Source: Akkermansia sp. (GTDB lineage Bacteria > Verrucomicrobiota > Verrucomicrobiia > Verrucomicrobiales > Akkermansiaceae). Taken from it: a stretch of 64,000 nucleotides of DNA. The number at the start of each line of letters is the position of its first letter. Position 1 is the first letter of the stretch. Of this stretch, positions 1 through 64,000 are shown in pieces. The DNA lies in the NCBI GenBank assembly GCA_017517385.1, contig JAFWZG010000040.1, forward strand, positions 1 through 64,000. The letters are read 5' to 3'. The notes beneath the pieces are model-generated. The model was not told where the DNA came from. It was given only the letters and a program-made list of their open reading frames with translations, and made no database searches. Position numbers and translations under genes: made by a program.

Positions 1-135
1 CAGTCGGGATTTCCCCTCGAACTTCCTTTCCCACGGTTTGTTACCTCCCCGCAGTTGTTCTTCAGGTCTGGGATTCCGCATCATCGCGGCTCCGCGCGGA
101 CTTTCACCGCAGTGCGCATATCGCGTCGGTCGTAC
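1..135 (-). mobile_element. 5' end of a bacterial group II intron (class C-like), cut by the window edge
   Basis: Read on the minus strand, the sequence starting GTACGACCG directly after the T-run of the flotillin terminator resembles domain I of bacterial group IIC introns. It has a near-consensus 5' end (GTGYG in the family, GTACG here), then GCGGTGAAAGTCCGC, a GACCTGAAGAACAAC-like segment, and GAGGTAACAAACC. Class C introns are known to insert just behind intrinsic terminator hairpins, which is the arrangement here. Only about 135 nt are visible, and any reverse transcriptase/maturase would lie beyond position 1. A cobalamin riboswitch shares the GGTGAAAGTCC string, but no B12 gene or second riboswitch half is seen. 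Confidence 0.62.
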
Positions 136-169
136 AAAAAAGCACCCTGCCGCAGAGTATGCAGCAGGG
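136..169 (-). terminator. Intrinsic terminator of the flotillin gene
   Basis: On the minus strand a 9-bp stem with one mismatch (145-153 with 161-169, 7-nt loop) is followed by TGC and six T (141-136). It lies 27 nt past the flotillin stop. The intron-like sequence starts immediately after the T-run. Confidence 0.85.
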
Positions 170-195
170 CGCAGCGAGAAATGCTAATGTGTATA

Positions 196-1719
196 TCAGG
201 CCTTCGCCTCATCAGAGGAAGAGGCAGCCGGGACCTCCGAGGCAGATTTACCAAGGTAGGAGGGAAGCTCCACACCAAGGCTACCGGCGAGCTCATGCAA
301 CGGCAGGGTGCCGGTAACAAGATTCTGCACAAAGCCGCCTACGCTGCCGCTCTTGTCGGTTCCCCCGCCCATGACGACCACCTTGTCGAAGGTAAGGCCA
401 CGCACGGCGCTGGCCTGAGTCTCCACAATCTTGGGCAGCTGCTCCGTGACAAGCAGGCCGGATGCAGCGCGGGCATCACCAGCGGCAGAGATAATCTGGC
501 GGAAACCATTAGCTTTAGCCTCCAGTGCCGCCTGAATGGCAGCAGCCTGACCACGGCCCACAAGCTCAAGGCCTTCACCTTCCGCCTTTTTCTTCAACAG
601 AAGAGCCTCAGCTTCACCCTTAGCAAGCTCCAGAGCAGCGTCACCCTCTGCTCTGTTGGCAATCACCAAAGCCTGAGCCTTACCTTCCTGCTCCTTCACG
701 AGCACGGCGGCCACAGCCTCGGCGGCGATTTCCTTCTTGCGCTTCTGAATCTCGGCGGCAACCAGTTCGTTCGCGGTCTGGGTGGCGCGCTCAAGTTCTG
801 CACGCTTCATTTCTGCCTCACGATTGGCGATATAACCGGCTTCTTCAGCCTTAGCAGCCTGCTCCTTCTCAGCCACTACGGCGATACGGAGAGCCTCAGC
901 CTGACGAACTTTCAGGCGGGCATTGGAATCCGCCACTTTCATCTGAGCTTCGTTATTACCTTCCACAGCGGCGGCCTGTGCCATAGCCACCTGCACAGTC
1001 TGGTCACGGAGAGCCTCCGCCTTACCGATTTCACCACGGCGGGTTTCTTCAGCCACCTTAATCATGGCATCGTTAATAGCACGGGCCGCTGCCTCCTGCC
1101 CCAGAGCAGCGATGTAACCGGAAGCATCACGAATATCCGTAATGTTCGCATTAATGAGGTACAGACCCACCTTGTGAAGTTCCACGTCCACGCCACCGGT
1201 GATGCCTTTAATGAGCTTCTCGCGGTCAGCATTGATTTCCTCAATGGTGAGGGAGGCGATTACCACACGCATCTGGCCCATGATGATTTCAGAGGCAAGG
1301 TCACGAATATCCTGACGAGTGCGGCCAAGCAGGCGGCTTGCGGCGTTCTGCATGATTTCAGGCTGGGTGCTGATACCCACAATGAAGGAGGAAGGAACGT
1401 CCACGCGGATATTCTGGCTGGAAAGAGCCCCCTTCAGCGGCACATCAATATTCAGCGGGTTCAAATCCATGAAAGCGTGGCTCTGAATAAGGGGCAGCAC
1501 GAAGGTGGCACCACCATGAATGCACTTCGCCGAGCGCCCTGCGCCCACGTTACCGTATACGATGAGAATCTTATCCGACGGGCACTTCTTATAGCGAGTG
1601 AGCAGCAATGCCACCACGGCCATGATGAAGAGCACGAAAATAATGACAACCATAATCTGACCGAATGAACCGGATTCAGATGTGGCTTTTGCCAATGTAT
1701 TAATGATGTTGGTGTCCAT
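196..1719 (-). CDS. Flotillin/SPFH-family membrane scaffold protein
   Basis: This 507-aa protein has a single N-terminal membrane segment (about residues 21-42), an SPFH/band-7 domain (about 48-230), and a long Ala/Glu-rich coiled coil (about 230-370) with repeated EAE and KAEA motifs, as in flotillins and YqiK. Such proteins oligomerise at the membrane and organise microdomains. Its start lies 14 nt behind the stop of an NfeD-like gene, and the two are commonly paired in bacteria. The pair appears to be one transcription unit read from the promoter at 2378-2407 and ended by the hairpin at 136-169. The antisense strand is open over most of the gene, which I take as a codon-bias shadow. Family assignment is firm; the cargo is unknown. 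Confidence 0.93.
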   Translation of the reverse strand: MDTNIINTLAKATSESGSFGQIMVVIIFVLFIMAVVALLLTRYKKCPSDKILIVYGNVGAGRSAKCIHGGATFVLPLIQSHAFMDLNPLNIDVPLKGALSSQNIRVDVPSSFIVGISTQPEIMQNAASRLLGRTRQDIRDLASEIIMGQMRVVIASLTIEEINADREKLIKGITGGVDVELHKVGLYLINANITDIRDASGYIAALGQEAAARAINDAMIKVAEETRRGEIGKAEALRDQTVQVAMAQAAAVEGNNEAQMKVADSNARLKVRQAEALRIAVVAEKEQAAKAEEAGYIANREAEMKRAELERATQTANELVAAEIQKRKKEIAAEAVAAVLVKEQEGKAQALVIANRAEGDAALELAKGEAEALLLKKKAEGEGLELVGRGQAAAIQAALEAKANGFRQIISAAGDARAASGLLVTEQLPKIVETQASAVRGLTFDKVVVMGGGTDKSGSVGGFVQNLVTGTLPLHELAGSLGVELPSYLGKSASEVPAASSSDEAKA

Positions 1720-1733
1720 AATATAGTAGTTTG

Positions 1734-2357
1734 TTATTTCTGAGAAGATGTAGAAGCAGCCACCGGACGTACAGTAAGCTGATATGTGGTGGCAGCCACC
1801 ACTTCGATACGGGTCTGAGCAGGTAACGGAGTATCTCCCTCCTGCACGGCAGCCATAGTGATGAGCTGGCTAGGGTGGCTCACCTGCACCTGACCGCCGG
1901 GCTCACCATGGGGCGGAATGGTCACATAAACCGTGCCGGTCATGCCGACCAAACTCTCGTACTTCAACGAGCCATCAGACTTCAGGCTGTAGATAACCTT
2001 CATAATGCCGGCGATAATAAAAAACATGATGACGCCCACCAGAACACCCACAAAAATGCCCAGCCCTACCCCGGCTCCACCGGCTACGGCCAAATAGCCG
2101 CCCCAACCGAAACCAAGTACAAAGCCCATCACAGCCTGTACTGAAAAGGAGCCAGTATCACCATCCAGCGAACCGGCATCCAAATCGCTACCGCCCATAT
2201 CCGCCACAAATGAAAAGACGAACCCTACGGCTGACACCAGCGTAGCTATCCATGCTATCGCACAGAATATACCCAGCGGCGTGCTAAAATCCGGCAGCAG
2301 AGAAGCAGCATCAAGAATACGTGTAAGCCACTTATAAGCGGAGATGAGTGTTTCCAT
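1734..2357 (-). CDS. NfeD-like membrane protein, flotillin partner
   Basis: About 207 aa from the ATG at 2357. The protein has an N-terminal membrane helix (about 25-50), a Gly-rich hydrophobic block that fits two helices (about 72-118), and a C-terminal beta-rich domain (about 128-200) that looks like the OB-fold of NfeD proteins. An upstream in-frame ATG at 2387 is rejected because it falls within the predicted -10 element. NfeD proteins partner flotillins or stomatins, and this gene directly precedes the flotillin gene. There is no clear Shine-Dalgarno motif. A Ser/Ala-rich tail closes the protein. Confidence 0.85.
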   Translation of the reverse strand: METLISAYKWLTRILDAASLLPDFSTPLGIFCAIAWIATLVSAVGFVFSFVADMGGSDLDAGSLDGDTGSFSVQAVMGFVLGFGWGGYLAVAGGAGVGLGIFVGVLVGVIMFFIIAGIMKVIYSLKSDGSLKYESLVGMTGTVYVTIPPHGEPGGQVQVSHPSQLITMAAVQEGDTPLPAQTRIEVVAATTYQLTVRPVAASTSSQK

Positions 2358-2377
2358 ATCGTAGATTTTCTTTCGAC

Positions 2378-2407
2378 ATAATACCACTTAGCAGCGTTCA
2401 TGGTCAA
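2378..2407 (-). promoter_or_regulatory. Promoter of the nfeD-flotillin unit
   Basis: Minus strand TTGACC (2407-2402), 18-nt spacer, TATTAT (2383-2378). The predicted TSS is near 2371, giving a leader of about 13 nt to the ATG at 2357. It diverges from the rpsO promoter. Confidence 0.6.
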
Positions 2408-2468
2408 ATAGAAAGTACGCCACGGCTGCTTTTTTTGAGCAAAAATCCCCTCCTATGTGAAATTTGGC

Positions 2469-2496
2469 TTGCAAACTCTGCCAGACATGATATCAT
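2469..2496 (+). promoter_or_regulatory. Promoter of rpsO
   Basis: TTGCAA (2469-2474), 16-nt spacer, TATCAT (2491-2496). The predicted TSS near 2503 leaves a leader of about 65 nt before rpsO, ending in an A-rich stretch with AAAGAG upstream of the ATG. Confidence 0.6.
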
Positions 2497-2567
2497 ACGG
2501 CCACCTCTGAAGGTCGATTTGCCGCAGCCACGAAAAATCAACCAACACTAAAGAGACTAATACGACA

Positions 2568-2819
2568 ATGAGCGAAATCAACGTCAACGACTTCAAGATC
2601 AACGAGAAGGACACTGGTTCCACCGGTTTCCAGGTAGCAGTGCTCACCAAGCGCATTGCCCACCTTACTCAGCACCTCGCCTCCAACAAGCACGACCACG
2701 CTTCCCGCCGCGGTCTGCTCATGATGGTGGCTCGTCGCCGTAAGCTTCTGGATTATGCCAAGCGTACGGACAACGAGCTCTACAAGAGCCTGCTGGCTCG
2801 CCTTGGTCTCCGCCACTAA
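2568..2819 (+). CDS. rpsO: 30S ribosomal protein S15
   Basis: This 83-aa protein matches S15, which binds 16S rRNA early in assembly of the 30S platform. Family residues visible are the [14 protein letters not shown] segment, the [18 protein letters not shown] block and the C-terminal [11 protein letters not shown]. It is slightly shorter than the usual 88-89 aa and intact. It is transcribed alone, divergent from nfeD, and ends at the hairpin at 2863-2903, which also serves the converging polymerase gene. In some bacteria S15 represses its own mRNA through the leader. The roughly 65-nt leader here could allow that, but I see no specific structure. Confidence 0.97.
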
Positions 2820-2862
2820 TTGTAACCGTGGCGGGCTGAGAAGTCACCCCCGATACAATTCA

Positions 2863-2903
2863 CAGAAAAGCCGCAGAGAGGTCGAACTCTGCGGCTTTTC
2901 TGT
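2863..2903. terminator. Bidirectional terminator between rpsO and the polymerase gene
   Basis: Perfect inverted repeat CAGAAAAGCCGCAGAG / CTCTGCGGCTTTTCTG. The A/T arms provide a U-tract on both strands between convergent genes. Confidence 0.85.
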
Positions 2904-2934
2904 ATCTTTGTTTTCCTGAGAAGCTTTTACAACA

Positions 2935-4506
2935 TCAGACCTTTGCTACCTGTTCACCCGGTTTAGCAGGCCCATGCTGCACATCTTCAATAGCTTTAAC
3001 CATCAGCGGCACATAGTTCTGTTTATTAAAAAGGGGCTTTATATGACCACACTTGATACCAAGACTGAATACCATCTTCACAAGCGCCAGATAGAAATAA
3101 CCACCGAATATGTGAATAAACGTACCAGCAGATGCGTAGAATTGGAAGATTATGAGCAGCGTAGACATCAAGTAATACAGAAAGTATTCACTATATTTGA
3201 TGTGCCGCACAAATAAGCACACTCTCACTGTATAGAACACAACCACTAAGGACCACATACTCACCAAACATAAGCCGACATACCCGGTTCGGTGAATTGC
3301 TGTAATAGGTCCACTATGCCACTGCCCCTGCTTGGCAAAAATCTCCTGATCACCATATCGCACCTTTCCTCGATTCAAGTTAATGCGATACAAACGATAC
3401 CAATAAGCACTCTGGCCAAATCCATCTCCCCACGTATAATCCTTAATATAGCCCGATGAAGGATCCATAGCCCACTCCCACATCTGATATCGCCACTCCA
3501 GAGACGCCTTAGCCTCCTGAGCAGCTCGACGGTTACTCACCTCAGCTCCGGGAACAGAAGATATAACGCGCTGCACACCATAGGGAATGTTATTAAGCAC
3601 ACCGCCATGACTCAGCACCAACAGTGCAACATAAAACACAGCGCACGGAAGCAATGTCAATAACAACCTTCTTTTGAGAAACTGAGAAAACAATCCCACA
3701 ACGGCAAACTGAAGAATCAAATTGCGGTATCCACTCACAGCAACACCAAACGTTGACGCAACAATCAGGATTATTTTCCAAGGAGAACACAGAATACGAA
3801 CTATATCATACTTGCATACTACATATGTAAATATCGCCGTACCAAGCGCCACAAAGCCAGAATCTCGAGCACCTTCACCCTCAACCAATACATCAGCCTG
3901 TTTTTTAGCTGCGAGCAAAACACCCTTTGCGGTTGTAATCAACAAGCAGAAAACGGTAATCCAGAAACAAACTTTCAATAACTTTCCCATGCGGTCCATT
4001 TCCATGGGAATGATGCTGATGAATATGTAGGTAAGCGAAGCAAACACGAACCATATATAGTCCTTACCGCCAATCGAAGCATAGCCGACATCAGTAATTT
4101 CATTAACAAAAGCACTAATCGTTACGGGATGCATTACCCACGTAAATGCAAAGTACAAAGAGAAAATTAACGTCGCAATATCTATAACCGTTGACTTATG
4201 CCATGTAATCTTAACATAGCCCATGATATACATAATCAACCAGTACACCAAAAGGCCGCCGGATGTAATGTACGCAATAGGTAACTCCTTTAAGAAGGAA
4301 ATATCTAGAGCTGATACAGCTGAGGGCAAAATGAAAACTAACGCCCAGCTATAACGCCCGAGGCACATAAGAGACACCCCCAGAACCAACAAGCCCACAG
4401 GAGCCATTGCACTCTTAAGACCATCCGATGACAAAGAGCCAACGACAAAAGCTAGTGCTGATAATAGTATCAGCACTACAATTGTTTTCACTAGACCGGA
4501 TCCCAT
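2935..4506 (-). CDS. O-antigen polymerase/ligase-like polytopic membrane protein (Wzy/WaaL type)
   Basis: This 523-aa protein is strongly hydrophobic, with roughly 11-12 predicted membrane helices and one large extracytoplasmic loop (about residues 310-420). That loop contains GDGFGQS and, further on, a QWHSG...HRTGYVG stretch, resembling the loop of Wzy polymerases and O-antigen ligases. Such proteins join undecaprenyl-linked repeat units or ligate glycan to lipid A. It stands alone between rpsO and ilvB, but capsule-export genes lie within 12 kb on the same strand. Its base composition is AT-richer than its neighbours, typical of variable surface-glycan genes and possibly of transfer. Polymerase and ligase cannot be separated from sequence alone. 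Confidence 0.75.
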   Translation of the reverse strand: MGSGLVKTIVVLILLSALAFVVGSLSSDGLKSAMAPVGLLVLGVSLMCLGRYSWALVFILPSAVSALDISFLKELPIAYITSGGLLVYWLIMYIMGYVKITWHKSTVIDIATLIFSLYFAFTWVMHPVTISAFVNEITDVGYASIGGKDYIWFVFASLTYIFISIIPMEMDRMGKLLKVCFWITVFCLLITTAKGVLLAAKKQADVLVEGEGARDSGFVALGTAIFTYVVCKYDIVRILCSPWKIILIVASTFGVAVSGYRNLILQFAVVGLFSQFLKRRLLLTLLPCAVFYVALLVLSHGGVLNNIPYGVQRVISSVPGAEVSNRRAAQEAKASLEWRYQMWEWAMDPSSGYIKDYTWGDGFGQSAYWYRLYRINLNRGKVRYGDQEIFAKQGQWHSGPITAIHRTGYVGLCLVSMWSLVVVFYTVRVCLFVRHIKYSEYFLYYLMSTLLIIFQFYASAGTFIHIFGGYFYLALVKMVFSLGIKCGHIKPLFNKQNYVPLMVKAIEDVQHGPAKPGEQVAKV

Positions 4507-4535
4507 CTTATAGCATTTAGGCAGCGTTATTCACA

Positions 4536-6386
4536 TTAGAGCGCGGAAGGAATCTCCTTACCAAGCTCAGAGGCTTTACGCCCCTTACCATCACCAGCGA
4601 TGCGCTCCAGAACCACATCCTTATAACACATACCGCCAGGAATCATCGGCAATACGTGCACATCATGGGGAACCATAACATCAAGAACATACGCCTCATC
4701 CGCCTCCAGCATGCGCTTAATGGCAGCGGGGAGCTCGGAGGGCTCAACCACACGTTCACACTTAATACCAAAGCCCTGGCACAAAAGCGGATAGTTCGGG
4801 TAAAGAACTTCCGGCGTATGATGCGTGGGGTCATACGTTTCAGAAGGATCAGCAAGGAAAGTGTTAGCACGATGAGAATCGTACTTAAGGTCTTCCCATT
4901 GTACCACCATACCCAAGTGCTGATTATCAATAATGATAGACTTAATCGGCATGTGCTCGGTACGAATCGTGCCAAGCTCCTGAACGTTCATAAGGAATGA
5001 GCCGTCACCATCAATATTGATTACAGGCAGCTCCGGATAAGCCACGTGGGCACCCATTGCAGCAGGAAGTCCGTAGCCCATGGAGCCAAGACCACCGGAA
5101 GTAGAAAGGCGACGAGGCTTATTAAAACGATAGAACTGAGCGGCAAACATCTGGTGCTGACCTACACCAGTACAGATGATTGCGTCCTTACCTTCCATCT
5201 GGCGGTACAATTCCTCAATAATGGACTGCGGAGCGATTTCATGCTCACGAGCCTCATAGCAGAGAGGATAATCCTTTTTCCACTGCTCAATAAGACCAAA
5301 CCACTCAGGGCGGTTCTCCACGTCATACTGCTTGCGCTCATAACCTGCGGCTGCGAGCTTTTCATTAAGATATGCAAGGGCAGCCCCGGCATCGGCACGA
5401 ATGGCCATTTCCACCTTCTTGTTCTTATTAAGCTCAGCCGCATCATAATCAATGTGAATAATGCGAGAACGCTCACAGAAAGTCTTAACAGCACCGGTCA
5501 CACGATCGTCAAAGCGAGCACCTATTGCCAGCACAACATCGGCTTCATTCACTGCATAATTAGCATACACGGCACCGTGCATACCCAGCCAACGAACAGA
5601 AAGCGGGTGCTCTTCAGGCATAGCACCTATGCCCATCAGCGTGGTAGCCACCGGAATCTGCAAACGCTCGGCAAGCTCAAGAAGCTTATCACTAGCCTCA
5701 GCAATCACCACACCACCACCGGCATATATAGCGGGGCGCTTAGCTCCGATCAGCAAAGGAAGCACAGCTTCAAGCTTATCAGTAGGCAGAGGGAGCTCAG
5801 GCTGATATCCGGGCAAATCCATCGGCACATCAAAATCAGGCTCAAACTGACCTTCTTGGAAATTCTTAGGAATATCAATTACAACGGGCCCCGGACGACC
5901 AGTACGGGCAATATAGAAAGCCTCCTTCACAATGCGAGGAATATCCTCCAGGCGGGTTACCATATAGCTATGCTTGACAATCGGAGCAGTCATACCGAAT
6001 ACGTCAGTTTCCTGAAAAGCAGAGCTACCAATAAGGCTGCTTCCCACCTGAGCCGTAATCGCCACCATAGGAATAGAATCCAAGAAGGCATCAGCTATGG
6101 GAGTAATCATGTTCGTTGCACCCGGACCGGAAGTAGACATACAAACACCAACCTTACCCGTAACGCGACCATAACCTTCCGCAGCAAAAGCACCACCCTG
6201 TTCGTGACGAGGAAGAATAGTGCGAATAGCCGGCTCGTGACTAAGGGCCTGATGCATAGGCATACTGGCACCACCGGGATAAGCAAATACCACGTCTACA
6301 CCCTCTCTAACTAGACTCTGCACAAGGGCCTCAGCCCCGTTCATTGTTCTGCGGACAGACTGCTGATTTGTTTGGGAATCACTCAT
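4536..6386 (-). CDS. ilvB: Acetolactate synthase, large (catalytic) subunit
   Basis: About 616 aa. This ThDP- and FAD-dependent enzyme condenses two pyruvates to acetolactate, or pyruvate with 2-ketobutyrate, in branched-chain amino acid synthesis. Visible features are FAYPGGASMPMHQAL near the N-terminus, the catalytic Glu in RHEQGGAFAAEGYGR, STSGPGATN, and the C-terminal ThDP/Mg site GDGSFLMNVQEL followed by IIDNQHLGMVVQW. The start is placed at the ATG at 6386 (MSDSQTNQQ). The frame is open upstream, but that stretch overlaps the preceding terminator and lacks family sequence. No ilvN regulatory subunit is adjacent, so it must lie elsewhere or be absent. There is no clear Shine-Dalgarno motif. 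Confidence 0.95.
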   Translation of the reverse strand: MSDSQTNQQSVRRTMNGAEALVQSLVREGVDVVFAYPGGASMPMHQALSHEPAIRTILPRHEQGGAFAAEGYGRVTGKVGVCMSTSGPGATNMITPIADAFLDSIPMVAITAQVGSSLIGSSAFQETDVFGMTAPIVKHSYMVTRLEDIPRIVKEAFYIARTGRPGPVVIDIPKNFQEGQFEPDFDVPMDLPGYQPELPLPTDKLEAVLPLLIGAKRPAIYAGGGVVIAEASDKLLELAERLQIPVATTLMGIGAMPEEHPLSVRWLGMHGAVYANYAVNEADVVLAIGARFDDRVTGAVKTFCERSRIIHIDYDAAELNKNKKVEMAIRADAGAALAYLNEKLAAAGYERKQYDVENRPEWFGLIEQWKKDYPLCYEAREHEIAPQSIIEELYRQMEGKDAIICTGVGQHQMFAAQFYRFNKPRRLSTSGGLGSMGYGLPAAMGAHVAYPELPVINIDGDGSFLMNVQELGTIRTEHMPIKSIIIDNQHLGMVVQWEDLKYDSHRANTFLADPSETYDPTHHTPEVLYPNYPLLCQGFGIKCERVVEPSELPAAIKRMLEADEAYVLDVMVPHDVHVLPMIPGGMCYKDVVLERIAGDGKGRKASELGKEIPSAL

Positions 6387-6455
6387 GGCTGGTGTTACTT
6401 TTATATGATTAATACACGAGCCGGGGTTTCTACACCGGCGTACGCTCATTCTAGC

Positions 6456-6493
6456 AAAAAAAAATCTGCATGAAAAGTTTTTTTTCATGCAGA
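6456..6493 (-). terminator. Intrinsic terminator of the LysM protein gene
   Basis: On the minus strand TCTGCATGAAAA pairs perfectly with TTTTCATGCAGA (6493-6465), followed by a run of nine T. It separates the LysM gene from ilvB. Confidence 0.88.
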
Positions 6494-6528
6494 AGTGACA
6501 TCATTCCACTTTTTATATATGACAACAA

Positions 6529-7320
6529 TCATTTTTCAGAACCAGCCTCAGGGGAAAACTCATCCTCGTTGCAAATAATGGACACTCTTCCACCCACGCC
6601 CATGAGCAAAGTCAATTCGTTAAGATCTCTGGAATTCATCAATACCACCGGCGCCCCACCCCTTTGCGAGGAAACAATATGCACACCATTAGATAAGACC
6701 AAAGCCCTATCACTTATAAGGAACTGAGTAGAACGCCTAGATACCTGCGCCCCATTAACGTACCCATCTCGATGCTGCACTGTCGTCTCAGCATTCACAT
6801 CAAGCGAAAGCCGTTCAACGGATGATATATTATACGCTACCACAAACTCCTTACCATCCCACACGGTAATCTCTCTCTGAAGGGGCCGAAGCTCCACACG
6901 AAGATTCATAGGAACAACAACAAGTTGCTGCCCTGCCTTCAAATCAGAGGGTGCTACTATGCCATTGAGCAACATAATAACGTCCACCGGACACTTTGTG
7001 GCCGCAGCTATACGAGCGAGATTTTCACCACGTCGCACCACATGCGTCGTGGAACATGGATGACGCTGAGACAAATAACGGCGAACATTAATAGAACCGG
7101 AAATCTGGCGAGCTTCACGCCCGGCAATGCCGGATTCACTCACAAAGGGACGCAGCAATTCTAACGCCTCATCCAGCTTCTGCTCCCGTAACAAATTACG
7201 AGCCTGCTCCAGCTCCGCCGGGCGACGAGGCCAAAGAGAATAGTCCGACTCACCCGCCAAAACACTCAGCGAAAAACTAGATAAGACCGCGGCGCTTAAA
7301 ATCAAAGAAGTTAATGTCAT
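6529..7320 (-). CDS. Exported LysM-domain protein
   Basis: This 263-aa protein begins with a signal peptide (about residues 1-22, ending SLSVLAG). A short helical segment (about 30-65) follows, then one LysM domain (about 92-140: THVVRRGENLARIAAA...LLNG...LKAGQQLVVVP). The C-terminal beta-rich half (about 145-255) has repeated hydrophobic strands and is not recognised. LysM domains bind peptidoglycan glycan chains, so it probably acts in the periplasm. Its start lies inside the 3' end of the upstream gene (44-nt overlap), suggesting translational coupling, and its transcript ends at 6456-6493. The C-terminal half vaguely recalls L,D-transpeptidase-like context, but I see no HXX(14-17)SXGCI/V catalytic motif. 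Confidence 0.82.
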   Translation of the reverse strand: MTLTSLILSAAVLSSFSLSVLAGESDYSLWPRRPAELEQARNLLREQKLDEALELLRPFVSESGIAGREARQISGSINVRRYLSQRHPCSTTHVVRRGENLARIAAATKCPVDVIMLLNGIVAPSDLKAGQQLVVVPMNLRVELRPLQREITVWDGKEFVVAYNISSVERLSLDVNAETTVQHRDGYVNGAQVSRRSTQFLISDRALVLSNGVHIVSSQRGGAPVVLMNSRDLNELTLLMGVGGRVSIICNEDEFSPEAGSEK

Positions 7321-7804
7321 GAGACTGTTGAATCATTTCCAGCATAAAACAGAGGAGAGAAATCTCCCAAGCATCATCCACCCCCCTTATCACAGCCCTA
7401 AAGGCATCTCCGGAATGCAGAGCATCTTTCACCACCCGAGCAGCCACCTCTTCCGTATTTTCATGCAAATATTCCACATGAACCTCTGAGCGACTGAAAC
7501 GAAAGCCATATTTAAGCAGGGCCTTCACAGGAGCACCATGAGCCTCCATCCATTTCAAGAATTTTTGAGCAGATGAGCCAAACCCTTCCATTTCAACACC
7601 CATCAAATCGACCGGTCGCAATATCCTAGGGCGATTTGCCTCCACCCAGCCACTTCGAATCCGACAGTGCCCCACCGAATCCATCGGTTCAGAAAGAAGG
7701 AGAAAATTAAACCGCGTATCACCGAAAGTATCTATACGCCTATCAGGCACATATAGAACACGCGTGTTCTGCATCGCGTACACAGCTGCAGAATCATCCT
7801 CCAT
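7277..7804 (-). CDS. Conserved-looking protein of unknown function, overlaps the LysM gene
   Basis: 175 aa from the ATG at 7804. A GTG at 7840 is an alternative start that would add 12 residues; neither has a Shine-Dalgarno motif. I do not recognise the family. The protein is soluble, mixed alpha/beta, without signal peptide or membrane helix. It is rich in charged residues and has the pattern RFSRSEVHVEYLHENTEE. The 3' end overlaps the LysM gene by 44 nt, so the two are almost certainly co-expressed. Upstream, acpP ends about 50 nt away. The function may involve cell-wall or envelope work by association only. Confidence 0.6.
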   Translation of the reverse strand: MEDDSAAVYAMQNTRVLYVPDRRIDTFGDTRFNFLLLSEPMDSVGHCRIRSGWVEANRPRILRPVDLMGVEMEGFGSSAQKFLKWMEAHGAPVKALLKYGFRFSRSEVHVEYLHENTEEVAARVVKDALHSGDAFRAVIRGVDDAWEISLLCFMLEMIQQSHDINFFDFKRRGLI

Positions 7805-7890
7805 GAACACAAATAAAGCAGGAAGAAATGGCGGCCCCACCCAAAAGAAGGAGGAACCGCCGATATTCGAAAAGGTTTATGAAGCAGTAA

Positions 7891-8130
7891 TCAAGCCTGA
7901 TTAGCCTTAATGTAAGCAACAACATCAGCCACGGACTTGAGTTTCTCGGCATCCTCATCAGGAACCTCTACGGAGAACTTCTCCTCGAACGTCATGACGA
8001 GCTCAACCGTATCGAGAGAATCTGCACCGAGATCCTCGATGAACTTAGCGTCGCTGGTTACCTTCTCGGGGTCAACGCCGAGCTGCTCGACGATGATTTC
8101 CTTTACCTGTGTTTCAATGCTGTCGGACAT
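7891..8130 (-). CDS. acpP: Acyl carrier protein
   Basis: This 79-aa ACP has the 4'-phosphopantetheine attachment site ADSLDTVEL with Ser about residue 38, an acidic helix II, and the usual hydrophobic C-terminal AYIKANQA. It carries acyl chains in fatty acid synthesis and is normal in length. The ATG at 8130 is chosen; the frame is open upstream but only through promoter sequence. It has its own promoter at 8159-8187. Unlike many genomes, fabD, fabG and fabF are not adjacent. The gene sits between coaX and the LysM pair. coaX makes 4'-phosphopantothenate, the precursor of the ACP prosthetic group, so their proximity is functionally coherent. Confidence 0.97.
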
Positions 8131-8158
8131 AAGTGTGACTAGTTTGTAAGGTGCCCAT

Positions 8159-8187
8159 ATAATAGCGCAACTCGAGTCAGGTTGCAA
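8159..8187 (-). promoter_or_regulatory. Promoter of acpP
   Basis: Minus strand TTGCAA (8187-8182), 17-nt spacer, TATTAT (8164-8159). The predicted TSS near 8152 gives a leader of about 22 nt. Confidence 0.75.
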
Positions 8188-8216
8188 TAAAAAACTTCGT
8201 TCCGACAAAAAAAGTA

Positions 8217-8969
8217 TCACAAAAGATGTCGAGCAACCTCATTCAGCCCCTTAAAAGTAAGCAGTGCATCTACAGAATCAATACCCACGTTCATATTGAA
8301 TATCAATGAGGCATCACCTCCCGTAGCCAAAACAAAAGGTCGGCTTCCGAGCTCGTCAGAAATAACATGCAACAGCTCCCTTACGAGCCCTGCGCACCCA
8401 AACAAACAACCACTTTGCATAGCCCCTACTGTATTTTGAGCCAAAGCGCGGGGAATTCCGGATAAGGAAATAGATGGCAGCAAGGCCGTTTTCTGAGAAA
8501 GAGACTGAGACATTGTAGACAAGCCAGGTGCAATACTCCCCCCCACAAACACAGGCCGGCCATCACGCTCAGACAACACATCAAAAGTAATGGCCGTCCC
8601 CAAATCCACAGCAACGCAGGGAAAGCGCCCATACAAAGCACAACCAGCTATATTAGCAATTCTATCAGCACCAAGCGTCGAGATTCCATCATACTCAAAA
8701 TCAACGAAAAGTACATCGCTCGGCTTAATAAAATGAACAAGATTGCCAAAAGCTTCAGATATTTCAGCAGCAGCAGATGGCACAACCGAACTTACCACCA
8801 CTTGGTTAAAGTCATACGCTGAAACAACACGACGAAGCTTCGAAGCAGTCAATTCGCAAGTTGGAATAATAATCTGCTCAGACAAGAGCTCACCACCACA
8901 AGAAAACATGAGTTTCGTGCGGGTGTTAGAGTTGTCTATAAGAAGCTTAAAATCTACTGCTTTATTCAT
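8217..8969 (-). CDS. coaX: Type III pantothenate kinase
   Basis: This 250-aa ASKHA-fold enzyme phosphorylates pantothenate with ATP in the first step of CoA synthesis. It shows the phosphate-1 motif [12 protein letters not shown] near the N-terminus, [10 protein letters not shown], the catalytic [12 protein letters not shown] and GGSIAPGL. The ATG at 8969 is preferred over an upstream in-frame ATG at 8993 because it puts the DNSNT motif at the usual distance from the start. It overlaps the end of the upstream glycosyltransferase gene by 8 nt (ATGAATAA), so translation is probably coupled. The first motif has Ser where most family members have Gly (DxGNT). This is minor, as the fold is otherwise complete. 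Confidence 0.93.
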
Positions 8970-10053
8970 ACAATAATACAGTCTCAACTGCATCCGCTAT
9001 AGTTACAGCACCTCTGCCACGATTAGCCGACACCATCGCAGTAGATAGCCTAGTCCACCCCCTTGCGCCCTCTGCCATGAGCACTTTCAATTTAGCCATA
9101 AGGTCCAAAGTGGTACGAGCGGTCACCCCGGCACCATCCAGAAGCAACAAAGCCAGATTCCCCTGCTCCTGTCCGGGCAACGCATAATTAACAATCATAG
9201 GCAAACCGGATGAATAAGCCTCAAACATTGTAGCTGCACCAGACTTACCAATGTAAAAATGGCTTCGAGAAAACAATTGTGGCATGTTATCAGTCCGTTT
9301 ACAAACGATGACTTTTTCGCTTGCAAACTGCTTTAGTTCTCTATACCTTTCACCACAAATGACAGTCACATGAGCCTCAGGATATGTAGCTATAATAGCT
9401 CGCAAATCAGACTTGACTCTATGCAATGGTGCAAAAGCTCCGTACACCAGCCTCAGCGTAGAGGGTGTAGGAGCCAAGCGCCCAGAGCGCAGCGCGAACT
9501 CACGGCGCACAGGAAAACCGGCTGCGCGCAGGCGATTAGGAGAAAGCGCATATCGCTCACTGACTTGTTTAAGGGAGTGCTCATCAGGCAAAAATATCAT
9601 AGGCGCTTTGGTTACCATCCACGGCCTGCTTATTTCCAATGAATCAGTCACAACCACAGCATAAGGCACTTTAACACGCCCCTCCTCTCGCAAATAATCT
9701 AGCATATGCGCAAAAAGTGGATATGTGCATAAAATGACATCTGGCTTCATCTCATTTACTAAAGAAGCTATACACTCAGTCACATCGCGAAGAATAGGAG
9801 CCGTTGCCTTAGCCGCCCAATCAGCCGTTGCGGTCTGGGCATAAGTAATAGCCCAAAGCCATGGCGCCGTTCGTACGCAGAACTGATAAAACTTGCGAGT
9901 TATCTCGTAAATGCGGGGATGCGTCAACTGACAACAATCCACCATTTCGATACGCCAGCCGCGCGATGCAAATTCCTGCACAAGAGCACGCCCGGCTGCA
10001 TTATGGCCCTCACCATAAGCGACACTCAAAATTAATGCTACTTTGCCAGCCAT
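8962..10053 (-). CDS. GT28-like glycosyltransferase (MGDG synthase/UgtP/MurG fold)
   Basis: This 363-aa GT-B protein has an N-terminal VAYGEGHNAAGRALV segment typical of the acceptor-side loop of MGDG synthase and UgtP families. In the C-terminal half it carries the UDP-sugar-binding block GKSGAATMFEAYSSGLPMIV. MGDG synthase-type enzymes transfer galactose or glucose to diacylglycerol; MurG acts on lipid I. The missing MurG-specific N-terminal GGTGGH motif argues for the glycolipid type. Its stop overlaps coaX. Upstream is a hairpin terminator (10077-10111), and no separate promoter is evident. Family placement is good; the sugar and acceptor are not determined. Confidence 0.82.
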   Translation of the reverse strand: MAGKVALILSVAYGEGHNAAGRALVQEFASRGWRIEMVDCCQLTHPRIYEITRKFYQFCVRTAPWLWAITYAQTATADWAAKATAPILRDVTECIASLVNEMKPDVILCTYPLFAHMLDYLREEGRVKVPYAVVVTDSLEISRPWMVTKAPMIFLPDEHSLKQVSERYALSPNRLRAAGFPVRREFALRSGRLAPTPSTLRLVYGAFAPLHRVKSDLRAIIATYPEAHVTVICGERYRELKQFASEKVIVCKRTDNMPQLFSRSHFYIGKSGAATMFEAYSSGLPMIVNYALPGQEQGNLALLLLDGAGVTARTTLDLMAKLKVLMAEGARGWTRLSTAMVSANRGRGAVTIADAVETVLLYE

Positions 10054-10076
10054 ATCATTTTGCTATCATTAAAACA

Positions 10077-10111
10077 TAAAGGCCCCGACAGGATAACTCC
10101 TGCGGGGCCTG
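10077..10111 (-). terminator. Probable terminator after the Wza-like gene
   Basis: GGCCCCG(A)CAGGA pairs with TCCTG(C)GGGGCC around a 4-nt loop. On the minus strand it is followed by the imperfect T-rich TTTATGTTTT. Confidence 0.6.
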
Positions 10112-10122
10112 AAAGCATTTAA

Positions 10123-10758
10123 CTACGGCAGAAGCCTTGAGGGACGACTCTCCCAGGCTCCTCGCTCGGGAACGAAAATCTCATCGTCAGGCCTCAATTG
10201 TATGGCTCGGTCTTTAGCGCTGAAGTAATCGTAGGTACGCGTCACACCACGTCGAGTAACTTGGATATGACGAGAACCAAACTGCGTAATATCACCGCAC
10301 TCCATGAGTGCCTGAATAAGGGTAATACCTGGACGATAGGCTACAGGACGCTTTTGAGCCACATAACCGGTCACAGTGATACGCCTCTGCATAAGAGCGG
10401 CTGTTTCATCATCATTGCCAACAATAGCCATCACAATAGGACGGGAATATATCTGCTGATCAATGTAGAGCTGGCGCACCATATCACTCAGCTGACGAGC
10501 AGTCTTACCCACCACTCGAACACGTGAGGCAAGATAAGGCAACATTACCGTGCCGTCATCATTACTTACCTGATACTCGCCATCAACATTCGGCTTATCC
10601 TCTGCGGGAATATTACGGAACACCAAACGAATGACGCCACCTCTTCTCGCGCGAGGCTCAGCCTGAACTACTTCGTCCTCGGACTGAGCACCAAGCGGCA
10701 AAGCAAGCATGAGAGCAACTGCGAAGTTGAGAATAACTACCCAAAAGTTTTTATTCAT
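10123..10758 (-). CDS. Polysaccharide biosynthesis/export protein (Wza/SLBB family, short form)
   Basis: This 211-aa protein has a signal peptide (about 1-24, ending LPLGAQS), a polysaccharide-export-like segment (about 58-110: GEYQVSNDDGTVMLPYL...ARQLSDMV) and an SLBB-like soluble domain (about 125-195: ITVTGYVAQKRPVAY...LIQALMECGD). Such proteins form or gate the outer-membrane channel for capsule or EPS. No lipobox Cys is seen, and it is much shorter than E. coli Wza (about 380 aa). It may need the separate beta-barrel protein encoded at 13070 to cross the outer membrane. It lies directly downstream of the Wzc-like kinase gene, 20 nt away. Confidence 0.85.
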   Translation of the reverse strand: MNKNFWVVILNFAVALMLALPLGAQSEDEVVQAEPRARRGGVIRLVFRNIPAEDKPNVDGEYQVSNDDGTVMLPYLASRVRVVGKTARQLSDMVRQLYIDQQIYSRPIVMAIVGNDDETAALMQRRITVTGYVAQKRPVAYRPGITLIQALMECGDITQFGSRHIQVTRRGVTRTYDYFSAKDRAIQLRPDDEIFVPERGAWESRPSRLLP

Positions 10759-10778
10759 TTGACAGTGTAAAGTTAGAA

Positions 10779-13001
10779 TTAATAGATATCTGCGGAGTCA
10801 TCAGCTACACTATTGCTATCAGAGCGAGCTGAAGCTTTAGCCGAACGAGCAGAGGACGTACTACTCTTGCGAGGTACCGGCTCCTTACGGGAAGAATCAT
10901 TAGAATAGTATGAATAGTAGGTTGTGTAGTACTGATACTGAGTATCAGCGCTGATATCTACATTATTCATTACAAGGCCCATAATCTGGCCGCCAACATT
11001 CTGAACGATAGATCTCGTACGAAGAAGCGCCTTAAGAGGCATCTTCCGCGGCTGGAGAACCACAAGCGTAGCATCAGCCTTGCTCACCAGAAGAGAAGCA
11101 TCACTCACACCAAGTACAGGTGGGGAGTCAAACAGCACAATATCAAAGCGTTTTGTTACCTCTGCAATCAAATGATCCATGCGGTGAGAACTGAGCACAC
11201 CGGAAGGGTCATTCGGCTGGGGACCAGCGGGTAAGAGATAGAGATTAGGAGTAGGAGTCTTCACAACAACATCCTTCAGCTCCATATCGCTCGTCAGATA
11301 GTTCGAAAGACCAACCTCAGAGTCAATTTCTGAGTAACGATCCAAACGGGGTCTGCGAAGGTCTGCATCAATCATAAGCGTGCTGTAGCCAGCAGATGCG
11401 AACACGTAAGCAAGGTTACAAAGTGTCGTACTCTTACCTTCACCAGCATTCGCGGATACAACAGCAAGCGTGCGTGCCTTGAAGAGAGACTTCTTAAGCT
11501 CAATATTAGTACGAAGAATTCGGTAAGCCTCAGCATCAGGGCTGTTACCATCCTGCAAAGACAGCAAACCTACATCCTGAGGAATAACGCCAAGAACAGG
11601 AAGCCCCAGATGCTTCTCAGCCTCTTCCAGTGACTTCACAGAAGTATCAAAGTAATTGAATACAACTGCAACAACAAGACCAAGAATTACACCAACAACG
11701 GCACCAACAACAAGATTAAGCTTATAGTTAGGACTACTGGGCACCGCGGCAGCAATGGGATTACTATAGATTTCGATTGTCTGACGAGGAGCCATCATTC
11801 GCATGCGATCTACAATATAGTCATTCTCAAGCCTGTCATAACGAGCTTTTTCAGCACTATACTCCTGAAGTGCAGCAAGAACCTTTTGATCCTCCAAAGT
11901 CTTTTCTCGAAGGCGATTACGAGCCTCACGAATGCGAGTTTCAAGATTACTCAGCTCAGAACGCTTCACTGAAAGCTGATCCTGCATAGCGTCACGCATA
12001 CCTACGAGTTCAGCGAAAAGCTGAGCCTGGGTCGCACGATGCTGCTCATCAAGACTCTTCAGCACAGGGTGCGCTACACCATATCCACTTATAATCTTCT
12101 GATTTCGAGTCTCCTCCTCCTCACGAAAAGCCTCATGAAGCTCGCGAACACGAGCAGAACTGTAAGATTCTGCAGAAAGCAAGCCGGTTCGAGTCACATA
12201 GCTAAGAAGCTCCTCGTCCTTAAGAGTCTGAAGCTGAGATACGTGAACGGTCATCTGAGCGATCTCGGACTCCAGAGTAAGGCGAGAATTATTAAGCTGG
12301 TTCATTTCCTGCTCTTCAGCAGCAGTTGACACCGGCATGCCGGTACCGTTCTGATTCCAGATACCCTGCAAATATCTGCCGGAGCGAATATACTGGCGCA
12401 CAACGTCAGCTTTACGCTCAAGCTCATCCTGGCGAGAGCGAAGCACCTCATAACGCTTGCTGATAACCTCATTAATCAAAGCATTTTCTTTCTCTTCGCG
12501 AACCTCCTTGTAACACAGAGCAACAGCCTCACAGATGCGCTGGGCAACACGAGGATCAGAGTGAGTCACAAAGACATCGACAAGATTTGTACCCATAACG
12601 GGCTCAACCTTTACAATATCAGCGATGATAGCTGCAGCCATTTGTTCGTTCACTTGCCATTCATTGGGCAAGTCAAGCTTGTTGGCTACAGCAATCAAAT
12701 TCTGCTCAGAGATGAGAAGCTCGAACTGAGTCGCCATGTAATCGTAACCTGACGCGTCAGTCTGAATCGGGTTCACATCGGACCCGACAGCAAGATTTAT
12801 CAAATCACGAGGCAGCTTAATTTCAAAACGCATATTACTGGTATACTGAGGCGTCATCAATTTTGTGATGAGTGCGCAACTCAGAAACACCAAGAAGAAG
12901 ACAAGCATGGCCTCTTTCCATCTCGTCCTCAGAATCTGCAAATAATCCTGTGCATGAAGCACAGCCTCGGTCCTTCTCTCCTCGATACTTAACTCGGCCA
13001 T
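10779..13001 (-). CDS. Polysaccharide co-polymerase with BY-kinase domain (Wzc-like)
   Basis: This 740-aa protein has a Wzz chain-length domain between two membrane helices (about 33-52 and 428-450) with a long periplasmic coiled coil between them (about 180-390). A cytoplasmic tyrosine kinase follows, with Walker A NAGEGKSTT, Walker A' MIDADLRRPR and Walker B IVLFDSPP. The C-terminus carries a Tyr cluster (QYQYYTTYYSYY) for autophosphorylation and a Ser-rich tail. It controls polymer length and export with the Wza-like protein encoded downstream. The Tyr cluster is unusually dense, nine tyrosines within about 16 residues. The kinase and co-polymerase are fused as in Proteobacteria, not split as in Firmicutes. 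Confidence 0.93.
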   Translation of the reverse strand: MAELSIEERRTEAVLHAQDYLQILRTRWKEAMLVFFLVFLSCALITKLMTPQYTSNMRFEIKLPRDLINLAVGSDVNPIQTDASGYDYMATQFELLISEQNLIAVANKLDLPNEWQVNEQMAAAIIADIVKVEPVMGTNLVDVFVTHSDPRVAQRICEAVALCYKEVREEKENALINEVISKRYEVLRSRQDELERKADVVRQYIRSGRYLQGIWNQNGTGMPVSTAAEEQEMNQLNNSRLTLESEIAQMTVHVSQLQTLKDEELLSYVTRTGLLSAESYSSARVRELHEAFREEEETRNQKIISGYGVAHPVLKSLDEQHRATQAQLFAELVGMRDAMQDQLSVKRSELSNLETRIREARNRLREKTLEDQKVLAALQEYSAEKARYDRLENDYIVDRMRMMAPRQTIEIYSNPIAAAVPSSPNYKLNLVVGAVVGVILGLVVAVVFNYFDTSVKSLEEAEKHLGLPVLGVIPQDVGLLSLQDGNSPDAEAYRILRTNIELKKSLFKARTLAVVSANAGEGKSTTLCNLAYVFASAGYSTLMIDADLRRPRLDRYSEIDSEVGLSNYLTSDMELKDVVVKTPTPNLYLLPAGPQPNDPSGVLSSHRMDHLIAEVTKRFDIVLFDSPPVLGVSDASLLVSKADATLVVLQPRKMPLKALLRTRSIVQNVGGQIMGLVMNNVDISADTQYQYYTTYYSYYSNDSSRKEPVPRKSSTSSARSAKASARSDSNSVADDSADIY

Positions 13002-13015
13002 TTTATTTCTAGCGA

Positions 13016-13056
13016 TAAAAAGGGTGGAACTTATGTATTAACAAAAGTTCCACCCC
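13016..13056 (-). terminator. Terminator/attenuator between the barrel gene and the Wzc-like gene
   Basis: GGGTGGAACTT pairs with AAGTTCCACCC and is followed on the minus strand by TTTTTAT. It lies inside a same-strand gene series, so partial read-through would lower kinase expression relative to the barrel. Confidence 0.75.
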
Positions 13057-13069
13057 TGATATATAAATA

Positions 13070-14254
13070 TTAGAAACTATAGCTTACACCGGCTGAAACT
13101 CGATTTCGCTCGTAGGAACCATAGTAGCCATCAGCATCGTAATGGATATAGTTCACATTACCAGTGAGATTCTCGGTAAAGCGATAACGCATACCAACAG
13201 ACACACTCCAATAGGTCGAACCATAGCTGGAACTAGCAAGATCCCCATCTTCATGCTGGGAATCATACAGACTCAGACCTCCGATAAAGGTGACGCGATG
13301 AGTGTATGCATACTCAAGGCTAACACCTGCACGCCACGTTGCAACTGTTCGATAGTTAACACCACCCACATAGGAATCAACATTCTCGTTGGAATATGCA
13401 ACATAAGCCTTTGCGCTAAGACCCTCAGCAAGAGCGCGTCTGTAAGAGAAGTCGAGAGTGGGGCTCACACGGCTCCAGCCATCCACCATCTTCAGCTGAG
13501 CACCAAGAGCAAGAGACAGAGAAGAAATCGGGCTCAGGCAGTGATTCACGCTTCCATTGAAGAAGAAGCTTTCAGAATCCTCACCCTCCTGACGATCTTC
13601 AATACGATAGCTCACATTGGCACCGTACGTAGTACGCTCAGATGCCTTATAAGAAAGACCGGTACCAAGCGTAAGATACTGGCGGTCGTCATTGTAGGAA
13701 TTATCACTGTATACAAAACCACCGTAAGCCAGATTGAGATTCCAAGACCAACGAGCGTCGATAGCCTGAGAATACACATTGGAGATATTCCAGTTGAGAG
13801 AGGAACCCCAGCAATCAGCAGCGGAGTAAAGATTACCATATTCAGGCTCGGGAGAGTACCTCAGATTCATACGGCAGCTGTATACGCTACCGCGTTCGAA
13901 GGAGTGAGTCAGGCTAGCACCAAGCGTAATATCAGAGAAGTAGCGATCATCTACACCGTTAGCATCCTTATTATAAAGCTGAGCACCGATTTGAGCGTTG
14001 TAGGTAAGCTTCGTAACGGACTCGTAGTCAGCATAAGACATACCAACGCCAAAACGAACAAACTCACCAGACTTCTGATTCCTTACAGAACAGTTCACAT
14101 TATCGTCATAGCCAACATTTACATATGCATTGTAACGCATAGCATATGACTCAGGCACACCGATAGACGGAGCCGTATCAAACAGAGAGAAACCATATGC
14201 AGCAGGAGCAAGAGCCCCCGTCAGCAGCAGTACTTTATAAATAGTAGATTTCAT
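13070..14254 (-). CDS. Outer-membrane beta-barrel protein of the polysaccharide export locus
   Basis: 394 aa from the ATG at 14254, which directly starts a clean signal peptide (MKSTIYKVLLLTGALAPAAYG). The rest is a series of amphipathic beta strands with alternating aromatic and polar residues. It ends in GVSYSF, the C-terminal Phe signature for BAM-dependent outer-membrane proteins. Proteins of this kind occur beside Wza/Wzc homologues and are usually annotated as outer-membrane beta-barrel (BBP2-like). Here it could supply the outer-membrane pore that the short Wza-like protein lacks. An in-frame ATG 27 nt upstream is less likely because it adds charged residues before the signal peptide. 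Confidence 0.82.
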   Translation of the reverse strand: MKSTIYKVLLLTGALAPAAYGFSLFDTAPSIGVPESYAMRYNAYVNVGYDDNVNCSVRNQKSGEFVRFGVGMSYADYESVTKLTYNAQIGAQLYNKDANGVDDRYFSDITLGASLTHSFERGSVYSCRMNLRYSPEPEYGNLYSAADCWGSSLNWNISNVYSQAIDARWSWNLNLAYGGFVYSDNSYNDDRQYLTLGTGLSYKASERTTYGANVSYRIEDRQEGEDSESFFFNGSVNHCLSPISSLSLALGAQLKMVDGWSRVSPTLDFSYRRALAEGLSAKAYVAYSNENVDSYVGGVNYRTVATWRAGVSLEYAYTHRVTFIGGLSLYDSQHEDGDLASSSYGSTYWSVSVGMRYRFTENLTGNVNYIHYDADGYYGSYERNRVSAGVSYSF

Positions 14255-14283
14255 ATTTATTCTCTTGGTACAATTATCCAAAA

Positions 14284-14799
14284 TTAACGGCCAGGGCTGG
14301 CATCATTGGGGGTAACAAGCACATCAGGAGTGTGCGTGATTACATCTACTCCACGAATAAGCTCGTTAATTGTAGCCTCAGCCACACCTTCAGCCAGAGA
14401 AGCCTGATAAAGTGCGTTCAGCATATCAAAAAGCTCCTGAGGAATCTCAGGATGAGCCGTCGGTTCATCCTTACTGTTCTTACCACTGTTATAGGTACGA
14501 ACATAGGAAGAGAAGTTACCCTTCAAATCAGGGCGTGCCATCAGCACAGCACGGAAAATGGAAGCACACTCATTCGGAGTCCATGTCGTACGCTGATTAA
14601 TTACCTCAGCATAAATAGACACAGCCTCCTGAGGTTCAGCCTTTACTGCTTCATAAACAGCCAAACAGATAGCCCCGAGAGAAACACGAGAATCAGCAGC
14701 AGCAAGAGCCACTGCATTATCCTTTGCGGAGCCAGCGTAAGATGCAGGAACGGCAACAATTCCTGCCAGCATCAACATTGCTAAGTGTACAGTCTTCAT
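14284..14799 (-). CDS. Exported helical protein of unknown function, first gene of the export locus
   Basis: About 171 aa from the ATG at 14799, which opens a signal peptide (MKTVHLAMLMLAGIVAVPASYAG). The mature part is mostly helical and periplasmic, with no recognised domain. It includes AICLAVYEAVKAEPQEAVSIYAEVINQR, which resembles a single TPR-like or ANTH-like helix pair. It lies 30 nt upstream of the barrel gene and 24 nt downstream of tRNA-Gly(UCC), with no terminator between, so tRNA and mRNA may share a transcript. A much longer upstream-extended frame is rejected because it runs through the tRNA gene. The role is presumably in polysaccharide export, by location only. Confidence 0.75.
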   Translation of the reverse strand: MKTVHLAMLMLAGIVAVPASYAGSAKDNAVALAAADSRVSLGAICLAVYEAVKAEPQEAVSIYAEVINQRTTWTPNECASIFRAVLMARPDLKGNFSSYVRTYNSGKNSKDEPTAHPEIPQELFDMLNALYQASLAEGVAEATINELIRGVDVITHTPDVLVTPNDASPGR

Positions 14800-14823
14800 A
14801 TAGGTCAAGATTTTTGTTGGAAG

Positions 14824-14894
14824 AGCGGGTAGCGGGAATCGAACCTGCATGATCAGCTTGGAAGGCTGGAGCTTTACCATTAAGCTATACCCGC
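14824..14894 (-). tRNA. tRNA-Gly (anticodon UCC)
   Basis: 71-nt cloverleaf on the minus strand with acceptor GCGGGTA/TACCCGC, loop CTTCCAA (anticodon TCC), T-arm GGTTCGATTCC and discriminator T. The CCA end is not encoded. It reads GGN Gly codons. No terminator follows before the gene at 14799. Confidence 0.95.
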
Positions 14895-14912
14895 AATTGC
14901 TCTCTGCGCTGT

Positions 14913-14940
14913 ATTCTACATCATTTATTGAATAACGCAA
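14913..14940 (-). promoter_or_regulatory. Promoter of tRNA-Gly(UCC) and possibly the export locus
   Basis: Minus strand TTGCGT (14940-14935), 16-nt spacer, TAGAAT (14918-14913). It is back to back with the tRNA-Gly(CCC) promoter. Confidence 0.65.
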
Positions 14941-14979
14941 GTCTAAAATGAAAAAAAATACATTTTTTTTATTTTCCAC

Positions 14980-15008
14980 TTGACTTTTTTTACTATATTA
15001 CGTATACT
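14980..15008 (+). promoter_or_regulatory. Promoter of tRNA-Gly(CCC)
   Basis: TTGACT (14980-14985), 17-nt spacer, TATACT (15003-15008), preceded by an A/T-rich tract (14950-14975) resembling an UP element. Confidence 0.85.
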
Positions 15009-15024
15009 CGCGCCGCATTCTGAT

Positions 15025-15095
15025 GCGGGCGTCGTTCAATGGTAGGACGCGTGCTTCCCAAGCATGAGACACGGGTTCGATTCCCGTCGCCCGTA
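15025..15095 (+). tRNA. tRNA-Gly (anticodon CCC)
   Basis: 71-nt cloverleaf with acceptor GCGGGCG/CGCCCGT (terminal G-U), anticodon loop TTCCCAA, T-arm GGTTCGATTCC and discriminator A. The CCA end is not encoded. It reads GGG codons and is followed by a strong terminator. Confidence 0.95.
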
Positions 15096-15101
15096 CTTCC
15101 G

Positions 15102-15139
15102 AAATCTTCGGTCGAGTCTACTCAACCGAAGATTTTTCT
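15102..15139 (+). terminator. Terminator of tRNA-Gly(CCC)
   Basis: AATCTTCGGTyGAGT pairs with ACTCaACCGAAGATT, followed by TTTTCTTT. Confidence 0.88.
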
Positions 15140-15180
15140 TTAACTTTCCCGTATTTTTCTGTCTCCATCAAGATATTCTC

Positions 15181-15209
15181 TTGACAAGAGGCGAAAAATT
15201 GTTTAACTT
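15181..15209 (+). promoter_or_regulatory. Promoter of the membrane-protein pair and possibly gatCA-thiD
   Basis: TTGACA (15181-15186), 17-nt spacer, TAACTT (15204-15209). Predicted leader is about 30 nt. Confidence 0.65.
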
Positions 15210-15245
15210 TTCCTTACGAATTACAGTCATCTCAAAGGGTATACT

Positions 15246-15881
15246 ATGCCTACAGTAGATACAAGACCGCAGCCACCATACCGCCAAATGGAACTCGATC
15301 CCCGGACGGCGGATGGTTCCTTACACTCTCCCGAACGCGTAAGGGAGCAGGTAGAAAAACTGCGCATGCAGGCAGAAATCTATGAACAGCAGCGGCTTCA
15401 ATCCGAAAACCAAAGCCGTGAGCTAGAGCAAAGCACCTTACGCAAAGCTCGTTTCAACGCCGAGTTAAATGACATCGGCACGAGGATTCATAACTCTGTA
15501 CGCCGCATTGAACGCGAGCTAGAGTCCATGAACAAAGAGCAGCAGGAATTGGAGCACGTGTGTGACTGTTTCCGCAGGCACCTCCAGATTCTTTCCGCAC
15601 TTCAGCCGGAAATCTGGTCAGCTGAAGGCCTCTCTGAGAGGCTGAGAGAAGCACAGCCCAAGCTGGATCGTGCTGAAAATGATTTCAGTGAAGCGTACGC
15701 ATACGGTAACAAATACCGCCACACTGATGTACTACTCACGCGCCCGGGCGAGACACCGGCGCATAAATTAACTTGGAAGAATCTTAAGGAAGAAATGGCT
15801 AAGGGCCTTGCTTTCCATCTTCCTCTTTTCCTGCTGATTCTCATCAGTTGGGTCACGTATATTCTCATCTCCACCCCCTGA
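15246..15881 (+). CDS. Coiled-coil protein with a C-terminal membrane anchor, unknown function
   Basis: This 211-aa protein has no signal peptide. A Pro-rich N-terminus (about 1-30) is followed by a long heptad-rich coiled coil (about 31-150). A conserved-looking segment with VLLTRPGETPAHKLTWKNLKEEM follows, then a single C-terminal transmembrane helix (about 188-209: FHLPLFLLILISWVTYIL). The topology is that of a tail-anchored cytoplasmic coiled coil. The next gene starts 12 nt after its stop and has a similar plan, charged helix then terminal membrane segment, so they may form a heteromeric membrane complex. I do not recognise the family. Confidence 0.72.
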   Translation: MPTVDTRPQPPYRQMELDPRTADGSLHSPERVREQVEKLRMQAEIYEQQRLQSENQSRELEQSTLRKARFNAELNDIGTRIHNSVRRIERELESMNKEQQELEHVCDCFRRHLQILSALQPEIWSAEGLSERLREAQPKLDRAENDFSEAYAYGNKYRHTDVLLTRPGETPAHKLTWKNLKEEMAKGLAFHLPLFLLILISWVTYILISTP

Positions 15882-15892
15882 CAATTACACGT

Positions 15893-16198
15893 ATGGCAAG
15901 AGACCGCTTAAGACGGCAGAACGAAATTGACCGATTGGAACAGCAGGCCCGCCGCAGCCGTGAGCAGGAACTGCGTAACAGGCGTGACTATTATGAGGAC
16001 ACGTGGGCCCGGCCGGAAAACACGCTTGGCCCGAACGAAGAGGTCATGGAAAAACGTCGCCGCCGCAAACACGTTGTCGTTGCTTCCGGTTCGAGCCGAT
16101 CTCATAATATATTAGGTGAAAATATCGCGATGCTTATTGGTCTCGTGATTTGCATCATCGCTCTTTACCATATCTGCCTTTACGTTCTTAACCAGTAA
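15893..16198 (+). CDS. Small tail-anchored membrane protein, unknown function
   Basis: 101 aa from the ATG at 15893. An upstream in-frame ATG inside the preceding gene is rejected because MARDRLRRQNEI starts a coherent charged helix right after the previous stop. Residues 1-65 are strongly basic/acidic and helical (RLEQQARRSREQELRNRR), and residues about 76-99 form one transmembrane helix. It sits between the coiled-coil gene and gatC, which starts 20 nt later, so it is probably in the same transcript. The family is not recognised. Confidence 0.68.
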   Translation: MARDRLRRQNEIDRLEQQARRSREQELRNRRDYYEDTWARPENTLGPNEEVMEKRRRRKHVVVASGSSRSHNILGENIAMLIGLVICIIALYHICLYVLNQ

Positions 16199-16218
16199 TC
16201 CCCACCCGGACAGCCGCC

Positions 16219-16515
16219 ATGGACACACCTTCCATTGATGTTGCATACATTGCTAGGCTCGCCAAGCTTGCTCTCACCCCCGAAGAGACATCACGTTTCT
16301 CAGAAGACTTAAACCAGGTGCTCCGCTATGTAGCCCAGCTGGAGCAGTGGGACACCTCAGAGGTGGAGCCCATGTACCATCCGCTTCCGGTATTTGATGC
16401 AGTGCGCGAGGATATCCCGGGCACCAGCCTGAGCAACAGCGCAGCCGTGGCGAACGCCCCTGCGGAAGAAGATGGCCAGTTCCGTGTACCTAAAGTTGTA
16501 GAATCTGCCCACTAA
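16219..16515 (+). CDS. gatC: Asp-tRNA(Asn)/Glu-tRNA(Gln) amidotransferase subunit C
   Basis: This 98-aa GatC stabilises the GatA-GatB contact in the enzyme that amidates misacylated Glu-tRNA(Gln) or Asp-tRNA(Asn). Family features are VAYIARLAKLALTPEETSRFSEDLNQVLRYV-type N-terminal helices, with LARLAKLAL-like spacing, and the C-terminal R(E)DIPG...FRVPKVVE. Length is normal. gatA follows 16 nt later. gatB is not in the window, so the operon is split. Its presence implies the organism uses the indirect route for at least one amide tRNA. Confidence 0.95.
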   Translation: MDTPSIDVAYIARLAKLALTPEETSRFSEDLNQVLRYVAQLEQWDTSEVEPMYHPLPVFDAVREDIPGTSLSNSAAVANAPAEEDGQFRVPKVVESAH

Positions 16516-16531
16516 CCTCCCCTTCCCTGCC

Positions 16532-17941
16532 ATGCTTAAAGGTTCCATCTCACACTGGCGCAGCCAGCTTACCTCAGGTACTATCACACCCACCGAGCTG
16601 GTTGAAGAACTCAGCCGCAGCATGGAGGAGAGCAATCCCTCCATCAATGCCTACATTTCATGGGACAAGGATGCTGCTCTTGCTGCAGCACAGCAGGCGG
16701 ATTTGAGCCTGCCCCTTGGTGGTATCCCCATCGCAGTAAAGGATAACATCTGCATCTCGGGCACACCCACACGCTGTGCCTCTAAGATTCTGGATAATTT
16801 CCGTGCACCTTATGATGCCACGGCCATCACCCGCCTGCGCGCAGCCGGCGCCATCCCCTTCGGCAGAGCAAATATGGATGAGTTCGCTATGGGCTCCTTC
16901 GGTAAGAACTCCGCATATGGCGCCACTGATAACCCCGCTGCTCCCGGGCATGCTCCCGGCGGTTCCTCCAGCGGTTCAGCTGCAGCCGTAGCCGGTGGCA
17001 TGGCAATCGCCGCGCTGGGGTCTGACACCGGCGGCTCTATCCGTCAGCCTGCCTCTCACTGCGGTATCGTCGGCATGAAGCCCACATATGGCCGCATCTC
17101 CCGTTACGGGCTTGTAGCTTTCGCCTCCTCTCTGGATCAGATTGGCCCTCTCACCCAGAATGTGGAAGACTCTGCTCTGCTGCTGAACGCTCTTTGCGGC
17201 CATGATGAGAAAGACTCCACATCCTCCACTGAGCCCACATGTGACTTCACAGCCGGGCTCGGCCAGAGCATCCGTGGTGCCCGCATCGGCCTGCCAAAAG
17301 AATACCTCTCCGAGGGTAATGATCCTGCCGTTACGGCCGCGCTGGAACTTGCCGTACAGAAGCTCACTGAGCAGGGCGCTGAAATCGTAGAGATTTCTCT
17401 TCCTCATGCCGAAGCCGTGGTGGCTGCATATTATATCATCGCCTGTGCAGAAGCTTCCTCCAATCTTTCCCGCTTTGACGGCATCCGCTACGGTCATCGC
17501 GCCGAAAACACAAATGGCTTGGATGACCTCTACAGCCGCTCCCGCGCCGAAGGCTTCGGCCCGGAAGTGAAGCGCCGCATTATTCTGGGCACCTATGTAC
17601 TCTCCAGCGGCTTCTATGATGCCTACTACGCCAAAGCTCAGAAGGTGCGTGCCCTCGTAGCGCAGGACTTCAGTGCTGCTTTCGAGAAGGTGGACTTCAT
17701 TCTCGGCCCTGTGGCTCCCACGCCCGCGCCGGCACTGGAAGGCTCGGATATGACGCCGCTGCAGATTTATCTGGCAGACATCTACACCATTCCAGCGAAC
17801 CTCGCAGGCCTCCCCGGCATCTCCGTCCCCTGCCCCGTTGCAGAAGGAACCCGCCCCGTAGGCGTGCAGCTACTCGGCAAGCATTTTGCTGAGGTTGATT
17901 TGCTGCGCGTAGCCTCAGCACTGGAAACCGCCCTCGCATGA
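16532..17941 (+). CDS. gatA: Asp-tRNA(Asn)/Glu-tRNA(Gln) amidotransferase subunit A
   Basis: This 469-aa amidase-signature enzyme hydrolyses glutamine to supply ammonia for tRNA amidation. The Ser-cisSer-Lys catalytic centre is visible: Lys in AVKDNICISG (about residue 69), the Gly/Ser-rich PGGSSSGSAAAVAGG, and GSDTGGSIRQPASHCG with the nucleophile Ser. The C-terminal part has GPVAPTPAP and LAGLPGISVPC as in GatA. Length is normal. It is preceded closely by gatC, and its last four bases overlap the start of thiD (ATGA), so all three are probably one unit. Confidence 0.97.
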   Translation: MLKGSISHWRSQLTSGTITPTELVEELSRSMEESNPSINAYISWDKDAALAAAQQADLSLPLGGIPIAVKDNICISGTPTRCASKILDNFRAPYDATAITRLRAAGAIPFGRANMDEFAMGSFGKNSAYGATDNPAAPGHAPGGSSSGSAAAVAGGMAIAALGSDTGGSIRQPASHCGIVGMKPTYGRISRYGLVAFASSLDQIGPLTQNVEDSALLLNALCGHDEKDSTSSTEPTCDFTAGLGQSIRGARIGLPKEYLSEGNDPAVTAALELAVQKLTEQGAEIVEISLPHAEAVVAAYYIIACAEASSNLSRFDGIRYGHRAENTNGLDDLYSRSRAEGFGPEVKRRIILGTYVLSSGFYDAYYAKAQKVRALVAQDFSAAFEKVDFILGPVAPTPAPALEGSDMTPLQIYLADIYTIPANLAGLPGISVPCPVAEGTRPVGVQLLGKHFAEVDLLRVASALETALA

Positions 17942-18726
17942 GCGCCCCAGTATACCTCAGCATAGCCGGCTCAGACTGCTCCGCAGGAGCAGGCATACAG
18001 GCTGACCTGAAAGCCGGGTTTGCTCTGGGATGTTACCCCCTCACCGCTGTTACCTGCGTGGTGAGCGAAGTTCCGGGCAAGGTAGATGCCATCGTGCCCA
18101 TGGAACCGGAGTTCGTGGCTAATCAGGTTCGCATCTGCCTGAAGCACTTCCCCGTGGCCGCCATTAAAACAGGCATGCTGTACAGCCCAGAAATTGTGCG
18201 TGCCGTCACAGCGGAGCTGCAGAGCTTCGAAGGCCCCATAGTGGTGGATCCCGTCATGATTGCCACCGCCGGTGAAGCGCTTATTCTCCGAGAGGCTATC
18301 AGCGTTTATGAGCAGAGCCTCATGCCCCGCACCACACTGCTCACGCCGAATCTGGATGAACTGCAGCGCTTGCTTGGTACCGGGGAAGACATCCGCACGG
18401 CGGAAGAACTCCAGCAGGCCGGCAGCGTACTAGCCAAGCGATATGATTGCGCCGTTCTTGCCAAGGGTGGCCATCTGGAAGGCAACACCTGCACGGATAT
18501 CCTCATCTTGAATGACGGCACGGCTCACCGCTGGTCGCACCCACGCACCACAGGTATCTCCACCCACGGCACAGGCTGCACGCTTTCCAGCGCCGTTGCT
18601 GCTCACCTTGCTAAAGGACAGGAGCTCGTGCAAGCCGTGGAGAATTCTCTGCACTACATAGAGAAAGCCATCGCAGCCTCCCTCAAACTCGGTGAACTCT
18701 GGGCTGTAAACCACGGGGCTATTTAA
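17938..18726 (+). CDS. thiD: Hydroxymethylpyrimidine/phosphomethylpyrimidine kinase
   Basis: This 262-aa ribokinase-fold enzyme phosphorylates HMP and HMP-P in thiamine synthesis. It shows the N-terminal IAGSDCSAGAGIQADLK and VVDPVMIATAG. It also has TPNLDELQRLLG and the anion-hole/catalytic THGTGCTLSSAVAA near the C-terminus. Length is normal. It is coupled to gatA by an ATGA overlap, a combination with no obvious metabolic link. No THI-box riboswitch is seen upstream in this cluster, so thiamine control would have to act elsewhere. No clear terminator precedes the IS element downstream. Confidence 0.95.
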   Translation: MSAPVYLSIAGSDCSAGAGIQADLKAGFALGCYPLTAVTCVVSEVPGKVDAIVPMEPEFVANQVRICLKHFPVAAIKTGMLYSPEIVRAVTAELQSFEGPIVVDPVMIATAGEALILREAISVYEQSLMPRTTLLTPNLDELQRLLGTGEDIRTAEELQQAGSVLAKRYDCAVLAKGGHLEGNTCTDILILNDGTAHRWSHPRTTGISTHGTGCTLSSAVAAHLAKGQELVQAVENSLHYIEKAIAASLKLGELWAVNHGAI

Positions 18727-18864
18727 CAAATACGGCATCGGTATTCCTACTCGTCATTTACACTGAGAATGATATAATGGCGCCTAATTTCAAGACAACC
18801 GTTTAAGCCCCCTTTTTCTTGTGCAAAGCATCGTGAGCGTGTATAATCCAACCAACACACAGAC

Positions 18865-19173
18865 ATGCAAAACGAAAAAATACACAAGAGAGGTCGCTAC
18901 ACCGCAGAGTTCAAGGAAAAGGTAGCATTGGAAGCGCTCACCGGAGCAAAGACGCATGCTCAGATAGCATCTGAGTACGGTATCAGCCCCGATTTAGTAA
19001 AGGACTGGAAAAAGCAGGCAAAGGATATGCTTGGCGAATGTTTCCGCCGAGGCGGACGTAAGAGCGAAATGGAGAAAAAAGATGAGCGCATAGCCAATTT
19101 GGAGCGTCTTCTTGGCAAGCGTGAGTTCGAACTGGATTGGCTGTCAAAAAAAGCCAAGGAGTTGGGACTGTAG
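18865..19173 (+). CDS. IS3-family transposase OrfA
   Basis: This 102-aa protein has an N-terminal helix-turn-helix (about 10-55: YTAEFKEKVALEALTG...AQIASEYGISPDLVKDWKKQ) that binds the IS ends, then a leucine-zipper-like region (about 70-95) for oligomerisation. Near its end the mRNA carries seven A (19146-19152) placed as A AAA AAA relative to its frame. This is a strong -1 slippery heptamer that would fuse it to OrfB. The ATG at 18865 follows an A/C-rich leader. Confidence 0.93.
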   Translation: MQNEKIHKRGRYTAEFKEKVALEALTGAKTHAQIASEYGISPDLVKDWKKQAKDMLGECFRRGGRKSEMEKKDERIANLERLLGKREFELDWLSKKAKELGL

Positions 19174-20150
19174 CGCAACGTCGCCAACTCCTGGATATTG
19201 AAGGGGAAGCCCCTTCGCGCAAACGCCAATGTGAGTTGCTGGGATTGGCTCGCAGCAGCACATACTACAATAAACGAGTCCCGAAGGATGAGCCAGCTGC
19301 CGAGCGAGCCATAGAGCAGCTTTACGAGGAAGATGCGACCTTAGGTAGACGCCGCCTGCCGGTTCTGTTGCAACGAAGATATGGCATTGAGATAGGAGCG
19401 AAGAAATGCCAGCGGCTGAAGAAGAAGCTGGGATTACGCACTCTTTATCCCCACCGCAACACAAGTGCTCCGAATCCCCGAGCAGAAAAGGAACCATATC
19501 TGCTTAAAGATGAGGAAATCAATGAAGTAGATCAGGTATGGACCAGTGATATCACCTACATTCAGATAGACCGTTGCAACTACTATCTTTGTGTAGTGAT
19601 GGATTGGGATAGCCGCTTTGTGCTGGGCTGGAGCATGGGGCGGCATATGGATGTAAGGCTGTGCCTTGATGCCTTAGACATGGCGTTGAAAAGTGGGCGC
19701 TGCCCCAAAATCTTCAATACCGACCAGGGAAGTCAGTATACATCCGGAGACTGGAAAGAAGCCATTCGCGAGAAGGGCATAAAAATAAGCATGGACGGCA
19801 AAGGGCGCTGGGCCGACAATATCATCATGGAGCGTTTCTGGAGAACCTACAAGCATGAGTTCTTCCTGCACCGAGAGCCTAAGAGTCTAGAAGATGCGAT
19901 AGAAATGACATCTGCGTGGATGGAATACTATAACCGAGAAAGGCCACATTCATCGCTAAAGAATTGTAGTCCTCTAATGTATAGGGAAAACCATGCCTGC
20001 CCCCTTCCGGCGAATTTTTGGAGCGATTTTTCCGCTCCTGCACGGCTCGCGTCGCTACGCTCCGCGCCCTCGCTACGCTCGGGACGCCATGCCTACACTT
20101 CAAAATCGCTCCAAAAATGGATTGACATCAGAGGGTATAGAATGATATAA
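19137..20150 (+). CDS. IS3-family transposase OrfB (DDE integrase domain), made by -1 frameshift
   Basis: This frame lies -1 relative to orfA and overlaps it by 37 nt, so it is normally translated as an OrfAB fusion. The nominal start would be TTG at 19137. An HTH_21-like region comes first. The rve integrase core follows with all three acidic residues: Asp in WTSDITYIQ, Asp in FNTDQGSQYTS, and Glu in IIMERFWRTYKHE. The family's usual end, around RPHSSLKNCSPLMYREN, is followed by about 45 extra residues encoded partly by a palindromic element (20015-20119). The C-terminus is therefore atypical. Whether this impairs transposition is not known. Confidence 0.9.
   Translation: MAVKKSQGVGTVAQRRQLLDIEGEAPSRKRQCELLGLARSSTYYNKRVPKDEPAAERAIEQLYEEDATLGRRRLPVLLQRRYGIEIGAKKCQRLKKKLGLRTLYPHRNTSAPNPRAEKEPYLLKDEEINEVDQVWTSDITYIQIDRCNYYLCVVMDWDSRFVLGWSMGRHMDVRLCLDALDMALKSGRCPKIFNTDQGSQYTSGDWKEAIREKGIKISMDGKGRWADNIIMERFWRTYKHEFFLHREPKSLEDAIEMTSAWMEYYNRERPHSSLKNCSPLMYRENHACPLPANFWSDFSAPARLASLRSAPSLRSGRHAYTSKSLQKWIDIRGYRMI
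20015..20119. repeat. Palindromic element near the 3' end of the transposase gene
   Basis: A perfect 17-bp inverted repeat (20015-20031 with 20103-20119, ATTTTTGGAGCGATTTT and its complement) encloses 71 nt with two near-identical GC-rich units, TCGCTACGCTC at 20053-20063 and 20071-20081. It looks like a REP/MITE-like hairpin that became the coding end of orfB. Confidence 0.7.
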
Positions 20151-20152
20151 AA
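20123..20152 (+). promoter_or_regulatory. Possible outward-facing promoter at the right end of the IS
   Basis: TTGACA (20123-20128), 18-nt spacer, TATAAA (20147-20152), pointing out of the IS. It would transcribe antisense to the SprT-like gene. Not confirmed. Confidence 0.4.
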
Positions 20153-20199
20153 ATTGTACACGCCAGATGTACACAAGTGAGGGGGCTTAAATTGGCTTC

Positions 20200-20757
20200 C
20201 TAAGTGTCGAAAGAATGGCGCCAGTTTATGACGAGTTTTCCTAGCGTCTCATCCTTACGCCCTCTTATATAAGTGCGAGCCAAGCGAGCCGCACTCAGGC
20301 GAGGACGGTTCACATAGCGGTGAAACACCTCACCCGTCTCACAGTGACAAAGCACATAACGCGTGCGCCGAGGACGATACCCCTCCGGGGCAAAATCATC
20401 ACATCGACAGGAAGCTTTCTCTCCCTCAACCCCCAGAAGCCTGCAAAAATGCTTCCATACCCGGCCATGCCCTGCAGCCCGGTGATGCACCATAGCCAGA
20501 GCATGCGCTAACTCGTGCAGAATCGTTCGGCGTACCATCTCCGCATCTTTCTCCAAATATGCCTCCACATAATAGAGAGAAAGCGTCACACGCCGTTTCG
20601 TGTAATGGCAACAGCCCAGCCGCTTCACGGCGCGGTCCCAGCCGAAACACCAACCGGAAAGCCCCACTGATGCAAGGCAGTGCTCAGCCCAAGCCGCCAC
20701 ATCTGCAGCTTCTTTCCACTCACCCGGCTCGGGCAGGCTGTAAGGCTCAGTCCTCAT
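20200..20757 (-). CDS. SprT-like zinc metalloprotein
   Basis: About 185 aa from the ATG at 20757. It contains the zinc metalloprotease motif HELAHALAMVHH (about residue 93) with a further GHGRVWKHF His segment, as in SprT/Spartan-type domains. A Cys-rich C-terminal part (SCRCDD and LCHCETG) could form a zinc ribbon. Bacterial SprT proteins are poorly characterised; eukaryotic Spartan cleaves DNA-protein crosslinks. The start overlaps the end of the upstream gene by 11 nt (ATGAGGACTGA), so the two are coupled. The IS ends 8 nt past its stop codon. Confidence 0.82.
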   Translation of the reverse strand: MRTEPYSLPEPGEWKEAADVAAWAEHCLASVGLSGWCFGWDRAVKRLGCCHYTKRRVTLSLYYVEAYLEKDAEMVRRTILHELAHALAMVHHRAAGHGRVWKHFCRLLGVEGEKASCRCDDFAPEGYRPRRTRYVLCHCETGEVFHRYVNRPRLSAARLARTYIRGRKDETLGKLVINWRHSFDT

Positions 20758-21010
20758 TCTCGGCAGCAAGCAACACTGTTTCTGCCTCATCGTCGTAGGC
20801 AGCCGGCACTTTCAGCATGAGCGGAGAGGACGAAAGCTCCGGCGCATCAGGATATGCCACGTCCAGACACTCCAGCAAACTTCGGGCAGCCTGCACGATA
20901 AACTCCGTTTTGCTCACCGCATTAAATGAACTGAGTACACTAAGCTCCTCAGCTACATCTTCAGGAAAGTTCATCACAATCAGGCGCGTATCTTTATCCT
21001 CCACTGCCAT
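20747..21010 (-). CDS. Small protein with a possible ribbon-helix-helix fold
   Basis: This 87-aa protein is preceded by a good Shine-Dalgarno AAGGAG 5 nt before its ATG, which is unusual in this window. Residues about 8-50 (TRLIVMNFPEDVAEELSVLSSFNAVSKTEFIVQAARSLLECL) have the strand-helix-turn-helix pattern of ribbon-helix-helix DNA-binding proteins, for example the SKTEFIVQAAR helix. The C-terminal 35 residues are acidic and less ordered. It overlaps the SprT-like gene and is divergent from the response regulator gene. The RHH call is inference from pattern only; a small antitoxin-like or autoregulatory protein is possible. Confidence 0.65.
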   Translation of the reverse strand: MAVEDKDTRLIVMNFPEDVAEELSVLSSFNAVSKTEFIVQAARSLLECLDVAYPDAPELSSSPLMLKVPAAYDDEAETVLLAAENED

Positions 21011-21118
21011 ATCTCCTTGTATATTTACGGCAGAGCTGAGTCTAGCACGTTCTACGGAGTATAGCGAGATATTTTTGCTTTTATTGCGTCACAATCATGT
21101 AACAGTCGGGCATTTGTC

Positions 21119-21148
21119 TTGCATGCGCTCAGAGGCTTGTGATATGAT
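21119..21148 (+). promoter_or_regulatory. Promoter of the two-component system, near-leaderless
   Basis: TTGCAT (21119-21124), 18-nt spacer, TATGAT (21143-21148). The predicted TSS near 21155 is 1 nt before the ATG at 21156. Confidence 0.55.
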
Positions 21149-21155
21149 TTCTCTG

Positions 21156-21851
21156 ATGAACGAAAGGTGCATACTAGTGGCGGAAGATGACGCGCCCATC
21201 CGGCAGGCACTGGCTGATACTCTGGAAGGAGCCGGCTATAGTGTACTGGCGGCGGAGGACGGCCGCCGCGCACTGGAACTTCTGCTCACGCGAGAGGTGG
21301 ACCTCGCCCTGCTGGATGTGAATATGCCCGGTCTCACCGGTTTCCAGCTTCTCAAAATCATGGGTAAAGAGTGCCCCGGCATCCCGAGTATCATCCTGAC
21401 CGCACACGGCGAAGAGCAAGACCGCGTGAAAGGCTTGGAGCTAGGCGCGGATGATTACGTGGTAAAGCCCTTCAGCATCGCTGAGCTTCTGGCCCGCATC
21501 ACTGCAGTACTGCGCCGCACTCCCGGCCGCCAGAAAGCTGCCGGTGCCGTTCTCAGCTTCCCTGGGGGACGACTCCACCCGTCAAACCGCACAGCCACCC
21601 GCACGGATGGCAGCACCATCCCCCTCAGCGAAAAAGAGTTTGACCTCTTCCGCTACTTCCTCGCGCACCCGAACCGCATCATCGCACAAGAAGAACTCCT
21701 CCTGCGCGTATGGGGCATCAACACCTCCCCGGGCAAAACTCGCACTGTCCCCGTTACTCTCACTCGCCTGAGAGAAAAAATCGGCCCGGAAGCCGCCGCT
21801 TGTTTTGAAAACGTCCGCGCTCGCGGATATAAATGGAATGATCCTGCATGA
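21156..21851 (+). CDS. OmpR/PhoB-family response regulator
   Basis: 231 aa from the ATG at 21156. The receiver domain (about 1-118) has the acidic pair ED at the N-terminus (LVAEDDAP), the phospho-acceptor Asp in ALLDVNMPG, Thr in IILTAHG and Lys in VVKPFS. A winged-helix Trans_reg_C domain follows (about 135-228), with LSEKEFDLFRYFLAHPNRIIAQEELLLRVWG and the wing ENVRARGYKW. A much longer upstream-open frame is rejected because the domain starts here. The histidine kinase overlaps its stop by ATGA, so they form a cognate pair. An ATG at 21144 is possible but lies in the predicted -10. Confidence 0.93.
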   Translation: MNERCILVAEDDAPIRQALADTLEGAGYSVLAAEDGRRALELLLTREVDLALLDVNMPGLTGFQLLKIMGKECPGIPSIILTAHGEEQDRVKGLELGADDYVVKPFSIAELLARITAVLRRTPGRQKAAGAVLSFPGGRLHPSNRTATRTDGSTIPLSEKEFDLFRYFLAHPNRIIAQEELLLRVWGINTSPGKTRTVPVTLTRLREKIGPEAAACFENVRARGYKWNDPA

Positions 21852-23413
21852 AAAAGAAGCTTACCGTCATCCTGATACTTTTTTCACTTCTCGTCGTAGG
21901 CGCAGCCTTATGGCAGGCTCATGAAGCCGCCACTCTGGAGGAACGCCTGCTAAACATCGACCGCCAGACGCAAGCTAATCGCCTGCTGGAGCTTTCCCTA
22001 CCCCGCGTACAGGCTGAAGTAAGCCGCCTGCTGGCAGCGGAGCGCGAAAAGCTGGGTAATAATCCCCCCATAGGCCTCATGTATTACAACATGCCCGAGG
22101 GCGGGAAGGCGGATTTTAATAACGGCTTTTTCATGATTACCTCTCAGGGAGTCCAATGCCCCGTGGGTGATGAGGGAATCAAGCAGTGGCTGAATGATAA
22201 CGCCATGATTGTGGATACCATGCGCAGAAAGGCGGATAACCCCGCCGCCCCTGTCATTGACCCGGATAAAGCCATTGACTACGACCCTCGTGTCCACCTG
22301 CCTGTATTCAGCGTCTACCATGCAGAAAATCCGGATACTGCCGGCCCGCTCAGAATGAACGGCGAGCCCTCACCGTACTTCTCTTGGTTCTATGAAGGGC
22401 TGCTCGTATATCAGCGCAGCATCCCCACCACCCACGGCAATGCCGCCCAAGGCTTCATTATTGATGTTCCCAAACTTGCTGCCCGCCTTCTCCCACTGGT
22501 AGAACCCGGCCTCGTGGAGCCTGAAATCCGCCTCGTCCAGCGGGGCGAAATTAGTAACCTCTCTCCCCTGCCCCTCGTCCTCGTCCCCGGCAAACAAGTG
22601 AACCTGCCGGACAGCCGCCTCCGAGAAAAGGCCCTCAGCGGCACCGTGGCCAGTGCATGGCTCATCTCCATCCTCTCCATCATCATTCTCTTCGGTTTGC
22701 TCGCCTTCTACGCCCGCCTCGAACGCCGCCGCAGCGACTTCGTCTCAGCCGTCACCCATGAACTGCGCACGCCCCTCACCAGCTTCAACCTGTACACTGA
22801 AATGCTGCGCAGCGGTAAGCTACCGCCAGAAAAGGTGGCCGAGTACCATGAAACACTTTACAACGAAAGCCGCCGCCTAGGCCACCTAGTGGAGAACGTC
22901 CTTTCCTTTGCCAAACTCACTCGCGGCAAAGTACGTGGCAGGCAGGATAGTGGCAGTTGCAGCAAGCTTCTGCCTGAGCTCTTCGCAAAAATCAAAGAGC
23001 GACTCAAGAAAGGAGGCGTGGACTTCCATTACACACTGGACCCCCGCACCACGCTGCTCACTCTGCGCACGGATTTGCTCTCCGTGGAGCAAATCCTCAC
23101 GAACCTTGCTGATAATGCTCTAAAATACGCCGAAGCAGAGCACCCGGCCATCAGCATCAACGTGCTGCAGAACCACCGTTCGCTTGCTATCCGCTTTGCA
23201 GACAACGGCCCCGGCATCCCGCAGGAGCTGCAGAAAGACCTCTTCCGCCCCTTCTCCCGCTCCGCTAAATCTGAAAGCGGCCGCAAACCCGGCGTTGGCC
23301 TCGGCCTTGCCCTCTCTCGTGATCTCGCCCGCTCCATCGGCGGCGAGCTCAGCTTAGAGAAGAGTGATTCCAAGGGCAGTACCTTCCTTCTCACGCTTCC
23401 TTTGGGTGAATAA
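21848..23413 (+). CDS. Membrane sensor histidine kinase
   Basis: This 521-aa protein has a first membrane helix (about 5-23) and a large periplasmic sensor region (about 25-270) with no recognised domain. A second membrane helix (about 275-295) is followed by HisKA with phospho-His in AVTHELRTPLTSF. HATPase_c carries the N box NLADNALKYAE, G1 FADNGPGIP and G2 GVGLGLALS. It phosphorylates the response regulator encoded immediately upstream, to which it is translationally coupled. The signal is unknown. The periplasmic domain is large (about 240 aa), so it likely senses an envelope or extracellular ligand. Confidence 0.93.
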   Translation: MKKKLTVILILFSLLVVGAALWQAHEAATLEERLLNIDRQTQANRLLELSLPRVQAEVSRLLAAEREKLGNNPPIGLMYYNMPEGGKADFNNGFFMITSQGVQCPVGDEGIKQWLNDNAMIVDTMRRKADNPAAPVIDPDKAIDYDPRVHLPVFSVYHAENPDTAGPLRMNGEPSPYFSWFYEGLLVYQRSIPTTHGNAAQGFIIDVPKLAARLLPLVEPGLVEPEIRLVQRGEISNLSPLPLVLVPGKQVNLPDSRLREKALSGTVASAWLISILSIIILFGLLAFYARLERRRSDFVSAVTHELRTPLTSFNLYTEMLRSGKLPPEKVAEYHETLYNESRRLGHLVENVLSFAKLTRGKVRGRQDSGSCSKLLPELFAKIKERLKKGGVDFHYTLDPRTTLLTLRTDLLSVEQILTNLADNALKYAEAEHPAISINVLQNHRSLAIRFADNGPGIPQELQKDLFRPFSRSAKSESGRKPGVGLGLALSRDLARSIGGELSLEKSDSKGSTFLLTLPLGE

Positions 23414-23416
23414 TCC

Positions 23417-23830
23417 ATGAAAAGCAAGCTAGCCATCTCCCTGCTTCTGCTGCCTACTCACCTGCTGCTGTGGTGGGGGACGATACAGCTCTGCAGGGTA
23501 TATCCGATACCCTTTAAGGAAAACCTGTTCCACGTTGTGGTAAGTTACCCGGCTCTGGCCAGCTGCATTCTGTGGCTCTGGTTCCTGCAGCCCCGCACAC
23601 CTGCCGGTTGCCTGTGGTTCTGCGGAGGGTTGCCGCTGCTGACCGGCTTCGCCTCATCCCTCATCATCATTCACACCATGTATCCTCCCGAAAGTATGGC
23701 AGGCTATGTGGTTCTGATATGCCTTTTTTACAATCTGCTCTGCTGCCTTCTGTTACCCCTGCTGCGGCTACTCACCCGCAGAAAAAAAGGCGGGAATCAG
23801 TCATCATCATCCTCGAACGCGCGAGGATGA
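23417..23830 (+). CDS. Small four-helix membrane protein, unknown function
   Basis: This 137-aa protein starts 3 nt after the kinase stop. It has about four hydrophobic helices (about 7-27, 40-58, 64-84 and 95-118) and a basic, Ser-rich tail. It is presumably in the two-component operon and could be an accessory membrane component, but the family is not recognised. Its last 34 nt overlap the 3' end of the convergent xerC-like gene, a tail-to-tail overlap. Confidence 0.68.
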
Positions 23831-24723
23831 GCATGCAAGTACGCCTCCTTCATGCGAGTTTTGGTGACGTGCGTGTAAATCTGCGTGGTGGAAAGCGAGG
23901 TGTGGCCGAGCAATTCCTGCACAGCACGCAAATCAGCGCCGGCGTCCAGCATGTGGGTGGCAAAGGTGTGGCGCAGCTTGTGGGGTGATATATGAAAGGG
24001 CAAGTCGGAGCAGCGCAGGTATTTATCCAGCATCAGCTGCACACTGCGGCCAGTCATGCGGCGGCGTAGGCGGCTAATGAAAAGAGGCCCCTGCGGGTCG
24101 AGCCCCGCGCGCATACGATAATTCAGAATAGCCTGACGCGCATACTCACCTACTGGCACGAGGCGCTCCTTGCGACCTTTACCAAGCACGCGTACGCAGT
24201 CCTCACCGGCCTGCAGAGCATCCGCATTCAGGCTCACAAGCTCACTCAAGCGAATACCACATGAATAGAACAGCTCGAGAATCGCAGCATCTCGGTACGG
24301 AAGCCAATCCGGGCTCTTTTTATCCACCGGTGTGCGCAGTGGCAAAGAAAGCAGCTCCTCCATCTGCCGCAGGCTCAGGTGCACCGGCAAACTATGGCGA
24401 GCCTTCGGCAGCGTTACTTCGGCTAATGGATTAACCTGCAATCCCTCGCGCCGCATCAGGTAAGTATATAGAGAGCGCAAAGCAGCAAAACGCAGACGGA
24501 TAGAGGCCGGCTTCAGCTCCTGCTGCATGGCTTCATACAGCCAGCCGCGGAAATTTTCTGTGACACAGTCATGCCAGTTCACAAAGCGCGGCCCCATCCA
24601 CTCACGGAACTGCAGCAAGGTGCGCCTGTACGCAGCAAGCGTGTGCTCGGAAGCAGTTTTCTCCACCTCCATGTACACTAGAAAACGCTCAGCTATTTCC
24701 TCTGCCGTCATGCCTTGGGACAA
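23797..24723 (-). CDS. xerC: Tyrosine recombinase, XerC/XerD type
   Basis: This 308-aa protein has a SAM-like core-binding N-terminal domain (about 8-95) and a catalytic domain with all expected residues. These are Arg in [10 protein letters not shown], Lys in [12 protein letters not shown], His and Arg in [12 protein letters not shown], His in [11 protein letters not shown] and the nucleophile Tyr in IYTHV. Length and plan match XerC/XerD, which resolve chromosome dimers at dif sites with FtsK. The C and D paralogues cannot be separated with certainty without the second copy. An ATG 12 nt downstream is an alternative start. Confidence 0.88.
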
Positions 24724-24725
24724 TC

Positions 24726-24761
24726 CGGCGGCTATCCCTCATTTCTGAAGCATAGCCGCCG
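24726..24761. other. Hairpin upstream of xerC
   Basis: A perfect 10-bp inverted repeat CGGCGGCTAT (24726-24735) and ATAGCCGCCG (24752-24761), with TTTTAATAA after it on the plus strand. It lies just upstream of xerC in the aldolase-xerC gap. There is no T-run on the minus strand, so it is not a clear terminator for the aldolase gene. It might be a leader structure of xerC. Confidence 0.5.
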
Positions 24762-24788
24762 TTTTAATAAACTTTAATTTATTATTTC

Positions 24789-25610
24789 TTACTTTTTACC
24801 GGCAATACCCATGGTATAGCCATTGTACTCACGCATGTTGTACAGGGGCTGCCCTTCGGGCACAGCATAACCGATGTTCTTGCGAATCTGCAGGAAGTCA
24901 GCGATACCGGCTTCATCCACCTGATTCAGGCCGCCACCGTGCATATCAGCAAAGAGCACCATCTTGCAGTAAGCATCCGCATTTTCCATGAACCACTCAG
25001 CCTCCTCAATGTGACGAGCGCCGGTAATCACACCGTGATTCTCCATGAATACCACCGTGCTCTGGTGGCAGGCCTTTGCTACGGCCTCAGCTGTCTCAGG
25101 AGAGCCGGGAGTACCGTAAGGTGCGAGCGGAATGTGGCCGAGGAAGATATCAGCCTCCGGGTTGATGCCGTTCGGCGGCACCTTACCAGCGAAGAGGAAA
25201 GCATTACAGCACGGGGGATGTGCATGGATGCAGGCATTCACACCCACCTCTTTCATCATAGCGATGTGGGTCTTAACCTCGCTGGTAGCGGGGCGGTAAC
25301 CGCAGAGCTGCCCGGCGTTCATATCCACCATGCAGATGTCATCCACCGTCATGAAGCCCTTGGAGCAGAGAGTCGGGGAGCAGAGCACGAGGTCTTTAGC
25401 CACGCGCACGGAAAGGTTACCACCATTGCCGTCCACATACTCACGGTTCCACAGGCGGCGGCCCATATCTACCATGCGCTCCTTAATCACGAGGATTTCG
25501 GGGCTGTTGAAGAAGGCATCGATTTCTTCACGCGTCTGCGGATCGTAGTTCTCCCAGGGAAAAATGCGGTCAGGCAGCGCCGGCTTAATATAAAGTTCGG
25601 GATTTGCCAT
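24789..25610 (-). CDS. Class II aldolase (fuculose/rhamnulose-phosphate aldolase-like)
   Basis: This 273-aa protein belongs to the zinc-dependent class II aldolase/adducin family. It has GNGGNLSVRV near the N-terminus, the zinc-binding ACIHAHPPCCNAFL and the third zinc His in FMENHGVI. Such enzymes cleave L-fuculose-1-phosphate or L-rhamnulose-1-phosphate to DHAP and lactaldehyde. L-fucose and L-rhamnose use would fit mucin or plant glycan degradation. No kinase or isomerase gene is adjacent, so the substrate is not fixed by context. Its own promoter is at 25623-25650. The leader has GAAGGG, weakly like a Shine-Dalgarno sequence. Confidence 0.85.
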   Translation of the reverse strand: MANPELYIKPALPDRIFPWENYDPQTREEIDAFFNSPEILVIKERMVDMGRRLWNREYVDGNGGNLSVRVAKDLVLCSPTLCSKGFMTVDDICMVDMNAGQLCGYRPATSEVKTHIAMMKEVGVNACIHAHPPCCNAFLFAGKVPPNGINPEADIFLGHIPLAPYGTPGSPETAEAVAKACHQSTVVFMENHGVITGARHIEEAEWFMENADAYCKMVLFADMHGGGLNQVDEAGIADFLQIRKNIGYAVPEGQPLYNMREYNGYTMGIAGKK

Positions 25611-25622
25611 ATGTTACCCTTC

Positions 25623-25650
25623 TTTTAACAGACACAAGCTCATGAGTCAA
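25623..25650 (-). promoter_or_regulatory. Promoter of the class II aldolase gene
   Basis: Minus strand TTGACT (25650-25645), 16-nt spacer, TTAAAA (25628-25623). Leader is about 7 nt. Confidence 0.5.
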
Positions 25651-25691
25651 GAAAAAAGCATCATTCCCTGCCCTCACTTTCCAATTTCTCG

Positions 25692-25739
25692 AAAAAAGGC
25701 CGACTCCGAAAAATACGTCTAAAAAGCTCTTATTCGGAG
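25692..25739 (-). terminator. Possible terminator of the five-gene PH-like operon
   Basis: Minus strand CTCCGAA (25739-25733) pairs with TTCGGAG (25710-25704), followed by TCGGCC and six T. It overlaps the last stop codon. Confidence 0.45.
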
Positions 25740-26482
25740 CGTTCAGAAACCTCAGGCGAAAGTTGTTGCTTCAGCTGCTGAGTTTTTCGTTGACGGCGCC
25801 ACCAGCGCAGTATCACCTCCGCACCAATAGCCGGCAATACAGCCAGCAGAACTTCTCCCATCTCAATGAGTCCCCACAGCCCAAGAACAACAAACAGCCC
25901 ACCCATCCACGGCGTACAGCCATCAGGCGGGTCCACCTCCGGCGCCGGAATATCAGCCGGCAAGGAGCCCAGCCGAGAGGCCATTGCTTCCACCACACTC
26001 ATCACCTCCGGCACATTCATAAACCCGCTCGGATCAGTGTACCACCCTCCCTGGTCAGAGCCAAAACTATACCCCAGCACCACATCACCGCTGCCATCCG
26101 CGCGCACAATTACGGCCTTTATCATTCCCGGGTCTCTATCATAAGAAAACACTTGTTTGCCGCTCTTCACAATGACCGCCCGCTGCGAGGTCAGCAGATA
26201 GAAGTGCCGATTGCGAGCTCTCAGATAACGCCAGAACCAGATAACCGCGGTCAGCCCAAAAACCAGCCCACAGAGCAAATCCACCCAAACTGACACATCA
26301 ACTGATAGGAAGGCCAAAACAACCAACATCAGAAAGCCAAGAATCAAGGCTTCCGCTAACCGCTCTCTATCCAGCAAACGCACACGCGGACGAACTAACA
26401 TCTGCAGCTCCTCGCCCTCGCGCAACACCTGCTGCATCTCCCGTCGCTCTGAGCGACTCAGTCCTGACAATGATTCATTCAT
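25730..26482 (-). CDS. Tandem membrane protein 5 of 5 (PH-like domain family)
   Basis: This 250-aa protein has the array plan: an N-terminal charged helix (LSRSERREMQQVLREGEELQML), two membrane helices (about 44-64 and 68-85), then a beta-rich PH-like domain (about 90-160) with FYLLTSQRAVIVKSG and AVIVRADGSGDVVLGYSFG, and GFMNVPEVMSVVEAM. It closes with one or two C-terminal membrane helices (about 190-230) and a Gln-rich tail. The start overlaps the preceding paralogue by ATGA. The best guess is a bacterial PH (bPH/DUF304-like) membrane protein, by pattern only. No catalytic motif is visible. Confidence 0.75.
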   Translation of the reverse strand: MNESLSGLSRSERREMQQVLREGEELQMLVRPRVRLLDRERLAEALILGFLMLVVLAFLSVDVSVWVDLLCGLVFGLTAVIWFWRYLRARNRHFYLLTSQRAVIVKSGKQVFSYDRDPGMIKAVIVRADGSGDVVLGYSFGSDQGGWYTDPSGFMNVPEVMSVVEAMASRLGSLPADIPAPEVDPPDGCTPWMGGLFVVLGLWGLIEMGEVLLAVLPAIGAEVILRWWRRQRKTQQLKQQLSPEVSERSE

Positions 26483-27372
26483 GATGATTTTTTCGGTATT
26501 ACTCCTGCGGCAATCATACTGGCACCAACAAGGAAAAACATTGTGCTGAACAGCGTGAAGCCCATCCCGGCACGCACATTTCTTTCCTCCCGTATAACCC
26601 CGGGCGAATGACGATAATAGGTATAGCTCACCATCACTTGGCGATCATCACGCAAATAGCTCACCCCCATCAAAAGCAACAGGTAAGCAACAGCACAACC
26701 GGCACACCCCATCCACATCATCATCTCACGAGCTACAGTATACGCGCGGGGGCGCCCCTTCCTATCCAGCGGTAGAGGCTGCACGCCCTCAACCGCGGGC
26801 AAATCTTCCCCCTCTGGCACGGCTGCCACCTGCTCCGCTATTATTTGCGCCACTCTCTCAGGCTGTGGCACCATGATGAATCCCACAGGCCGCACCGGCT
26901 TGTACACGTGAATTCCGGGCTGCCAGCCACGCTCCCACGCAAATATAACATCGCCATACCCATCAGCGCGAGACTCCACCTTCAGCACAAGATTCTCACC
27001 CAGCGGAAAACTCACCGTACGCAGACGCCGGAAAAGGGAGTTCTCCATCACCACAGCCCGCCGATTCGTAAGCAGATACCGCGTGCTACCCATACGCAGC
27101 CGCTGCCACAGCGGAGAAATAAGCAGCACAATGGCTACCAGCCAAAAGGGAAGACCGAATAACAGGATCACCCAGCAATCGCCACCCAGCACAACCGCAG
27201 CATGCACCAACGGGCAGGCCAACATGAAGCCAGGTATCAACTGCGCAGCGGTCTGAGCACCACTCAGGCCAATGCGAGGGGACGCCAGCATCACCACCTG
27301 CTCACCCTCGTGCAGCACCGAGCGCACCTGAGCGGTCTCCTGTTCTGTCAATCCTGTGGCTGTAGCGCTCAT
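26479..27372 (-). CDS. Tandem membrane protein 4 of 5 (PH-like domain family)
   Basis: This 297-aa protein shares the array plan: a charged N-terminus (LTEQETAQVRSVLHEGEQVVML), two membrane helices (about 45-85), and a PH-like domain with TRYLLTNRRAVVMEN, ESRADGYGDVIFAWERGW and GFIMVPQPERVAQII, then QVAAVPEGEDLP. Its C-terminal part has a membrane helix (about 220-240), a short loop and another helix (about 268-292). This looks like a shortened form of the DUF3592-type end of the next paralogue. Both ends overlap neighbours by ATGA, so translation is coupled in series. Confidence 0.75.
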   Translation of the reverse strand: MSATATGLTEQETAQVRSVLHEGEQVVMLASPRIGLSGAQTAAQLIPGFMLACPLVHAAVVLGGDCWVILLFGLPFWLVAIVLLISPLWQRLRMGSTRYLLTNRRAVVMENSLFRRLRTVSFPLGENLVLKVESRADGYGDVIFAWERGWQPGIHVYKPVRPVGFIMVPQPERVAQIIAEQVAAVPEGEDLPAVEGVQPLPLDRKGRPRAYTVAREMMMWMGCAGCAVAYLLLLMGVSYLRDDRQVMVSYTYYRHSPGVIREERNVRAGMGFTLFSTMFFLVGASMIAAGVIPKKSS

Positions 27373-28460
27373 TTCGTATTCGATTTTGCTCGATAAGTGA
27401 TATAGACTAGCCCACAGCCTATCATCACAAAAATACCCCCACCTAATGTAAACGACATACCGGGGCTCATTCCATCTTCCAAGACACGCAGAGTCTCCGA
27501 ATCTGGCAAATAAATAATCGAAATATCAGAACCAATGGCGTAATTATCCGTGTTGATGTGATAGTCTATCGTATGAGATTCCCCATCCGCATCCGTAAAA
27601 CGCAGCGTAGGGTAATACAACGTCGATGAATGGCGCCCACCGCTTGACTCCTTCCGCACACTCAGCACGGTAGCATCCGTACGCACCCCCTCTTTCTCCA
27701 GCAGCCTCTCGGTATTCAGCATTACTAGCCCAATCACTACAAAAATGGATGCAAACAAAGCAAAAACAACCCCAAAAGCCATGGGCGGCGCGTTATCTGC
27801 TCGTTTCTGCCAAGGCTGATTGGAAAGAGGTGTGCCCCAAGCGTCCAGACGGGGTGCAGGAGAGCTCAGCTCAGATGGACGGAAAGCGAAAGGCGCTTTA
27901 TCCTCCGGCACGGCAGCCACCTGCTCTTCCACCAGGCGGCGCACTTCTTCATGCTGCGGCACCGATAGGAAGCCCACAGGATGCGGCGAGACTCTCGGGC
28001 GCTTTGTAAAACTCCTGCGAATCTCATAGTCAAAAATAATGCTCCCCAAATCACCTTCCTTCGTCACCTTTTTGATAAGCCCGGGGTACAGAGGCCAGCA
28101 CACACAGCGATTCCGCCACAGCCCCACCGGCTCAAACACTACCGCCCGTTTATCCGTCAGCACATACAGCGTGCGCTCCATGCGCCGGCGGTGCCGCCAT
28201 GGCGCACTCAGTAACATGAGCGCAAAAATCCAGCCGGGCAGAAAAAACAATACCGCCACCCACCACTGAGAACCAAATCCATGCGCCATATAGCCGCAAA
28301 GGCCTGCCAGCACCAGCCCGGGAAACACTCTACCAAAAGCCTCCAAGGGATTCATCTTTGCCCGTGGCTTAGCCACAAGCACAGTACGCTCATCCTCCTT
28401 CAGCACAGTGCGCAGGCGTTCAGAGTCCTGCGGACTAAGGCCCCATTCATCTTCCATCAT
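27369..28460 (-). CDS. Tandem membrane protein 3 of 5 (PH-like domain plus DUF3592-like tail)
   Basis: 363 aa from the ATG at 28460, which gives an ATGA overlap with the upstream paralogue. The N-terminal half matches the array plan: RLRTVLKEDERTVLVAKPRAK, two helices, RTLYVLTDKRAVVFEP, GSIIFDYE and GFLSVPQHEEVRRLVEEQVAAVPE. The longer C-terminal half (about 225-355) has a membrane helix, then ATVLSVRKESS...YYPTLRFTDADGESHTI...IGSDISIIYLPDSE, and a last membrane helix, which is the DUF3592 pattern. It is the only member with a complete DUF3592-like domain. Function unknown. Confidence 0.76.
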   Translation of the reverse strand: MMEDEWGLSPQDSERLRTVLKEDERTVLVAKPRAKMNPLEAFGRVFPGLVLAGLCGYMAHGFGSQWWVAVLFFLPGWIFALMLLSAPWRHRRRMERTLYVLTDKRAVVFEPVGLWRNRCVCWPLYPGLIKKVTKEGDLGSIIFDYEIRRSFTKRPRVSPHPVGFLSVPQHEEVRRLVEEQVAAVPEDKAPFAFRPSELSSPAPRLDAWGTPLSNQPWQKRADNAPPMAFGVVFALFASIFVVIGLVMLNTERLLEKEGVRTDATVLSVRKESSGGRHSSTLYYPTLRFTDADGESHTIDYHINTDNYAIGSDISIIYLPDSETLRVLEDGMSPGMSFTLGGGIFVMIGCGLVYITYRAKSNTK

Positions 28461-29035
28461 TGGCGACACCCTTCCCTTTTCACAGTTTCTTCCAGCACGG
28501 CCTGCACGTATTTGACTTGGGGTATATCAATAAGCCCAAACTGCTTCGCCACGCGTTCCTCGCGGGCGCCATCATTATACTCGTCCCGGCCATAATCGAA
28601 CACAATGTTTCCATATCCATCCGGCAACACGCCGACCTCCTGAATCATGCCCTCGCGCAGCGCGTACGCGCGCGTGCGATAAAATAACAGCCACTTCGGC
28701 TCACGCACTAGTACGCGGCGGGCGCTTATCACATACAGCGTCCTCCGGCGGTCCCATTCAGTAAGCTGTAAACGAAAGACCGCGAAAAACCCTATCAACC
28801 ACCACGGCAGCATCAAAAGCCCACCGCGGGCATCATTCTCCATCATCCCCACAGTCGCGCCCAGACAAATGAGCAGCCACACGCAGCCCACCACACGCTC
28901 AAAGGTAAACGCCCCGGGCTCTAGCTCCGTACGCGGCCGCAGCATGAGGCGCACCTCCTCATCTGCGCCCAGCTGCTGAGCCAGCCACTCACGCTCCTTC
29001 TCGCTCAGCGTGATATCTTCCGAATGCCCAATCAT
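28457..29035 (-). CDS. Tandem membrane protein 2 of 5 (PH-like domain family, short form)
   Basis: 192 aa from the ATG at 29035. A longer upstream frame is rejected because this start restores the array's ATGA overlap and the family N-terminus. It has LSEKEREWLAQQLGADEEVRLMLRPRTE, two membrane helices (about 45-85), RRTLYVISARRVLVREPKW, GVLPDGYGNIVFDYGRDEY and GLIDIPQVKYVQAVLEE. It ends there, without the C-terminal membrane segments of the other four. This is the minimal unit of the family and may be the closest to the ancestral domain set. Confidence 0.74.
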   Translation of the reverse strand: MIGHSEDITLSEKEREWLAQQLGADEEVRLMLRPRTELEPGAFTFERVVGCVWLLICLGATVGMMENDARGGLLMLPWWLIGFFAVFRLQLTEWDRRRTLYVISARRVLVREPKWLLFYRTRAYALREGMIQEVGVLPDGYGNIVFDYGRDEYNDGAREERVAKQFGLIDIPQVKYVQAVLEETVKREGCRQ

Positions 29036-29850
29036 GCCTGTACGGATTGCCTGTGCTTTTTCCACCATTTGATAACCACTGAGAGCCCAACACCCCCGGC
29101 GAAAGCAGCCATCACATACTTGAACAACTCTCCGGTACACAGCTCACCTGAATACCACCGGTACGCGCCATACAGCACATGAGCCACGCCGGCAATAAAG
29201 AAAATCAGCCCCACCACCAGCTCCACATAGCTGGGGCGATCCGGAGACTCACTTCCGGGCTCCTCCTGCTCCGGAGCCGGAGGAAGCAGCGAGCGCAACA
29301 TTTCCAGCACCCGCTCCATCTGCGGAACGGCCAGAAACCCCTTCGGCACATAATAGATACCATTCTTGGAGCGCCGCTCCTCGTATCCAAACACAATATC
29401 ACCGCTACCATCCGCGCGGGGCACCACCTCTTTTATCAAATCACTCACCAGCACATACCCCTTCAGCGTACGCTTGCGCCTCCAAGTGGAAGGTTTCAGC
29501 ACCACAGCGCGTGTATTAGTCAGCACGTACACAGTGCGGCGCTCTAAGCTCTGCTCCCACCACGGGCTCACCGCAAGGCCTATTCCCACCAGCCAAAATG
29601 GCAGCAGAAACAATGGAAAAAACAACATCTGCGGTTCGTTCTCCACATCCGCAAGCATCTCCGGCAATGCAGTCACGCTGGCAAAGCCAATGAAACTCAA
29701 CCATACGGCGGCAAAAATAAGGCGGCCCACATACTCAGCCTTCCACCGCACCAGCGGCTTGCACACAAGCAGCAGCTCCTCGTCTTCCTGCACCACGCTT
29801 TCCACCCACTCGCGGTCTTGCAACTCCAGCTCAGTATCAGTCAGTTTCAT
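29032..29850 (-). CDS. Tandem membrane protein 1 of 5 (PH-like domain family)
   Basis: This 272-aa protein is the promoter-proximal member. It has an N-terminal helix (LELQDREWVESVVQEDEELLLV), two membrane helices (about 42-62 and 75-95), the signature RRTVYVLTNTRAVVLKPS, VVPRADGSGDIVFGYEERR and GFLAVPQMERVLEML. A Glu/Pro-rich linker and two C-terminal membrane helices (about 215-235 and 248-264) follow. Its promoter at 29871-29899 is divergent from that of two secreted repeat proteins. The basic VRWKAEYVGR at the start of the first helix suggests an inside-positive orientation, with the PH-like domain in the cytoplasm (inference). Confidence 0.75.
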   Translation of the reverse strand: MKLTDTELELQDREWVESVVQEDEELLLVCKPLVRWKAEYVGRLIFAAVWLSFIGFASVTALPEMLADVENEPQMLFFPLFLLPFWLVGIGLAVSPWWEQSLERRTVYVLTNTRAVVLKPSTWRRKRTLKGYVLVSDLIKEVVPRADGSGDIVFGYEERRSKNGIYYVPKGFLAVPQMERVLEMLRSLLPPAPEQEEPGSESPDRPSYVELVVGLIFFIAGVAHVLYGAYRWYSGELCTGELFKYVMAAFAGGVGLSVVIKWWKKHRQSVQA

Positions 29851-29870
29851 TATTGCGGTTCGTTGGGAGC

Positions 29871-29899
29871 ATTTTAGCAGAGAATATGCGCCCTGACAA
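29871..29899 (-). promoter_or_regulatory. Promoter of the five-gene PH-like operon
   Basis: Minus strand TTGTCA (29899-29894), 17-nt spacer, TAAAAT (29876-29871). Leader is about 14 nt. It is back to back with the plus-strand promoter, the -35 boxes about 10 nt apart. Confidence 0.65.
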
Positions 29900-29909
29900 G
29901 ATTTTTCAC

Positions 29910-29938
29910 TTGCAGAAGCCGCTCAATTAGCGTATAAG
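29910..29938 (+). promoter_or_regulatory. Promoter of the Tyr-Tyr repeat protein genes
   Basis: TTGCAG (29910-29915), 17-nt spacer, TATAAG (29933-29938). Leader is about 20 nt to the ATG at 29965. Confidence 0.65.
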
Positions 29939-29964
29939 AGAAGCATAAAAGTCACTCTCCCCTC

Positions 29965-30375
29965 ATGAAGTCCGCACTCATCATTCTCCTGTCCACCCTC
30001 ACCGCTCTCAGCACCATGGCAGATTCCTTCTACGGCGTCAATTCCGTTCGCATCGGTCGTTCATCTACGGATCGCAACGGGCGCACCCGCTACTATGGCC
30101 AGAATGGTGCCGCCATCGGGCATTCAGAAAGGGACGGTAATTACACCAAATATTACGGGGCCAATGGCTCCTATCAGGGCCGCTCCCAGCGCAATGGAAA
30201 CGAAACGCGTTACTACGGCGCAAACGGGGCCTACCAAGGCCGCGCTGTTCGCAGCGGAAACGAAACTCGCTATTACGCAGCTAATGGCTCCTATCAGGGC
30301 CGAGCTGTCCGCAGCGGTAACGAAAGCGTCTATTACGACGCCTCCGGCCGCCGCACCGGCACAAGAAAACATTGA
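29965..30375 (+). CDS. Secreted Tyr-Tyr repeat protein A
   Basis: This 136-aa protein has a signal peptide (MKSALIILLSTLTALSTMA) and a mature part made of five to six units of about 20 residues, with consensus R(S/N)GNETRYYGANGSYQGRAV. Each unit carries a YY or KYY pair, a Gly/Ser turn and Arg. There are no Cys and no membrane segment after the signal. The pattern suggests a beta-hairpin or beta-solenoid repeat, surface-exposed or periplasmic. It shares its plan with the next gene, 33 nt downstream, so the two are a duplicated pair in one transcript. Similar short YY-repeat proteins occur in other bacteria without known function. Confidence 0.75.
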   Translation: MKSALIILLSTLTALSTMADSFYGVNSVRIGRSSTDRNGRTRYYGQNGAAIGHSERDGNYTKYYGANGSYQGRSQRNGNETRYYGANGAYQGRAVRSGNETRYYAANGSYQGRAVRSGNESVYYDASGRRTGTRKH

Positions 30376-30408
30376 TACAGAAAAAAACACATCACCCCCA
30401 ATCCCATT

Positions 30409-30819
30409 ATGAAATACGCACTCATCCTCATGGCAGCCCTTATGGCCATCCCCGCCGCACAAGCAGACCGCTTTTATGGCCCCAATGGTTCAAACGTAGG
30501 CCGCACCGAACGTAGTGGTAACACCACCCGCTATTATGACCGCTCCGGTTCCTATATCGGCAGCGCTCAGCACGACAGCAATGGCAACACCCGCTATTAT
30601 GACCGCTCCGGTTCCTATGTTGGGAGCTCCAGCCGCAGTGGTGACACCACCCGCTATTACGACCGCACCGGCTCTTACTCCGGCAGCGCCAGCCGCAGCG
30701 GTAACACCACCCGCTATTATGACCGCTCCGGTTCATACTCCGGCAGCGCCACAGAAAGCGGCAACGACACCAGATATTATAACCGAAACGGCTCTTACGC
30801 CGGCTCCAGAAGCAGATAA
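30409..30819 (+). CDS. Secreted Tyr-Tyr repeat protein B
   Basis: This 136-aa paralogue of the preceding gene has its own signal peptide (MKYALILMAALMAIPAAQA) and five highly regular units of about 20 residues, consensus RSGNTTRYYDRSGSYxGSAS. Here the central triplet is YYD and the turn SGSY, whereas protein A has YYG and NGxY. The DNA repeats are nearly identical, so unit number could vary by slippage or recombination. The mature protein is very rich in Ser, Arg, Tyr and Gly, and lacks Cys and Trp. Function unknown; an extracellular or envelope structural role is possible. Confidence 0.75.
   Translation: MKYALILMAALMAIPAAQADRFYGPNGSNVGRTERSGNTTRYYDRSGSYIGSAQHDSNGNTRYYDRSGSYVGSSSRSGDTTRYYDRTGSYSGSASRSGNTTRYYDRSGSYSGSATESGNDTRYYNRNGSYAGSRSR
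30515..30800 (+). repeat. Tandem coding repeats, about 60-63 nt per unit
   Basis: Five in-frame units share CACCCGCTATTATGACCGCT plus a following CCGGTTC. They are the most uniform in the first four and degenerate in the last. They encode the YYDRSGSY units of repeat protein B. Confidence 0.75.
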
Positions 30820-30863
30820 TTTCACTTTTTTTGAAAAAAATCACATTTTTTACAAAAAAAGGC

Positions 30864-30892
30864 TTGCATTCTCCTTTTCTTTCATGTATACT
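30864..30892 (+). promoter_or_regulatory. Promoter of tRNA-Leu(AAG)
   Basis: TTGCAT (30864-30869), 17-nt spacer, TATACT (30887-30892). Confidence 0.8.
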
Positions 30893-30919
30893 TGCGGCGC
30901 ACCAAGTGCAAAACCCAAT

Positions 30920-31001
<82 letters not shown>

Positions 31002-31003
31002 GC

Positions 31004-31043
31004 AAAAAAAGGTTACGTGAACAGCGTAACCTTTTTTGTTTTT
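31004..31043 (+). terminator. Terminator of tRNA-Leu(AAG)
   Basis: GGTTACG pairs with CGTAACC, extended by A7/T6 arms, then GTTTTTAT. Confidence 0.9.
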
Positions 31044-31088
31044 ATACAGCAAACCTAAATCTTTTTGTTAAAAAGGCATAACTCCCAC

Positions 31089-31117
31089 TTGACATCTACT
31101 CTTGAACATAGTACTAT
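31089..31117 (+). promoter_or_regulatory. Promoter of the exported helical protein, near-leaderless
   Basis: Consensus TTGACA (31089-31094), 17-nt spacer, TACTAT (31112-31117). The predicted TSS near 31124 is 3 nt before the ATG at 31127. Confidence 0.75.
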
Positions 31118-31126
31118 AAATGAGTT

Positions 31127-32068
31127 ATGAGACGAAAGCTGATTACCCTCCTGTTTGCATTCGGACTACTGATGAGCGCTGTAGCACAAGCCACGGACGG
31201 AGTGGCGTTCATCATAGAACCCGGTTCATCCGTCAAACCCGGTAATATATCTTACCCTGCCCCCTCTCCGGAAGTACTGGAAGCAGCCGAGCAAACAGCA
31301 GAACAGGCAAAAAACCAGCTTCAGATGGGCGTCATTGACAAAGATGAAGAGCTGCAAGCCCAACTGGCATACCAGCGTCTGCTCCTGGCAAGGGGCAATC
31401 AACCCCCCCAGCAACTCCAAGAAGTGTACAATCGCATTGTGGAGCTAAGCCGAGAACGAGAGGAGCTGATAACAGCCAGACACCGAGCAGGAGCGGCCAC
31501 GGATATGGCTCTGCACACCGCGCAAGCACAGGCCGCTTGGGCTCAGGCCGAGGCTGTTCATAACTCAACCCCGGCTGAATACACCCGCCAACTGCAAACC
31601 GCCCAGCGCGCTCTCACCACACTGGTGCAATGCTGCGAGAACAGTTACAGGAACGGTCTCGCCGGCATCGAAGAGAAAATGGTAGCTAATATCGCTTTGG
31701 CTGAAGTCTGCTTGGCCCTGCACTACCGCAGCGCTGAACGCCGACAGGCCGCCGCCCATGCTCAGGAAGCATACGATAAGCTTGCCGCACTATATGCAGA
31801 CCGCGCCCGTGAAGGGTTGGGCTCCCGGAAAAAAGAAGCGGAAGCTAACGCTGCAGCCGCCCTTTTCCGCCGTGAATGCGCCCGGCATATCAGCCGGAAT
31901 CGCAGCGAAGTCCGCCGCGCCCAGTCACAGCTCTGCGCAGCCCTTACCGCGGCTCAGGAGCAATGCACCCGCAACGTGGCGAACGGCCTGAGCACCGTTG
32001 ATGAGCTCAACGCCATCTCAGCCCGCCTCGCAGCAGAAAACGCCCGTCTGCGCCGCATAAGCAGATAA
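31127..32068 (+). CDS. Exported alpha-helical protein, unknown function
   Basis: This 313-aa protein has a signal peptide (about 1-22, ending SAVAQA) and a mature part that is nearly all helix, rich in Ala, Gln, Glu and Arg. The pattern is of repeated long coiled coils (EAAEQTAEQAKNQLQMGVIDKDEELQAQLAYQRLLLARG). The arrangement, with repeated MGVID / NGLAG / EGLG / NGLST turns after long helices, recalls the hairpins of TolC-type outer-membrane factors. No barrel strands are evident, so a full TolC is unlikely. It contains a few Cys (CC in VQCCENS). It is monocistronic with a strong promoter. A periplasmic adaptor or structural protein is a guess. Confidence 0.72.
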   Translation: MRRKLITLLFAFGLLMSAVAQATDGVAFIIEPGSSVKPGNISYPAPSPEVLEAAEQTAEQAKNQLQMGVIDKDEELQAQLAYQRLLLARGNQPPQQLQEVYNRIVELSREREELITARHRAGAATDMALHTAQAQAAWAQAEAVHNSTPAEYTRQLQTAQRALTTLVQCCENSYRNGLAGIEEKMVANIALAEVCLALHYRSAERRQAAAHAQEAYDKLAALYADRAREGLGSRKKEAEANAAAALFRRECARHISRNRSEVRRAQSQLCAALTAAQEQCTRNVANGLSTVDELNAISARLAAENARLRRISR

Positions 32069-32081
32069 ATTACCTCACCGC

Positions 32082-33074
32082 CTATTCCGGCAAGCGGAGA
32101 GTAAAAGGCTCCAAGCCGCTGGCAAGAGGCGGAGGCGCTCCATTCAGGTAGCTAAGCACCTTGTAAATGAGCAGTGAAGTCTTATTGCTGTACTGAGGGT
32201 CAGCCGTGAGAAGATAACTCATCAGCACCCAAGAAGGAGTGAGTGCATTCTTATATTGCTCAGCCTGCAAGTGGAATGAGCGCAAGCCCTGAGCATAAAG
32301 GGCTGCAAGCTCCGCACGAGATAAGGTATTTCCCTGAGTACCAACGGGCGCCAGCAAAGCCGCCATCAGCTCGCTACGGCGCACCTTGTAATTAAAATCA
32401 TACGGGCGCATGCGCATCTGTGCCAGCAGAAGCAGCAGCTCACTATGTGCCGAGCGGCTTCCGCGGCGGCACAAGTCATTCACCACCACCATGCAGCGCT
32501 CCGGGGCCTTCAACGCCTGCACCACATCAGCCCGGCGCAGACTACCGGGGTACAGCTGTACCCTGTCATATACCTCCAGCAGGCGGTTATAAAAATCAGC
32601 ATCCGGTTCACCCTCCTCCACCACAGAGCGGTTCATGTGAGCAATAAGCGGTAGACGGGGGAACTGCCTGCGCAGCACAAAAGCCACGCGGTCATCCGCC
32701 ACAGCGGCACAGTTCAGACCGGTGGGGTTATGGCGCAGCAATTCATCCACAAGGAAAAGACCGAAACCATCCTCCAGCATGCCCTTTGCCACGAAGGGAT
32801 TATCAAAATTCAGGCAGACAGGCAGCTTCTGAGCATCCGTCAGCCCAAGCAGGCGCAGATAAGCGGTCGGCGTAGTCATAGCGCGCTGCGCCGCCCAATC
32901 CACAGTCCATGCGCAGGCCGGCGTAACATGTAGGCAACTCAGGCTGCGGATGCCCTGCATCTCCTTAGCGATGCCTTCACTGAGCTGCAGCATGGTATGG
33001 CCGTGCAACAGCCCGCCGCCTATACTCCAGGAGGCTTTGGGCAAGTAATCTTGTGTGAGAAAATCAGTATTCAT
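32082..33074 (-). CDS. U32-like protein, degenerate paralogue
   Basis: This 330-aa protein aligns by eye with the gene upstream: the same order of LLHGHTMLQLSEG, the PVCLNFDNPFVAKGML segment, EVYDRVQLYPGSLRRADVV, VVVNDLCRRGSRSAHSE, and LAALYAQGLRSFHLQAEQYKNAL. Its partner has NEYCMRNCPMR and FKLQGR at the last two positions, so this copy has lost the Cys pair and the Gly-Arg. It overlaps the partner by ATGA. The U32 family forms TIM barrels and several members (UbiU/UbiV, TrhP, RlhA) act with Fe-S in hydroxylation. This copy could be a non-catalytic partner. Confidence 0.65.
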   Translation of the reverse strand: MNTDFLTQDYLPKASWSIGGGLLHGHTMLQLSEGIAKEMQGIRSLSCLHVTPACAWTVDWAAQRAMTTPTAYLRLLGLTDAQKLPVCLNFDNPFVAKGMLEDGFGLFLVDELLRHNPTGLNCAAVADDRVAFVLRRQFPRLPLIAHMNRSVVEEGEPDADFYNRLLEVYDRVQLYPGSLRRADVVQALKAPERCMVVVNDLCRRGSRSAHSELLLLLAQMRMRPYDFNYKVRRSELMAALLAPVGTQGNTLSRAELAALYAQGLRSFHLQAEQYKNALTPSWVLMSYLLTADPQYSNKTSLLIYKVLSYLNGAPPPLASGLEPFTLRLPE

Positions 33075-34039
33075 GCCTCAACGGTAAGCGGGGTGAAACT
33101 CTCCAAAAATGCGGTACAGAAACTCAGCCACAGCGTTTCTTGCGCCTCACCGGGCGGCAGCATGAAGCGCAGCAGGTCATTAATGAGGGGCAGGGCATTC
33201 GGGTGAGCACGTCCTTGCAGCTTAAACTTGCGGAAGCCCATCTCATACAAGCGGTCTATTTCCGGAGTAGTGAGAGCAGCCACACCAACGGCAGGATCTG
33301 CCAGCATGGCGTTAGTGCTGCTACAGCCATTGCGGGAAAGAGCCTTGTAGAACTTGGTCGTATCGTAACCATCTATATCAAAAGCCTGCTCAGCCATAGT
33401 GGTGTAATGAAAAGCACGCATAGGACAGTTACGCATACAATACTCATTCAAGATAAGCTCATAGCGCCCCTTGTCCTCCAGTTTTTCCAGCAGGTCGAAA
33501 TTGAAGACATCATCCGGGTGAATCATCACCTTATCATAACGCTCCGCCAAGCGCAGGTAGGAATCCAGCTGCCCCTTTCCACCATCACAGGTAATACGCA
33601 AAATAGAGGACACCGTGTTAAGCTGAGGATAATTTGTCTTCACGTGCGCATACAACGCCTCAGAGCCGATAATGACAGCATGGCGCACCTTGGGTATGCT
33701 CTGAGCAGCAAAGAAGCTCAGCAAACGGTTACCGAGCATATTCTTCATATCCTCTTCACGCAACAGCGGGTTAGTGAAGGTCAAATCCACCGGTATTCCG
33801 CGCTTCACATAACCGGCTGCGGCTGTGTTTATCTCCGTCTCACTGCGCATCAGCATGCTGAGCACTCGCCCGCAATTCCAACGGAACAAGGGGGAACCAT
33901 GCACCACGGCAAAGGGAGCATAGCCCAAATGCTCACGGCAAAAATCATGAAAACGCAGTAGCACGGCGTCCTTCGCGAACGCGCCCGAGACATCCCACTC
34001 AGCCTCCGGCCACCTTAATCTGTTGCGCAAACTTGTCAT
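33071..34039 (-). CDS. U32-like protein with retained Cys motif
   Basis: About 322 aa from the ATG at 34039. An upstream GTG at 34057 overlaps the predicted -10. It contains LERYDKVMIHPDD-like strand patterns, LILNEYCMRNCPMRAFHY and GFRKFKLQGRAHPN. The latter pair recalls the Cys and FKIEGR motifs of U32-family proteins. U32 proteins were named peptidases, but UbiU-UbiV in E. coli work as an Fe-S pair in oxygen-independent ubiquinone hydroxylation and others modify RNA. Here too there are two adjacent paralogues, coupled by ATGA. The substrate is unknown and the family call is by motif only. Confidence 0.68.
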   Translation of the reverse strand: MTSLRNRLRWPEAEWDVSGAFAKDAVLLRFHDFCREHLGYAPFAVVHGSPLFRWNCGRVLSMLMRSETEINTAAAGYVKRGIPVDLTFTNPLLREEDMKNMLGNRLLSFFAAQSIPKVRHAVIIGSEALYAHVKTNYPQLNTVSSILRITCDGGKGQLDSYLRLAERYDKVMIHPDDVFNFDLLEKLEDKGRYELILNEYCMRNCPMRAFHYTTMAEQAFDIDGYDTTKFYKALSRNGCSSTNAMLADPAVGVAALTTPEIDRLYEMGFRKFKLQGRAHPNALPLINDLLRFMLPPGEAQETLWLSFCTAFLESFTPLTVEA

Positions 34040-34047
34040 TGCCGTAC

Positions 34048-34076
34048 AATCTACCACCCCGAAGGCCGGACGTCAA
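34048..34076 (-). promoter_or_regulatory. Promoter of the U32-like pair, near-leaderless
   Basis: Minus strand TTGACG (34076-34071), 17-nt spacer, TAGATT (34053-34048). The predicted TSS near 34041 is 2 nt before the ATG at 34039. Confidence 0.65.
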
Positions 34077-34125
34077 GCAGAGAGAAGGTGCAGTACATGA
34101 TTTACGTACTACTTGCACTTGTCTA

Positions 34126-34154
34126 TTGCGGAACAAGGGCGATTCTGATAGAAT
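34126..34154 (+). promoter_or_regulatory. Promoter of the NrfD-like operon, near-leaderless
   Basis: TTGCGG (34126-34131), 17-nt spacer, TAGAAT (34149-34154). The predicted TSS near 34161 is 3 nt before the ATG at 34164. Confidence 0.65.
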
Positions 34155-34163
34155 AAAGAAGAA

Positions 34164-35498
34164 ATGAGAGAAGAGGCTGCACAGAACAAGCGCGCCGGAT
34201 GGAGACTTCCGGTTATTCTGCTGTGTGCAGCCACAGCGCTGTGGGGGCTGGGATGGAGCGCTTGGTGCATTGCCACGGAAGGCGTGGGAGTGCTTGGGGT
34301 GAATAATGCCGTCCCTTGGGGCTGGGACATCGTAAATTTTGTTTTTTGGATAGGGTTGGGGCACGCGGGCACGCTGATATCCGCCGTGCTGCTCATCACG
34401 GGCAAACGCTGGCGCGGCGAGATTGCACGGCACGCTGAGCTACTGACGCTGTGTGCCGTATGCACAGCCGCCGTCTTTCCGCTGATACACGTCGGGAGAG
34501 CATGGATGCTCTGGCAGGTGTCGCCCGTACCCACGGCCAGCGGCGTATGGCCAAACCTTGGCTCCGCCCTCATGTGGGACGCTGCCGCCATCAGCAGTTA
34601 CCTGCTGCTATCCCTTCTCTTCTGGTTGGTGAGCATGTGGGGCGAACAGGGGCCCGAATCCCTTCGCCCGCTGTGGGGGCGCTGCTGCCTGCTGCTGGCA
34701 GGGCTACTTACACCTCTTGTCGTCACCGTTCATAGTGTAGTGGGCTGCGACTTTGCACTCACACAGCGCTGGCACGAGCCCATCATCCCACCGTATTTCG
34801 TATGCGGAGCGCTGCTCTCCGGGCTGGCCGCTGTGCAACTGATTGCGCTGTGCCGCCGCTGCAGCAGCGAAGTCGTCAGCAAGCTCTCTCAGCTCATTCT
34901 CGGCCTGAGCGGAGCCATGGGGCTGTGCTATGGGCTAGAGCTACTGCGGAAGCCAAACCACTGGGGCACAGATTACGCGCTACTGCTCCTACTGAATGTA
35001 CTGCTGCCCGGCCTTCTGTTGATGCCCCCGCGCTTGCGGAGCTGCCGCCCGCTGGCAGCTGCTGTGAGCATGGGCATTCTGCTCGGCATGTGGCTGGAAC
35101 GAGAGCACATCATCATAGCCCGCTCCATCGCTGAGACCGCCGGCAGCTACTCCCCCACCGAGGTGGATTTCGCCATGCTCGCCGGCAGCGCCGGACTCTT
35201 TTTCGCGCTCTTCCTGAGCATTTCCTCCCGCATGCCAGAAGAAAAACTGTATCCGCCGGATTACGCGGCGGCCCCCTGCTCCGCCCGTCCGGAGCTCTGG
35301 GCCGGAGGCGGCGCACTGCTGGGCGCCGGAGCATGCGTTCTGTGGGCCACATGCACACAGTGGGCAGATACAGTGGGAGAGCTCGGTTCACGCCCACACG
35401 GCTGGAGCTACTGGTGGCCCGCCATTTTCGTGAGTGCCCTGCTGGGAGCAGGCATTGCCGTATTCCTTCACTTTCTGCACTATTACCGCCGCTCATGA
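34164..35498 (+). CDS. NrfD-like quinol-oxidising membrane subunit (ActC-like)
   Basis: This 444-aa protein has about ten membrane helices and the NrfD/PsrC-family signature of alternative complex III subunit ActC: GLGHAGTLISAVLLITGKRWR followed by AAVFPLIHVGRAWMLW. ActC oxidises menaquinol in a complex with FeS and haem subunits. Here the next gene encodes a monohaem cytochrome c and overlaps by ATGA, but no FeS (ActB) or multihaem (ActA) gene is present. It may be a reduced module or part of a larger locus. The C-terminal domain includes DYAAAP and a long helix pair. Confidence 0.82.
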   Translation: MREEAAQNKRAGWRLPVILLCAATALWGLGWSAWCIATEGVGVLGVNNAVPWGWDIVNFVFWIGLGHAGTLISAVLLITGKRWRGEIARHAELLTLCAVCTAAVFPLIHVGRAWMLWQVSPVPTASGVWPNLGSALMWDAAAISSYLLLSLLFWLVSMWGEQGPESLRPLWGRCCLLLAGLLTPLVVTVHSVVGCDFALTQRWHEPIIPPYFVCGALLSGLAAVQLIALCRRCSSEVVSKLSQLILGLSGAMGLCYGLELLRKPNHWGTDYALLLLLNVLLPGLLLMPPRLRSCRPLAAAVSMGILLGMWLEREHIIIARSIAETAGSYSPTEVDFAMLAGSAGLFFALFLSISSRMPEEKLYPPDYAAAPCSARPELWAGGGALLGAGACVLWATCTQWADTVGELGSRPHGWSYWWPAIFVSALLGAGIAVFLHFLHYYRRS

Positions 35499-35944
35499 AA
35501 TATCGTTTAACCATCATCATCACACTCGCCCTGATACTGACGGCGGCCGCCCTCTGGAGAATAGACTTTGACCGCACCGGACAGCCAGCCCGTATAGTGT
35601 TTGACACCCCGGCGGAAGAATTGAGCACTCGCCGCCCTCACCCGAAAGACAGCATTCCCTTTGGCGAGGCTCCTGATACCCCCACCGACAGCGGGCCGGA
35701 ACTATTCACCGCCCATTGTGCCCACTGCCACGGAGCAGATGGCAGCGGCAACAGTTACGTGAGCCGCTACCCCGGCATGCCCTCCGTAGGAAATCTGACG
35801 GCCAGCGAACGCACGCAGGAGGAACAGCATCTCATCATCAAGGAAGGGCGCGGAGCCATGCCGCCCTTCAGTTCTCGCCTGAGCCCAGCCGACATCCGGG
35901 CTCTCCTTCAACTCATCCACAGTATCATTACACCTCAGTCATGA
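35495..35944 (+). CDS. Membrane-anchored monohaem cytochrome c (ActE-like)
   Basis: 149 aa from the ATG at 35495, inside the ATGA overlap with the NrfD-like gene. A longer frame starting upstream is a shadow. It has an N-terminal uncleaved signal anchor (about 4-21), a linker with EAPDTPTDSG, and one haem-binding CAHCH in the sequence FTAHCAHCHGADGSG. The distal Met is likely the one in GRGAMPPFSSRLSPADI. It would carry electrons from the NrfD-like subunit to a periplasmic acceptor. Length and plan match ActE. The next gene also overlaps by ATGA. Confidence 0.88.
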   Translation: MKYRLTIIITLALILTAAALWRIDFDRTGQPARIVFDTPAEELSTRRPHPKDSIPFGEAPDTPTDSGPELFTAHCAHCHGADGSGNSYVSRYPGMPSVGNLTASERTQEEQHLIIKEGRGAMPPFSSRLSPADIRALLQLIHSIITPQS

Positions 35945-36945
35945 TGAAAAAACGCATCTTTCTCGTTACCCTCATTCTCTTCCTACTGCTCGCCACTATG
36001 GCGAACCAGCACGTTCAAAACCCAGCCGCACTAATGGGCAACAGTGAAGTACTCGGCTGCATACCGCTGTGGAGATTGCACAATGCGCTGCCCGCGGGCA
36101 TCTTCGCGGCCGGAGCCGCCGCGGCGGCGCTGGGCATAGGAGCGGAGTTCTGGCGAGCGCTGCTTCCCCTCTGCGGTGCCGGATGGACGCCCAAGCTCAT
36201 GCTGAGCCGCTTGGCAGATGCTGGCTTGTGGTGCGGTTGGGTTACCTTGGCCACCTGCATCACCGCTCTCGGCTGCGTATTCCCCGACTCGGTAAACACC
36301 TTGGAACCTATGTATGACAACAGCGCCTATCTTCTCGTGTTGCAGCTCTGCGGTGCGGCCATGATTACCTGCCGTCTGCTGGCCATATGGCTGAGAGGAA
36401 AAGCTGCGCTCCCCATCTGCCTACTTTCGGCAGCGGCGGGGCTAGTTTGCGGGCAGTACTGGTGGCAAGGCGGCGCCATCGGGTTCTTTAGTACGGCCCT
36501 GCTCCTGCCTTGGGCATTCTTGCTGCTGCTACCGGGCAAGGGGGATGATGTAGCGCCGGCCCAGCTGTGGATGAGCTTTGCAGCCCTGTGCATCGCCCTG
36601 TATGGCGCGGCTTTCGCTCCCACCATCAGCATGTATACCGGAGCAGTCCCCGCAGATTCAGCCGCGCTAACAGCCCCAGCCTACCTGGGCTGCGCCCTGC
36701 TTCTCCTGCTACTCATCCGCCCGTCACGAAAGAATGCGCTGATTCGCCGAACAAGCGGAGTGCTTATCCTTCTCAGTACACTGTACACCCTGTGGATAAG
36801 GCAGGCTGAAGGAGCCCTCGGAGCTCGCTTCAATGAAACATCTCTGCTGAACCTCGGTTGCTTCTGCATTGCTCTTTTCTGCATCACCGGGCTTATCATC
36901 CTACGTATTTGGGTAACATCACCGCCCAAAACTCAGGAAAATTAA
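35941..36945 (+). CDS. Polytopic membrane protein, third gene of the NrfD/cytochrome operon
   Basis: About 334 aa from the ATG at 35941 (ATGATG; an ATG at 35944 is equally possible). It has around nine to ten membrane helices, with HNALPAGIFAAGAAAAALGIGAEFWRALLP near the N-terminus. By position it might be the second NrfD-like subunit (ActF) of an alternative complex III, but I do not see the NrfD hallmark. Its length is also short for ActF. It has no haem motif. It overlaps the cytochrome gene by ATGA, so the three are translated as a unit. Function unknown. Confidence 0.68.
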   Translation: MMKKRIFLVTLILFLLLATMANQHVQNPAALMGNSEVLGCIPLWRLHNALPAGIFAAGAAAAALGIGAEFWRALLPLCGAGWTPKLMLSRLADAGLWCGWVTLATCITALGCVFPDSVNTLEPMYDNSAYLLVLQLCGAAMITCRLLAIWLRGKAALPICLLSAAAGLVCGQYWWQGGAIGFFSTALLLPWAFLLLLPGKGDDVAPAQLWMSFAALCIALYGAAFAPTISMYTGAVPADSAALTAPAYLGCALLLLLLIRPSRKNALIRRTSGVLILLSTLYTLWIRQAEGALGARFNETSLLNLGCFCIALFCITGLIILRIWVTSPPKTQEN

Positions 36946-36965
36946 CGTCTGATTGCATTCCGTTA

Positions 36966-36993
36966 TTGCATTCAGAAAAAAAAATAGTAGAAT
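36966..36993 (+). promoter_or_regulatory. Promoter of the Ala/Pro-rich protein gene
   Basis: TTGCAT (36966-36971), 16-nt A-rich spacer, TAGAAT (36988-36993). Leader is about 37 nt. Confidence 0.6.
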
Positions 36994-37036
36994 AAACGCA
37001 GTAGCTTTTCGTTTTTCACTCCATCCGTATATCTAT

Positions 37037-39163
37037 ATGGCCGCACCTAAACTCAAAGTCAACACAGCAGCCGCCACGCGCCCCAAGCTTACCGTGGCTG
37101 CTCCCGCAGGCGCCAAGCCTAAGCTCAACACCGGCGCTGCTCCCGCCAAGCGCCCCGTCCTCAAGGGTGCCGGTGGCCAGACCATTACCCCTAAACCCGC
37201 TCCTGCTCCTGAGCCTGAGACCGCCCCCGTACCGGAGACTGTAGGTGCTCCGGCTCCCACCCCGGCTCCCACACCGGCTCCCGCACCCGCTCCTGAGCCC
37301 ACTCCTGAGCCCGTAGTAGAGGAAACCCCTGCAGCAGCCCCCGTGGTGGAAGAAGCCCCCGCAGCAGAAGAAACAGGCATGACTCCTGAAGAAGCTGCCG
37401 CTCAGGCTGAGTACGAGCGCCAGATGGAGGAATATAACCGCCAGATGGAGGAATACAACCGCCAAATGGCTGAATACCAAGCACAGCAAGCCGCCGAACA
37501 GGCAGCAGCAGCCCCGGAACCGGCAGAAGAAACACAACCGGCCCCCGCTGCGGCTAAACCCGTTGCTGCCAAGCCAGCTGCGCTCAAACCCGCCGCTGCT
37601 AAGCCCGCTGCACTCAGACCAGCCGCTGCTAAGCCAGCCGCCGCAAAACCCGCCGCCGCAAAACCCGCCGCCGCCAAGCCCGCCGCTAAGCCCGCACCTG
37701 CTCCGGCACCAGTGGAGGCAGCAGAAGAATACGAGGAGGAAGGCATGAGCGAAGAACAGCTCTCCGCTCGTGACGCCTACCTCCAGCAGCTTCAGGCCAT
37801 GGCAGAAAAGAAGCCCTTCCACAAGACTCCGGCATTCTTCGCCATTCTCGGTCTCTTTGCTGCCATGGGCATTGGTTGTTACTTCTATGTATCCGGAGAG
37901 AACGAGAAACGTGGAGCCCAGAAAGCCCGCATTGACGCCACGAATGCCATTCTTCAGCGTGCTGTGGAAATCAACAAGCATCAGATTGAAACTCTGCAGG
38001 ATGCACGCGCCAAGGGTGTAAACGTTGTATGCTCCATCGACGATGCCAAGCTTCTGCTGCGCATGATTGTCAACCCCCACTTGAAGGATGAGGACGGCCG
38101 CCCCGCATACGGCTCCAATCCCAAGGGCACTTGCCAGCTGGCCTGCTTGCTGCTTGCCATCGCTTCCGAAATGGATCCGAATATCGACGCGCTCATTTTT
38201 GACACCCTCAAAAAGAACGCCAACAAGATTGAATCTGACATCATCCTAATGCTCCTGCGGCGCATGGCTCTTTCCAACAATGAGGGCATCAACAACAAGT
38301 TCCGCGACCTTGCAAGCCATGTAGCAAGTATGCCCAAATGGAACAAAAAGGGCACTGTTCTCGCTTACATCTGGGAAAGCATCGGCCTGCGCGTCACCCC
38401 CGAATATATCCCCGAAATCATCGCGCAGCTCAGCTCTGAAGATTTGGACGAACAGCTTGCCAACCAGCTTACTGTCTGCTTGGATAACATCCTGCGCATG
38501 GAGGAAGACGTAACCAAGCGCCAACAGCTTGGCGACCAGCTCTTTGATTCCCTGCCCGAGCGCTTCCGCGATGACATGTGCTCCACCCTCGGCCGCTCCT
38601 GCTCCCCCAAAGCTCTGGCACACTATCAGGCTTTGGCTGAGGACCCGGATAAATGGCAAGACTGCGCACTCTTCTTTGCCTGTTACTATGATGATTCCAT
38701 CATCCCTGATTTGATGGAAATGAAAGAACAGGCTGAAGCTGAGGTAGAACAGGCCAACGGTGACGCCGCTGCCACCCGCAAGGCTGAAGCTCATCTGGAC
38801 ACCGTCATGAACATCCTCAAGGCCTTCATCATTCAGAACCGTCCCAGAGACCTCAACAAGGTGCGTGAGCTTATTGCCATCGCATACGACAAGGCCTACC
38901 TGAAGCTGAATGAAACCCTTATGGCTGACAGTGATGCTGAAGCTGAGGAAAATCAGCAGATTAGCGAGCAGCGCATCAAGCTCATTCGCGCTCTGGGCAG
39001 CCTGAACGCTCATGACTGGGTCATCACTATTCTGGATGAGATGTACGAATCCCCCGATCCGGACACCTCTCAGGCTGCACGTCTGGCCCGCGAGTCTGCA
39101 CGCAAGAACTCCACTCAGGACGCCGAGCGGCAGGCAAAATACCGCGCTCGCACAGGCTCTTAA
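37037..39163 (+). CDS. Large Ala/Pro/Lys-rich protein with one membrane helix, unknown function
   Basis: 708 aa from the ATG at 37037. Residues 1-110 are Ala/Pro/Thr/Lys-rich with PAPTPAPTPAPAP runs. A Gln/Glu helix with three EYNRQME units follows (about 135-170), then a KPAAAKPAA repeat region (about 185-230). A transmembrane helix (about 263-285: TPAFFAILGLFAAMGIGCYFYV) comes after the segment with EEYEEEGMSEEQLSARDAYLQQL. The C-terminal 420 residues form a soluble, mostly helical domain resembling HEAT or TPR-like repeats. There is no signal peptide, so the low-complexity part is probably cytoplasmic and the helical domain outside. Function unknown. Confidence 0.72.
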   Translation: MAAPKLKVNTAAATRPKLTVAAPAGAKPKLNTGAAPAKRPVLKGAGGQTITPKPAPAPEPETAPVPETVGAPAPTPAPTPAPAPAPEPTPEPVVEETPAAAPVVEEAPAAEETGMTPEEAAAQAEYERQMEEYNRQMEEYNRQMAEYQAQQAAEQAAAAPEPAEETQPAPAAAKPVAAKPAALKPAAAKPAALRPAAAKPAAAKPAAAKPAAAKPAAKPAPAPAPVEAAEEYEEEGMSEEQLSARDAYLQQLQAMAEKKPFHKTPAFFAILGLFAAMGIGCYFYVSGENEKRGAQKARIDATNAILQRAVEINKHQIETLQDARAKGVNVVCSIDDAKLLLRMIVNPHLKDEDGRPAYGSNPKGTCQLACLLLAIASEMDPNIDALIFDTLKKNANKIESDIILMLLRRMALSNNEGINNKFRDLASHVASMPKWNKKGTVLAYIWESIGLRVTPEYIPEIIAQLSSEDLDEQLANQLTVCLDNILRMEEDVTKRQQLGDQLFDSLPERFRDDMCSTLGRSCSPKALAHYQALAEDPDKWQDCALFFACYYDDSIIPDLMEMKEQAEAEVEQANGDAAATRKAEAHLDTVMNILKAFIIQNRPRDLNKVRELIAIAYDKAYLKLNETLMADSDAEAEENQQISEQRIKLIRALGSLNAHDWVITILDEMYESPDPDTSQAARLARESARKNSTQDAERQAKYRARTGS

Positions 39164-39211
39164 GCCCTCCCCTCTTCTCTCTCTCCACGGTTGTCTTACT
39201 ACCGGGATTTC

Positions 39212-39243
39212 AAAATACCCGCCTCTCAGGCGGGTATTTTTTC
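39212..39243 (+). terminator. Terminator of the Ala/Pro-rich protein gene
   Basis: AAAATACCCGCCT pairs with AGGCGGGTATTTT, followed by T. Confidence 0.9.
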
Positions 39244-39296
39244 ATATCCGCACAGGCAAAAATGTGGCAGTAAGTCAGAAAAAAATCATTTTGGGC

Positions 39297-39324
39297 TTGC
39301 AAAGCGCGCTAATTTGTGTAAAAT
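39297..39324 (+). promoter_or_regulatory. Promoter of tRNA-Pro(CGG)
   Basis: TTGCAA (39297-39302), 16-nt spacer, TAAAAT (39319-39324). Confidence 0.7.
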
Positions 39325-39343
39325 GCCTGCGTCGCCACGACAT

Positions 39344-39417
<74 letters not shown>

Positions 39418-39601
39418 CTCAAAAAACCCGCAGATTGTTGCAACACGCAGAGAGCAACACTTTGATTAACGCGGTGCCCGCCTGCCATTTGAGAGCAGGC
39501 ACGGACGGAATCAGGTTGCTCAGCGGGCCAAGCCTTGCGCAGGCCCCTCTCGCCGCCACAAGTCAGGCGACAGTTTTTTTTCACCCACATACCTCAAGAT
39601 T
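39418..39601 (+). other. GC-rich intergenic stretch between tRNA-Pro and yebC
   Basis: About 180 nt with no credible gene. Two inverted repeats are visible (GCCTGC...GCAGGC near 39480-39500; TCGCC...GGCGA near 39550-39570). The tRNA has no immediate terminator, so this may be its trailer or a structured leader of yebC. No riboswitch family is recognised. Confidence 0.4.
39549..39582 (+). terminator. Possible terminator downstream of tRNA-Pro
   Basis: Short stem TCGCC/GGCGA with a loop of 11 nt, then CAG and a run of eight or more T. The stem is weak but the T-run is strong. It lies 20 nt before yebC. Confidence 0.45.
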
Positions 39602-40354
39602 ATGTCCGGTCATAATAAATGGTCCAAAATTAAGTTCACGAAGGCTGCAGCCGACGCGAAAAAGGGCAAGATTTTCGCCCGTTTCTCCCATGAAATCACA
39701 CTGGCAGCCAAGAGCGGCGGTGGCGATATAGACACCAACCCTCGCCTGCGCGCAGCCATTGAAGGCGCTAAGGCAGCTTCCATGCCCAAGGACAACATTG
39801 ACCGCGCTGTAAAGAAGGGCACGGGCGAGCTTCAGGGCGAGACCATTCAGGAAGTCACCTATGAGGGCTACGGCCCCGCCGGCACAGCATTCATCGTGGA
39901 GGTTGCTACCGATAACACGAACCGCTGCTCCTCCGAAATCCGCACCATCTTCTCTAAGAACGGCGGTAACATGGGCACCCCCGGCTCCGTGGCTTACCAG
40001 TTCGACCGCAAGGGCGAAGTAACCATTAATGACACCGCGCTTGATGAAGACAGCGCCATGGAGCTTGCCATGGACTGCGGTGCAGACGAGTTCGAGGAAG
40101 GCGAAAACGAAGGCGACTGGGCCTTCATTTGCGGCCCGACGGATGTGCAGGCTGTTTCCGAGGCACTTACCGCCGCCGGCAAGAGCGTAACCGGCATGAA
40201 GCTTATCTCCGTGGCACAAAACCCCACGGACATCACAGACCTCGCCACCGCCCAGAAGGTGATGAAGCTCTACGAGCGTCTGGATGATTACGATGACACG
40301 ATGAACGTGTTCTCAAACTTTGAGATTCCCGAGGAACTCCTCGAGCAGCTGTAA
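39602..40354 (+). CDS. yebC: YebC/TACO1-family protein
   Basis: This 250-aa protein has the family N-terminus MSGHNKWSKIKFTKAAADAKKGKIFARFSHEITLAAKSGGGDIDTNPRL. The segments MPKDNIDRAVKKGTGEL, YEGYGPAGTAFIVE and FSKNGGNMGTPGSVAYQF follow. YebC proteins are annotated as transcriptional regulators, and more recent work ties them to translation of polyproline-type stretches at the ribosome. This fits a genome whose products include long Pro/Ala runs. There is no Shine-Dalgarno motif. A strong terminator follows at 40390-40427. Confidence 0.95.
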   Translation: MSGHNKWSKIKFTKAAADAKKGKIFARFSHEITLAAKSGGGDIDTNPRLRAAIEGAKAASMPKDNIDRAVKKGTGELQGETIQEVTYEGYGPAGTAFIVEVATDNTNRCSSEIRTIFSKNGGNMGTPGSVAYQFDRKGEVTINDTALDEDSAMELAMDCGADEFEEGENEGDWAFICGPTDVQAVSEALTAAGKSVTGMKLISVAQNPTDITDLATAQKVMKLYERLDDYDDTMNVFSNFEIPEELLEQL

Positions 40355-40389
40355 GCCATATTGTACCACAGCTAGCCCCCTACTTTTAT

Positions 40390-40427
40390 GGCGGGCGGTT
40401 CAGAAAAAACCGCCCGCCTGCTTCTTT
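40390..40427 (+). terminator. Terminator of yebC
   Basis: Perfect 11-bp stem GGCGGGCGGTT/AACCGCCCGCC, then TGCTTCTTTTT. Confidence 0.9.
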
Positions 40428-40475
40428 TTCCGGACGATAACAATTGACTTGCCACCGGCTCCCCCCTTAAGTGCT

Positions 40476-41837
40476 ATGGACGCCCCTAATCGCCCCAAAA
40501 CACGCTTTACCAGACCTCACCGCACGGACAATAACCGAGGCAACCGCGAGTTCTCCCCGAATGCACGCCGTGAACACCCGGCTGCAAACGGTGAGCGCCC
40601 CATGCGTAATGGCTATGGTAATGGTGGCAACAACCGGCGCCCCCAACGCCAACACAATCATAAGCTGCAGCGCGAAAAGATTGAACCCATCCCCAAAACC
40701 GGACGCGCTTATGTGCCAGTAGGTGAGCCTGAAGAGCTTACAGGCCTGCTGGAAATCACCACTAAAGGATTCGGCTTCATACGCGTACCGGAAAATAACT
40801 GGGCACCATCCAATCAGGCCGTTTATGTGCCTGCTGACCTAATCACCCAGTACAACCTGCGCCCCTACGTGCAAGTAACGGGCATGGCCCAACGCTATGA
40901 GCGAGGCCACCAGCTCACCACCATTACTGCTGTGAATGGGCTCCCGCCTGAAGAAGCGGCCAACGCCCCTCACTTTGACGATCTTAAAGCCGTAAACCCC
41001 AGCCAGCGCCTCGCTTTCGAGACAGACTCGAAACACTTCACCACCCGCACGCTGGATTTAGTATCCCCCGTAGCACGCGGCCAGCGCGGCCTCATTGTTG
41101 CCCCGCCCCGCACCGGCAAGACCACCCTGCTCATGGATATTGCAAAGGGTGCCATGAAGAACTACGGTGAGGAATTGCACCTCATGGTACTGCTGGTGGA
41201 CGAGCGCCCGGAAGAAGTAACAGAATTCAGCCGTGAGCTGCCGGGGGCCGAGATTTTCGCCTCCAGCAATGACAGCGGAGTAAAGGAACATTGCAGAATA
41301 GCCGAGATGTGCATAGAGCGCGCCAAGCGCCTCGTGGAAAACGGCCGCCATGTGCTCATCCTCATGGATTCCATTACCCGCCTTGCCCGAGCTTACAACA
41401 ATGTGGATCGCGGCAGTGGCCGCACCATGAGCGGCGGTATTGATGCCCGTGCTCTCGAAACCCCACGCCGCCTCTTTGCCGCTGCGCGCAATACCCGTAG
41501 CGCCGGCTCCCTCACCATCCTTGCAACGGCTCTCATTGAGACCAATAGCCGAATGGACGAGCTCATTTTCCAAGAGTTCAAGGGAACAGGCAACATGGAG
41601 CTTGTACTCAGCCGCCGTATAGCGCAAATGTACATCTATCCGGCTGTTGATATCAACAAGAGCGGCACCCGCCGCGAAGAGCTCATCCTCCCGGAGTGGA
41701 TGCTCACCAAGATACAGCTCATCCGCCGCGCTCTTGCCAATCACAAGCCAGAGGAAGCCATGGAGCGCCTCCTCTTCTTCATGCGCAAGTTCCCCAATAA
41801 TGCGCAGATGCTCATGGGCATCAAATCCCGAGGCTGA
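40476..41837 (+). CDS. rho: Transcription termination factor Rho, with disordered N-terminal extension
   Basis: About 453 aa from the ATG at 40476. The N-terminal 65 residues are disordered and rich in Arg, Asn and Pro (RTDNNRGNREFSPNARR, NGYGNGGNNRRPQRQ). The RNA-binding cold-shock domain follows (GLLEITTKGFGFIRVPENN). The ATPase core has the P-loop APPRTGKTTLL, RPEEVTEF, and the Q-loop/R-loop region with SGGIDARALETPRR. Length of the core is normal. The upstream-open frame extending into yebC is rejected. A TTGACT at 40444-40449 could be a -35, but the -10 (TTAAGT) is poor. In Bacteroides a disordered insertion in Rho supports phase separation; this extension is terminal. Confidence 0.95.
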   Translation: MDAPNRPKTRFTRPHRTDNNRGNREFSPNARREHPAANGERPMRNGYGNGGNNRRPQRQHNHKLQREKIEPIPKTGRAYVPVGEPEELTGLLEITTKGFGFIRVPENNWAPSNQAVYVPADLITQYNLRPYVQVTGMAQRYERGHQLTTITAVNGLPPEEAANAPHFDDLKAVNPSQRLAFETDSKHFTTRTLDLVSPVARGQRGLIVAPPRTGKTTLLMDIAKGAMKNYGEELHLMVLLVDERPEEVTEFSRELPGAEIFASSNDSGVKEHCRIAEMCIERAKRLVENGRHVLILMDSITRLARAYNNVDRGSGRTMSGGIDARALETPRRLFAAARNTRSAGSLTILATALIETNSRMDELIFQEFKGTGNMELVLSRRIAQMYIYPAVDINKSGTRREELILPEWMLTKIQLIRRALANHKPEEAMERLLFFMRKFPNNAQMLMGIKSRG

Positions 41838-41845
41838 TAGCCGGC

Positions 41846-42277
41846 ATGATTGATGAACTTTTGAGCGAAGTCTTTAGAGGTACCATCTGGGCTATCATAG
41901 GCTTTGATCGCCCCAGCATACTTTCTCCGAATCAACGCCGGGCACTTGCAGAACGCACCGCTCCCTACAGCCCGGCAGCCATAGGTGTTTACTGCCTGTT
42001 TGGCGTACACTCCGCCGTCCTACTGCTTCAGATATATCAATCGGAGAATCTCCCCTTACCCGGCTTGCAATACTATGTGCTGGGCGCCTTATGCTTCACG
42101 CTTCTCACCCCTCTTTTGAGCGCTATACTCAACCTGATACGCCCCGGACGCTGGAGTTTTGCAAACTTTCACACAGCGTGTGCACTATACGCGGGGCTAG
42201 GCCCCAAAGGATTCAGCGTAGGCTTGGTTCTGCTACACGCTCTTTTTCTTCTACTCTTCCTTATCGGCGGGAATTAA
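41846..42277 (+). CDS. Small membrane protein, unknown function
   Basis: This 143-aa protein starts 8 nt after rho, so it is likely co-transcribed. It has four hydrophobic helices (about 48-65, 72-92, 108-118 and 124-140) and a short N-terminal cytoplasmic helix (LLSEVFRGTIWAIIGFDRPSIL). The family is not recognised. The convergent infA gene ends about 90 nt downstream. I see no plus-strand terminator with a clear T-run after it. Confidence 0.65.
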   Translation: MIDELLSEVFRGTIWAIIGFDRPSILSPNQRRALAERTAPYSPAAIGVYCLFGVHSAVLLLQIYQSENLPLPGLQYYVLGALCFTLLTPLLSAILNLIRPGRWSFANFHTACALYAGLGPKGFSVGLVLLHALFLLLFLIGGN

Positions 42278-42303
42278 CTCCCGCCTTCATTTTTGACTAA
42301 TAC

Positions 42304-42338
42304 CCAAAAAACAAAGCCGCTGTCGTATAGACGGCGGC
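42304..42338 (-). terminator. Terminator of infA
   Basis: Minus strand GCCGCCGTC/GACAGCGGC stem (one mismatch) with a 5-nt loop, then TTTGTTTTTT. Confidence 0.85.
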
Positions 42339-42370
42339 CTGAAGGATTCTCGAATCGAATGCGCGTTAAA

Positions 42371-42724
42371 TCAGTTCAGACGGAACGTGATGCGTGCCTT
42401 GCTCATATCATAGGGAGACACCTCAATTTTAACGCGGTCTCCAACAACAAGACGAATAAAGCGCTTACGCATCTTGCCGGAAATATGAGCCAAGAATTCA
42501 TGACCACTGGCCACCTTCACGCGGAACATCGTACCGGCGAGCACAGCAGAAACGACGCCCTCCATCTCGATTTCACCCTCGCTATCTTCTTCCACTACCT
42601 TTTTCTGCTTAACGGGAGCAGAGTTCACGGGGCGGGCGCCACCGCGGGCATTGCTGCCGCCACGGGGGGCGTTATTGTTGCGCTGCTGCGGCTTGGCACC
42701 GCGATTACTGGGGGGATTTGCCAT
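42371..42724 (-). CDS. infA: Translation initiation factor IF-1 with an N-terminal extension
   Basis: 117 aa. The C-terminal 66 residues match IF-1, an S1-fold OB protein that binds the ribosomal A site during initiation: [53 protein letters not shown] is the family pattern. The usual length is about 72 aa. Here about 50 extra residues precede it, rich in Asn, Arg, Gly and Gln ([23 protein letters not shown]). No alternative ATG gives a normal 72-aa form except one inside the OB fold. The extension resembles the disordered N-terminus of Rho nearby. Confidence 0.9.
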
Positions 42725-42867
42725 TATAATAAGTATTGGTTAAAAAGCACGGCGCAAATCACCTGCGCGGTGCGCGGGTAGTTTATAGCGGAGACGCGCA
42801 CTTTGCAAGCGTTTTTTACAGATTTGGGGTAAAAAATTGAAAAAAATGCCTAAAATCAGAAAAAGCG

Positions 42868-42896
42868 GTTGACAAAAAGCCATAAAAAGTGTAGAG
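42868..42896 (+). promoter_or_regulatory. Promoter of rplM-rpsI
   Basis: Consensus TTGACA (42868-42873), 17-nt spacer, TAGAGT (42891-42896), with an A-rich tract upstream. Confidence 0.85.
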
Positions 42897-42904
42897 TAGC
42901 CGCC

Positions 42905-42957
42905 CCGAACTAAGAGGTTCGTTGGCGAAAGCCTAAACAGGAAAAAAAGAAATCATC
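42905..42957 (+). promoter_or_regulatory. Structured leader of rplM-rpsI
   Basis: Two small hairpins, CGAAC(6 nt)GTTCG at about 42906-42921 and GGC-GAAA-GCC at about 42923-42932, precede AGGAAAAAAAG and the ATG. The position suits autoregulation by L13 as known in other bacteria, but the motif is not identified. Confidence 0.5.
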
Positions 42958-43389
42958 ATGAAAACCTTCTCTGCCAAAGCCCAGGATATTGAGCGCAAGT
43001 GGTATGTGATCGACGCCGCCAACAAGGTGCTCGGTCAGCTCGCTGTTGAGGCAGCAAATCTGCTGCGCGGTAAGAACAAGACCATCTTCACCCCCCACGT
43101 GGATTGCGGTGATTATGTAATCGTTGTGAACGCTGACAAGGTGGTGCTCACCGGTAACAAGGAGCGCGCCAAGATCTACACCCGCTACACCGGCTACGTT
43201 GGCAATCAGGTTGTAACCACCCCCGCCAAGCTGCGCAAGACTCATCCCGAGCAGATTGTGGAGCACGCCATTCTCGGCATGGTTCCCCACACCCGTCAGG
43301 GCCGCGCTCAGGCTGTACGTCTGAAGGTGTATGCCGGCGCTGAGCATCCTCACGCCGCTCAGACTCCCACCGTTGTTACAATCGCCTAA
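42958..43389 (+). CDS. rplM: 50S ribosomal protein L13
   Basis: This 143-aa protein matches L13. It has MKTFSAKAQDIERKWYVIDAANKVLGQLAVEAANLLRGKNK at the start, DYVIVVNADKVVLTGNK and MVPHTRQGRAQAVRLKVYAGAEHPHAAQ at the end. L13 is an early 23S-binding protein essential for 50S assembly. It forms the usual pair with rpsI, 16 nt downstream, under a strong promoter. The leader contains AGGAAAAA about 10 nt before the ATG, one of the clearer Shine-Dalgarno-like motifs here. Confidence 0.98.
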   Translation: MKTFSAKAQDIERKWYVIDAANKVLGQLAVEAANLLRGKNKTIFTPHVDCGDYVIVVNADKVVLTGNKERAKIYTRYTGYVGNQVVTTPAKLRKTHPEQIVEHAILGMVPHTRQGRAQAVRLKVYAGAEHPHAAQTPTVVTIA

Positions 43390-43405
43390 CCCAGTTTCCT
43401 AAATC

Positions 43406-43813
43406 ATGAGCTCTACAACTCCGTTCAACGCTACCGGCCGCCGCAAGGAGGCTATCGCTCATGCCTGGCTCACCCCCGTTGAGGAAGGCAAGTCCGGCAA
43501 GATTACGATTAACCGCCGCGGTTTCGAGGAGTACCTCCCCACCGACGCTCTGCAGAACGTTGTCCTGCAGCCCTTCTATGCCACTAACACCATGAAGAAG
43601 TACGATGTTCGCATCGTTTCTAAGGGTGGTGGTATCCACGGTCAGACCGGCGCTATGAGTCTGGCTATCGCTCGTTCCCTCGTCATGATCAACGAGGAGT
43701 ACCGCGCTCAGCTCCGTGAGCAGGGCCTCCTTACCCGTGACTCCCGCATGAAGGAGCGCAAGAAGGCCGGTCGTCCCGGTGCTCGCAAGCGCTTCCAGTT
43801 CAGCAAGCGCTAA
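43406..43813 (+). CDS. rpsI: 30S ribosomal protein S9
   Basis: This 135-aa protein matches S9: TGRRKEAIAHAWLTP near the N-terminus, ITINRRGFEEYLPT, KGGGIHGQTGAMSLAIARSLV, and the basic C-terminal tail RKKAGRPGARKRFQFSKR that reaches the P-site tRNA. The KR terminal dipeptide, here SKR, is conserved. It follows rplM as in most bacteria and lacks a Shine-Dalgarno motif. It ends at the strong terminator 43852-43884. Confidence 0.98.
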   Translation: MSSTTPFNATGRRKEAIAHAWLTPVEEGKSGKITINRRGFEEYLPTDALQNVVLQPFYATNTMKKYDVRIVSKGGGIHGQTGAMSLAIARSLVMINEEYRAQLREQGLLTRDSRMKERKKAGRPGARKRFQFSKR

Positions 43814-43851
43814 TCGCGCCTTGGCTTTCAGCCACCCCTCTTTTTTCAAAT

Positions 43852-43884
43852 CACCACGCGGCTTCGGTCGCGTGGTGCTTTTTT
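43852..43884 (+). terminator. Terminator of rplM-rpsI
   Basis: Perfect 9-bp stem CACCACGCG/CGCGTGGTG with an 8-nt loop, then CTTTTTT. Confidence 0.92.
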
Positions 43885-43959
43885 CTGCCTCAATCCGCAA
43901 TTATGGGGCGGCATTAGCATACATACGGAATAGCAACGTGCTGAGTACATGATTAATGC

Positions 43960-43987
43960 TTGACATGACGTGTACCCGTGGTAGTAT
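43960..43987 (+). promoter_or_regulatory. Promoter of the Lrp regulator, near-leaderless
   Basis: TTGACA (43960-43965), 16-nt spacer, TAGTAT (43982-43987). The predicted TSS near 43994 is 4 nt before the ATG at 43998. It overlaps a longer in-frame ATG, which excludes that start. Confidence 0.75.
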
Positions 43988-43997
43988 GGGCATACTT

Positions 43998-44474
43998 ATG
44001 ACGGAAGAAGCCCTTCTCAAGATATTGGAAACGGACGCCCGCCTGAGCGACCAGCAGATTGCCGACCGCTTAGGGGTGAGCGTTGCTGAAGTTGCAGCCG
44101 AGCGAGCTACTCTGGAACAGGAGGGGCGCATCGTCGGTTATCAAACGATTGTGAATGATGACAATGAGGGCGTGAGCGCCTTCATTGAGGTAAAATGCAC
44201 ACCGGAACGCGGCGGTGGCTTTGACCGACTTGCCGAACGCCTTTCCCGCTTCGACGAAGTGCGCAGCTGCTACCTAATGAGCGGCGGCTTTGACCTACTG
44301 GTACAGGTGGACGCTTCGGATTTGCTCTCTGTGGCCCGGTTTGTGAGTGAAAAACTGGCAAGCCTGCCGGGCGTGCTGTCCACAGCCACACATTTCCGTC
44401 TGAAGACATACAAGCTCAATGGCCTGCACTTCACCGAAGAACCCAGCCACCAGCGCATCAGCGTGGCTCCTTAA
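43998..44474 (+). CDS. Lrp/AsnC-family transcriptional regulator
   Basis: 158 aa from the ATG at 43998. The N-terminal HTH (about 3-55: LLKILETDARLSDQQIADRLGVSVAEVAAERATLEQEGRI) is followed by an alpha/beta RAM (AsnC_trans_reg) domain (about 65-145) with GFDLLVQVDASD. This fold senses amino acids and assembles octamers. The aminotransferase gene starts 32 nt later, so this may be an amino-acid-responsive pair in one transcript. The family often regulates the neighbouring gene. Length is normal. An ATG at 43956 is rejected because the promoter lies over it. Confidence 0.93.
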   Translation: MTEEALLKILETDARLSDQQIADRLGVSVAEVAAERATLEQEGRIVGYQTIVNDDNEGVSAFIEVKCTPERGGGFDRLAERLSRFDEVRSCYLMSGGFDLLVQVDASDLLSVARFVSEKLASLPGVLSTATHFRLKTYKLNGLHFTEEPSHQRISVAP

Positions 44475-44506
44475 TCACAAACTTTCACATTTTTCTCACT
44501 TATTTC

Positions 44507-45676
44507 ATGGACTGGAACCGTACTCTCGCCAAACAAGTCGTGGACCTGCCACGCTCAGGCATCCGCGAATTCTTCGACCTTGTCACCGGCAGTAAAGACA
44601 TCATTTCCTTGGGCGTGGGTGAGCCCGATTTCGTCACCCCCTGGAACATTCGTGAGGCCGCTATCACCTCACTGGAAAAAGGCCACACCACATACACCAG
44701 CAACTACGGCTTGGAAAGCCTGCGCCGCGCCATTGCCAAATATGTGGAGGGCTTCTTCCACATATCCTACAACCCGATAGGCGAAATTCTGCCCACAGTC
44801 GGCGTAAGCGAAGCTATTGATTTAGCCCTGCGTTGCCTCATTAACCCCGGAGATGAAGTGCTGTACCACGAGCCCTGCTACGTAAGTTATGCTCCCTCTG
44901 TGCTATTGGCCTACGGCACTCCTAAGCCTGTAGAAACCAGCATTGATGACCTCTTTGCGCTGAACCCGGCCAAGCTGGAGGCAGCCATCACTCCGCGTAC
45001 TAAAGTGCTCATGCTGAACTTCCCCACGAACCCGACGGGCTCCATTGCTCCGCTGGAAACCCTGCAGGAGATTGCGAGAATCTGCATTAAGCATGACCTG
45101 TTCGTCCTCACGGATGAGATTTACTCCGAGCTGCGCTACGACGGCGTGCCGCACACGAGCATAGCCTCCCTTCCCGGCATGAAAGAGCGCACCCTACTCC
45201 TTCACGGCTTCTCCAAGGCATTCGCCATGACCGGCTTCCGCTTGGGCTATGCCTGCGGCCCCTCCGAGCTCATCGAGCAGATGATGAAGATTCACTCCTA
45301 CACCATGATTTGCCCCACTATCACCAGCCAGGAGGCCGCCATTGAGGCCCTGCAGAACGGCACCCCCGCCATGCAGGAAATGCGTGATAGCTACCACATG
45401 CGCCGCGACTACATCGTGAAGCGTTTCAATGATATGGGAATGGACTGCCACCTGCCCGGCGGCGCCTTCTACACTTTCCCCAGCATCAAGCGCTTCGGCC
45501 TCTCCTCCAAGGATTTTGCCATGCGCCTGCTCAAGGAGCAGAAAGTGGCCGCTGTGCCCGGCACTGCCTTCGGCCCCTGCGGCGAGGGCTACCTGCGCTG
45601 TTGCTACGCCACTGCCTTTGAACTTCTGGAAACAGCATGTGACAAGATGGAAAAATTCTGCGATTCTCTCAGATAA
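44507..45676 (+). CDS. PLP-dependent class I/II aminotransferase
   Basis: This 389-aa fold-type I enzyme has the PLP Schiff-base Lys in HGFSKAFAMTGFRLGYACG. NFPTNPTGS and DEIYSELRYD are also present, and the substrate-carboxylate Arg is in GYLRCCYA near the C-terminus. It is in the aspartate/alanine/aromatic aminotransferase family; the exact substrate is not resolved. It follows an Lrp/AsnC regulator, an arrangement in which the regulator commonly controls an amino-acid enzyme. Length is normal. It has no Shine-Dalgarno motif, as with most genes here. Confidence 0.93.
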   Translation: MDWNRTLAKQVVDLPRSGIREFFDLVTGSKDIISLGVGEPDFVTPWNIREAAITSLEKGHTTYTSNYGLESLRRAIAKYVEGFFHISYNPIGEILPTVGVSEAIDLALRCLINPGDEVLYHEPCYVSYAPSVLLAYGTPKPVETSIDDLFALNPAKLEAAITPRTKVLMLNFPTNPTGSIAPLETLQEIARICIKHDLFVLTDEIYSELRYDGVPHTSIASLPGMKERTLLLHGFSKAFAMTGFRLGYACGPSELIEQMMKIHSYTMICPTITSQEAAIEALQNGTPAMQEMRDSYHMRRDYIVKRFNDMGMDCHLPGGAFYTFPSIKRFGLSSKDFAMRLLKEQKVAAVPGTAFGPCGEGYLRCCYATAFELLETACDKMEKFCDSLR

Positions 45677-45760
45677 GCGCCCCGTATAAAACTCCGCTTT
45701 TCATCTGCAAACGCCGCCCCCGGACTCTAATCTCATTAGATTGTAAATACAGATTTTACC

Positions 45761-46465
45761 GTGAAATCCGATACTGCGCTCTATCGCACCTGCGTCTATC
45801 CACTAGCTATCTTCATGGGGTTCAGCATTCTGTTGGGCGTGGGAGGCAGCCTTGTTGAATGGGATCACCCGGATGCACCTTGGTGGCGAAGAGCCCCCGA
45901 GATGCTGGTGTATCCTGTCCAGACGCTGGTGGTTGGCTGGTGGCTGTGGCATGTGAGGCGAGAAGCGGAATGGGATTGGAATCTACGCGCAAGCCTACTG
46001 GGAGCAGCGTTCGGCGTGGTAGGCATCGGCATCTGGCTGGTGCCATACTTTGCCGGGTGGATTCCTGACACCGGCAACGGATTCTGCCCCGAGCGCATCT
46101 TCGGAGAAGGCACCGCGGCTACATACGCAGAATACGTTCTGCGTTTCCTGAGAGCGGCCGTCATCGTAGCACTGGCGGAAGAGCTTTTCTGGCGAGGGTT
46201 CCTCATGCGCTGGTGCGTGAACCGGGATTTCCCGCAGGAAGTCGCTATTGGCACTCACAGCTGGCTGGGATATGTGGTCACCACGGCAGCCTTTGTTTTC
46301 ATCCACAGTCCTGCGGATTATGCAGGAGCCTTCTGCTACGGCACGCTTACCTACATACTGGTAGTTCTCACTAAGCGAATTACTCCGGCCATCATCATGC
46401 ACGCTGTTGCTAATGCCATCATGGGTGCCTGCGCCGTGGGCTTCAACATGCCACAGCTCTGGTAA
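45761..46465 (+). CDS. CPBP intramembrane metalloprotease (CAAX protease-related)
   Basis: This 234-aa protein begins at GTG (45761). It has about seven membrane helices and the CPBP/ABI-family motifs: EELFWRGFLMRW (EExxxR), a His in FIHSPADY (FxxxH) and HAVANAIMG near the C-terminus. Such proteins include CAAX-type proteases and bacteriocin self-immunity proteins. One subgroup, the CAAX prenyl protease-related proteins, occurs in exosortase/EPS organisms. No exosortase gene is seen nearby. Substrate unknown. The next gene starts 21 nt after its stop. Confidence 0.88.
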   Translation: MKSDTALYRTCVYPLAIFMGFSILLGVGGSLVEWDHPDAPWWRRAPEMLVYPVQTLVVGWWLWHVRREAEWDWNLRASLLGAAFGVVGIGIWLVPYFAGWIPDTGNGFCPERIFGEGTAATYAEYVLRFLRAAVIVALAEELFWRGFLMRWCVNRDFPQEVAIGTHSWLGYVVTTAAFVFIHSPADYAGAFCYGTLTYILVVLTKRITPAIIMHAVANAIMGACAVGFNMPQLW

Positions 46466-46486
46466 TCTCCGCCATCACCTCAACAC

Positions 46487-47101
46487 ATGAACATAGACTA
46501 TCTCCAAACAGGCATTGCATTATGCGTGGGCATCTCTCTCTCCGCTTCCTGTGGATTCCGCGTATTCATCCCCCTACTGGTCATGGCATTGGGCGTACGC
46601 TTCTGCGGGCTCAGCATTGATGAAAACCTCGCATGGGTGGGCAGTGACACGGCCATCATCTGCTTGGGAGCAGCCACCTTCGCTGAAATTCTGGCCTATT
46701 ACATACCTGTGGTAGACAACCTTTTAGACACCATCGTAGGCCCAGCTGCACTGGTGGCCGGAGCAGTAGTAACAGCCGGCATGCTGGGAGACCTGCCGGA
46801 CTGGCTGCAATGGAGTGTAGGCATCATAGCCGGAGCAGGCACTGCCGGCACCGTGCAGCTAGGCACCAGCGCAGTGCGCGCCGCAAGCACCACGACCTCC
46901 GCCGGCATAGGAAACCCCATCGTCAGCACCGCGGAAAACGGTTTATCCATCGTGGGTGCTGTCATGGCCGTATTAGCACCTCTGCTGGCCATCGTTGGTG
47001 CCGCACTATTAGTCCTTCTCACTATCCTCTTCCTGCGCAAACTGCGTGCATTCCTCGCGGCTAAAAAAGCTAGGAAAGCTGCCGCAGCAGCAACTGCTTA
47101 A
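46487..47101 (+). CDS. DUF4126-family membrane protein
   Basis: This 204-aa protein has about five membrane helices. The N-terminal half has GIALCVGISLSASCGFRVFIPLLVMAL and LAYYIPVVDNLLDTIVGPAALVAGAVVT, which match the DUF4126 pattern. The C-terminal part contains GAGTAGTVQLGTSAVRAASTTTSAGIGNPIVSTAENG, also typical. The function of the family is unknown. It sits between a CPBP protease and a nucleotidyltransferase and is probably co-transcribed with both. Confidence 0.85.
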   Translation: MNIDYLQTGIALCVGISLSASCGFRVFIPLLVMALGVRFCGLSIDENLAWVGSDTAIICLGAATFAEILAYYIPVVDNLLDTIVGPAALVAGAVVTAGMLGDLPDWLQWSVGIIAGAGTAGTVQLGTSAVRAASTTTSAGIGNPIVSTAENGLSIVGAVMAVLAPLLAIVGAALLVLLTILFLRKLRAFLAAKKARKAAAAATA

Positions 47102-47119
47102 TAAAGTATACAAATCACC

Positions 47120-48004
47120 ATGCAGGCATTCATCCTTGGCGCTGGTTTGGGCACCCGCTTAGCGCCGCTCTCACACATCCTCCCCAAGCCCCTCATGCCG
47201 GTTTTTGATAAACCGCTCATCCAGCACACCATGGACCGCTTCATGGCAGCCGGTGTTACGGAGTTCATCGTCAATACTTCTTGCCTAGAGTTCGCTTGGG
47301 ATAAGGCTTTCCCCTGCCCTGATCCGCAGTACCGCGGATGCCCCGTGACATTCAGCCACGAGGAGGAACCGCTGGACTCCGGCGGCGGCGTAAAGAAAAT
47401 ACTTCCCCTGTGGAAAGAAGGTCCTATCATCGTACACAATGGTGACATCCTCACGGATATTCCGCTGGCAGACCTGCTCGCCGAGCACCGCCGCAGCGGC
47501 AACCTCATCACCATGGCTCTCCGCAGCATTGACGGCAAGCGCAATGTGGGATTTGATGAAGCCACAGGGCGCATCACGGACATTCGCCACGCGCTTGGCA
47601 TCTGCCCCGGTACCCACCAGTTTGCAGGAACCTACATCATGGAACAGGAAGTAGCCCGCATGTTCCCTGAGGAAGAAAAGTTCTCCATCTTCCCCATCTG
47701 GCTGGAGCTAGTCCGCCAAGGGAAAGCAGGCGGCGTCTCCTTTGACTGGGCCAACTGGTACGAAATCGGTTCCCCTGAGGGTTACCTGAACGCTATTCTG
47801 GATATGCCCAGCAGCAAGCGCATTCACCCCTCTGCCACCATATCAGCCCTCGCCGATATCAGCGAAGACTGCATGGTGGGACAGGACGCCCACATACCGG
47901 CCGGCTGCGAAATCACGGATTGCATCATCTGGCCTCGCACCCACGTGGCCCCCGGCCGCTATAACCGTGCCATCATCACCCCACGTATCACCATTCAGCT
48001 GTGA
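47120..48004 (+). CDS. Sugar-1-phosphate nucleotidyltransferase
   Basis: This 294-aa NTP-transferase has the signature FILGAGLGTRLAPLSHILPKPLMPVFDKPLI. Further motifs are VHNGDILTDI for the metal site and a left-handed beta-helix-like C-terminal region (about 240-294). Such enzymes activate mannose-1-P, glucose-1-P, MurNAc-1-P or heptose-1-P with a nucleoside triphosphate. The substrate cannot be chosen here; MurU-type (MurNAc recycling) and mannose-1-P guanylyltransferase-like are both possible. Its start is 18 nt behind the DUF4126 gene. Confidence 0.88.
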   Translation: MQAFILGAGLGTRLAPLSHILPKPLMPVFDKPLIQHTMDRFMAAGVTEFIVNTSCLEFAWDKAFPCPDPQYRGCPVTFSHEEEPLDSGGGVKKILPLWKEGPIIVHNGDILTDIPLADLLAEHRRSGNLITMALRSIDGKRNVGFDEATGRITDIRHALGICPGTHQFAGTYIMEQEVARMFPEEEKFSIFPIWLELVRQGKAGGVSFDWANWYEIGSPEGYLNAILDMPSSKRIHPSATISALADISEDCMVGQDAHIPAGCEITDCIIWPRTHVAPGRYNRAIITPRITIQL

Positions 48005-48046
48005 GTGCAGCAAATAGCCACTCCTTCCGCTAAAAATCCATTTTTA

Positions 48047-48078
48047 CCCCTCCGGTACGGCTGCCGGAGGGGCATTTC
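48047..48078 (+). terminator. Probable terminator of the nucleotidyltransferase unit
   Basis: Perfect 9-bp stem CCCCTCCGG/CCGGAGGGG with an 8-nt loop, then CATTTCGC. The T-run is weak. Confidence 0.6.
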
Positions 48079-48142
48079 GCTCAAAACGTAGAGCGCACTC
48101 AAACTTTTTCGCATTTTTTAAGATAAAAAGCGCGGAATTTGC

Positions 48143-48171
48143 TTTTCATGGGGCGATAAGCGTGGTAGAAT
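48143..48171 (+). promoter_or_regulatory. Possible promoter of the mmd operon
   Basis: TTTTCA (48143-48148), 17-nt spacer, TAGAAT (48166-48171). The -35 is poor. Leader would be about 80 nt with a GGGCGC...GCGCC stem (about 48188-48225). The rest of 48079-48257 shows nothing else recognisable. Confidence 0.45.
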
Positions 48172-48257
48172 GTGGCAGCGTGGAATGGGCGCGAGGGGAG
48201 TACTGTACACCACTCAGTGAGCGCCACACGACGCAACACGCACAACACTAAAAACAT

Positions 48258-49823
48258 ATGGCTATAGATCCCAAATTACTGGAAGACCTTGAAGCCCGCA
48301 GGCGCAAGATTAAGTACGCTGCGACGCCGGAAAAGTATGAAGCCCGCCATGCAAAGGGGGACTGGACGGCACGCGAGCGCATGGCCTGTCTTTTTGACAC
48401 TGGCTCCTTTACCGAAATCGGCATGCATACGAAGCACCACTGTAGTAACTTCGGCATGCTGAACAAAGAAATTCCCGGAGACGGCATTGTAACAGGTTTC
48501 GGCCTTGTAAACGGGCGTCCTGTAGCAGCCTCCGCTGCGGATTTCTTGGCACAGGGTGGCTCCTTGGGCTACATGCACGCCCAGAAAATTTGTGATGCAC
48601 AGCAGTACGCCATGAAGGGCGGCATGCCCATCATCCAGATTAATGATTCCGGCGGCGCCCGCCTGCAGGAAGGTGTAGAATCCCTCACCGGCTTTGCTAA
48701 CGTGTTCTACAACAACGTAGCAGCCAGTGGCGTTGTACCGCAGATTTCCCTCATTCTGGGTCCCTGCGCCGGTGGTGCGGCCTATTCCCCGGCACTGACG
48801 GATTTCATCATCATCCGCCGCGGTGGCGCAGCCGGCATGTACATCACCGGCCCCAAGGTCATCGAACAGGTGACTTACGAGAAATGCACCATGGAGGAAA
48901 TCGGCGGTGCTGATGTGCACGCCGGTGTGAGCGGCAATGCCCATTTCGTGGCTAACACGGATGAGGAAGCCATCACCATCGCTAAGCAGCTGCTCAGCTA
49001 CCTTCCCTCCAATAACACCCAAGAGCCGCCCCATGATTTGAGCTGCCCGCTGGATATCGCGGATGACGAAGGCATGAACGACATCATCCCCGCAAGCAAC
49101 AACACCCCGCTGGACGTGAAGAAAGTCATCTCCCGCCTTGTGGACGAAGGCAGCTTCATGGAAGTGCATGCCGCTTTCGCCGGTAACGTGGTGGTGGGCT
49201 TCGGCCGCATCTGCGGCGTGGTGGTAGGTATCATCGCGAACCAGCCTGCAGTGAAGGCCGGCTGCTTGGATATCGACGCCTCAGATAAGGCAGCCCGCTT
49301 CATCCGCTGCTGTGATTCCTTCAACATCCCGCTGGTGAACCTCGTGGACGTGCCCGGCTTCCTGCCCGGCAAGCAACAGGAGCGTGGCGGCATCATCCGC
49401 CACGGCGCTAAGATGATTTTCGCATACTCCTCCGCCACCGTGCCGAAGGTGACCATGATTCTGCGCAAGGCCTACGGCGGCGCCTACATCGCCATGTGCT
49501 GCAAGGGTCTGGGTGCTGATGCCGTGTACGCGTGGCCGACGGCTGAGATTGCCGTGATGGGCGCTCAGGGTGCTGTGCCGATTCTCTATGGCCGTGAGCT
49601 GAAGGGCATCGAGGATGACGCCGCCCGTGAAGCCCGCAGACAGGAGCTGCTGGCCGAGTACACCGAGGCCTTCTACAACCCGTACGCCGCAGCAGCCAGC
49701 GATCAGGTAACCGAGGTTATCAATCCCAAGGAAACTCGCGCTAAGATTGCGCTCACTCTCCGCACCATGCTCAGCAAGCGTGAAGTGCGCCCCGCTAAGA
49801 AGCACGGCAACATGCCGCTGTAA
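48258..49823 (+). CDS. mmdA: Methylmalonyl-CoA decarboxylase alpha subunit (carboxyltransferase)
   Basis: This 521-aa acyl-CoA carboxyltransferase is of the PccB/MmdA family. It has ARERMACLFDTGSFTEIG, GGSLGYMHAQKICDAQQYAM, INDSGGARLQEGVESL, GPCAGGAAYSPALTDFIIIRRG and the crotonase-fold C-domain with VPGFLPGKQQERGGIIRHGAKMIFAYSSATVPK. With the delta, gamma and beta genes that follow, it transfers the carboxyl of methylmalonyl-CoA to biotin. This makes propionyl-CoA and drives Na+ export. Propionyl-CoA carboxylase is the alternative, but the oadB-type partner makes the pump likely. Confidence 0.93.
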   Translation: MAIDPKLLEDLEARRRKIKYAATPEKYEARHAKGDWTARERMACLFDTGSFTEIGMHTKHHCSNFGMLNKEIPGDGIVTGFGLVNGRPVAASAADFLAQGGSLGYMHAQKICDAQQYAMKGGMPIIQINDSGGARLQEGVESLTGFANVFYNNVAASGVVPQISLILGPCAGGAAYSPALTDFIIIRRGGAAGMYITGPKVIEQVTYEKCTMEEIGGADVHAGVSGNAHFVANTDEEAITIAKQLLSYLPSNNTQEPPHDLSCPLDIADDEGMNDIIPASNNTPLDVKKVISRLVDEGSFMEVHAAFAGNVVVGFGRICGVVVGIIANQPAVKAGCLDIDASDKAARFIRCCDSFNIPLVNLVDVPGFLPGKQQERGGIIRHGAKMIFAYSSATVPKVTMILRKAYGGAYIAMCCKGLGADAVYAWPTAEIAVMGAQGAVPILYGRELKGIEDDAAREARRQELLAEYTEAFYNPYAAAASDQVTEVINPKETRAKIALTLRTMLSKREVRPAKKHGNMPL

Positions 49824-49847
49824 TCCCTTCTCACTATAACAACACAT

Positions 49848-50303
49848 ATGAACATAACCCAGACACTAGCCATAACATGGCCCGAGTTCATGGACGCGCT
49901 GACGTACCAGATCACGGGCATGCTGGTGGTGTTCTGCTGTCTTGGTCTGCTCTGCGTGATTCTCTCCATCTCCGGCGCTATCGCCGTACGCATGGAAGAG
50001 AAGAAGAAAGCGCAGGCAGAAGCCGCCAGAGCCGCCATGGCAGCAGCCGCTCCCGCTCCGGTAGCAGCTGCTCCCGTGCTTGGCCCCGAGCCCACCCCGG
50101 CTCAGGTGGCAGCCATCGCTGCAGGCATCTATGATGCAGCAGCCAGCAGCATCACCCCTGAGGTCATTGCCGCCATCGCCGCAGCAGTGAAGGTAACCGT
50201 CGGTAGCGAGGCCAAAATCCTCGACATCAAGCCGGTCGACACGTCCTACGGCCAGAGCGGCCGTACCTCTATCATGAACTCTCACACCATCAACCGCGGC
50301 TGA
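49848..50303 (+). CDS. mmdD: Methylmalonyl-CoA decarboxylase delta subunit (OadG-like)
   Basis: This 151-aa protein has one N-terminal membrane helix (about 21-45: ITGMLVVFCCLGLLCVILSISGAIAVRM) followed by a Lys/Glu helix. An Ala/Pro-rich linker leads to a helical C-terminal part (VAAIAAGIYDAAASSITPEVIAAIAAAVKVTVG). OadG-type gamma/delta subunits hold the carboxyltransferase to the membrane beta subunit. It is longer than typical delta subunits (about 80-115 aa). It is 24 nt behind mmdA. The C-terminus is not the usual short basic type. Confidence 0.82.
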   Translation: MNITQTLAITWPEFMDALTYQITGMLVVFCCLGLLCVILSISGAIAVRMEEKKKAQAEAARAAMAAAAPAPVAAAPVLGPEPTPAQVAAIAAGIYDAAASSITPEVIAAIAAAVKVTVGSEAKILDIKPVDTSYGQSGRTSIMNSHTINRG

Positions 50304-50351
50304 TAAAGCTGCACCCTAAAAACTTAACAATTAAACCAAACATATCACACA

Positions 50352-50747
50352 ATGAAACAGCTCCGTATTACCGTTGCCGGTCAGACCTTTGACGTTACCG
50401 TAGAAACCCTTGGTGGCAGCAATGCCGCTCCCGCACCCGCTCCTGTGGCTGCTCCCGCTCCCGTGGCCGCTCCCGTGGTAGCCGCCGCTCCCATAGCAGC
50501 TCCCGCTCCTGCTCCCGCTCCTGCAGCTGGCGCAGGCACCCCCATCCAGAGCCCCCTGGCTGGTAAGGTTGTATCCCTCGATGTGAAGCCCGGCACCGCC
50601 GTGAAGGAAGGTGATCAGGTGCTCACTCTGGAGGCTATGAAGATGAACACCGTCATCTACGCTCCCGCTAACGGTACCGTGACCAGCTTCTGCGTGGCTC
50701 CCGGCGACACCGTGGCTGAGAACCAGCCTCTGGCCTACCTCGGTTAA
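50352..50747 (+). CDS. mmdC: Methylmalonyl-CoA decarboxylase gamma subunit (biotin carboxyl carrier)
   Basis: This 131-aa protein has an N-terminal MKQLRITVAGQTFDVTVE strand, an Ala/Pro linker (about 24-62), and a biotinyl domain (about 63-131) with the biotinylation site EAMKMNT, Lys about residue 97. It carries the carboxyl group from MmdA to the membrane subunit MmdB. The flexible linker is normal for such carriers, and its DNA is repetitive (GCTCCCGCTCCTG units). It starts 48 nt after mmdD. Confidence 0.93.
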   Translation: MKQLRITVAGQTFDVTVETLGGSNAAPAPAPVAAPAPVAAPVVAAAPIAAPAPAPAPAAGAGTPIQSPLAGKVVSLDVKPGTAVKEGDQVLTLEAMKMNTVIYAPANGTVTSFCVAPGDTVAENQPLAYLG

Positions 50748-50821
50748 GCCCCTGTTGGCTTACAGGCCCTGCACTACAAGTGTGCAGGGGGTGTAACAAT
50801 CAGTAAATTTCCCATTGCAAT

Positions 50822-52213
50822 ATGCAAGAACTCATTAATTCCCTCGCGGATTTCATCTCCGGCATCGGATTATTCCAGATGACGTGGCAGATGTACGCCA
50901 TGTGGGGTATCGTGGCCGTTCTGCTGTATCTGGGTGTAGCGAAACAGTTTGAGCCGCTGCTCATGGTGCCGATTGCTTTCGGCGCTCTCATCGCTAACAT
51001 CCCGGACAACGGTATGGTCATCACCCAGGCTCAGCGAGAAGTCGTGGCCCTCAAGGATGGGCAGGTGGATCGCTCCACTATCGATGACGTGGGCTTTATC
51101 TCGCTCACCCTTGCCCCGTACGAAGAACCCGGCGTAAGTATGCAGAGTACTGAAGGCCTCTCCGATGAGGTGAAGCAGCAGTACGAGACTGCCATGGCTG
51201 AGCCCATGGTGGCTCATGAAAACGGCAAAGGTCGCGTACGCGTCACAGGCCAGACCCCGCAGAAGTACCTCGTCGTAAAACCCGAGGGTGGCCTCTTTGA
51301 CTTTCTCGGCCTCGGCATTAAGTGCGAGATTTTCCCGGCGCTCATTTTCATGGGCGTAGGCGCACTGACGGACTTCGGCCCGCTGCTTGCCTCTCCCAAG
51401 GCCCTGCTTCTGGGTGCAGCAGCTCAGGGTGGTGTAGCCTTCACCTTCCTCTCCGCTGTATGCTTGGGCTTCACCAAGGGCCAGGCCAGCGCCATTGGCA
51501 TTATCGGCGGAGCAGACGGCCCCACCTCTATCTTCTTGGCCAGTAAGCTGGCTCCGGAGCTTCTGGGTGCCATCGCTGTGGCTGCTTATACTTACATGGC
51601 TCTCGTGCCGCTCATTCAGCCGCCCTTCATGCGCCTGTGCACCACTGAGAAGCAGCGTAAGATTAAGATGAAGAGTCTGCGCATGGTTTCCAAGGGAGAG
51701 AAGATGTTCTTCTGCTTCACGGTAACCATCCTGACCATCCTTCTCTGCCCGGATGCAGCTCCTCTGCTCGGCATGCTCATGTTCGGCAACTTCCTGCGTG
51801 AGTGTAAGGTGACGGAGCGTCTCGTAAACTGCGCTCAGAATGAGCTCATGAACATCACCACCATCCTTCTGGGTGTATCCGTAGGCCTTACTATGCAGGG
51901 CGTACGTTTCCTGAAGGGTGAAACCCTGCTCATCATCATGCTGGGTGTGGTGGCCTTCGCCGTGGCTACCTGCTGCGGTCTCATCTGCGCTCAGATTATG
52001 AACCTTATCCCCGGCTGGCGCAAGACCCCCATTAACCCGCTCATCGGTTCCGCCGGTGTGTCCGCCGTTCCCATGGCTGCCCGTGTGTCTCACAACGAGG
52101 GCCAGAAGGCTGACCGCACCAACTTCCTGCTCATGCACGCCATGGGCCCGAACGTTGCAGGCGTGATTGGTACCGCAGTTATCGCCGGTTACTATATCAC
52201 CACGCTGAACTGA
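50822..52213 (+). CDS. mmdB: Na+-translocating decarboxylase beta subunit (OadB/MmdB) with a large insertion
   Basis: This 463-aa membrane protein catalyses decarboxylation of carboxybiotin coupled to Na+ export. It has OadB signatures: FPALIFMGVGALTDFGPLLASPKALLLGAAAQGGV, GQASAIGIIGGADGPTSIF with its Na+-site Asp, and GVSVGLTMQG...VSAVPMAARVSHNEGQK. Between an early helix pair and the family's conserved IKCEIFPALIF there are about 90 extra residues (about 65-155: VITQAQREVVALKDGQVDRSTIDDVGFISL...GRVRVTGQTPQKYLVVKPEGG). This part is soluble and beta-rich, and not seen in the short E. coli or Klebsiella forms I recall. Confidence 0.92.
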   Translation: MQELINSLADFISGIGLFQMTWQMYAMWGIVAVLLYLGVAKQFEPLLMVPIAFGALIANIPDNGMVITQAQREVVALKDGQVDRSTIDDVGFISLTLAPYEEPGVSMQSTEGLSDEVKQQYETAMAEPMVAHENGKGRVRVTGQTPQKYLVVKPEGGLFDFLGLGIKCEIFPALIFMGVGALTDFGPLLASPKALLLGAAAQGGVAFTFLSAVCLGFTKGQASAIGIIGGADGPTSIFLASKLAPELLGAIAVAAYTYMALVPLIQPPFMRLCTTEKQRKIKMKSLRMVSKGEKMFFCFTVTILTILLCPDAAPLLGMLMFGNFLRECKVTERLVNCAQNELMNITTILLGVSVGLTMQGVRFLKGETLLIIMLGVVAFAVATCCGLICAQIMNLIPGWRKTPINPLIGSAGVSAVPMAARVSHNEGQKADRTNFLLMHAMGPNVAGVIGTAVIAGYYITTLN

Positions 52214-52240
52214 TACTAGGATAACGCAAGCTTATCATTC

Positions 52241-52280
52241 AGCCGCCGCTCCTCAGAGGAACGGCGGCTGTTTTTTATTT
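52241..52280 (+). terminator. Terminator of the mmd operon
   Basis: AGCCGCCG pairs with CGGCGGCT, with an internal TCCTC/GAGGA stem, followed by GTTTTTTATTT. Confidence 0.92.
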
Positions 52281-52456
52281 ACCAGAATGAGGAAAGATTA
52301 CAAATGGCCTACAAGGCCTTTGTATGTGGAGAACATGTGAATACAATCTCGCGCCATAATGGGGCTCTGAGGGCGATTTTACAGGCTTTACTTGCCCACC
52401 TGCACCACTCACTCTCTGGCATCAAAAAGAACAGGCGAAACGCACCCCGCACAATC
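52281..52456. other. Intergenic stretch between mmdB and the SRP RNA
   Basis: About 175 nt without a credible gene. A small inverted repeat GGCC-TACAA-GGCC occurs at about 52307-52319. Nothing else recognised. Confidence 0.4.
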
Positions 52457-52465
52457 AAAAAAAAC

Positions 52466-52562
52466 GCCACCGAGGCGAACCCGGCAGATAAGGTCTGAAT
52501 ACCGCTGCTACCTCTCGGTCCTGACGGGGTTTTCCAGCCATACCTCCGGGGGCCCCGGTGGC
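52466..52562 (-). ncRNA. ffs: Signal recognition particle RNA (4.5S type)
   Basis: Minus-strand RNA of about 97 nt. A 10-bp closing stem pairs GCCACCGGGG (52562-52553) with CCTCGGTGGC (52475-52466). The apical SRP domain is clear: GTCAGGACC, a GAGA tetraloop (GNRA), then GGTAGCAGC, matching the universal CAGG / AGCAG symmetric loop. A run of eight U follows the stem and serves as terminator. It binds Ffh to target membrane proteins. No protein ORF is needed here. Confidence 0.9.
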
Positions 52563-52568
52563 AAGGAG

Positions 52569-52597
52569 AGTTTGCCACAGTCTGCAGCAGGAGTCAA
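52569..52597 (-). promoter_or_regulatory. Probable promoter of the SRP RNA
   Basis: Minus strand TTGACT (52597-52592), 17-nt spacer, CAAACT (52574-52569), ending 6 nt before the mature 5' end. The -10 is weak. Confidence 0.5.
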
Positions 52598-52629
52598 GAC
52601 ATTATTCACTCTCCTGCCAAGTATGGCAC

Positions 52630-52663
52630 AAAAAAGCGGGGCAATCCGTTAAGATTGCCCCGC
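52630..52663 (-). terminator. Terminator of the 75-aa protein gene
   Basis: Minus strand perfect 11-bp stem GCGGGGCAATC/GATTGCCCCGC with a 6-nt loop, then six T. Confidence 0.92.
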
Positions 52664-52683
52664 GTGTGAGGATAAATCCTTTA

Positions 52684-52911
52684 TCAGGTTGCTATGCCGA
52701 AGTGGCGCTGGATGTCCGCAAAGATGCGATCGCGCAGAGTGCGAGCCTTCTTAATATCCCTAGTACGCAGGGAGAAGCGGAGACGCTCTGCTGTGGCATC
52801 CGGCTTATGAACCGTAACGTGGCACCACCATACACCGCGGTTATTCCACAGGTGGTGGTTAAGGTTGTCATCGTTAATACGAAGCGCGATTTTAGTTTGT
52901 TGGGGGGTCAT
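52684..52911 (-). CDS. Small protein resembling an integrase arm-binding domain
   Basis: This 75-aa protein ends just before a perfect terminator, which supports a real gene. Its sequence (VWWCHVTVHKPDATAERLRFSLRTRDIKKARTLRDRIFADIQRHFG) has the strand-strand-helix pattern of the N-terminal arm-binding domains of tyrosine integrases. There, a line like RLRFSLRTRDIKKARTLRD is typical. No catalytic domain follows, so it could be an independent small DNA-binding protein or a remnant. It lies on the minus strand between rpmB and the SRP RNA, with 171 nt upstream that show no promoter I would trust. Confidence 0.68.
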   Translation of the reverse strand: MTPQQTKIALRINDDNLNHHLWNNRGVWWCHVTVHKPDATAERLRFSLRTRDIKKARTLRDRIFADIQRHFGIAT

Positions 52912-53082
52912 TTTAGTCTCGAAATGCTTAGTCTGTTAATTCAGTAGGAAGCCTTGCGAAGTACCCGCGTTCGTTCTGAGAACAGCCCCGCGGCACTTAG
53001 GAATCTTCTGATTCGAAAAGATAGACTCACTAATGTGCCGCCCCGTTCAAAAAAAGTGACGTTTTTCTGAGGGGGGGGATTA

Positions 53083-53358
53083 TTAGAGAATCCCGGCCTT
53101 CTTGAGAACGTTGTAGGCACCGTTCTTGGAGATAGAGCGAAGAGCCTTGCAGGAAAGCTTCATGCGGATGTAACCACCACGGCCGCCGTTAAGCTCAGGC
53201 ACCCAGATACGCTTCTCCTGAAGGTTCGGGTAGACCGTACGGTTGACAGTCTTAGTAACGTGACGACCGATACCGCCCTTCTTCTTGGCAAGACCGGAGC
53301 GATGGATGCGGCGGCCCTTATGCGGCATGGCAAGCGTAATATTGCAGATTCTGGACAT
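53083..53358 (-). CDS. rpmB: 50S ribosomal protein L28
   Basis: This 91-aa protein matches L28. It starts MSRICNITLAMPHKG and has the core PNLQEKRIWVPELNGGRGGYIRMKLSCKALRSISKNGA. L28 usually starts with MSRRCxLTGK; here the fourth residue is Ile and the GK is replaced, but the Cys is kept. Length is somewhat above the usual 78 aa because of an insertion after residue 20 (GLAKKKGGIGRHVTKTVNRTV). It has its own promoter. rpmG is not adjacent. Confidence 0.93.
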   Translation of the reverse strand: MSRICNITLAMPHKGRRIHRSGLAKKKGGIGRHVTKTVNRTVYPNLQEKRIWVPELNGGRGGYIRMKLSCKALRSISKNGAYNVLKKAGIL

Positions 53359-53394
53359 AAGATTTTCTACGGTTAAAAAGATTAGCGGAGCGAT

Positions 53395-53422
53395 ATTTTA
53401 CACCATTTCTGGCATACGTCAA
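53395..53422 (-). promoter_or_regulatory. Promoter of rpmB
   Basis: Minus strand TTGACG (53422-53417), 16-nt spacer, TAAAAT (53400-53395). Confidence 0.75.
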
Positions 53423-53545
53423 GGCGAATTTGCATTTTTCAGCAAAAATCTTGAAAAACTAAGCTCCAGAGCAATAAATATGTGAAAAGAAGAGGTAAAG
53501 GCAGGAGTGAAGCTGTGTCATAGCCATGCAAGACGTGGAACATGC

Positions 53546-53574
53546 TTGAAAGAAGGGCTGAGACATGATAATTT
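53546..53574 (+). promoter_or_regulatory. Promoter of the moxR-bat operon
   Basis: TTGAAA (53546-53551), 17-nt spacer, TAATTT (53569-53574). Leader is about 11 nt to the ATG at 53592. Confidence 0.65.
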
Positions 53575-53591
53575 AAATAAACGAGCGAACA

Positions 53592-54575
53592 ATGAATACC
53601 GAGCAATTCAACGAAGAGATAGCGCAAAGCTCCGCCTGGGTGAGCGTGGTAAAAATGGAGATGGCGCGGGTGGTGGTAGGCCAGCAGGAGCTGATAAACC
53701 GCCTGATATTGAGTCTGCTCTGCAAAGGGCACGTTCTTTTGGAAGGCGTTCCCGGACTGGCTAAAACGCTATCCGTAAAAGCACTGGCAGGCACACTGCG
53801 CGCCGGGTTCTCGCGCATCCAGTTCACGCCGGATTTGCTACCGGCAGACCTGCTGGGCACCATGGTTTATAACCCTGATGAGCACCGTTTCAGTGCGAAA
53901 AAGGGCCCCATTTTCTCCAATCTAATTCTGGCGGACGAAATCAACCGAGCACCGGCCAAGGTGCAGAGTGCCCTTCTGGAAGCCATGCAAGAGCGCCAGG
54001 TAACACTGGGCGAGACAAGTTATGCACTGCCGAATCCCTTCCTTGTACTGGCCACACAAAACCCCATTGAACAAGAAGGCACCTACCAGCTCCCGGAGGC
54101 CCAGCTGGACCGCTTCCTTTTCAAAGTGCTTGTAGATTATCCCTCGCGGGAAGAAGAACTGCGTGTGCTGGAGCTCATGAGCAAAACATCCGGCACCCCG
54201 ACCACAAGCCCGGTAGTCACAGAGGAGGAAATTGAGCACTCTCGCACCCTGATGAACCAAATCTTTACGGATCCCGCCGTAGAGCGATACATTGTGGACC
54301 TCGTTCGCGCCACCCGAGCCCCGGGCAAGCTGGACAGGAGTCTGGATGGGCTGGTACGAGCCGGTGCCTCCCCCCGTGCCACCATCAACATAGCTCTGGC
54401 AGCAAAGGCGCTTGCCTTCACGCGCCAGCGCGGGTACGTGACTCCCCAAGATGTAAAGGATTTGGCACACGATATTCTGCGCCACCGCATTCTGCTCTCC
54501 TATGAAGCGGAGGCTGCAAATGTGACAAGTGACAACATTATAGACCACATCCTTTCGAAGGTTCCCGTGCCGTAA
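53592..54575 (+). CDS. MoxR-family AAA+ ATPase
   Basis: This 327-aa AAA+ protein has Walker A GVPGLAKTLS (about residue 52), Walker B LADEINRAPAKVQSALLEAMQERQV, sensor 1 VLATQNPIEQEGTYQLPEAQLDRF and the lid domain. MoxR ATPases act as chaperones, often with VWA-domain proteins; the following genes include DUF58 and VWA proteins of the Bat system. Length is normal. It is first in the operon, 26 nt ahead of the DUF58 gene. Confidence 0.95.
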   Translation: MNTEQFNEEIAQSSAWVSVVKMEMARVVVGQQELINRLILSLLCKGHVLLEGVPGLAKTLSVKALAGTLRAGFSRIQFTPDLLPADLLGTMVYNPDEHRFSAKKGPIFSNLILADEINRAPAKVQSALLEAMQERQVTLGETSYALPNPFLVLATQNPIEQEGTYQLPEAQLDRFLFKVLVDYPSREEELRVLELMSKTSGTPTTSPVVTEEEIEHSRTLMNQIFTDPAVERYIVDLVRATRAPGKLDRSLDGLVRAGASPRATINIALAAKALAFTRQRGYVTPQDVKDLAHDILRHRILLSYEAEAANVTSDNIIDHILSKVPVP

Positions 54576-54601
54576 GCTCTTGCATTAGCTGCTCTCCACT
54601 C

Positions 54602-55492
54602 ATGGATAAGACACAGGAAATCATGCAGCAGGTGCGCCGCATCGAGATGCAGGCGCGCAGGCTTGTTACCGCCACCTTTGCCGGGCAGTACCGCTCCGGC
54701 TTCCGTGGCCAAGGGCTGGATTTTGATGATTTCCGCGAATATATGCCGGGGGATGAGCCCCGCTTCATAGACTGGAAAGTGACGGCCCGCACCGGCACGC
54801 CGTATGTGAGAAAGTTTCACGAGGAGCGAGAGCAGGCACTGCTGCTGGCGGTGGATACGAGTGCCAGCATGCGCTACGCAGGCGGAGGCTCAACTGACAG
54901 CAAGCTGGAATACGCAGCACGCATCGCGGCAGTGCTAGCCTTCAGCGCTGTGCAGAATGGTGATAAAATCGGCCTACTGCTTTTCGGCTGCCGCCCGCAC
55001 TTATATCTTCCCCCGGCCAAAGGCATGAAGCAGTGCCTACGCGTGGTGCGTGAAATCCTTTCTGCCCCGCCCGGAGGCGAGGATGACAGCATGGAAGACA
55101 TTACAACGGAGATTATCCTTACGCAGCGCAAACCTGCCATGTGCTTCCTGATAAGTGATTTTCTCATGCAACCGGATAAACAAGCCGTTGGCAAGCTCAG
55201 CTTTGTTCACGAGCTCATCCCCCTGCGGATTAATGACCCGCTGGAACTAGAGCTGCCGATGGTGGGAAGCTTCTACGCTCAGGATCCTGAAAGCGGTGAG
55301 CAATTCATCGCTACCCCGGGAGACGAAGATATGCGCACCGCCCACAGCAAGGCCATGAGAGCTCATATGCTCAACTGGGAGCGCACATTCACCCGCCAGG
55401 GAATAGATTATCTGAGCCTGCTCACCCACCTAGATTTCATGCCGGAGCTTCGTAAACTCTTTGCACGGCGCAGCCGCCTCTTTGCCCGCTAA
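54602..55492 (+). CDS. DUF58-domain protein
   Basis: This 296-aa protein has the DUF58 signature (about 50-80: GLDFDDFREYMPGDEPRFIDWKVTARTG with RxYxPGDxxRxIDW-like spacing), followed by a VWA-like fold with AVDTSASMRY (partial MIDAS DxSxS). DUF58 proteins follow MoxR in Bat and related operons. It is normal in length and soluble. The following gene is 22 nt away. Confidence 0.92.
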   Translation: MDKTQEIMQQVRRIEMQARRLVTATFAGQYRSGFRGQGLDFDDFREYMPGDEPRFIDWKVTARTGTPYVRKFHEEREQALLLAVDTSASMRYAGGGSTDSKLEYAARIAAVLAFSAVQNGDKIGLLLFGCRPHLYLPPAKGMKQCLRVVREILSAPPGGEDDSMEDITTEIILTQRKPAMCFLISDFLMQPDKQAVGKLSFVHELIPLRINDPLELELPMVGSFYAQDPESGEQFIATPGDEDMRTAHSKAMRAHMLNWERTFTRQGIDYLSLLTHLDFMPELRKLFARRSRLFAR

Positions 55493-55513
55493 CCCCTGCC
55501 CCGCACCACCACA

Positions 55514-56077
55514 ATGAATGAACACATTCTGCAAGCCATACCGCAACTGGAGGGAAACGTACCGCCGGAGACGTTCATGGCATCAGATTTTCAGGAGCTT
55601 ATCATCTGTGGTCTTGGAGTGGCGCTGGGGCTGGCAGGGCTTGGAATCCGCAGAGTGTTACGCCGCAAAGCTAAAAAGCTGCAGCACGCCAGCCTAACGC
55701 CCCAGCAGCAAGCAGAGCGAGAACTGGATGAATTGGCAGAGCAGCTGCCTCCCCTGCGGGAGTGCAGCCTAAAGCTCTCTATGATTATCCGCCGGTTTCT
55801 GACCTCTCAGGTGAAAGATGCCGCCATGTACGAAACGCACGAGGAATTCTGCCACCGCATGGATACCCTCTCCACCTTGCCGATTGCCTGCAGGTATGAA
55901 ACCCGCTTCATTCTGGAAAGGCTGGCGGATATGAAGTACCGTGGCATCACGCAGCAGGATCCGCAGCAAGTGCGCGTCCTCATAGAAGAAACCCGCGGCC
56001 TTGTTACCCTTATCACCAAAGCTCAGGAAGAAGAAGCCGCCGCAGCCGCAGCTATAGCCAAAGTGCAGAAATTATGA
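55514..56077 (+). CDS. DUF4381-like membrane protein of the Bat operon
   Basis: This 187-aa protein has one membrane helix (about 29-48: ELIICGLGVALGLAGLGIRRVLRRKAKK) and a helical cytoplasmic part. Features resemble the small DUF4381-type protein found between DUF58 and VWA genes in MoxR operons: LDELAEQLPPLRECSLKLSMIIRRFLTSQVKDAAMYETHEEF. The last four bases overlap the next gene by ATGA. The Ala-rich tail is not conserved. Function is probably structural. Confidence 0.75.
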   Translation: MNEHILQAIPQLEGNVPPETFMASDFQELIICGLGVALGLAGLGIRRVLRRKAKKLQHASLTPQQQAERELDELAEQLPPLRECSLKLSMIIRRFLTSQVKDAAMYETHEEFCHRMDTLSTLPIACRYETRFILERLADMKYRGITQQDPQQVRVLIEETRGLVTLITKAQEEEAAAAAAIAKVQKL

Positions 56078-57183
56078 GTCTTTTCTCCAGCATATCATTA
56101 GCTGCCACCCAAACTGGGGTGCCTGAAGCAACACGAGAGTTCGTGCTGCAAGAACCGGGCTGGCTGTGGGCACTGCTGCTGCTGCCGCCCCTACTGCTGC
56201 TGCGCCGCTTCCCGGGCACGGCAACGGGCATCAGCCACCCCACCATCCGCTTTATAGCAGAACAACTGCGCCGTCCGGCACGCTTGGCCGGGCACATAGG
56301 CCCCATCTGCCTGAGCTTGGGCATAGCCTCACTTCTGGTGGCATTGGCTCGCCCCTGCTGGTGCAACAGCTACCAAGAGCAAAAAGTGAGCGGCATTGAT
56401 ATCATGCTCTGCTGTGACCTCTCCGGCTCCATGGCGGAAAGAGATATGGTGTTCACCACGCGCGACGAACAGAACCGCCGCAGACGCATTACCGTGGACC
56501 GCCTCACGGCATCTCAGCGCGTGATAAAAGAGTTCATCGACGCCCGCCCGAATGACCGCATCGGGCTTGTGGCCTTCGCCGGCAAAGCTAGGCTTTGCAG
56601 CCCTCTCACGCTCGATCACAGCATGATCAATGATGTGATAGACCAGTTCTATGTAATCCCGGAAAGCAGCCATAACCAAGGAAATGCTTCTACTCGCTCC
56701 GGCTACATCGCTCAGGACGGCACGGCTATTGGCTCAGCTATCGCCTCCGCCGCTACCCGCCTCAACGAACGCCGAGAAACAAAATCCAAAGTCATCATCC
56801 TAGTGACGGATGGCGTGAATAACAGCGGCACCATTTCTCCGACAGATGCTGCCCGCTTGGCCGCTGAGCTTGGCATTAGGATTTTCACCATAGCCATAGG
56901 GCGTGATAAACAGCTCTCTGATTACACCGCGCAGGTAGATTTATACGATGAACCTACGCTGAAGGAAATAGCCCGCCTGACTGATGGAAATTTCTACCGT
57001 GCTAGCTCAGGTGCCGGGCTATTACAGGCCTTTGCCAGCATTGATCGGCTGGAGAAGACGGAGGCAACCCGCCGCACCTTCCAGAGCTATGACGAGCTAT
57101 TCCCCTGGCCGCTGGGAATCGCCTGCGTCCTGCTTACGCTGGGATGCCTGCTACACTTCACTCGCCCCCGCCCTGCCCCTTGA
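56074..57183 (+). CDS. batA: VWA-domain protein BatA-like
   Basis: This 369-aa membrane protein has two N-terminal hydrophobic segments (about 29-48 and 71-91), then a VWA domain (about 105-320) with the full MIDAS DLSGSMAE and the LVTDGVNNSG strand. A C-terminal membrane helix (about 342-360) follows. Bat proteins are linked to aerotolerance in Bacteroides and Leptospira. The N-terminal region LWALLLLPPLLLLRRFPG is the typical BatA front. It couples to the upstream gene by ATGA. The next gene is 19 nt away. Confidence 0.9.
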   Translation: MSLFSSISLAATQTGVPEATREFVLQEPGWLWALLLLPPLLLLRRFPGTATGISHPTIRFIAEQLRRPARLAGHIGPICLSLGIASLLVALARPCWCNSYQEQKVSGIDIMLCCDLSGSMAERDMVFTTRDEQNRRRRITVDRLTASQRVIKEFIDARPNDRIGLVAFAGKARLCSPLTLDHSMINDVIDQFYVIPESSHNQGNASTRSGYIAQDGTAIGSAIASAATRLNERRETKSKVIILVTDGVNNSGTISPTDAARLAAELGIRIFTIAIGRDKQLSDYTAQVDLYDEPTLKEIARLTDGNFYRASSGAGLLQAFASIDRLEKTEATRRTFQSYDELFPWPLGIACVLLTLGCLLHFTRPRPAP

Positions 57184-57202
57184 CCCGCGATTATAATATG
57201 CC

Positions 57203-58960
57203 ATGAGCTTTTTATACCCCTACGTTCTTCTTGCCTTGCTACTGCCCATCCTACTGGCAGTAGTGACCATACTTGCCCGGCGGCGCTCGCAGCAGGCATG
57301 GCAAATGCTGGTCTCCCCGGCGCACCGAGATGAACTCGTGACCCGCCCGCCGTTCCACCGCACGGTACTTCCGGCCATACTGGGACTGCTGGCTCTGACT
57401 TTCACCATTCTGGCAGCTGCTCGCCCCATCAATGGCTACACTGAGGCCGGTGCTACCACCAATTCACGGAATATTCTCATCGCCATGGATATCTCCCGCT
57501 CCATGGAAACGCAGGACGTAAAGCCCTCCCGCCTAGAGCAAGCCCGCTCCGCGGCTTATGAACTCATCAAAGCCCTGCCTGAAGATAAAATCGGGCTCAT
57601 TGTCTTTTCCGGCGAGGCGAACATGGTGGTACCGCTCACCTATGACCACGCCTCACTGAGTGAAACGCTTCAGCACATAGACCGCAGCTGGGTGGCAACA
57701 GGCGGCACAAACTTCGGGCAGGTGCTGAACCACGCCATGGAGAACTTCAAACGCTCCGCGCCGGATGGCACAAACGCTCTCATTATCCTCAGTGATGGTG
57801 AAGACACGGTGCGCACTTCATCAGAAGCCGCGGCAGAAGCCCGTGAACGCCACCTTCTCGTCATCACCGTAGGCATAGGTACTGAAACCGGCGGAACCAT
57901 CCCGGACACCTATGCCGAAAACGGGCTCTGGCGAGACGCCTCCGGCCGCCACGTTGTAAGTAAGCTGAATGTACGCCTGCTGCGGGACTTTGCCTCAGCC
58001 ACGGGAGGAGCCTTTTACCAGATGAACTCCGGCACGAATTTATCTGCCTTCGTGCGAGAGTCCGTAGCGCGGCTAGAACGCCACGAGGAAGCCTTCTCGA
58101 TAAACAAATGCCCGAATGATCTTTTCGTATGGTTTGCCGTCATCGCGTTGGTACTGCTGGTGAGCTCCATACTGCTGAGCACCGAATGGTGGAAAAGAGC
58201 CCATACCGCTCTACTGATGACCTTAAGCATCCTATTGCTCAACCAGCATGCACAAGCTGCCAGCAGGGAAAGCGCTGAGGCATATGCTGAAGGCAATGCA
58301 CTGGCCGCACAGCAACTCCATCAGGCCGCTCAGGAAGCGTATTCCCGAGCACTACTGGATGATGACCCCGCCATGCAAACCGCCGCTCTGCACGCTCTGG
58401 GAAATCTGGCCTCATCTACCACATTTAACAAGCTCAGAATCATTTACGATGAGCTTGCCGCCCTGCCCGCCCTGCCGGATGGTTCTGCCCCACGGCCTGC
58501 CCCCGAGCAATTGCAAAGCATCGTGGACGAACTCAGGCAAAATCTCGTTCTCTACCACGATGCCTTAAAGATTACACCGGATTTCGCGCCTGCCCACGCC
58601 AATATCTCCGCCATTAATAAGCTCATCAATGAACTGGAAAAGGAGATAGGGAGACTTAACCTAGAGCCACCTCAGCAGGACGTGCCAGCGCCGGATGATG
58701 ACAGCCTGCAGGATAATCAACCGAACGACCGGCCTCAAAACAATCCCGCCCCGCAGGACGACAATCAGCCGCAGGACAACGCCCCTCAAGACGAGGAGCC
58801 ACAGCAACAGGATACCCCCGAGCCGGAGGATGACAACCAGAGTGATGAAGAGAAAGCACGCCAGCGTGCTGAAAGCCTCCTGCGCATGCACATGGATGAA
58901 GAAATGGCCTCACCCATTCCTCCGCAGAACACCGCAATTCACCCCGAAAAAGATTATTAA
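57203..58960 (+). CDS. batB: BatB-BatC fusion (VWA plus TPR protein)
   Basis: This 585-aa protein has the BatB part (about 1-330) with two N-terminal helices, a MIDAS in IAMDISRSMETQ, ALIILSDGED, and a C-terminal helix (about 309-330). A second hydrophobic, signal-like stretch (about 333-350: HTALLMTLSILLLNQHAQA) follows. Then comes a TPR region (about 355-480) and an acidic, Pro/Gln/Asp-rich tail (about 485-585). BatC is a TPR protein usually encoded separately. The internal signal-like segment marks the fusion point, and the TPR part may lie in the periplasm. Confidence 0.88.
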   Translation: MSFLYPYVLLALLLPILLAVVTILARRRSQQAWQMLVSPAHRDELVTRPPFHRTVLPAILGLLALTFTILAAARPINGYTEAGATTNSRNILIAMDISRSMETQDVKPSRLEQARSAAYELIKALPEDKIGLIVFSGEANMVVPLTYDHASLSETLQHIDRSWVATGGTNFGQVLNHAMENFKRSAPDGTNALIILSDGEDTVRTSSEAAAEARERHLLVITVGIGTETGGTIPDTYAENGLWRDASGRHVVSKLNVRLLRDFASATGGAFYQMNSGTNLSAFVRESVARLERHEEAFSINKCPNDLFVWFAVIALVLLVSSILLSTEWWKRAHTALLMTLSILLLNQHAQAASRESAEAYAEGNALAAQQLHQAAQEAYSRALLDDDPAMQTAALHALGNLASSTTFNKLRIIYDELAALPALPDGSAPRPAPEQLQSIVDELRQNLVLYHDALKITPDFAPAHANISAINKLINELEKEIGRLNLEPPQQDVPAPDDDSLQDNQPNDRPQNNPAPQDDNQPQDNAPQDEEPQQQDTPEPEDDNQSDEEKARQRAESLLRMHMDEEMASPIPPQNTAIHPEKDY

Positions 58961-58972
58961 AACACGACTATC

Positions 58973-61402
58973 ATGAAGAAGTTCATCACAACCCTCTGCG
59001 CTCTGTTCACCTTCCTGAGCAGCCAGATGCACGCCGAGATTCAGCCCGTGTGGTCCACCGGGGTGGCTGTGCCGGGAGAAGCGGTTATTCTGTACCTGAT
59101 AGAAACTCAGGAAGACCCCATGAAAGAGCCAGATTTTTTTGAACCGGCCCATCCGGTTCTTCCCAATGCTCAGGTGCGCATGATGGAATGGCAGGCCAAG
59201 CCGAACCCGCTGGATGCGGACCGCCGCATGATTGCAGTACAGCCCATCATGATAAAGGCGGATATTGCTGGGCAAATAGCCCCCGCCCCCATCGAGGTGC
59301 GCTATAGTTCCGGGCGCAGAGTCATCGTAGACGTGCCACCGCTCCCGGTAGTCCCCACTAGCGAAATTAAGTGGTACAACTTCGGCGCCACCACCTATGG
59401 CGTGCTCTGGTACACGGAAGAGGAGAACAGCTATGTATACCAAACTATACGCGCCGCGCTGAAAATCTTCATGCCCTCGCACTGCACGACGCCCTACCTC
59501 CCGCAGCTTAACTCAGAGAGTGTGTATGTGAGTGACCTGAGTTCTGCCACGGATGGTGTACTAGGCCTGTTCCACGGCCAGATAATGAGGCAAAACGCCA
59601 CGGCCTACGCCAAGGGGCAGCACTGGAACACGGCTGATTTCTACTGCAGCTTCACCCCCACCCATGAAGGCAGAAATACCATCTCAGGCAAACTTCCCAT
59701 CTGCTTGGCCGGTGAAAACAACAGTATGGATGTGCCCATGCCCGCACCGGAAATCAGCGCCATACCCCTTCCCGACCGCGCTCCGGCGGATTTCACTAAT
59801 GCTGTAGGCCAATACTCCATAAAGGCCACAACCACAGCTGACAATCTAGCTATGAATGAAGCCGCAGTGGTGGAAATTACAGTCATGGGTACCGGCAACC
59901 TCAGGCAGCTGGAATGCCCAAAACTTCAGGATGAACAAAACTGGCTGATTATCCCGCCGACACGCAAACCAATCCCGGATATTAACGGGCGCACCATCGG
60001 CATGATTTACACCCTGCACATGCACCCTAAGGCTGAAGTAGGCAGCATTCCCTCCTTTTCCTTCACCTACTTTTCCCCTGAAGAACTGACCTACAAAACC
60101 GCCACCACTGCCCCCATTCCCATGCTGTGGAGAGAAACAGAGGCTACCGGTAGCGGCATCATCACGGCGGCTGCAGAACCGCCTCCCGCCGGCACCGTGC
60201 CGGTAGCAGAACTGACGGATATTTACCACTTCCTCCCCGGAGAAGCCGCCGGAGGCAACGGCCCGGAACTACGCCTGCCGCGCTGGCTGTGGTACCTGCT
60301 GTACCTGCCCGGGCTGAGCATATTGGGCTGGATGCTTCTACGAAAGCTGCAGGGAGCTATTGCCGAGGGCGCAGAGAGCCGAGCCCGGGAGAAAGAACTT
60401 GCCGCCATCGCAGAGCAAAAAGATAGCCTGGGCTTCCTGAAAAGTATAGGAGCTTTTATTGAATGCCGCATCCCCACTGCTGAACACACAGAAGCACTCA
60501 AAAACATTCTGAACAGGAGAGACACGGAAGCTTTCGCCCCAAGTGCAGCGCCGGATGTTAGCCCATCAGAGCGCGCGCGCATGCTGCGGGCCGTACGAAA
60601 GGTGCTGGCTAAATTAGGCGCTCTTATCCTGCTGCTACCCTGCCTTCTTCCGCAGGCACAGGCAGCGGAGGACGCCGCACTGGAAGCCTACACCGCCGGG
60701 CGCTTCAGCCGCGCGCTAGAGCTCCTTCAGGCAGAGCAACAAAGCGCCACCCCAGTGCGTAACAGCGCAGAACTACTCTACAATATGGGCAACTGCTACT
60801 ACCGCCTCGGCAAAAACGGGCACGCTGCTCTCTTCTACATGCGAGCCTTACATACGGATGCAGGCCTGCCGGAAGCACGCGCCAATCTGGACTTCATCCG
60901 CCGCAAGGAAGGCGCTGTGATGCCGTCTGCCGGCCTTACGGATGAAATTTTCACCCTGCTGAGCATAGGACAGCTCTGGATTCTCACCCAGGTATGCGCG
61001 GCCGCCCTTCTGCTCTGCATTGCACTTATGATTCTTTGGCGCAAGCGGCCCAAGCCTCTTCTGCAGGCCTGCACCGCCGGCGCCGCCATTCTCTGCATGC
61101 TTTGCGCTGCCGACTGGCTATACTACGCCACCCGAGAAGTGCCTGATATGGAAAGCCTTGCTCCGGCGGATTTAGCCTGTGTAACAACCGCCACAACAGC
61201 TCGCACCGCGGCTACTGACGCCGCCTCCGCCATCATAGATCTCCCGGCCTCCACCCCCCTTCACTTGCTGGCCGTGCGCGGTACTTTCAGCTATGTGGAG
61301 ACATTTACAGGCGTACGCGGCTGGGTACACACTGCTGACATTTCTCCGCTGGCCGAAGGAGCATCATCTTCCGGCCGCCCCCTCATCATACGCTTCGATT
61401 AA
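58973..61402 (+). CDS. batD: BatD-BatE fusion protein
   Basis: This 809-aa protein begins with a signal peptide (about 1-21). It has a BatD-like beta-sandwich part (about 22-430), with IKATTTADNLAMNEAAVVEITVMGTGNLRQLECP as the clearest BatD segment. A membrane helix (about 439-457) and a cytoplasmic segment follow. A second hydrophobic segment (about 545-563) leads to TPRs (about 568-640), two helices (about 663-685 and 695-710), and an SH3-like end (about 725-809). The TPR-helix-SH3 part is the BatE plan. Two functions normally on separate genes are thus fused, as with BatB-BatC upstream. Confidence 0.85.
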   Translation: MKKFITTLCALFTFLSSQMHAEIQPVWSTGVAVPGEAVILYLIETQEDPMKEPDFFEPAHPVLPNAQVRMMEWQAKPNPLDADRRMIAVQPIMIKADIAGQIAPAPIEVRYSSGRRVIVDVPPLPVVPTSEIKWYNFGATTYGVLWYTEEENSYVYQTIRAALKIFMPSHCTTPYLPQLNSESVYVSDLSSATDGVLGLFHGQIMRQNATAYAKGQHWNTADFYCSFTPTHEGRNTISGKLPICLAGENNSMDVPMPAPEISAIPLPDRAPADFTNAVGQYSIKATTTADNLAMNEAAVVEITVMGTGNLRQLECPKLQDEQNWLIIPPTRKPIPDINGRTIGMIYTLHMHPKAEVGSIPSFSFTYFSPEELTYKTATTAPIPMLWRETEATGSGIITAAAEPPPAGTVPVAELTDIYHFLPGEAAGGNGPELRLPRWLWYLLYLPGLSILGWMLLRKLQGAIAEGAESRAREKELAAIAEQKDSLGFLKSIGAFIECRIPTAEHTEALKNILNRRDTEAFAPSAAPDVSPSERARMLRAVRKVLAKLGALILLLPCLLPQAQAAEDAALEAYTAGRFSRALELLQAEQQSATPVRNSAELLYNMGNCYYRLGKNGHAALFYMRALHTDAGLPEARANLDFIRRKEGAVMPSAGLTDEIFTLLSIGQLWILTQVCAAALLLCIALMILWRKRPKPLLQACTAGAAILCMLCAADWLYYATREVPDMESLAPADLACVTTATTARTAATDAASAIIDLPASTPLHLLAVRGTFSYVETFTGVRGWVHTADISPLAEGASSSGRPLIIRFD

Positions 61403-61407
61403 GGGCC

Positions 61408-62403
61408 ATGAAAAAATCAACCCCAGAAATAATAAAGTTGTCTTTAATATATATCTGGCTCGGTGTCAGATGGCTCATTCTGGCAATGTGTCTACTGTGG
61501 GCATTAGGGCTCTGGATTTACCAGCCTTTCTGTCTACTTATTCCTGCAGCAGTAGCATGTTGCTACGTGTTGCTAAAAAGGAAGCGCGCAGAAGAGCTTC
61601 TATGGACAGCATTTCTACTCAGTGTAGTGTGCTATGTATTCATACCCGGCCCTCAGCCTAAGCAGTGGCAGGCGCCATGGGCACACGCGCCGGAGTTTGA
61701 ACTGAAGGGAGATCTCCTTACCATCCGGAACCTGAGAGACTTCCGCTACCGCTCGGAGAATGACTATGACCCTATCTGGCGAACAGAAAGCTACAATCTC
61801 TCCACCATCACAGGAGTTGATTTCGCGGAATGCCACTGGGACGGCATGGAGGCCATATGCCACACCATGATAAGTTTCAACTTCGCGGATGGGAAGCACC
61901 TGGTCGTTTCCGCTGAAACGCGTCTGCCAGAGGGTGTGGAGCAAAATGCCATCGGTGGGCTATACAAGAAATACGGCCTAATATACCTCTTCGGAACAGA
62001 AGAGGATATCTACGCTCTGCGCACAAACCACCGCCATGAGGATCTGCTCCTGATGCCGATGAAGGTAAAACCGGAGGGAGCCAGAGCCATGCTAATGCAC
62101 TTCGTACAACTGGCACAGGAGGCGGAAGAAAACCACACAGCGTATAACACAGCCTCTAATAACTGCTCCAGCGGCGTGATGTCCACCTTCCGTCACATGG
62201 CGCCGGATATGCCGACATATTACGACTTAGCGCCCATTCACAATGGCTCCATCTCACGCATCCTTTACAAGCATGGAGCTCTTGTCACCCGTCCGGGAGA
62301 ATCATACGATGCCCTGCGTAAGCGCTGCTACCTGCGCTATGATATCAGCCCTGACTCACCGGAAAAATACTCCGCCACTATCAGAGAAATCATTAACCGC
62401 TGA
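61408..62403 (+). CDS. DUF4105 (Lnb N-terminal-like) membrane protein
   Basis: This 331-aa protein starts 5 nt after the BatDE gene. Three hydrophobic segments (about 10-63) precede a periplasmic domain (about 80-330). A NCSSGVMSTFRHM segment with ASNNCSS and a preceding His-containing LLLMPMKV...YNTASNNC fits the catalytic region of DUF4105/Lnb-type lipoprotein N-acylation enzymes (Cys with His). Family members act on the cell surface or periplasm, and Lnb transacylates lipoproteins. Whether the Cys/His pair is complete I cannot settle. It may be a passenger in the Bat operon. Confidence 0.8.
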   Translation: MKKSTPEIIKLSLIYIWLGVRWLILAMCLLWALGLWIYQPFCLLIPAAVACCYVLLKRKRAEELLWTAFLLSVVCYVFIPGPQPKQWQAPWAHAPEFELKGDLLTIRNLRDFRYRSENDYDPIWRTESYNLSTITGVDFAECHWDGMEAICHTMISFNFADGKHLVVSAETRLPEGVEQNAIGGLYKKYGLIYLFGTEEDIYALRTNHRHEDLLLMPMKVKPEGARAMLMHFVQLAQEAEENHTAYNTASNNCSSGVMSTFRHMAPDMPTYYDLAPIHNGSISRILYKHGALVTRPGESYDALRKRCYLRYDISPDSPEKYSATIREIINR

Positions 62404-62421
62404 GCCCCTTCCCTACCAATG

Positions 62422-62462
62422 AAAAAAGCCGCAAATTCCGAAAGAAATCTGCGGCTTTTTTA
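62422..62462. terminator. Bidirectional terminator between the bat operon and purN
   Basis: GAAAAAAGCCGCA...TGCGGCTTTTTT imperfect hairpin with A/T arms, so U-tracts form on both strands. Confidence 0.85.
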
Positions 62463-62482
62463 ATAAAAAATCGTTTACTTTC

Positions 62483-63058
62483 TTAAAGCCTAGAAATAGC
62501 AGAAAGAATAGCGGCGGGATAAAGAATATGCTCCTGCACCTGAATGCGGGCGTGGAGAGACTCCGCAGTATCATCAGGCAGAACGGGCACATAAGCTTGC
62601 ATGAGAATCTCTCCGGTATCCATACCGGCATCCACATAGTGTACCGTACAACCGGCCTGAGTAGCACCGGCCTCCAGTGCCTGGCGCCAAGCTTCCACAC
62701 CCGGGAACGCCGGCAGAAGAGCCGGATGGATATTCAGAATACGGCGGGGGAAAGCCTCCAGAAGAGGAGCCTTCACCAGACGCATGAAGCCGGCAAGGCA
62801 AATCATGTCAACATTCAGAGCCTTGAGCTTCTCGGCCACAGCAGCCTGAACTTCCAGCGGAAACTTATTCTTATAGCCACCACAATCCATCACTTCCGCA
62901 GGCACGCCATGCTGGCGAGCTCGCTCAAGGATGTAGGCATCAGGCTTATCAGAGAGGACGATAACCACCTCTGCATCCAAGCGACCATCCTTGATGGCAT
63001 TGAAAATAGACTGGCAATTACTGCCGGAGCCGGACCCAAGTACTGCTAAACGTAACAT
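62483..63058 (-). CDS. purN: Phosphoribosylglycinamide formyltransferase
   Basis: About 191 aa from the ATG at 63058. It transfers a formyl group from 10-formyl-THF to GAR in purine synthesis. Visible motifs are LAVLGSGSGSNCQSI at the N-terminus, the active-site VDMICLAGFMRLVKAPLLEAFPRRILNIHPALLPAFPG with His in NIHPALLP, and VHYVDAGMDTGEI with the catalytic Asp. Length is normal. An upstream TTG extension is rejected because it lies in the predicted promoter. It stands alone between bat and secY. Confidence 0.95.
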   Translation of the reverse strand: MLRLAVLGSGSGSNCQSIFNAIKDGRLDAEVVIVLSDKPDAYILERARQHGVPAEVMDCGGYKNKFPLEVQAAVAEKLKALNVDMICLAGFMRLVKAPLLEAFPRRILNIHPALLPAFPGVEAWRQALEAGATQAGCTVHYVDAGMDTGEILMQAYVPVLPDDTAESLHARIQVQEHILYPAAILSAISRL

Positions 63059-63067
63059 AACACAGCC

Positions 63068-63096
63068 ACTGTACAATACTTCTGCCGGATTTGCAA
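63068..63096 (-). promoter_or_regulatory. Promoter of purN, near-leaderless
   Basis: Minus strand TTGCAA (63096-63091), 17-nt spacer, TACAGT (63073-63068). The predicted TSS near 63061 is 3 nt before the ATG at 63058. Confidence 0.6.
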
Positions 63097-63113
63097 GACA
63101 AATCAGAGAAATG

Positions 63114-63146
63114 AAAAGGCGCCATGCTGATTATCAGCACGGCGCC
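63114..63146 (-). terminator. Terminator of secY
   Basis: Minus strand GGCGCC..GCTGAT/ATCAGC..GGCGCC stem with an A-C interruption, then TTTTC. Confidence 0.75.
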
Positions 63147-63174
63147 GGGGAACAGGATAATTTTATATGGGTGA

Positions 63175-64000
63175 TTAGCTAGCCATTACCACCGCGCCAA
63201 TGAGCACGAAGATGGCAATGATAACCCAGAGGATAACGATACCCTTACCATCAGCAGCGGAACCGGTACCCTGCAGGTGGTTATACTTACCGCGGATACG
63301 GCCCTTCTTCATGAAGCCATCATAGTTCTTCTGGAGAAGAGTGGCCTCAATCTGGCGCATCATATCCAGCAGCACACCCACAAGAATCAGCAGGGAGGTA
63401 CCACCGAAGAACTGGGTTACAAGCATGGGCAGGCTGCCCCACACGGAAAGTAGGCTCGGCAGGAAGTAGATGAGCGTCAGGAACAGAGAACCGGCGAAAG
63501 TAAGGCGGCTCATGGTCTGATCCAAGAAGGTAGCGGTGGGAGGGCCAGGGCGCACACCGGGGATGTAGCTGCCACTGCGCTTCATATCTTCAGCAATCTG
63601 CTGGGGACGGAACATGGTGGCCACCCAGAAGTAGGAGAAGAAGAAGATCATGATGGCGGAGATGATGTAGTAGCCAATGTCAGAGGGAGACATAAGCACG
63701 TTCACCACAGTCACCACAGCGCTGTCAGCGGAGAAAATCTGCTGCACAAGCAGGGAGGGAAGAGCCAGAATAGCAGTGGCGAAGATAACGGGCATCACGC
63801 CGGAATAATTCAACTTCAAGGGCAGGTACTGAGTGCTGCCATTCATTACCTTGCCGTGGCCAATCATGCGCTTAGCCTGCTGCACAGGAATACGACGCTG
63901 AGCCTGAGTGATGGTAACCACGAGAGCCACCACAAGAACCATGAAGAGAATGAGGGCCACCATCTTCAGAGAGCCCAGAGGATTAATAGTCACACCGTCA
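63175..64000 (-). CDS. secY: Preprotein translocase subunit SecY, C-terminal part (cut by the window edge)
   Basis: The frame runs to the window end, so the start is outside. The visible 275 residues are the last five to six SecY helices, with ITQAQRRIPVQQAKRM (the cytoplasmic loop before TM7), KLNYSGVMPVIFATAIL, FWVATMFRPQQIAEDMKRSGSYIPGVRPGPPTATFLDQTMSRLTFAGSLFL, and a C-terminal helix and tail. SecY is the protein-conducting channel. The extra C-terminal stretch after RQIEATLLQKNYDGFMKKGRIRGKYNH, with a further hydrophobic helix (about the last 25 residues), is longer than in E. coli SecY. A terminator follows the gene on the minus strand at 63114-63146. Confidence 0.96.
   Translation of the reverse strand, partial: DGVTINPLGSLKMVALILFMVLVVALVVTITQAQRRIPVQQAKRMIGHGKVMNGSTQYLPLKLNYSGVMPVIFATAILALPSLLVQQIFSADSAVVTVVNVLMSPSDIGYYIISAIMIFFFSYFWVATMFRPQQIAEDMKRSGSYIPGVRPGPPTATFLDQTMSRLTFAGSLFLTLIYFLPSLLSVWGSLPMLVTQFFGGTSLLILVGVLLDMMRQIEATLLQKNYDGFMKKGRIRGKYNHLQGTGSAADGKGIVILWVIIAIFVLIGAVVMAS

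Follow-up and report, generated by a model that had tools for sequence, protein, structure and literature searches.

The locus behind the flotillin gene

The window, that is, the whole stretch of 64,000 nucleotides analysed here, starts at base 1 of contig C69 of a 2.66-Mb Akkermansia assembly in 157 contigs, and its first features are arranged as follows:

1–135, minus strand: 5' end of a group IIC intron, comprising the first 135 nt of domain I; it starts with G at 135 and is truncated at 1, where the contig ends
136–141, minus strand: T6 tract of the flotillin terminator, forming the last bases of the 5' exon
142–172, minus strand: stem-loop of the intrinsic flotillin terminator, which is the target of insertion; a genus-mate (L314) has the same tail without the intron
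196–1719, minus strand: flotillin/SPFH-like ORF of 507 aa (Pfam Band_7, 1.8e-24), whose terminator is occupied

Read along the minus strand, a hairpin of 13 pairs (172–142) leads into TTTTTT (141–136) and from there directly into GTACGACCGACG, whose first base, 135, opens GTACGACCGACGCGATATGCGCACTGCGGTGAAAGTCC. Intron sequence then continues to the end of the window, and only 135 nt of it are visible because the contig begins inside the intron. The initial annotation had put a group II intron boundary exactly behind an intrinsic terminator, and this is what the T6 tract and the adjoining intron base 135 display; the span that it gave, 1–169, does contain the start of the intron but overshoots it, 169 lying inside the terminator.

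Vacant flotillin terminators were found in five genus-mate loci read (29 were fetched), and that of L314, which is free of intron, ends in GGCAGGGTGCTTTTTT like the one in the window. A BLAST comparison of 29 sibling flotillin loci with own-genome 3' flanks gave no match that pairs the window copy with its 3' half. All 135 nt of the window copy recur unchanged in a copy on contig C12 (L012), which is a short derivative (see below), and an ORF-less copy on C157 is likewise identical to it over the 95 nt present there; what is visible of the window copy is compatible with an RT-bearing intron, an ORF-less one and a short derivative alike.

A group IIC family placed at terminators

Window bases 1–135 are almost certainly one copy of a high-copy family of group IIC (bacterial class C) intron retroelements, hereafter family A, with an RT-bearing form and an ORF-less form that would be carried in trans. 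Searching the genome by BLAST with window bases 1–2000 gave 32 matches, 29 of which (the window itself included) are at least 84 nt long and 92–100% identical, the other three being weaker and located on C61 and C103. Among 11 copy loci scanned with Rfam models, RF02001 (group-II-D1D4-3) was detected in five at 83–99 bits against a gathering score of 32, while RF01998 (D1D4-1) and RF00029 (Intron_gpII, domain V) each exceeded the threshold in two loci and fell below it in one; in the whole genome, RF00029 has 22 domain V matches, 18 of them over the cut-off. The sister copies therefore have the ribozyme domains of a group II intron, domain V included, so that the covariance-model search proposed by the initial annotation supports its group II reading through them, whereas the 135 nt of the window alone have no credible Rfam match, riboswitches included (window 1–200, up to E = 10).

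Full-length introns are present in genus-mates (1,889 nt in L181, 1,887 nt in L139 and 1,888 nt in L152), and an intact family A IEP of 472 aa, free of stops, is encoded at six places in five of 59 genus genomes, 18 of which have some match to the family A RT/maturase. The protein passes TIGR04416 with 411 bits (cut-off 300), and its best match among solved structures is the GsI-IIC RT (PDB 6ar1; E 4.4e-124), from what we take to be Geobacillus stearothermophilus; to judge from the alignment, which covers residues 60–466 of the 472, there is no room for an endonuclease domain. The relatives thus possess a class C-type RT/maturase without endonuclease domain, a class assignment made from the profile score and the closest solved structure.

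In this assembly, RVT_1 finds no match. Six contig ends nevertheless carry the last 21–22 codons of the RT, in frame, and the gene is absent from the assembly because contigs break inside the repeated intron; its absence was accordingly rejected as a biological fact, the RT being cut off by collapsed repeats and not shown to be missing from the genome. The RT and domain V that the initial annotation expected beyond position 1 were thus located in genus-mates (intact RT) and sister copies (domain V), but no intact RT is contained in this assembly. More generally, metagenome-assembled genomes hide such elements, since a repeated intron causes its RT gene to be lost from the assembly.

To assess the placement of family A, the 50-nt flanks of 111 distinct junctions were folded, of which this genome contributed 19 and relatives 92; four matches whose flank was short were excluded. 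A hairpin of −9 kcal/mol or stronger that ends within 12 nt of the intron precedes all 111 junctions; this threshold discriminates poorly, because 1,267 of 2,000 random positions also pass it. At −18 kcal/mol or stronger, 104 of the 111 junctions still have a hairpin (18/19 in this genome, 86/92 in relatives). The corresponding counts in the controls are 387 among 5,000 random positions, 79 among 1,110 Markov-shuffled versions of these flanks and nine among 109 segments taken 200 nt upstream. Under a stricter rule that combines a hairpin with a T-rich tail, 91 of 111 junctions qualify, compared to 95 of 2,000 random positions; the 20 that fail for their tail are still preceded by strong hairpins (−20 to −34 kcal/mol), their T tract either pairing with upstream A or being poor in T. 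The initial annotation had taken the arrangement at the flotillin gene as evidence in itself, class C introns being known to use terminator hairpins as insertion sites.

A second feature pointed out at that site, GTACG where GTGYG is usual, is nearly universal in family A: the 5' ends of 114 distinct junctions read GTACG in 111 cases, GTGCG in two and GGACG in one. The family thus departs from the GUGYG 5' boundary by which group II introns are recognised, which is best regarded as a widespread consensus and not as obligatory; a review describes it for the vast majority of group II introns, not for all (PMC4424553). A simple motif scan for GTGYG relatives in other genera of the bacterial family gave no usable match. 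A family that works with GUACG would allow the role of the third intron base to be tested.

At the other end of the intron, CTAC(T/A)C(G/A)AT or a sequence close to it follows the domain VI hairpin in most of the 22 domain V matches, which gives an AY boundary after a domain VI whose bulged A was read by eye from the hairpin. The 3' end of the intron probably lies at GAT/AAT, since the bulged A is then 7 nt away and the short derivatives stop there. No convincing EBS1/IBS1 pairing could be assigned from the sequences of the copies.

Family A 5' ends occur in 28 of the 59 genus genomes, and a pattern scan of named genomes located at least 92 stretches; among the matches listed, nearly all printed titles name MAGs of Akkermansia or Akkermansiaceae, for many of which the source is the gut of goat, sheep or buffalo, while a few are labelled uncultured bacterium and one Clostridia. 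The latter (L179, 6961–7015) consists of 55 nt from a family A 5' end, situated behind a terminator, and reflects either misbinning of the contig or transfer from one phylum to another. Taken as a whole, these data document that class C introns have heavily invaded the genomes of gut Akkermansia.

RT-bearing, ORF-less and shortened copies

Classified by the sequence that precedes domain V, the 22 ends in this genome comprise 14 ORF-less and six RT-bearing introns as well as two that belong to a second family, B. The ORF-less intron, reconstructed as a composite of the window copy and the one on C157, measures 650 nt. Its domain I is ~93–96% identical to that of the RT form over 290 nt, whereas BLAST detects no similarity between its internal region and the RT-bearing intron; this region is found in 20 of the 59 genus genomes and has 13 matches in this one. 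A plausible fold can be drawn for the middle of the ORF-less form, with four of 88 pairs changing on both sides and a slightly unfavourable covariation term, and covariation was consequently not retained as support for it. The excess of ORF-less ends in this genome fits mobilisation in trans, and the two forms would represent a natural class IIC driver/passenger pair, in which the RT-bearing intron measures 1.9 kb and the ORF-less one, here the more numerous, 650 nt. Domain I itself has a variant, in which ~80 nt of extra sequence are inserted near intron nucleotide 81 (L172, L166, L134, L094 and others).

Considerably shorter copies also exist, two of 153 nt in this genome (C41 and C12) and one of 240 nt in a relative (G171, contig C51). 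All three extend from the 5' end to CGAACAG(A/G)AACT and pass directly into CGAT and the 3' exon, and a fourth copy with the same joint, whose 5' end is off the contig, is found in G169 (contig C7). In copies with the short domain I the joint connects nucleotide 149, and in those with the longer one the equivalent position, to the last bases CGAT of the intron; it falls at an ACT that is common to domain I and the presumed branch site and includes the presumed branch-site A. Allowing up to two mismatches, the pattern occurs at 23 places in 76 genus genomes, with the joint in four, undeleted GCAT in 18 and another sequence in one, counts that lean towards short copies because these are easier to assemble. 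The short derivatives have different domain I backgrounds, with and without the ~80-nt insert, which argues for more than one origin. Other deletions are present too, among them one on C91 that lies at a repeated ACGAACA.

A tentative and, on balance, doubtful explanation for the recurring joint is that reverse transcription begun on the branched lariat left the short derivatives behind as its footprints: having copied the few bases that precede the branch, the RT would stall there and jump to a base-matched spot in domain I, and class C introns would in this way shed non-autonomous mini-copies at terminators. Group II RTs are reported to switch templates in vitro, also to internal intron regions (PMC3280974), and class IIC introns to form lariats with their own IEP (PMC7161350). 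The same joint would also result from simple deletion between microhomologies. If the joint does mark the branch site, the mini-copies would be a record of natural lariat reverse transcription.

The only GIIM matches in this assembly, on C33 and C139, were considered as a standalone maturase domain, a candidate that was rejected when they turned out to belong to two internally deleted group IIC introns of family B, of which the full form exists in G011. These copies (L053, C33:22103–22631, and L054, C139:7103–7631) are 98% identical and lie at different terminators but share the same joint, from nucleotide 58 to nucleotide 1426 of the full form, and keep a 147-codon frame with the maturase GIIM domain. 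The full-length family B intron (L365, G011 contig C25) starts with GTACG behind a hairpin and has its own RT, which is 60% identical to that of family A. On C33, the copy occupies the terminator of a 1035-aa ORF, by eye an autotransporter-like surface protein with many ISNNGDVAFSGNYA-type repeats; on C139, the region just upstream of the intron (6100–7035) encodes what was named by eye a preprotein-translocase-like C-terminus with a long ETPAPAVE repeat array.

Competing readings, proposed cycle and known systems

Several other readings of the locus were weighed against a family A intron. That it is a dead remnant, of a family that moved once and whose copies, including the one in the window, are now decayed fragments, is unlikely: several copies are indeed internally deleted or truncated and the assembly lacks an intact RT, but the 5' ends within the genome have remained 92–100% identical, five of the 59 genus genomes retain intact RT frames and, in this genome itself, six contig ends preserve the end of the RT in frame. 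Misjoining of repeats at contig ends, suggested by the location of most copies at such ends with ~135–150 nt of shared sequence, has next to no probability and is already refuted by interior copies, since junctions of this kind are also seen in those on C41, C12 and C75; full copies are moreover found inside contigs of other assemblies, and collapsed repeats, although they yield contig ends and explain the missing RT, do not explain the junctions. A cobalamin-type riboswitch, which the initial annotation had itself raised as the alternative, or another leader RNA has as its one argument the resemblance of the GGTGAAAGTCC motif to such an RNA and is likewise extremely improbable, considering that window 1–200 gave no match to a B12-type riboswitch up to E = 10, that group II models score far above threshold in the sister copies and that the element stands behind terminators, not ahead of genes.

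For the family A intron, established knowledge of class C introns provides the outline of a cycle. The intron RNA would splice out and remain bound to its own RT/maturase as an RNP, which would recognise the hairpin and T tract of an intrinsic terminator as DNA; the intron would then reverse-splice at the terminator and be copied into DNA. Because the IEP has no endonuclease domain, this copying is probably primed by replication. The 1.9-kb RT-bearing form would provide the protein, and the 650-nt ORF-less form would be mobilised in trans.

In kind, the element is an ordinary one with variant features, as class C introns directly behind intrinsic terminators are a known arrangement (PMC8919778). 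Less usual are the family-wide GUACG end, the joint that recurs among the mini-copies and, in this genome, the dominance of ORF-less copies; a literature search, with most subscription journals outside its coverage, found no report of family A or of such mini-copies. Family A shares with known group IIC introns the group II domains and the terminator-hairpin placement (PMC8919778, PMC4424553), its copies lying directly behind terminator hairpins, as well as a short IEP that ends after the thumb/DNA-binding part; unlike them, it begins with GUACG instead of GUGYG at 111 of 114 junctions, and its ORF-less ends outnumber the RT-bearing ones in this genome. The solved protein closest to its IEP, the GsI-IIC RT, comes from a different host and resembles it at the level of sequence.

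The closest precedent for an ORF-less majority is offered by the TeI3/TeI4 introns of Thermosynechococcus elongatus, which are not known to belong to the class C introns that target terminators. According to a review, bacteria rarely have ORF-less introns (PMC4424553), and T. elongatus is reported to have 28 introns, 17 of them ORF-less, driven by a few IEPs (PMC2882425). High copy number, an excess of ORF-less over RT-bearing copies and action in trans, which in family A we infer, are thus common to both systems (PMC2882425); the ORF-less forms of T. elongatus, however, keep remnants of the ORF ends, whereas the internal region of the ORF-less form in family A has no BLAST similarity to the RT form.
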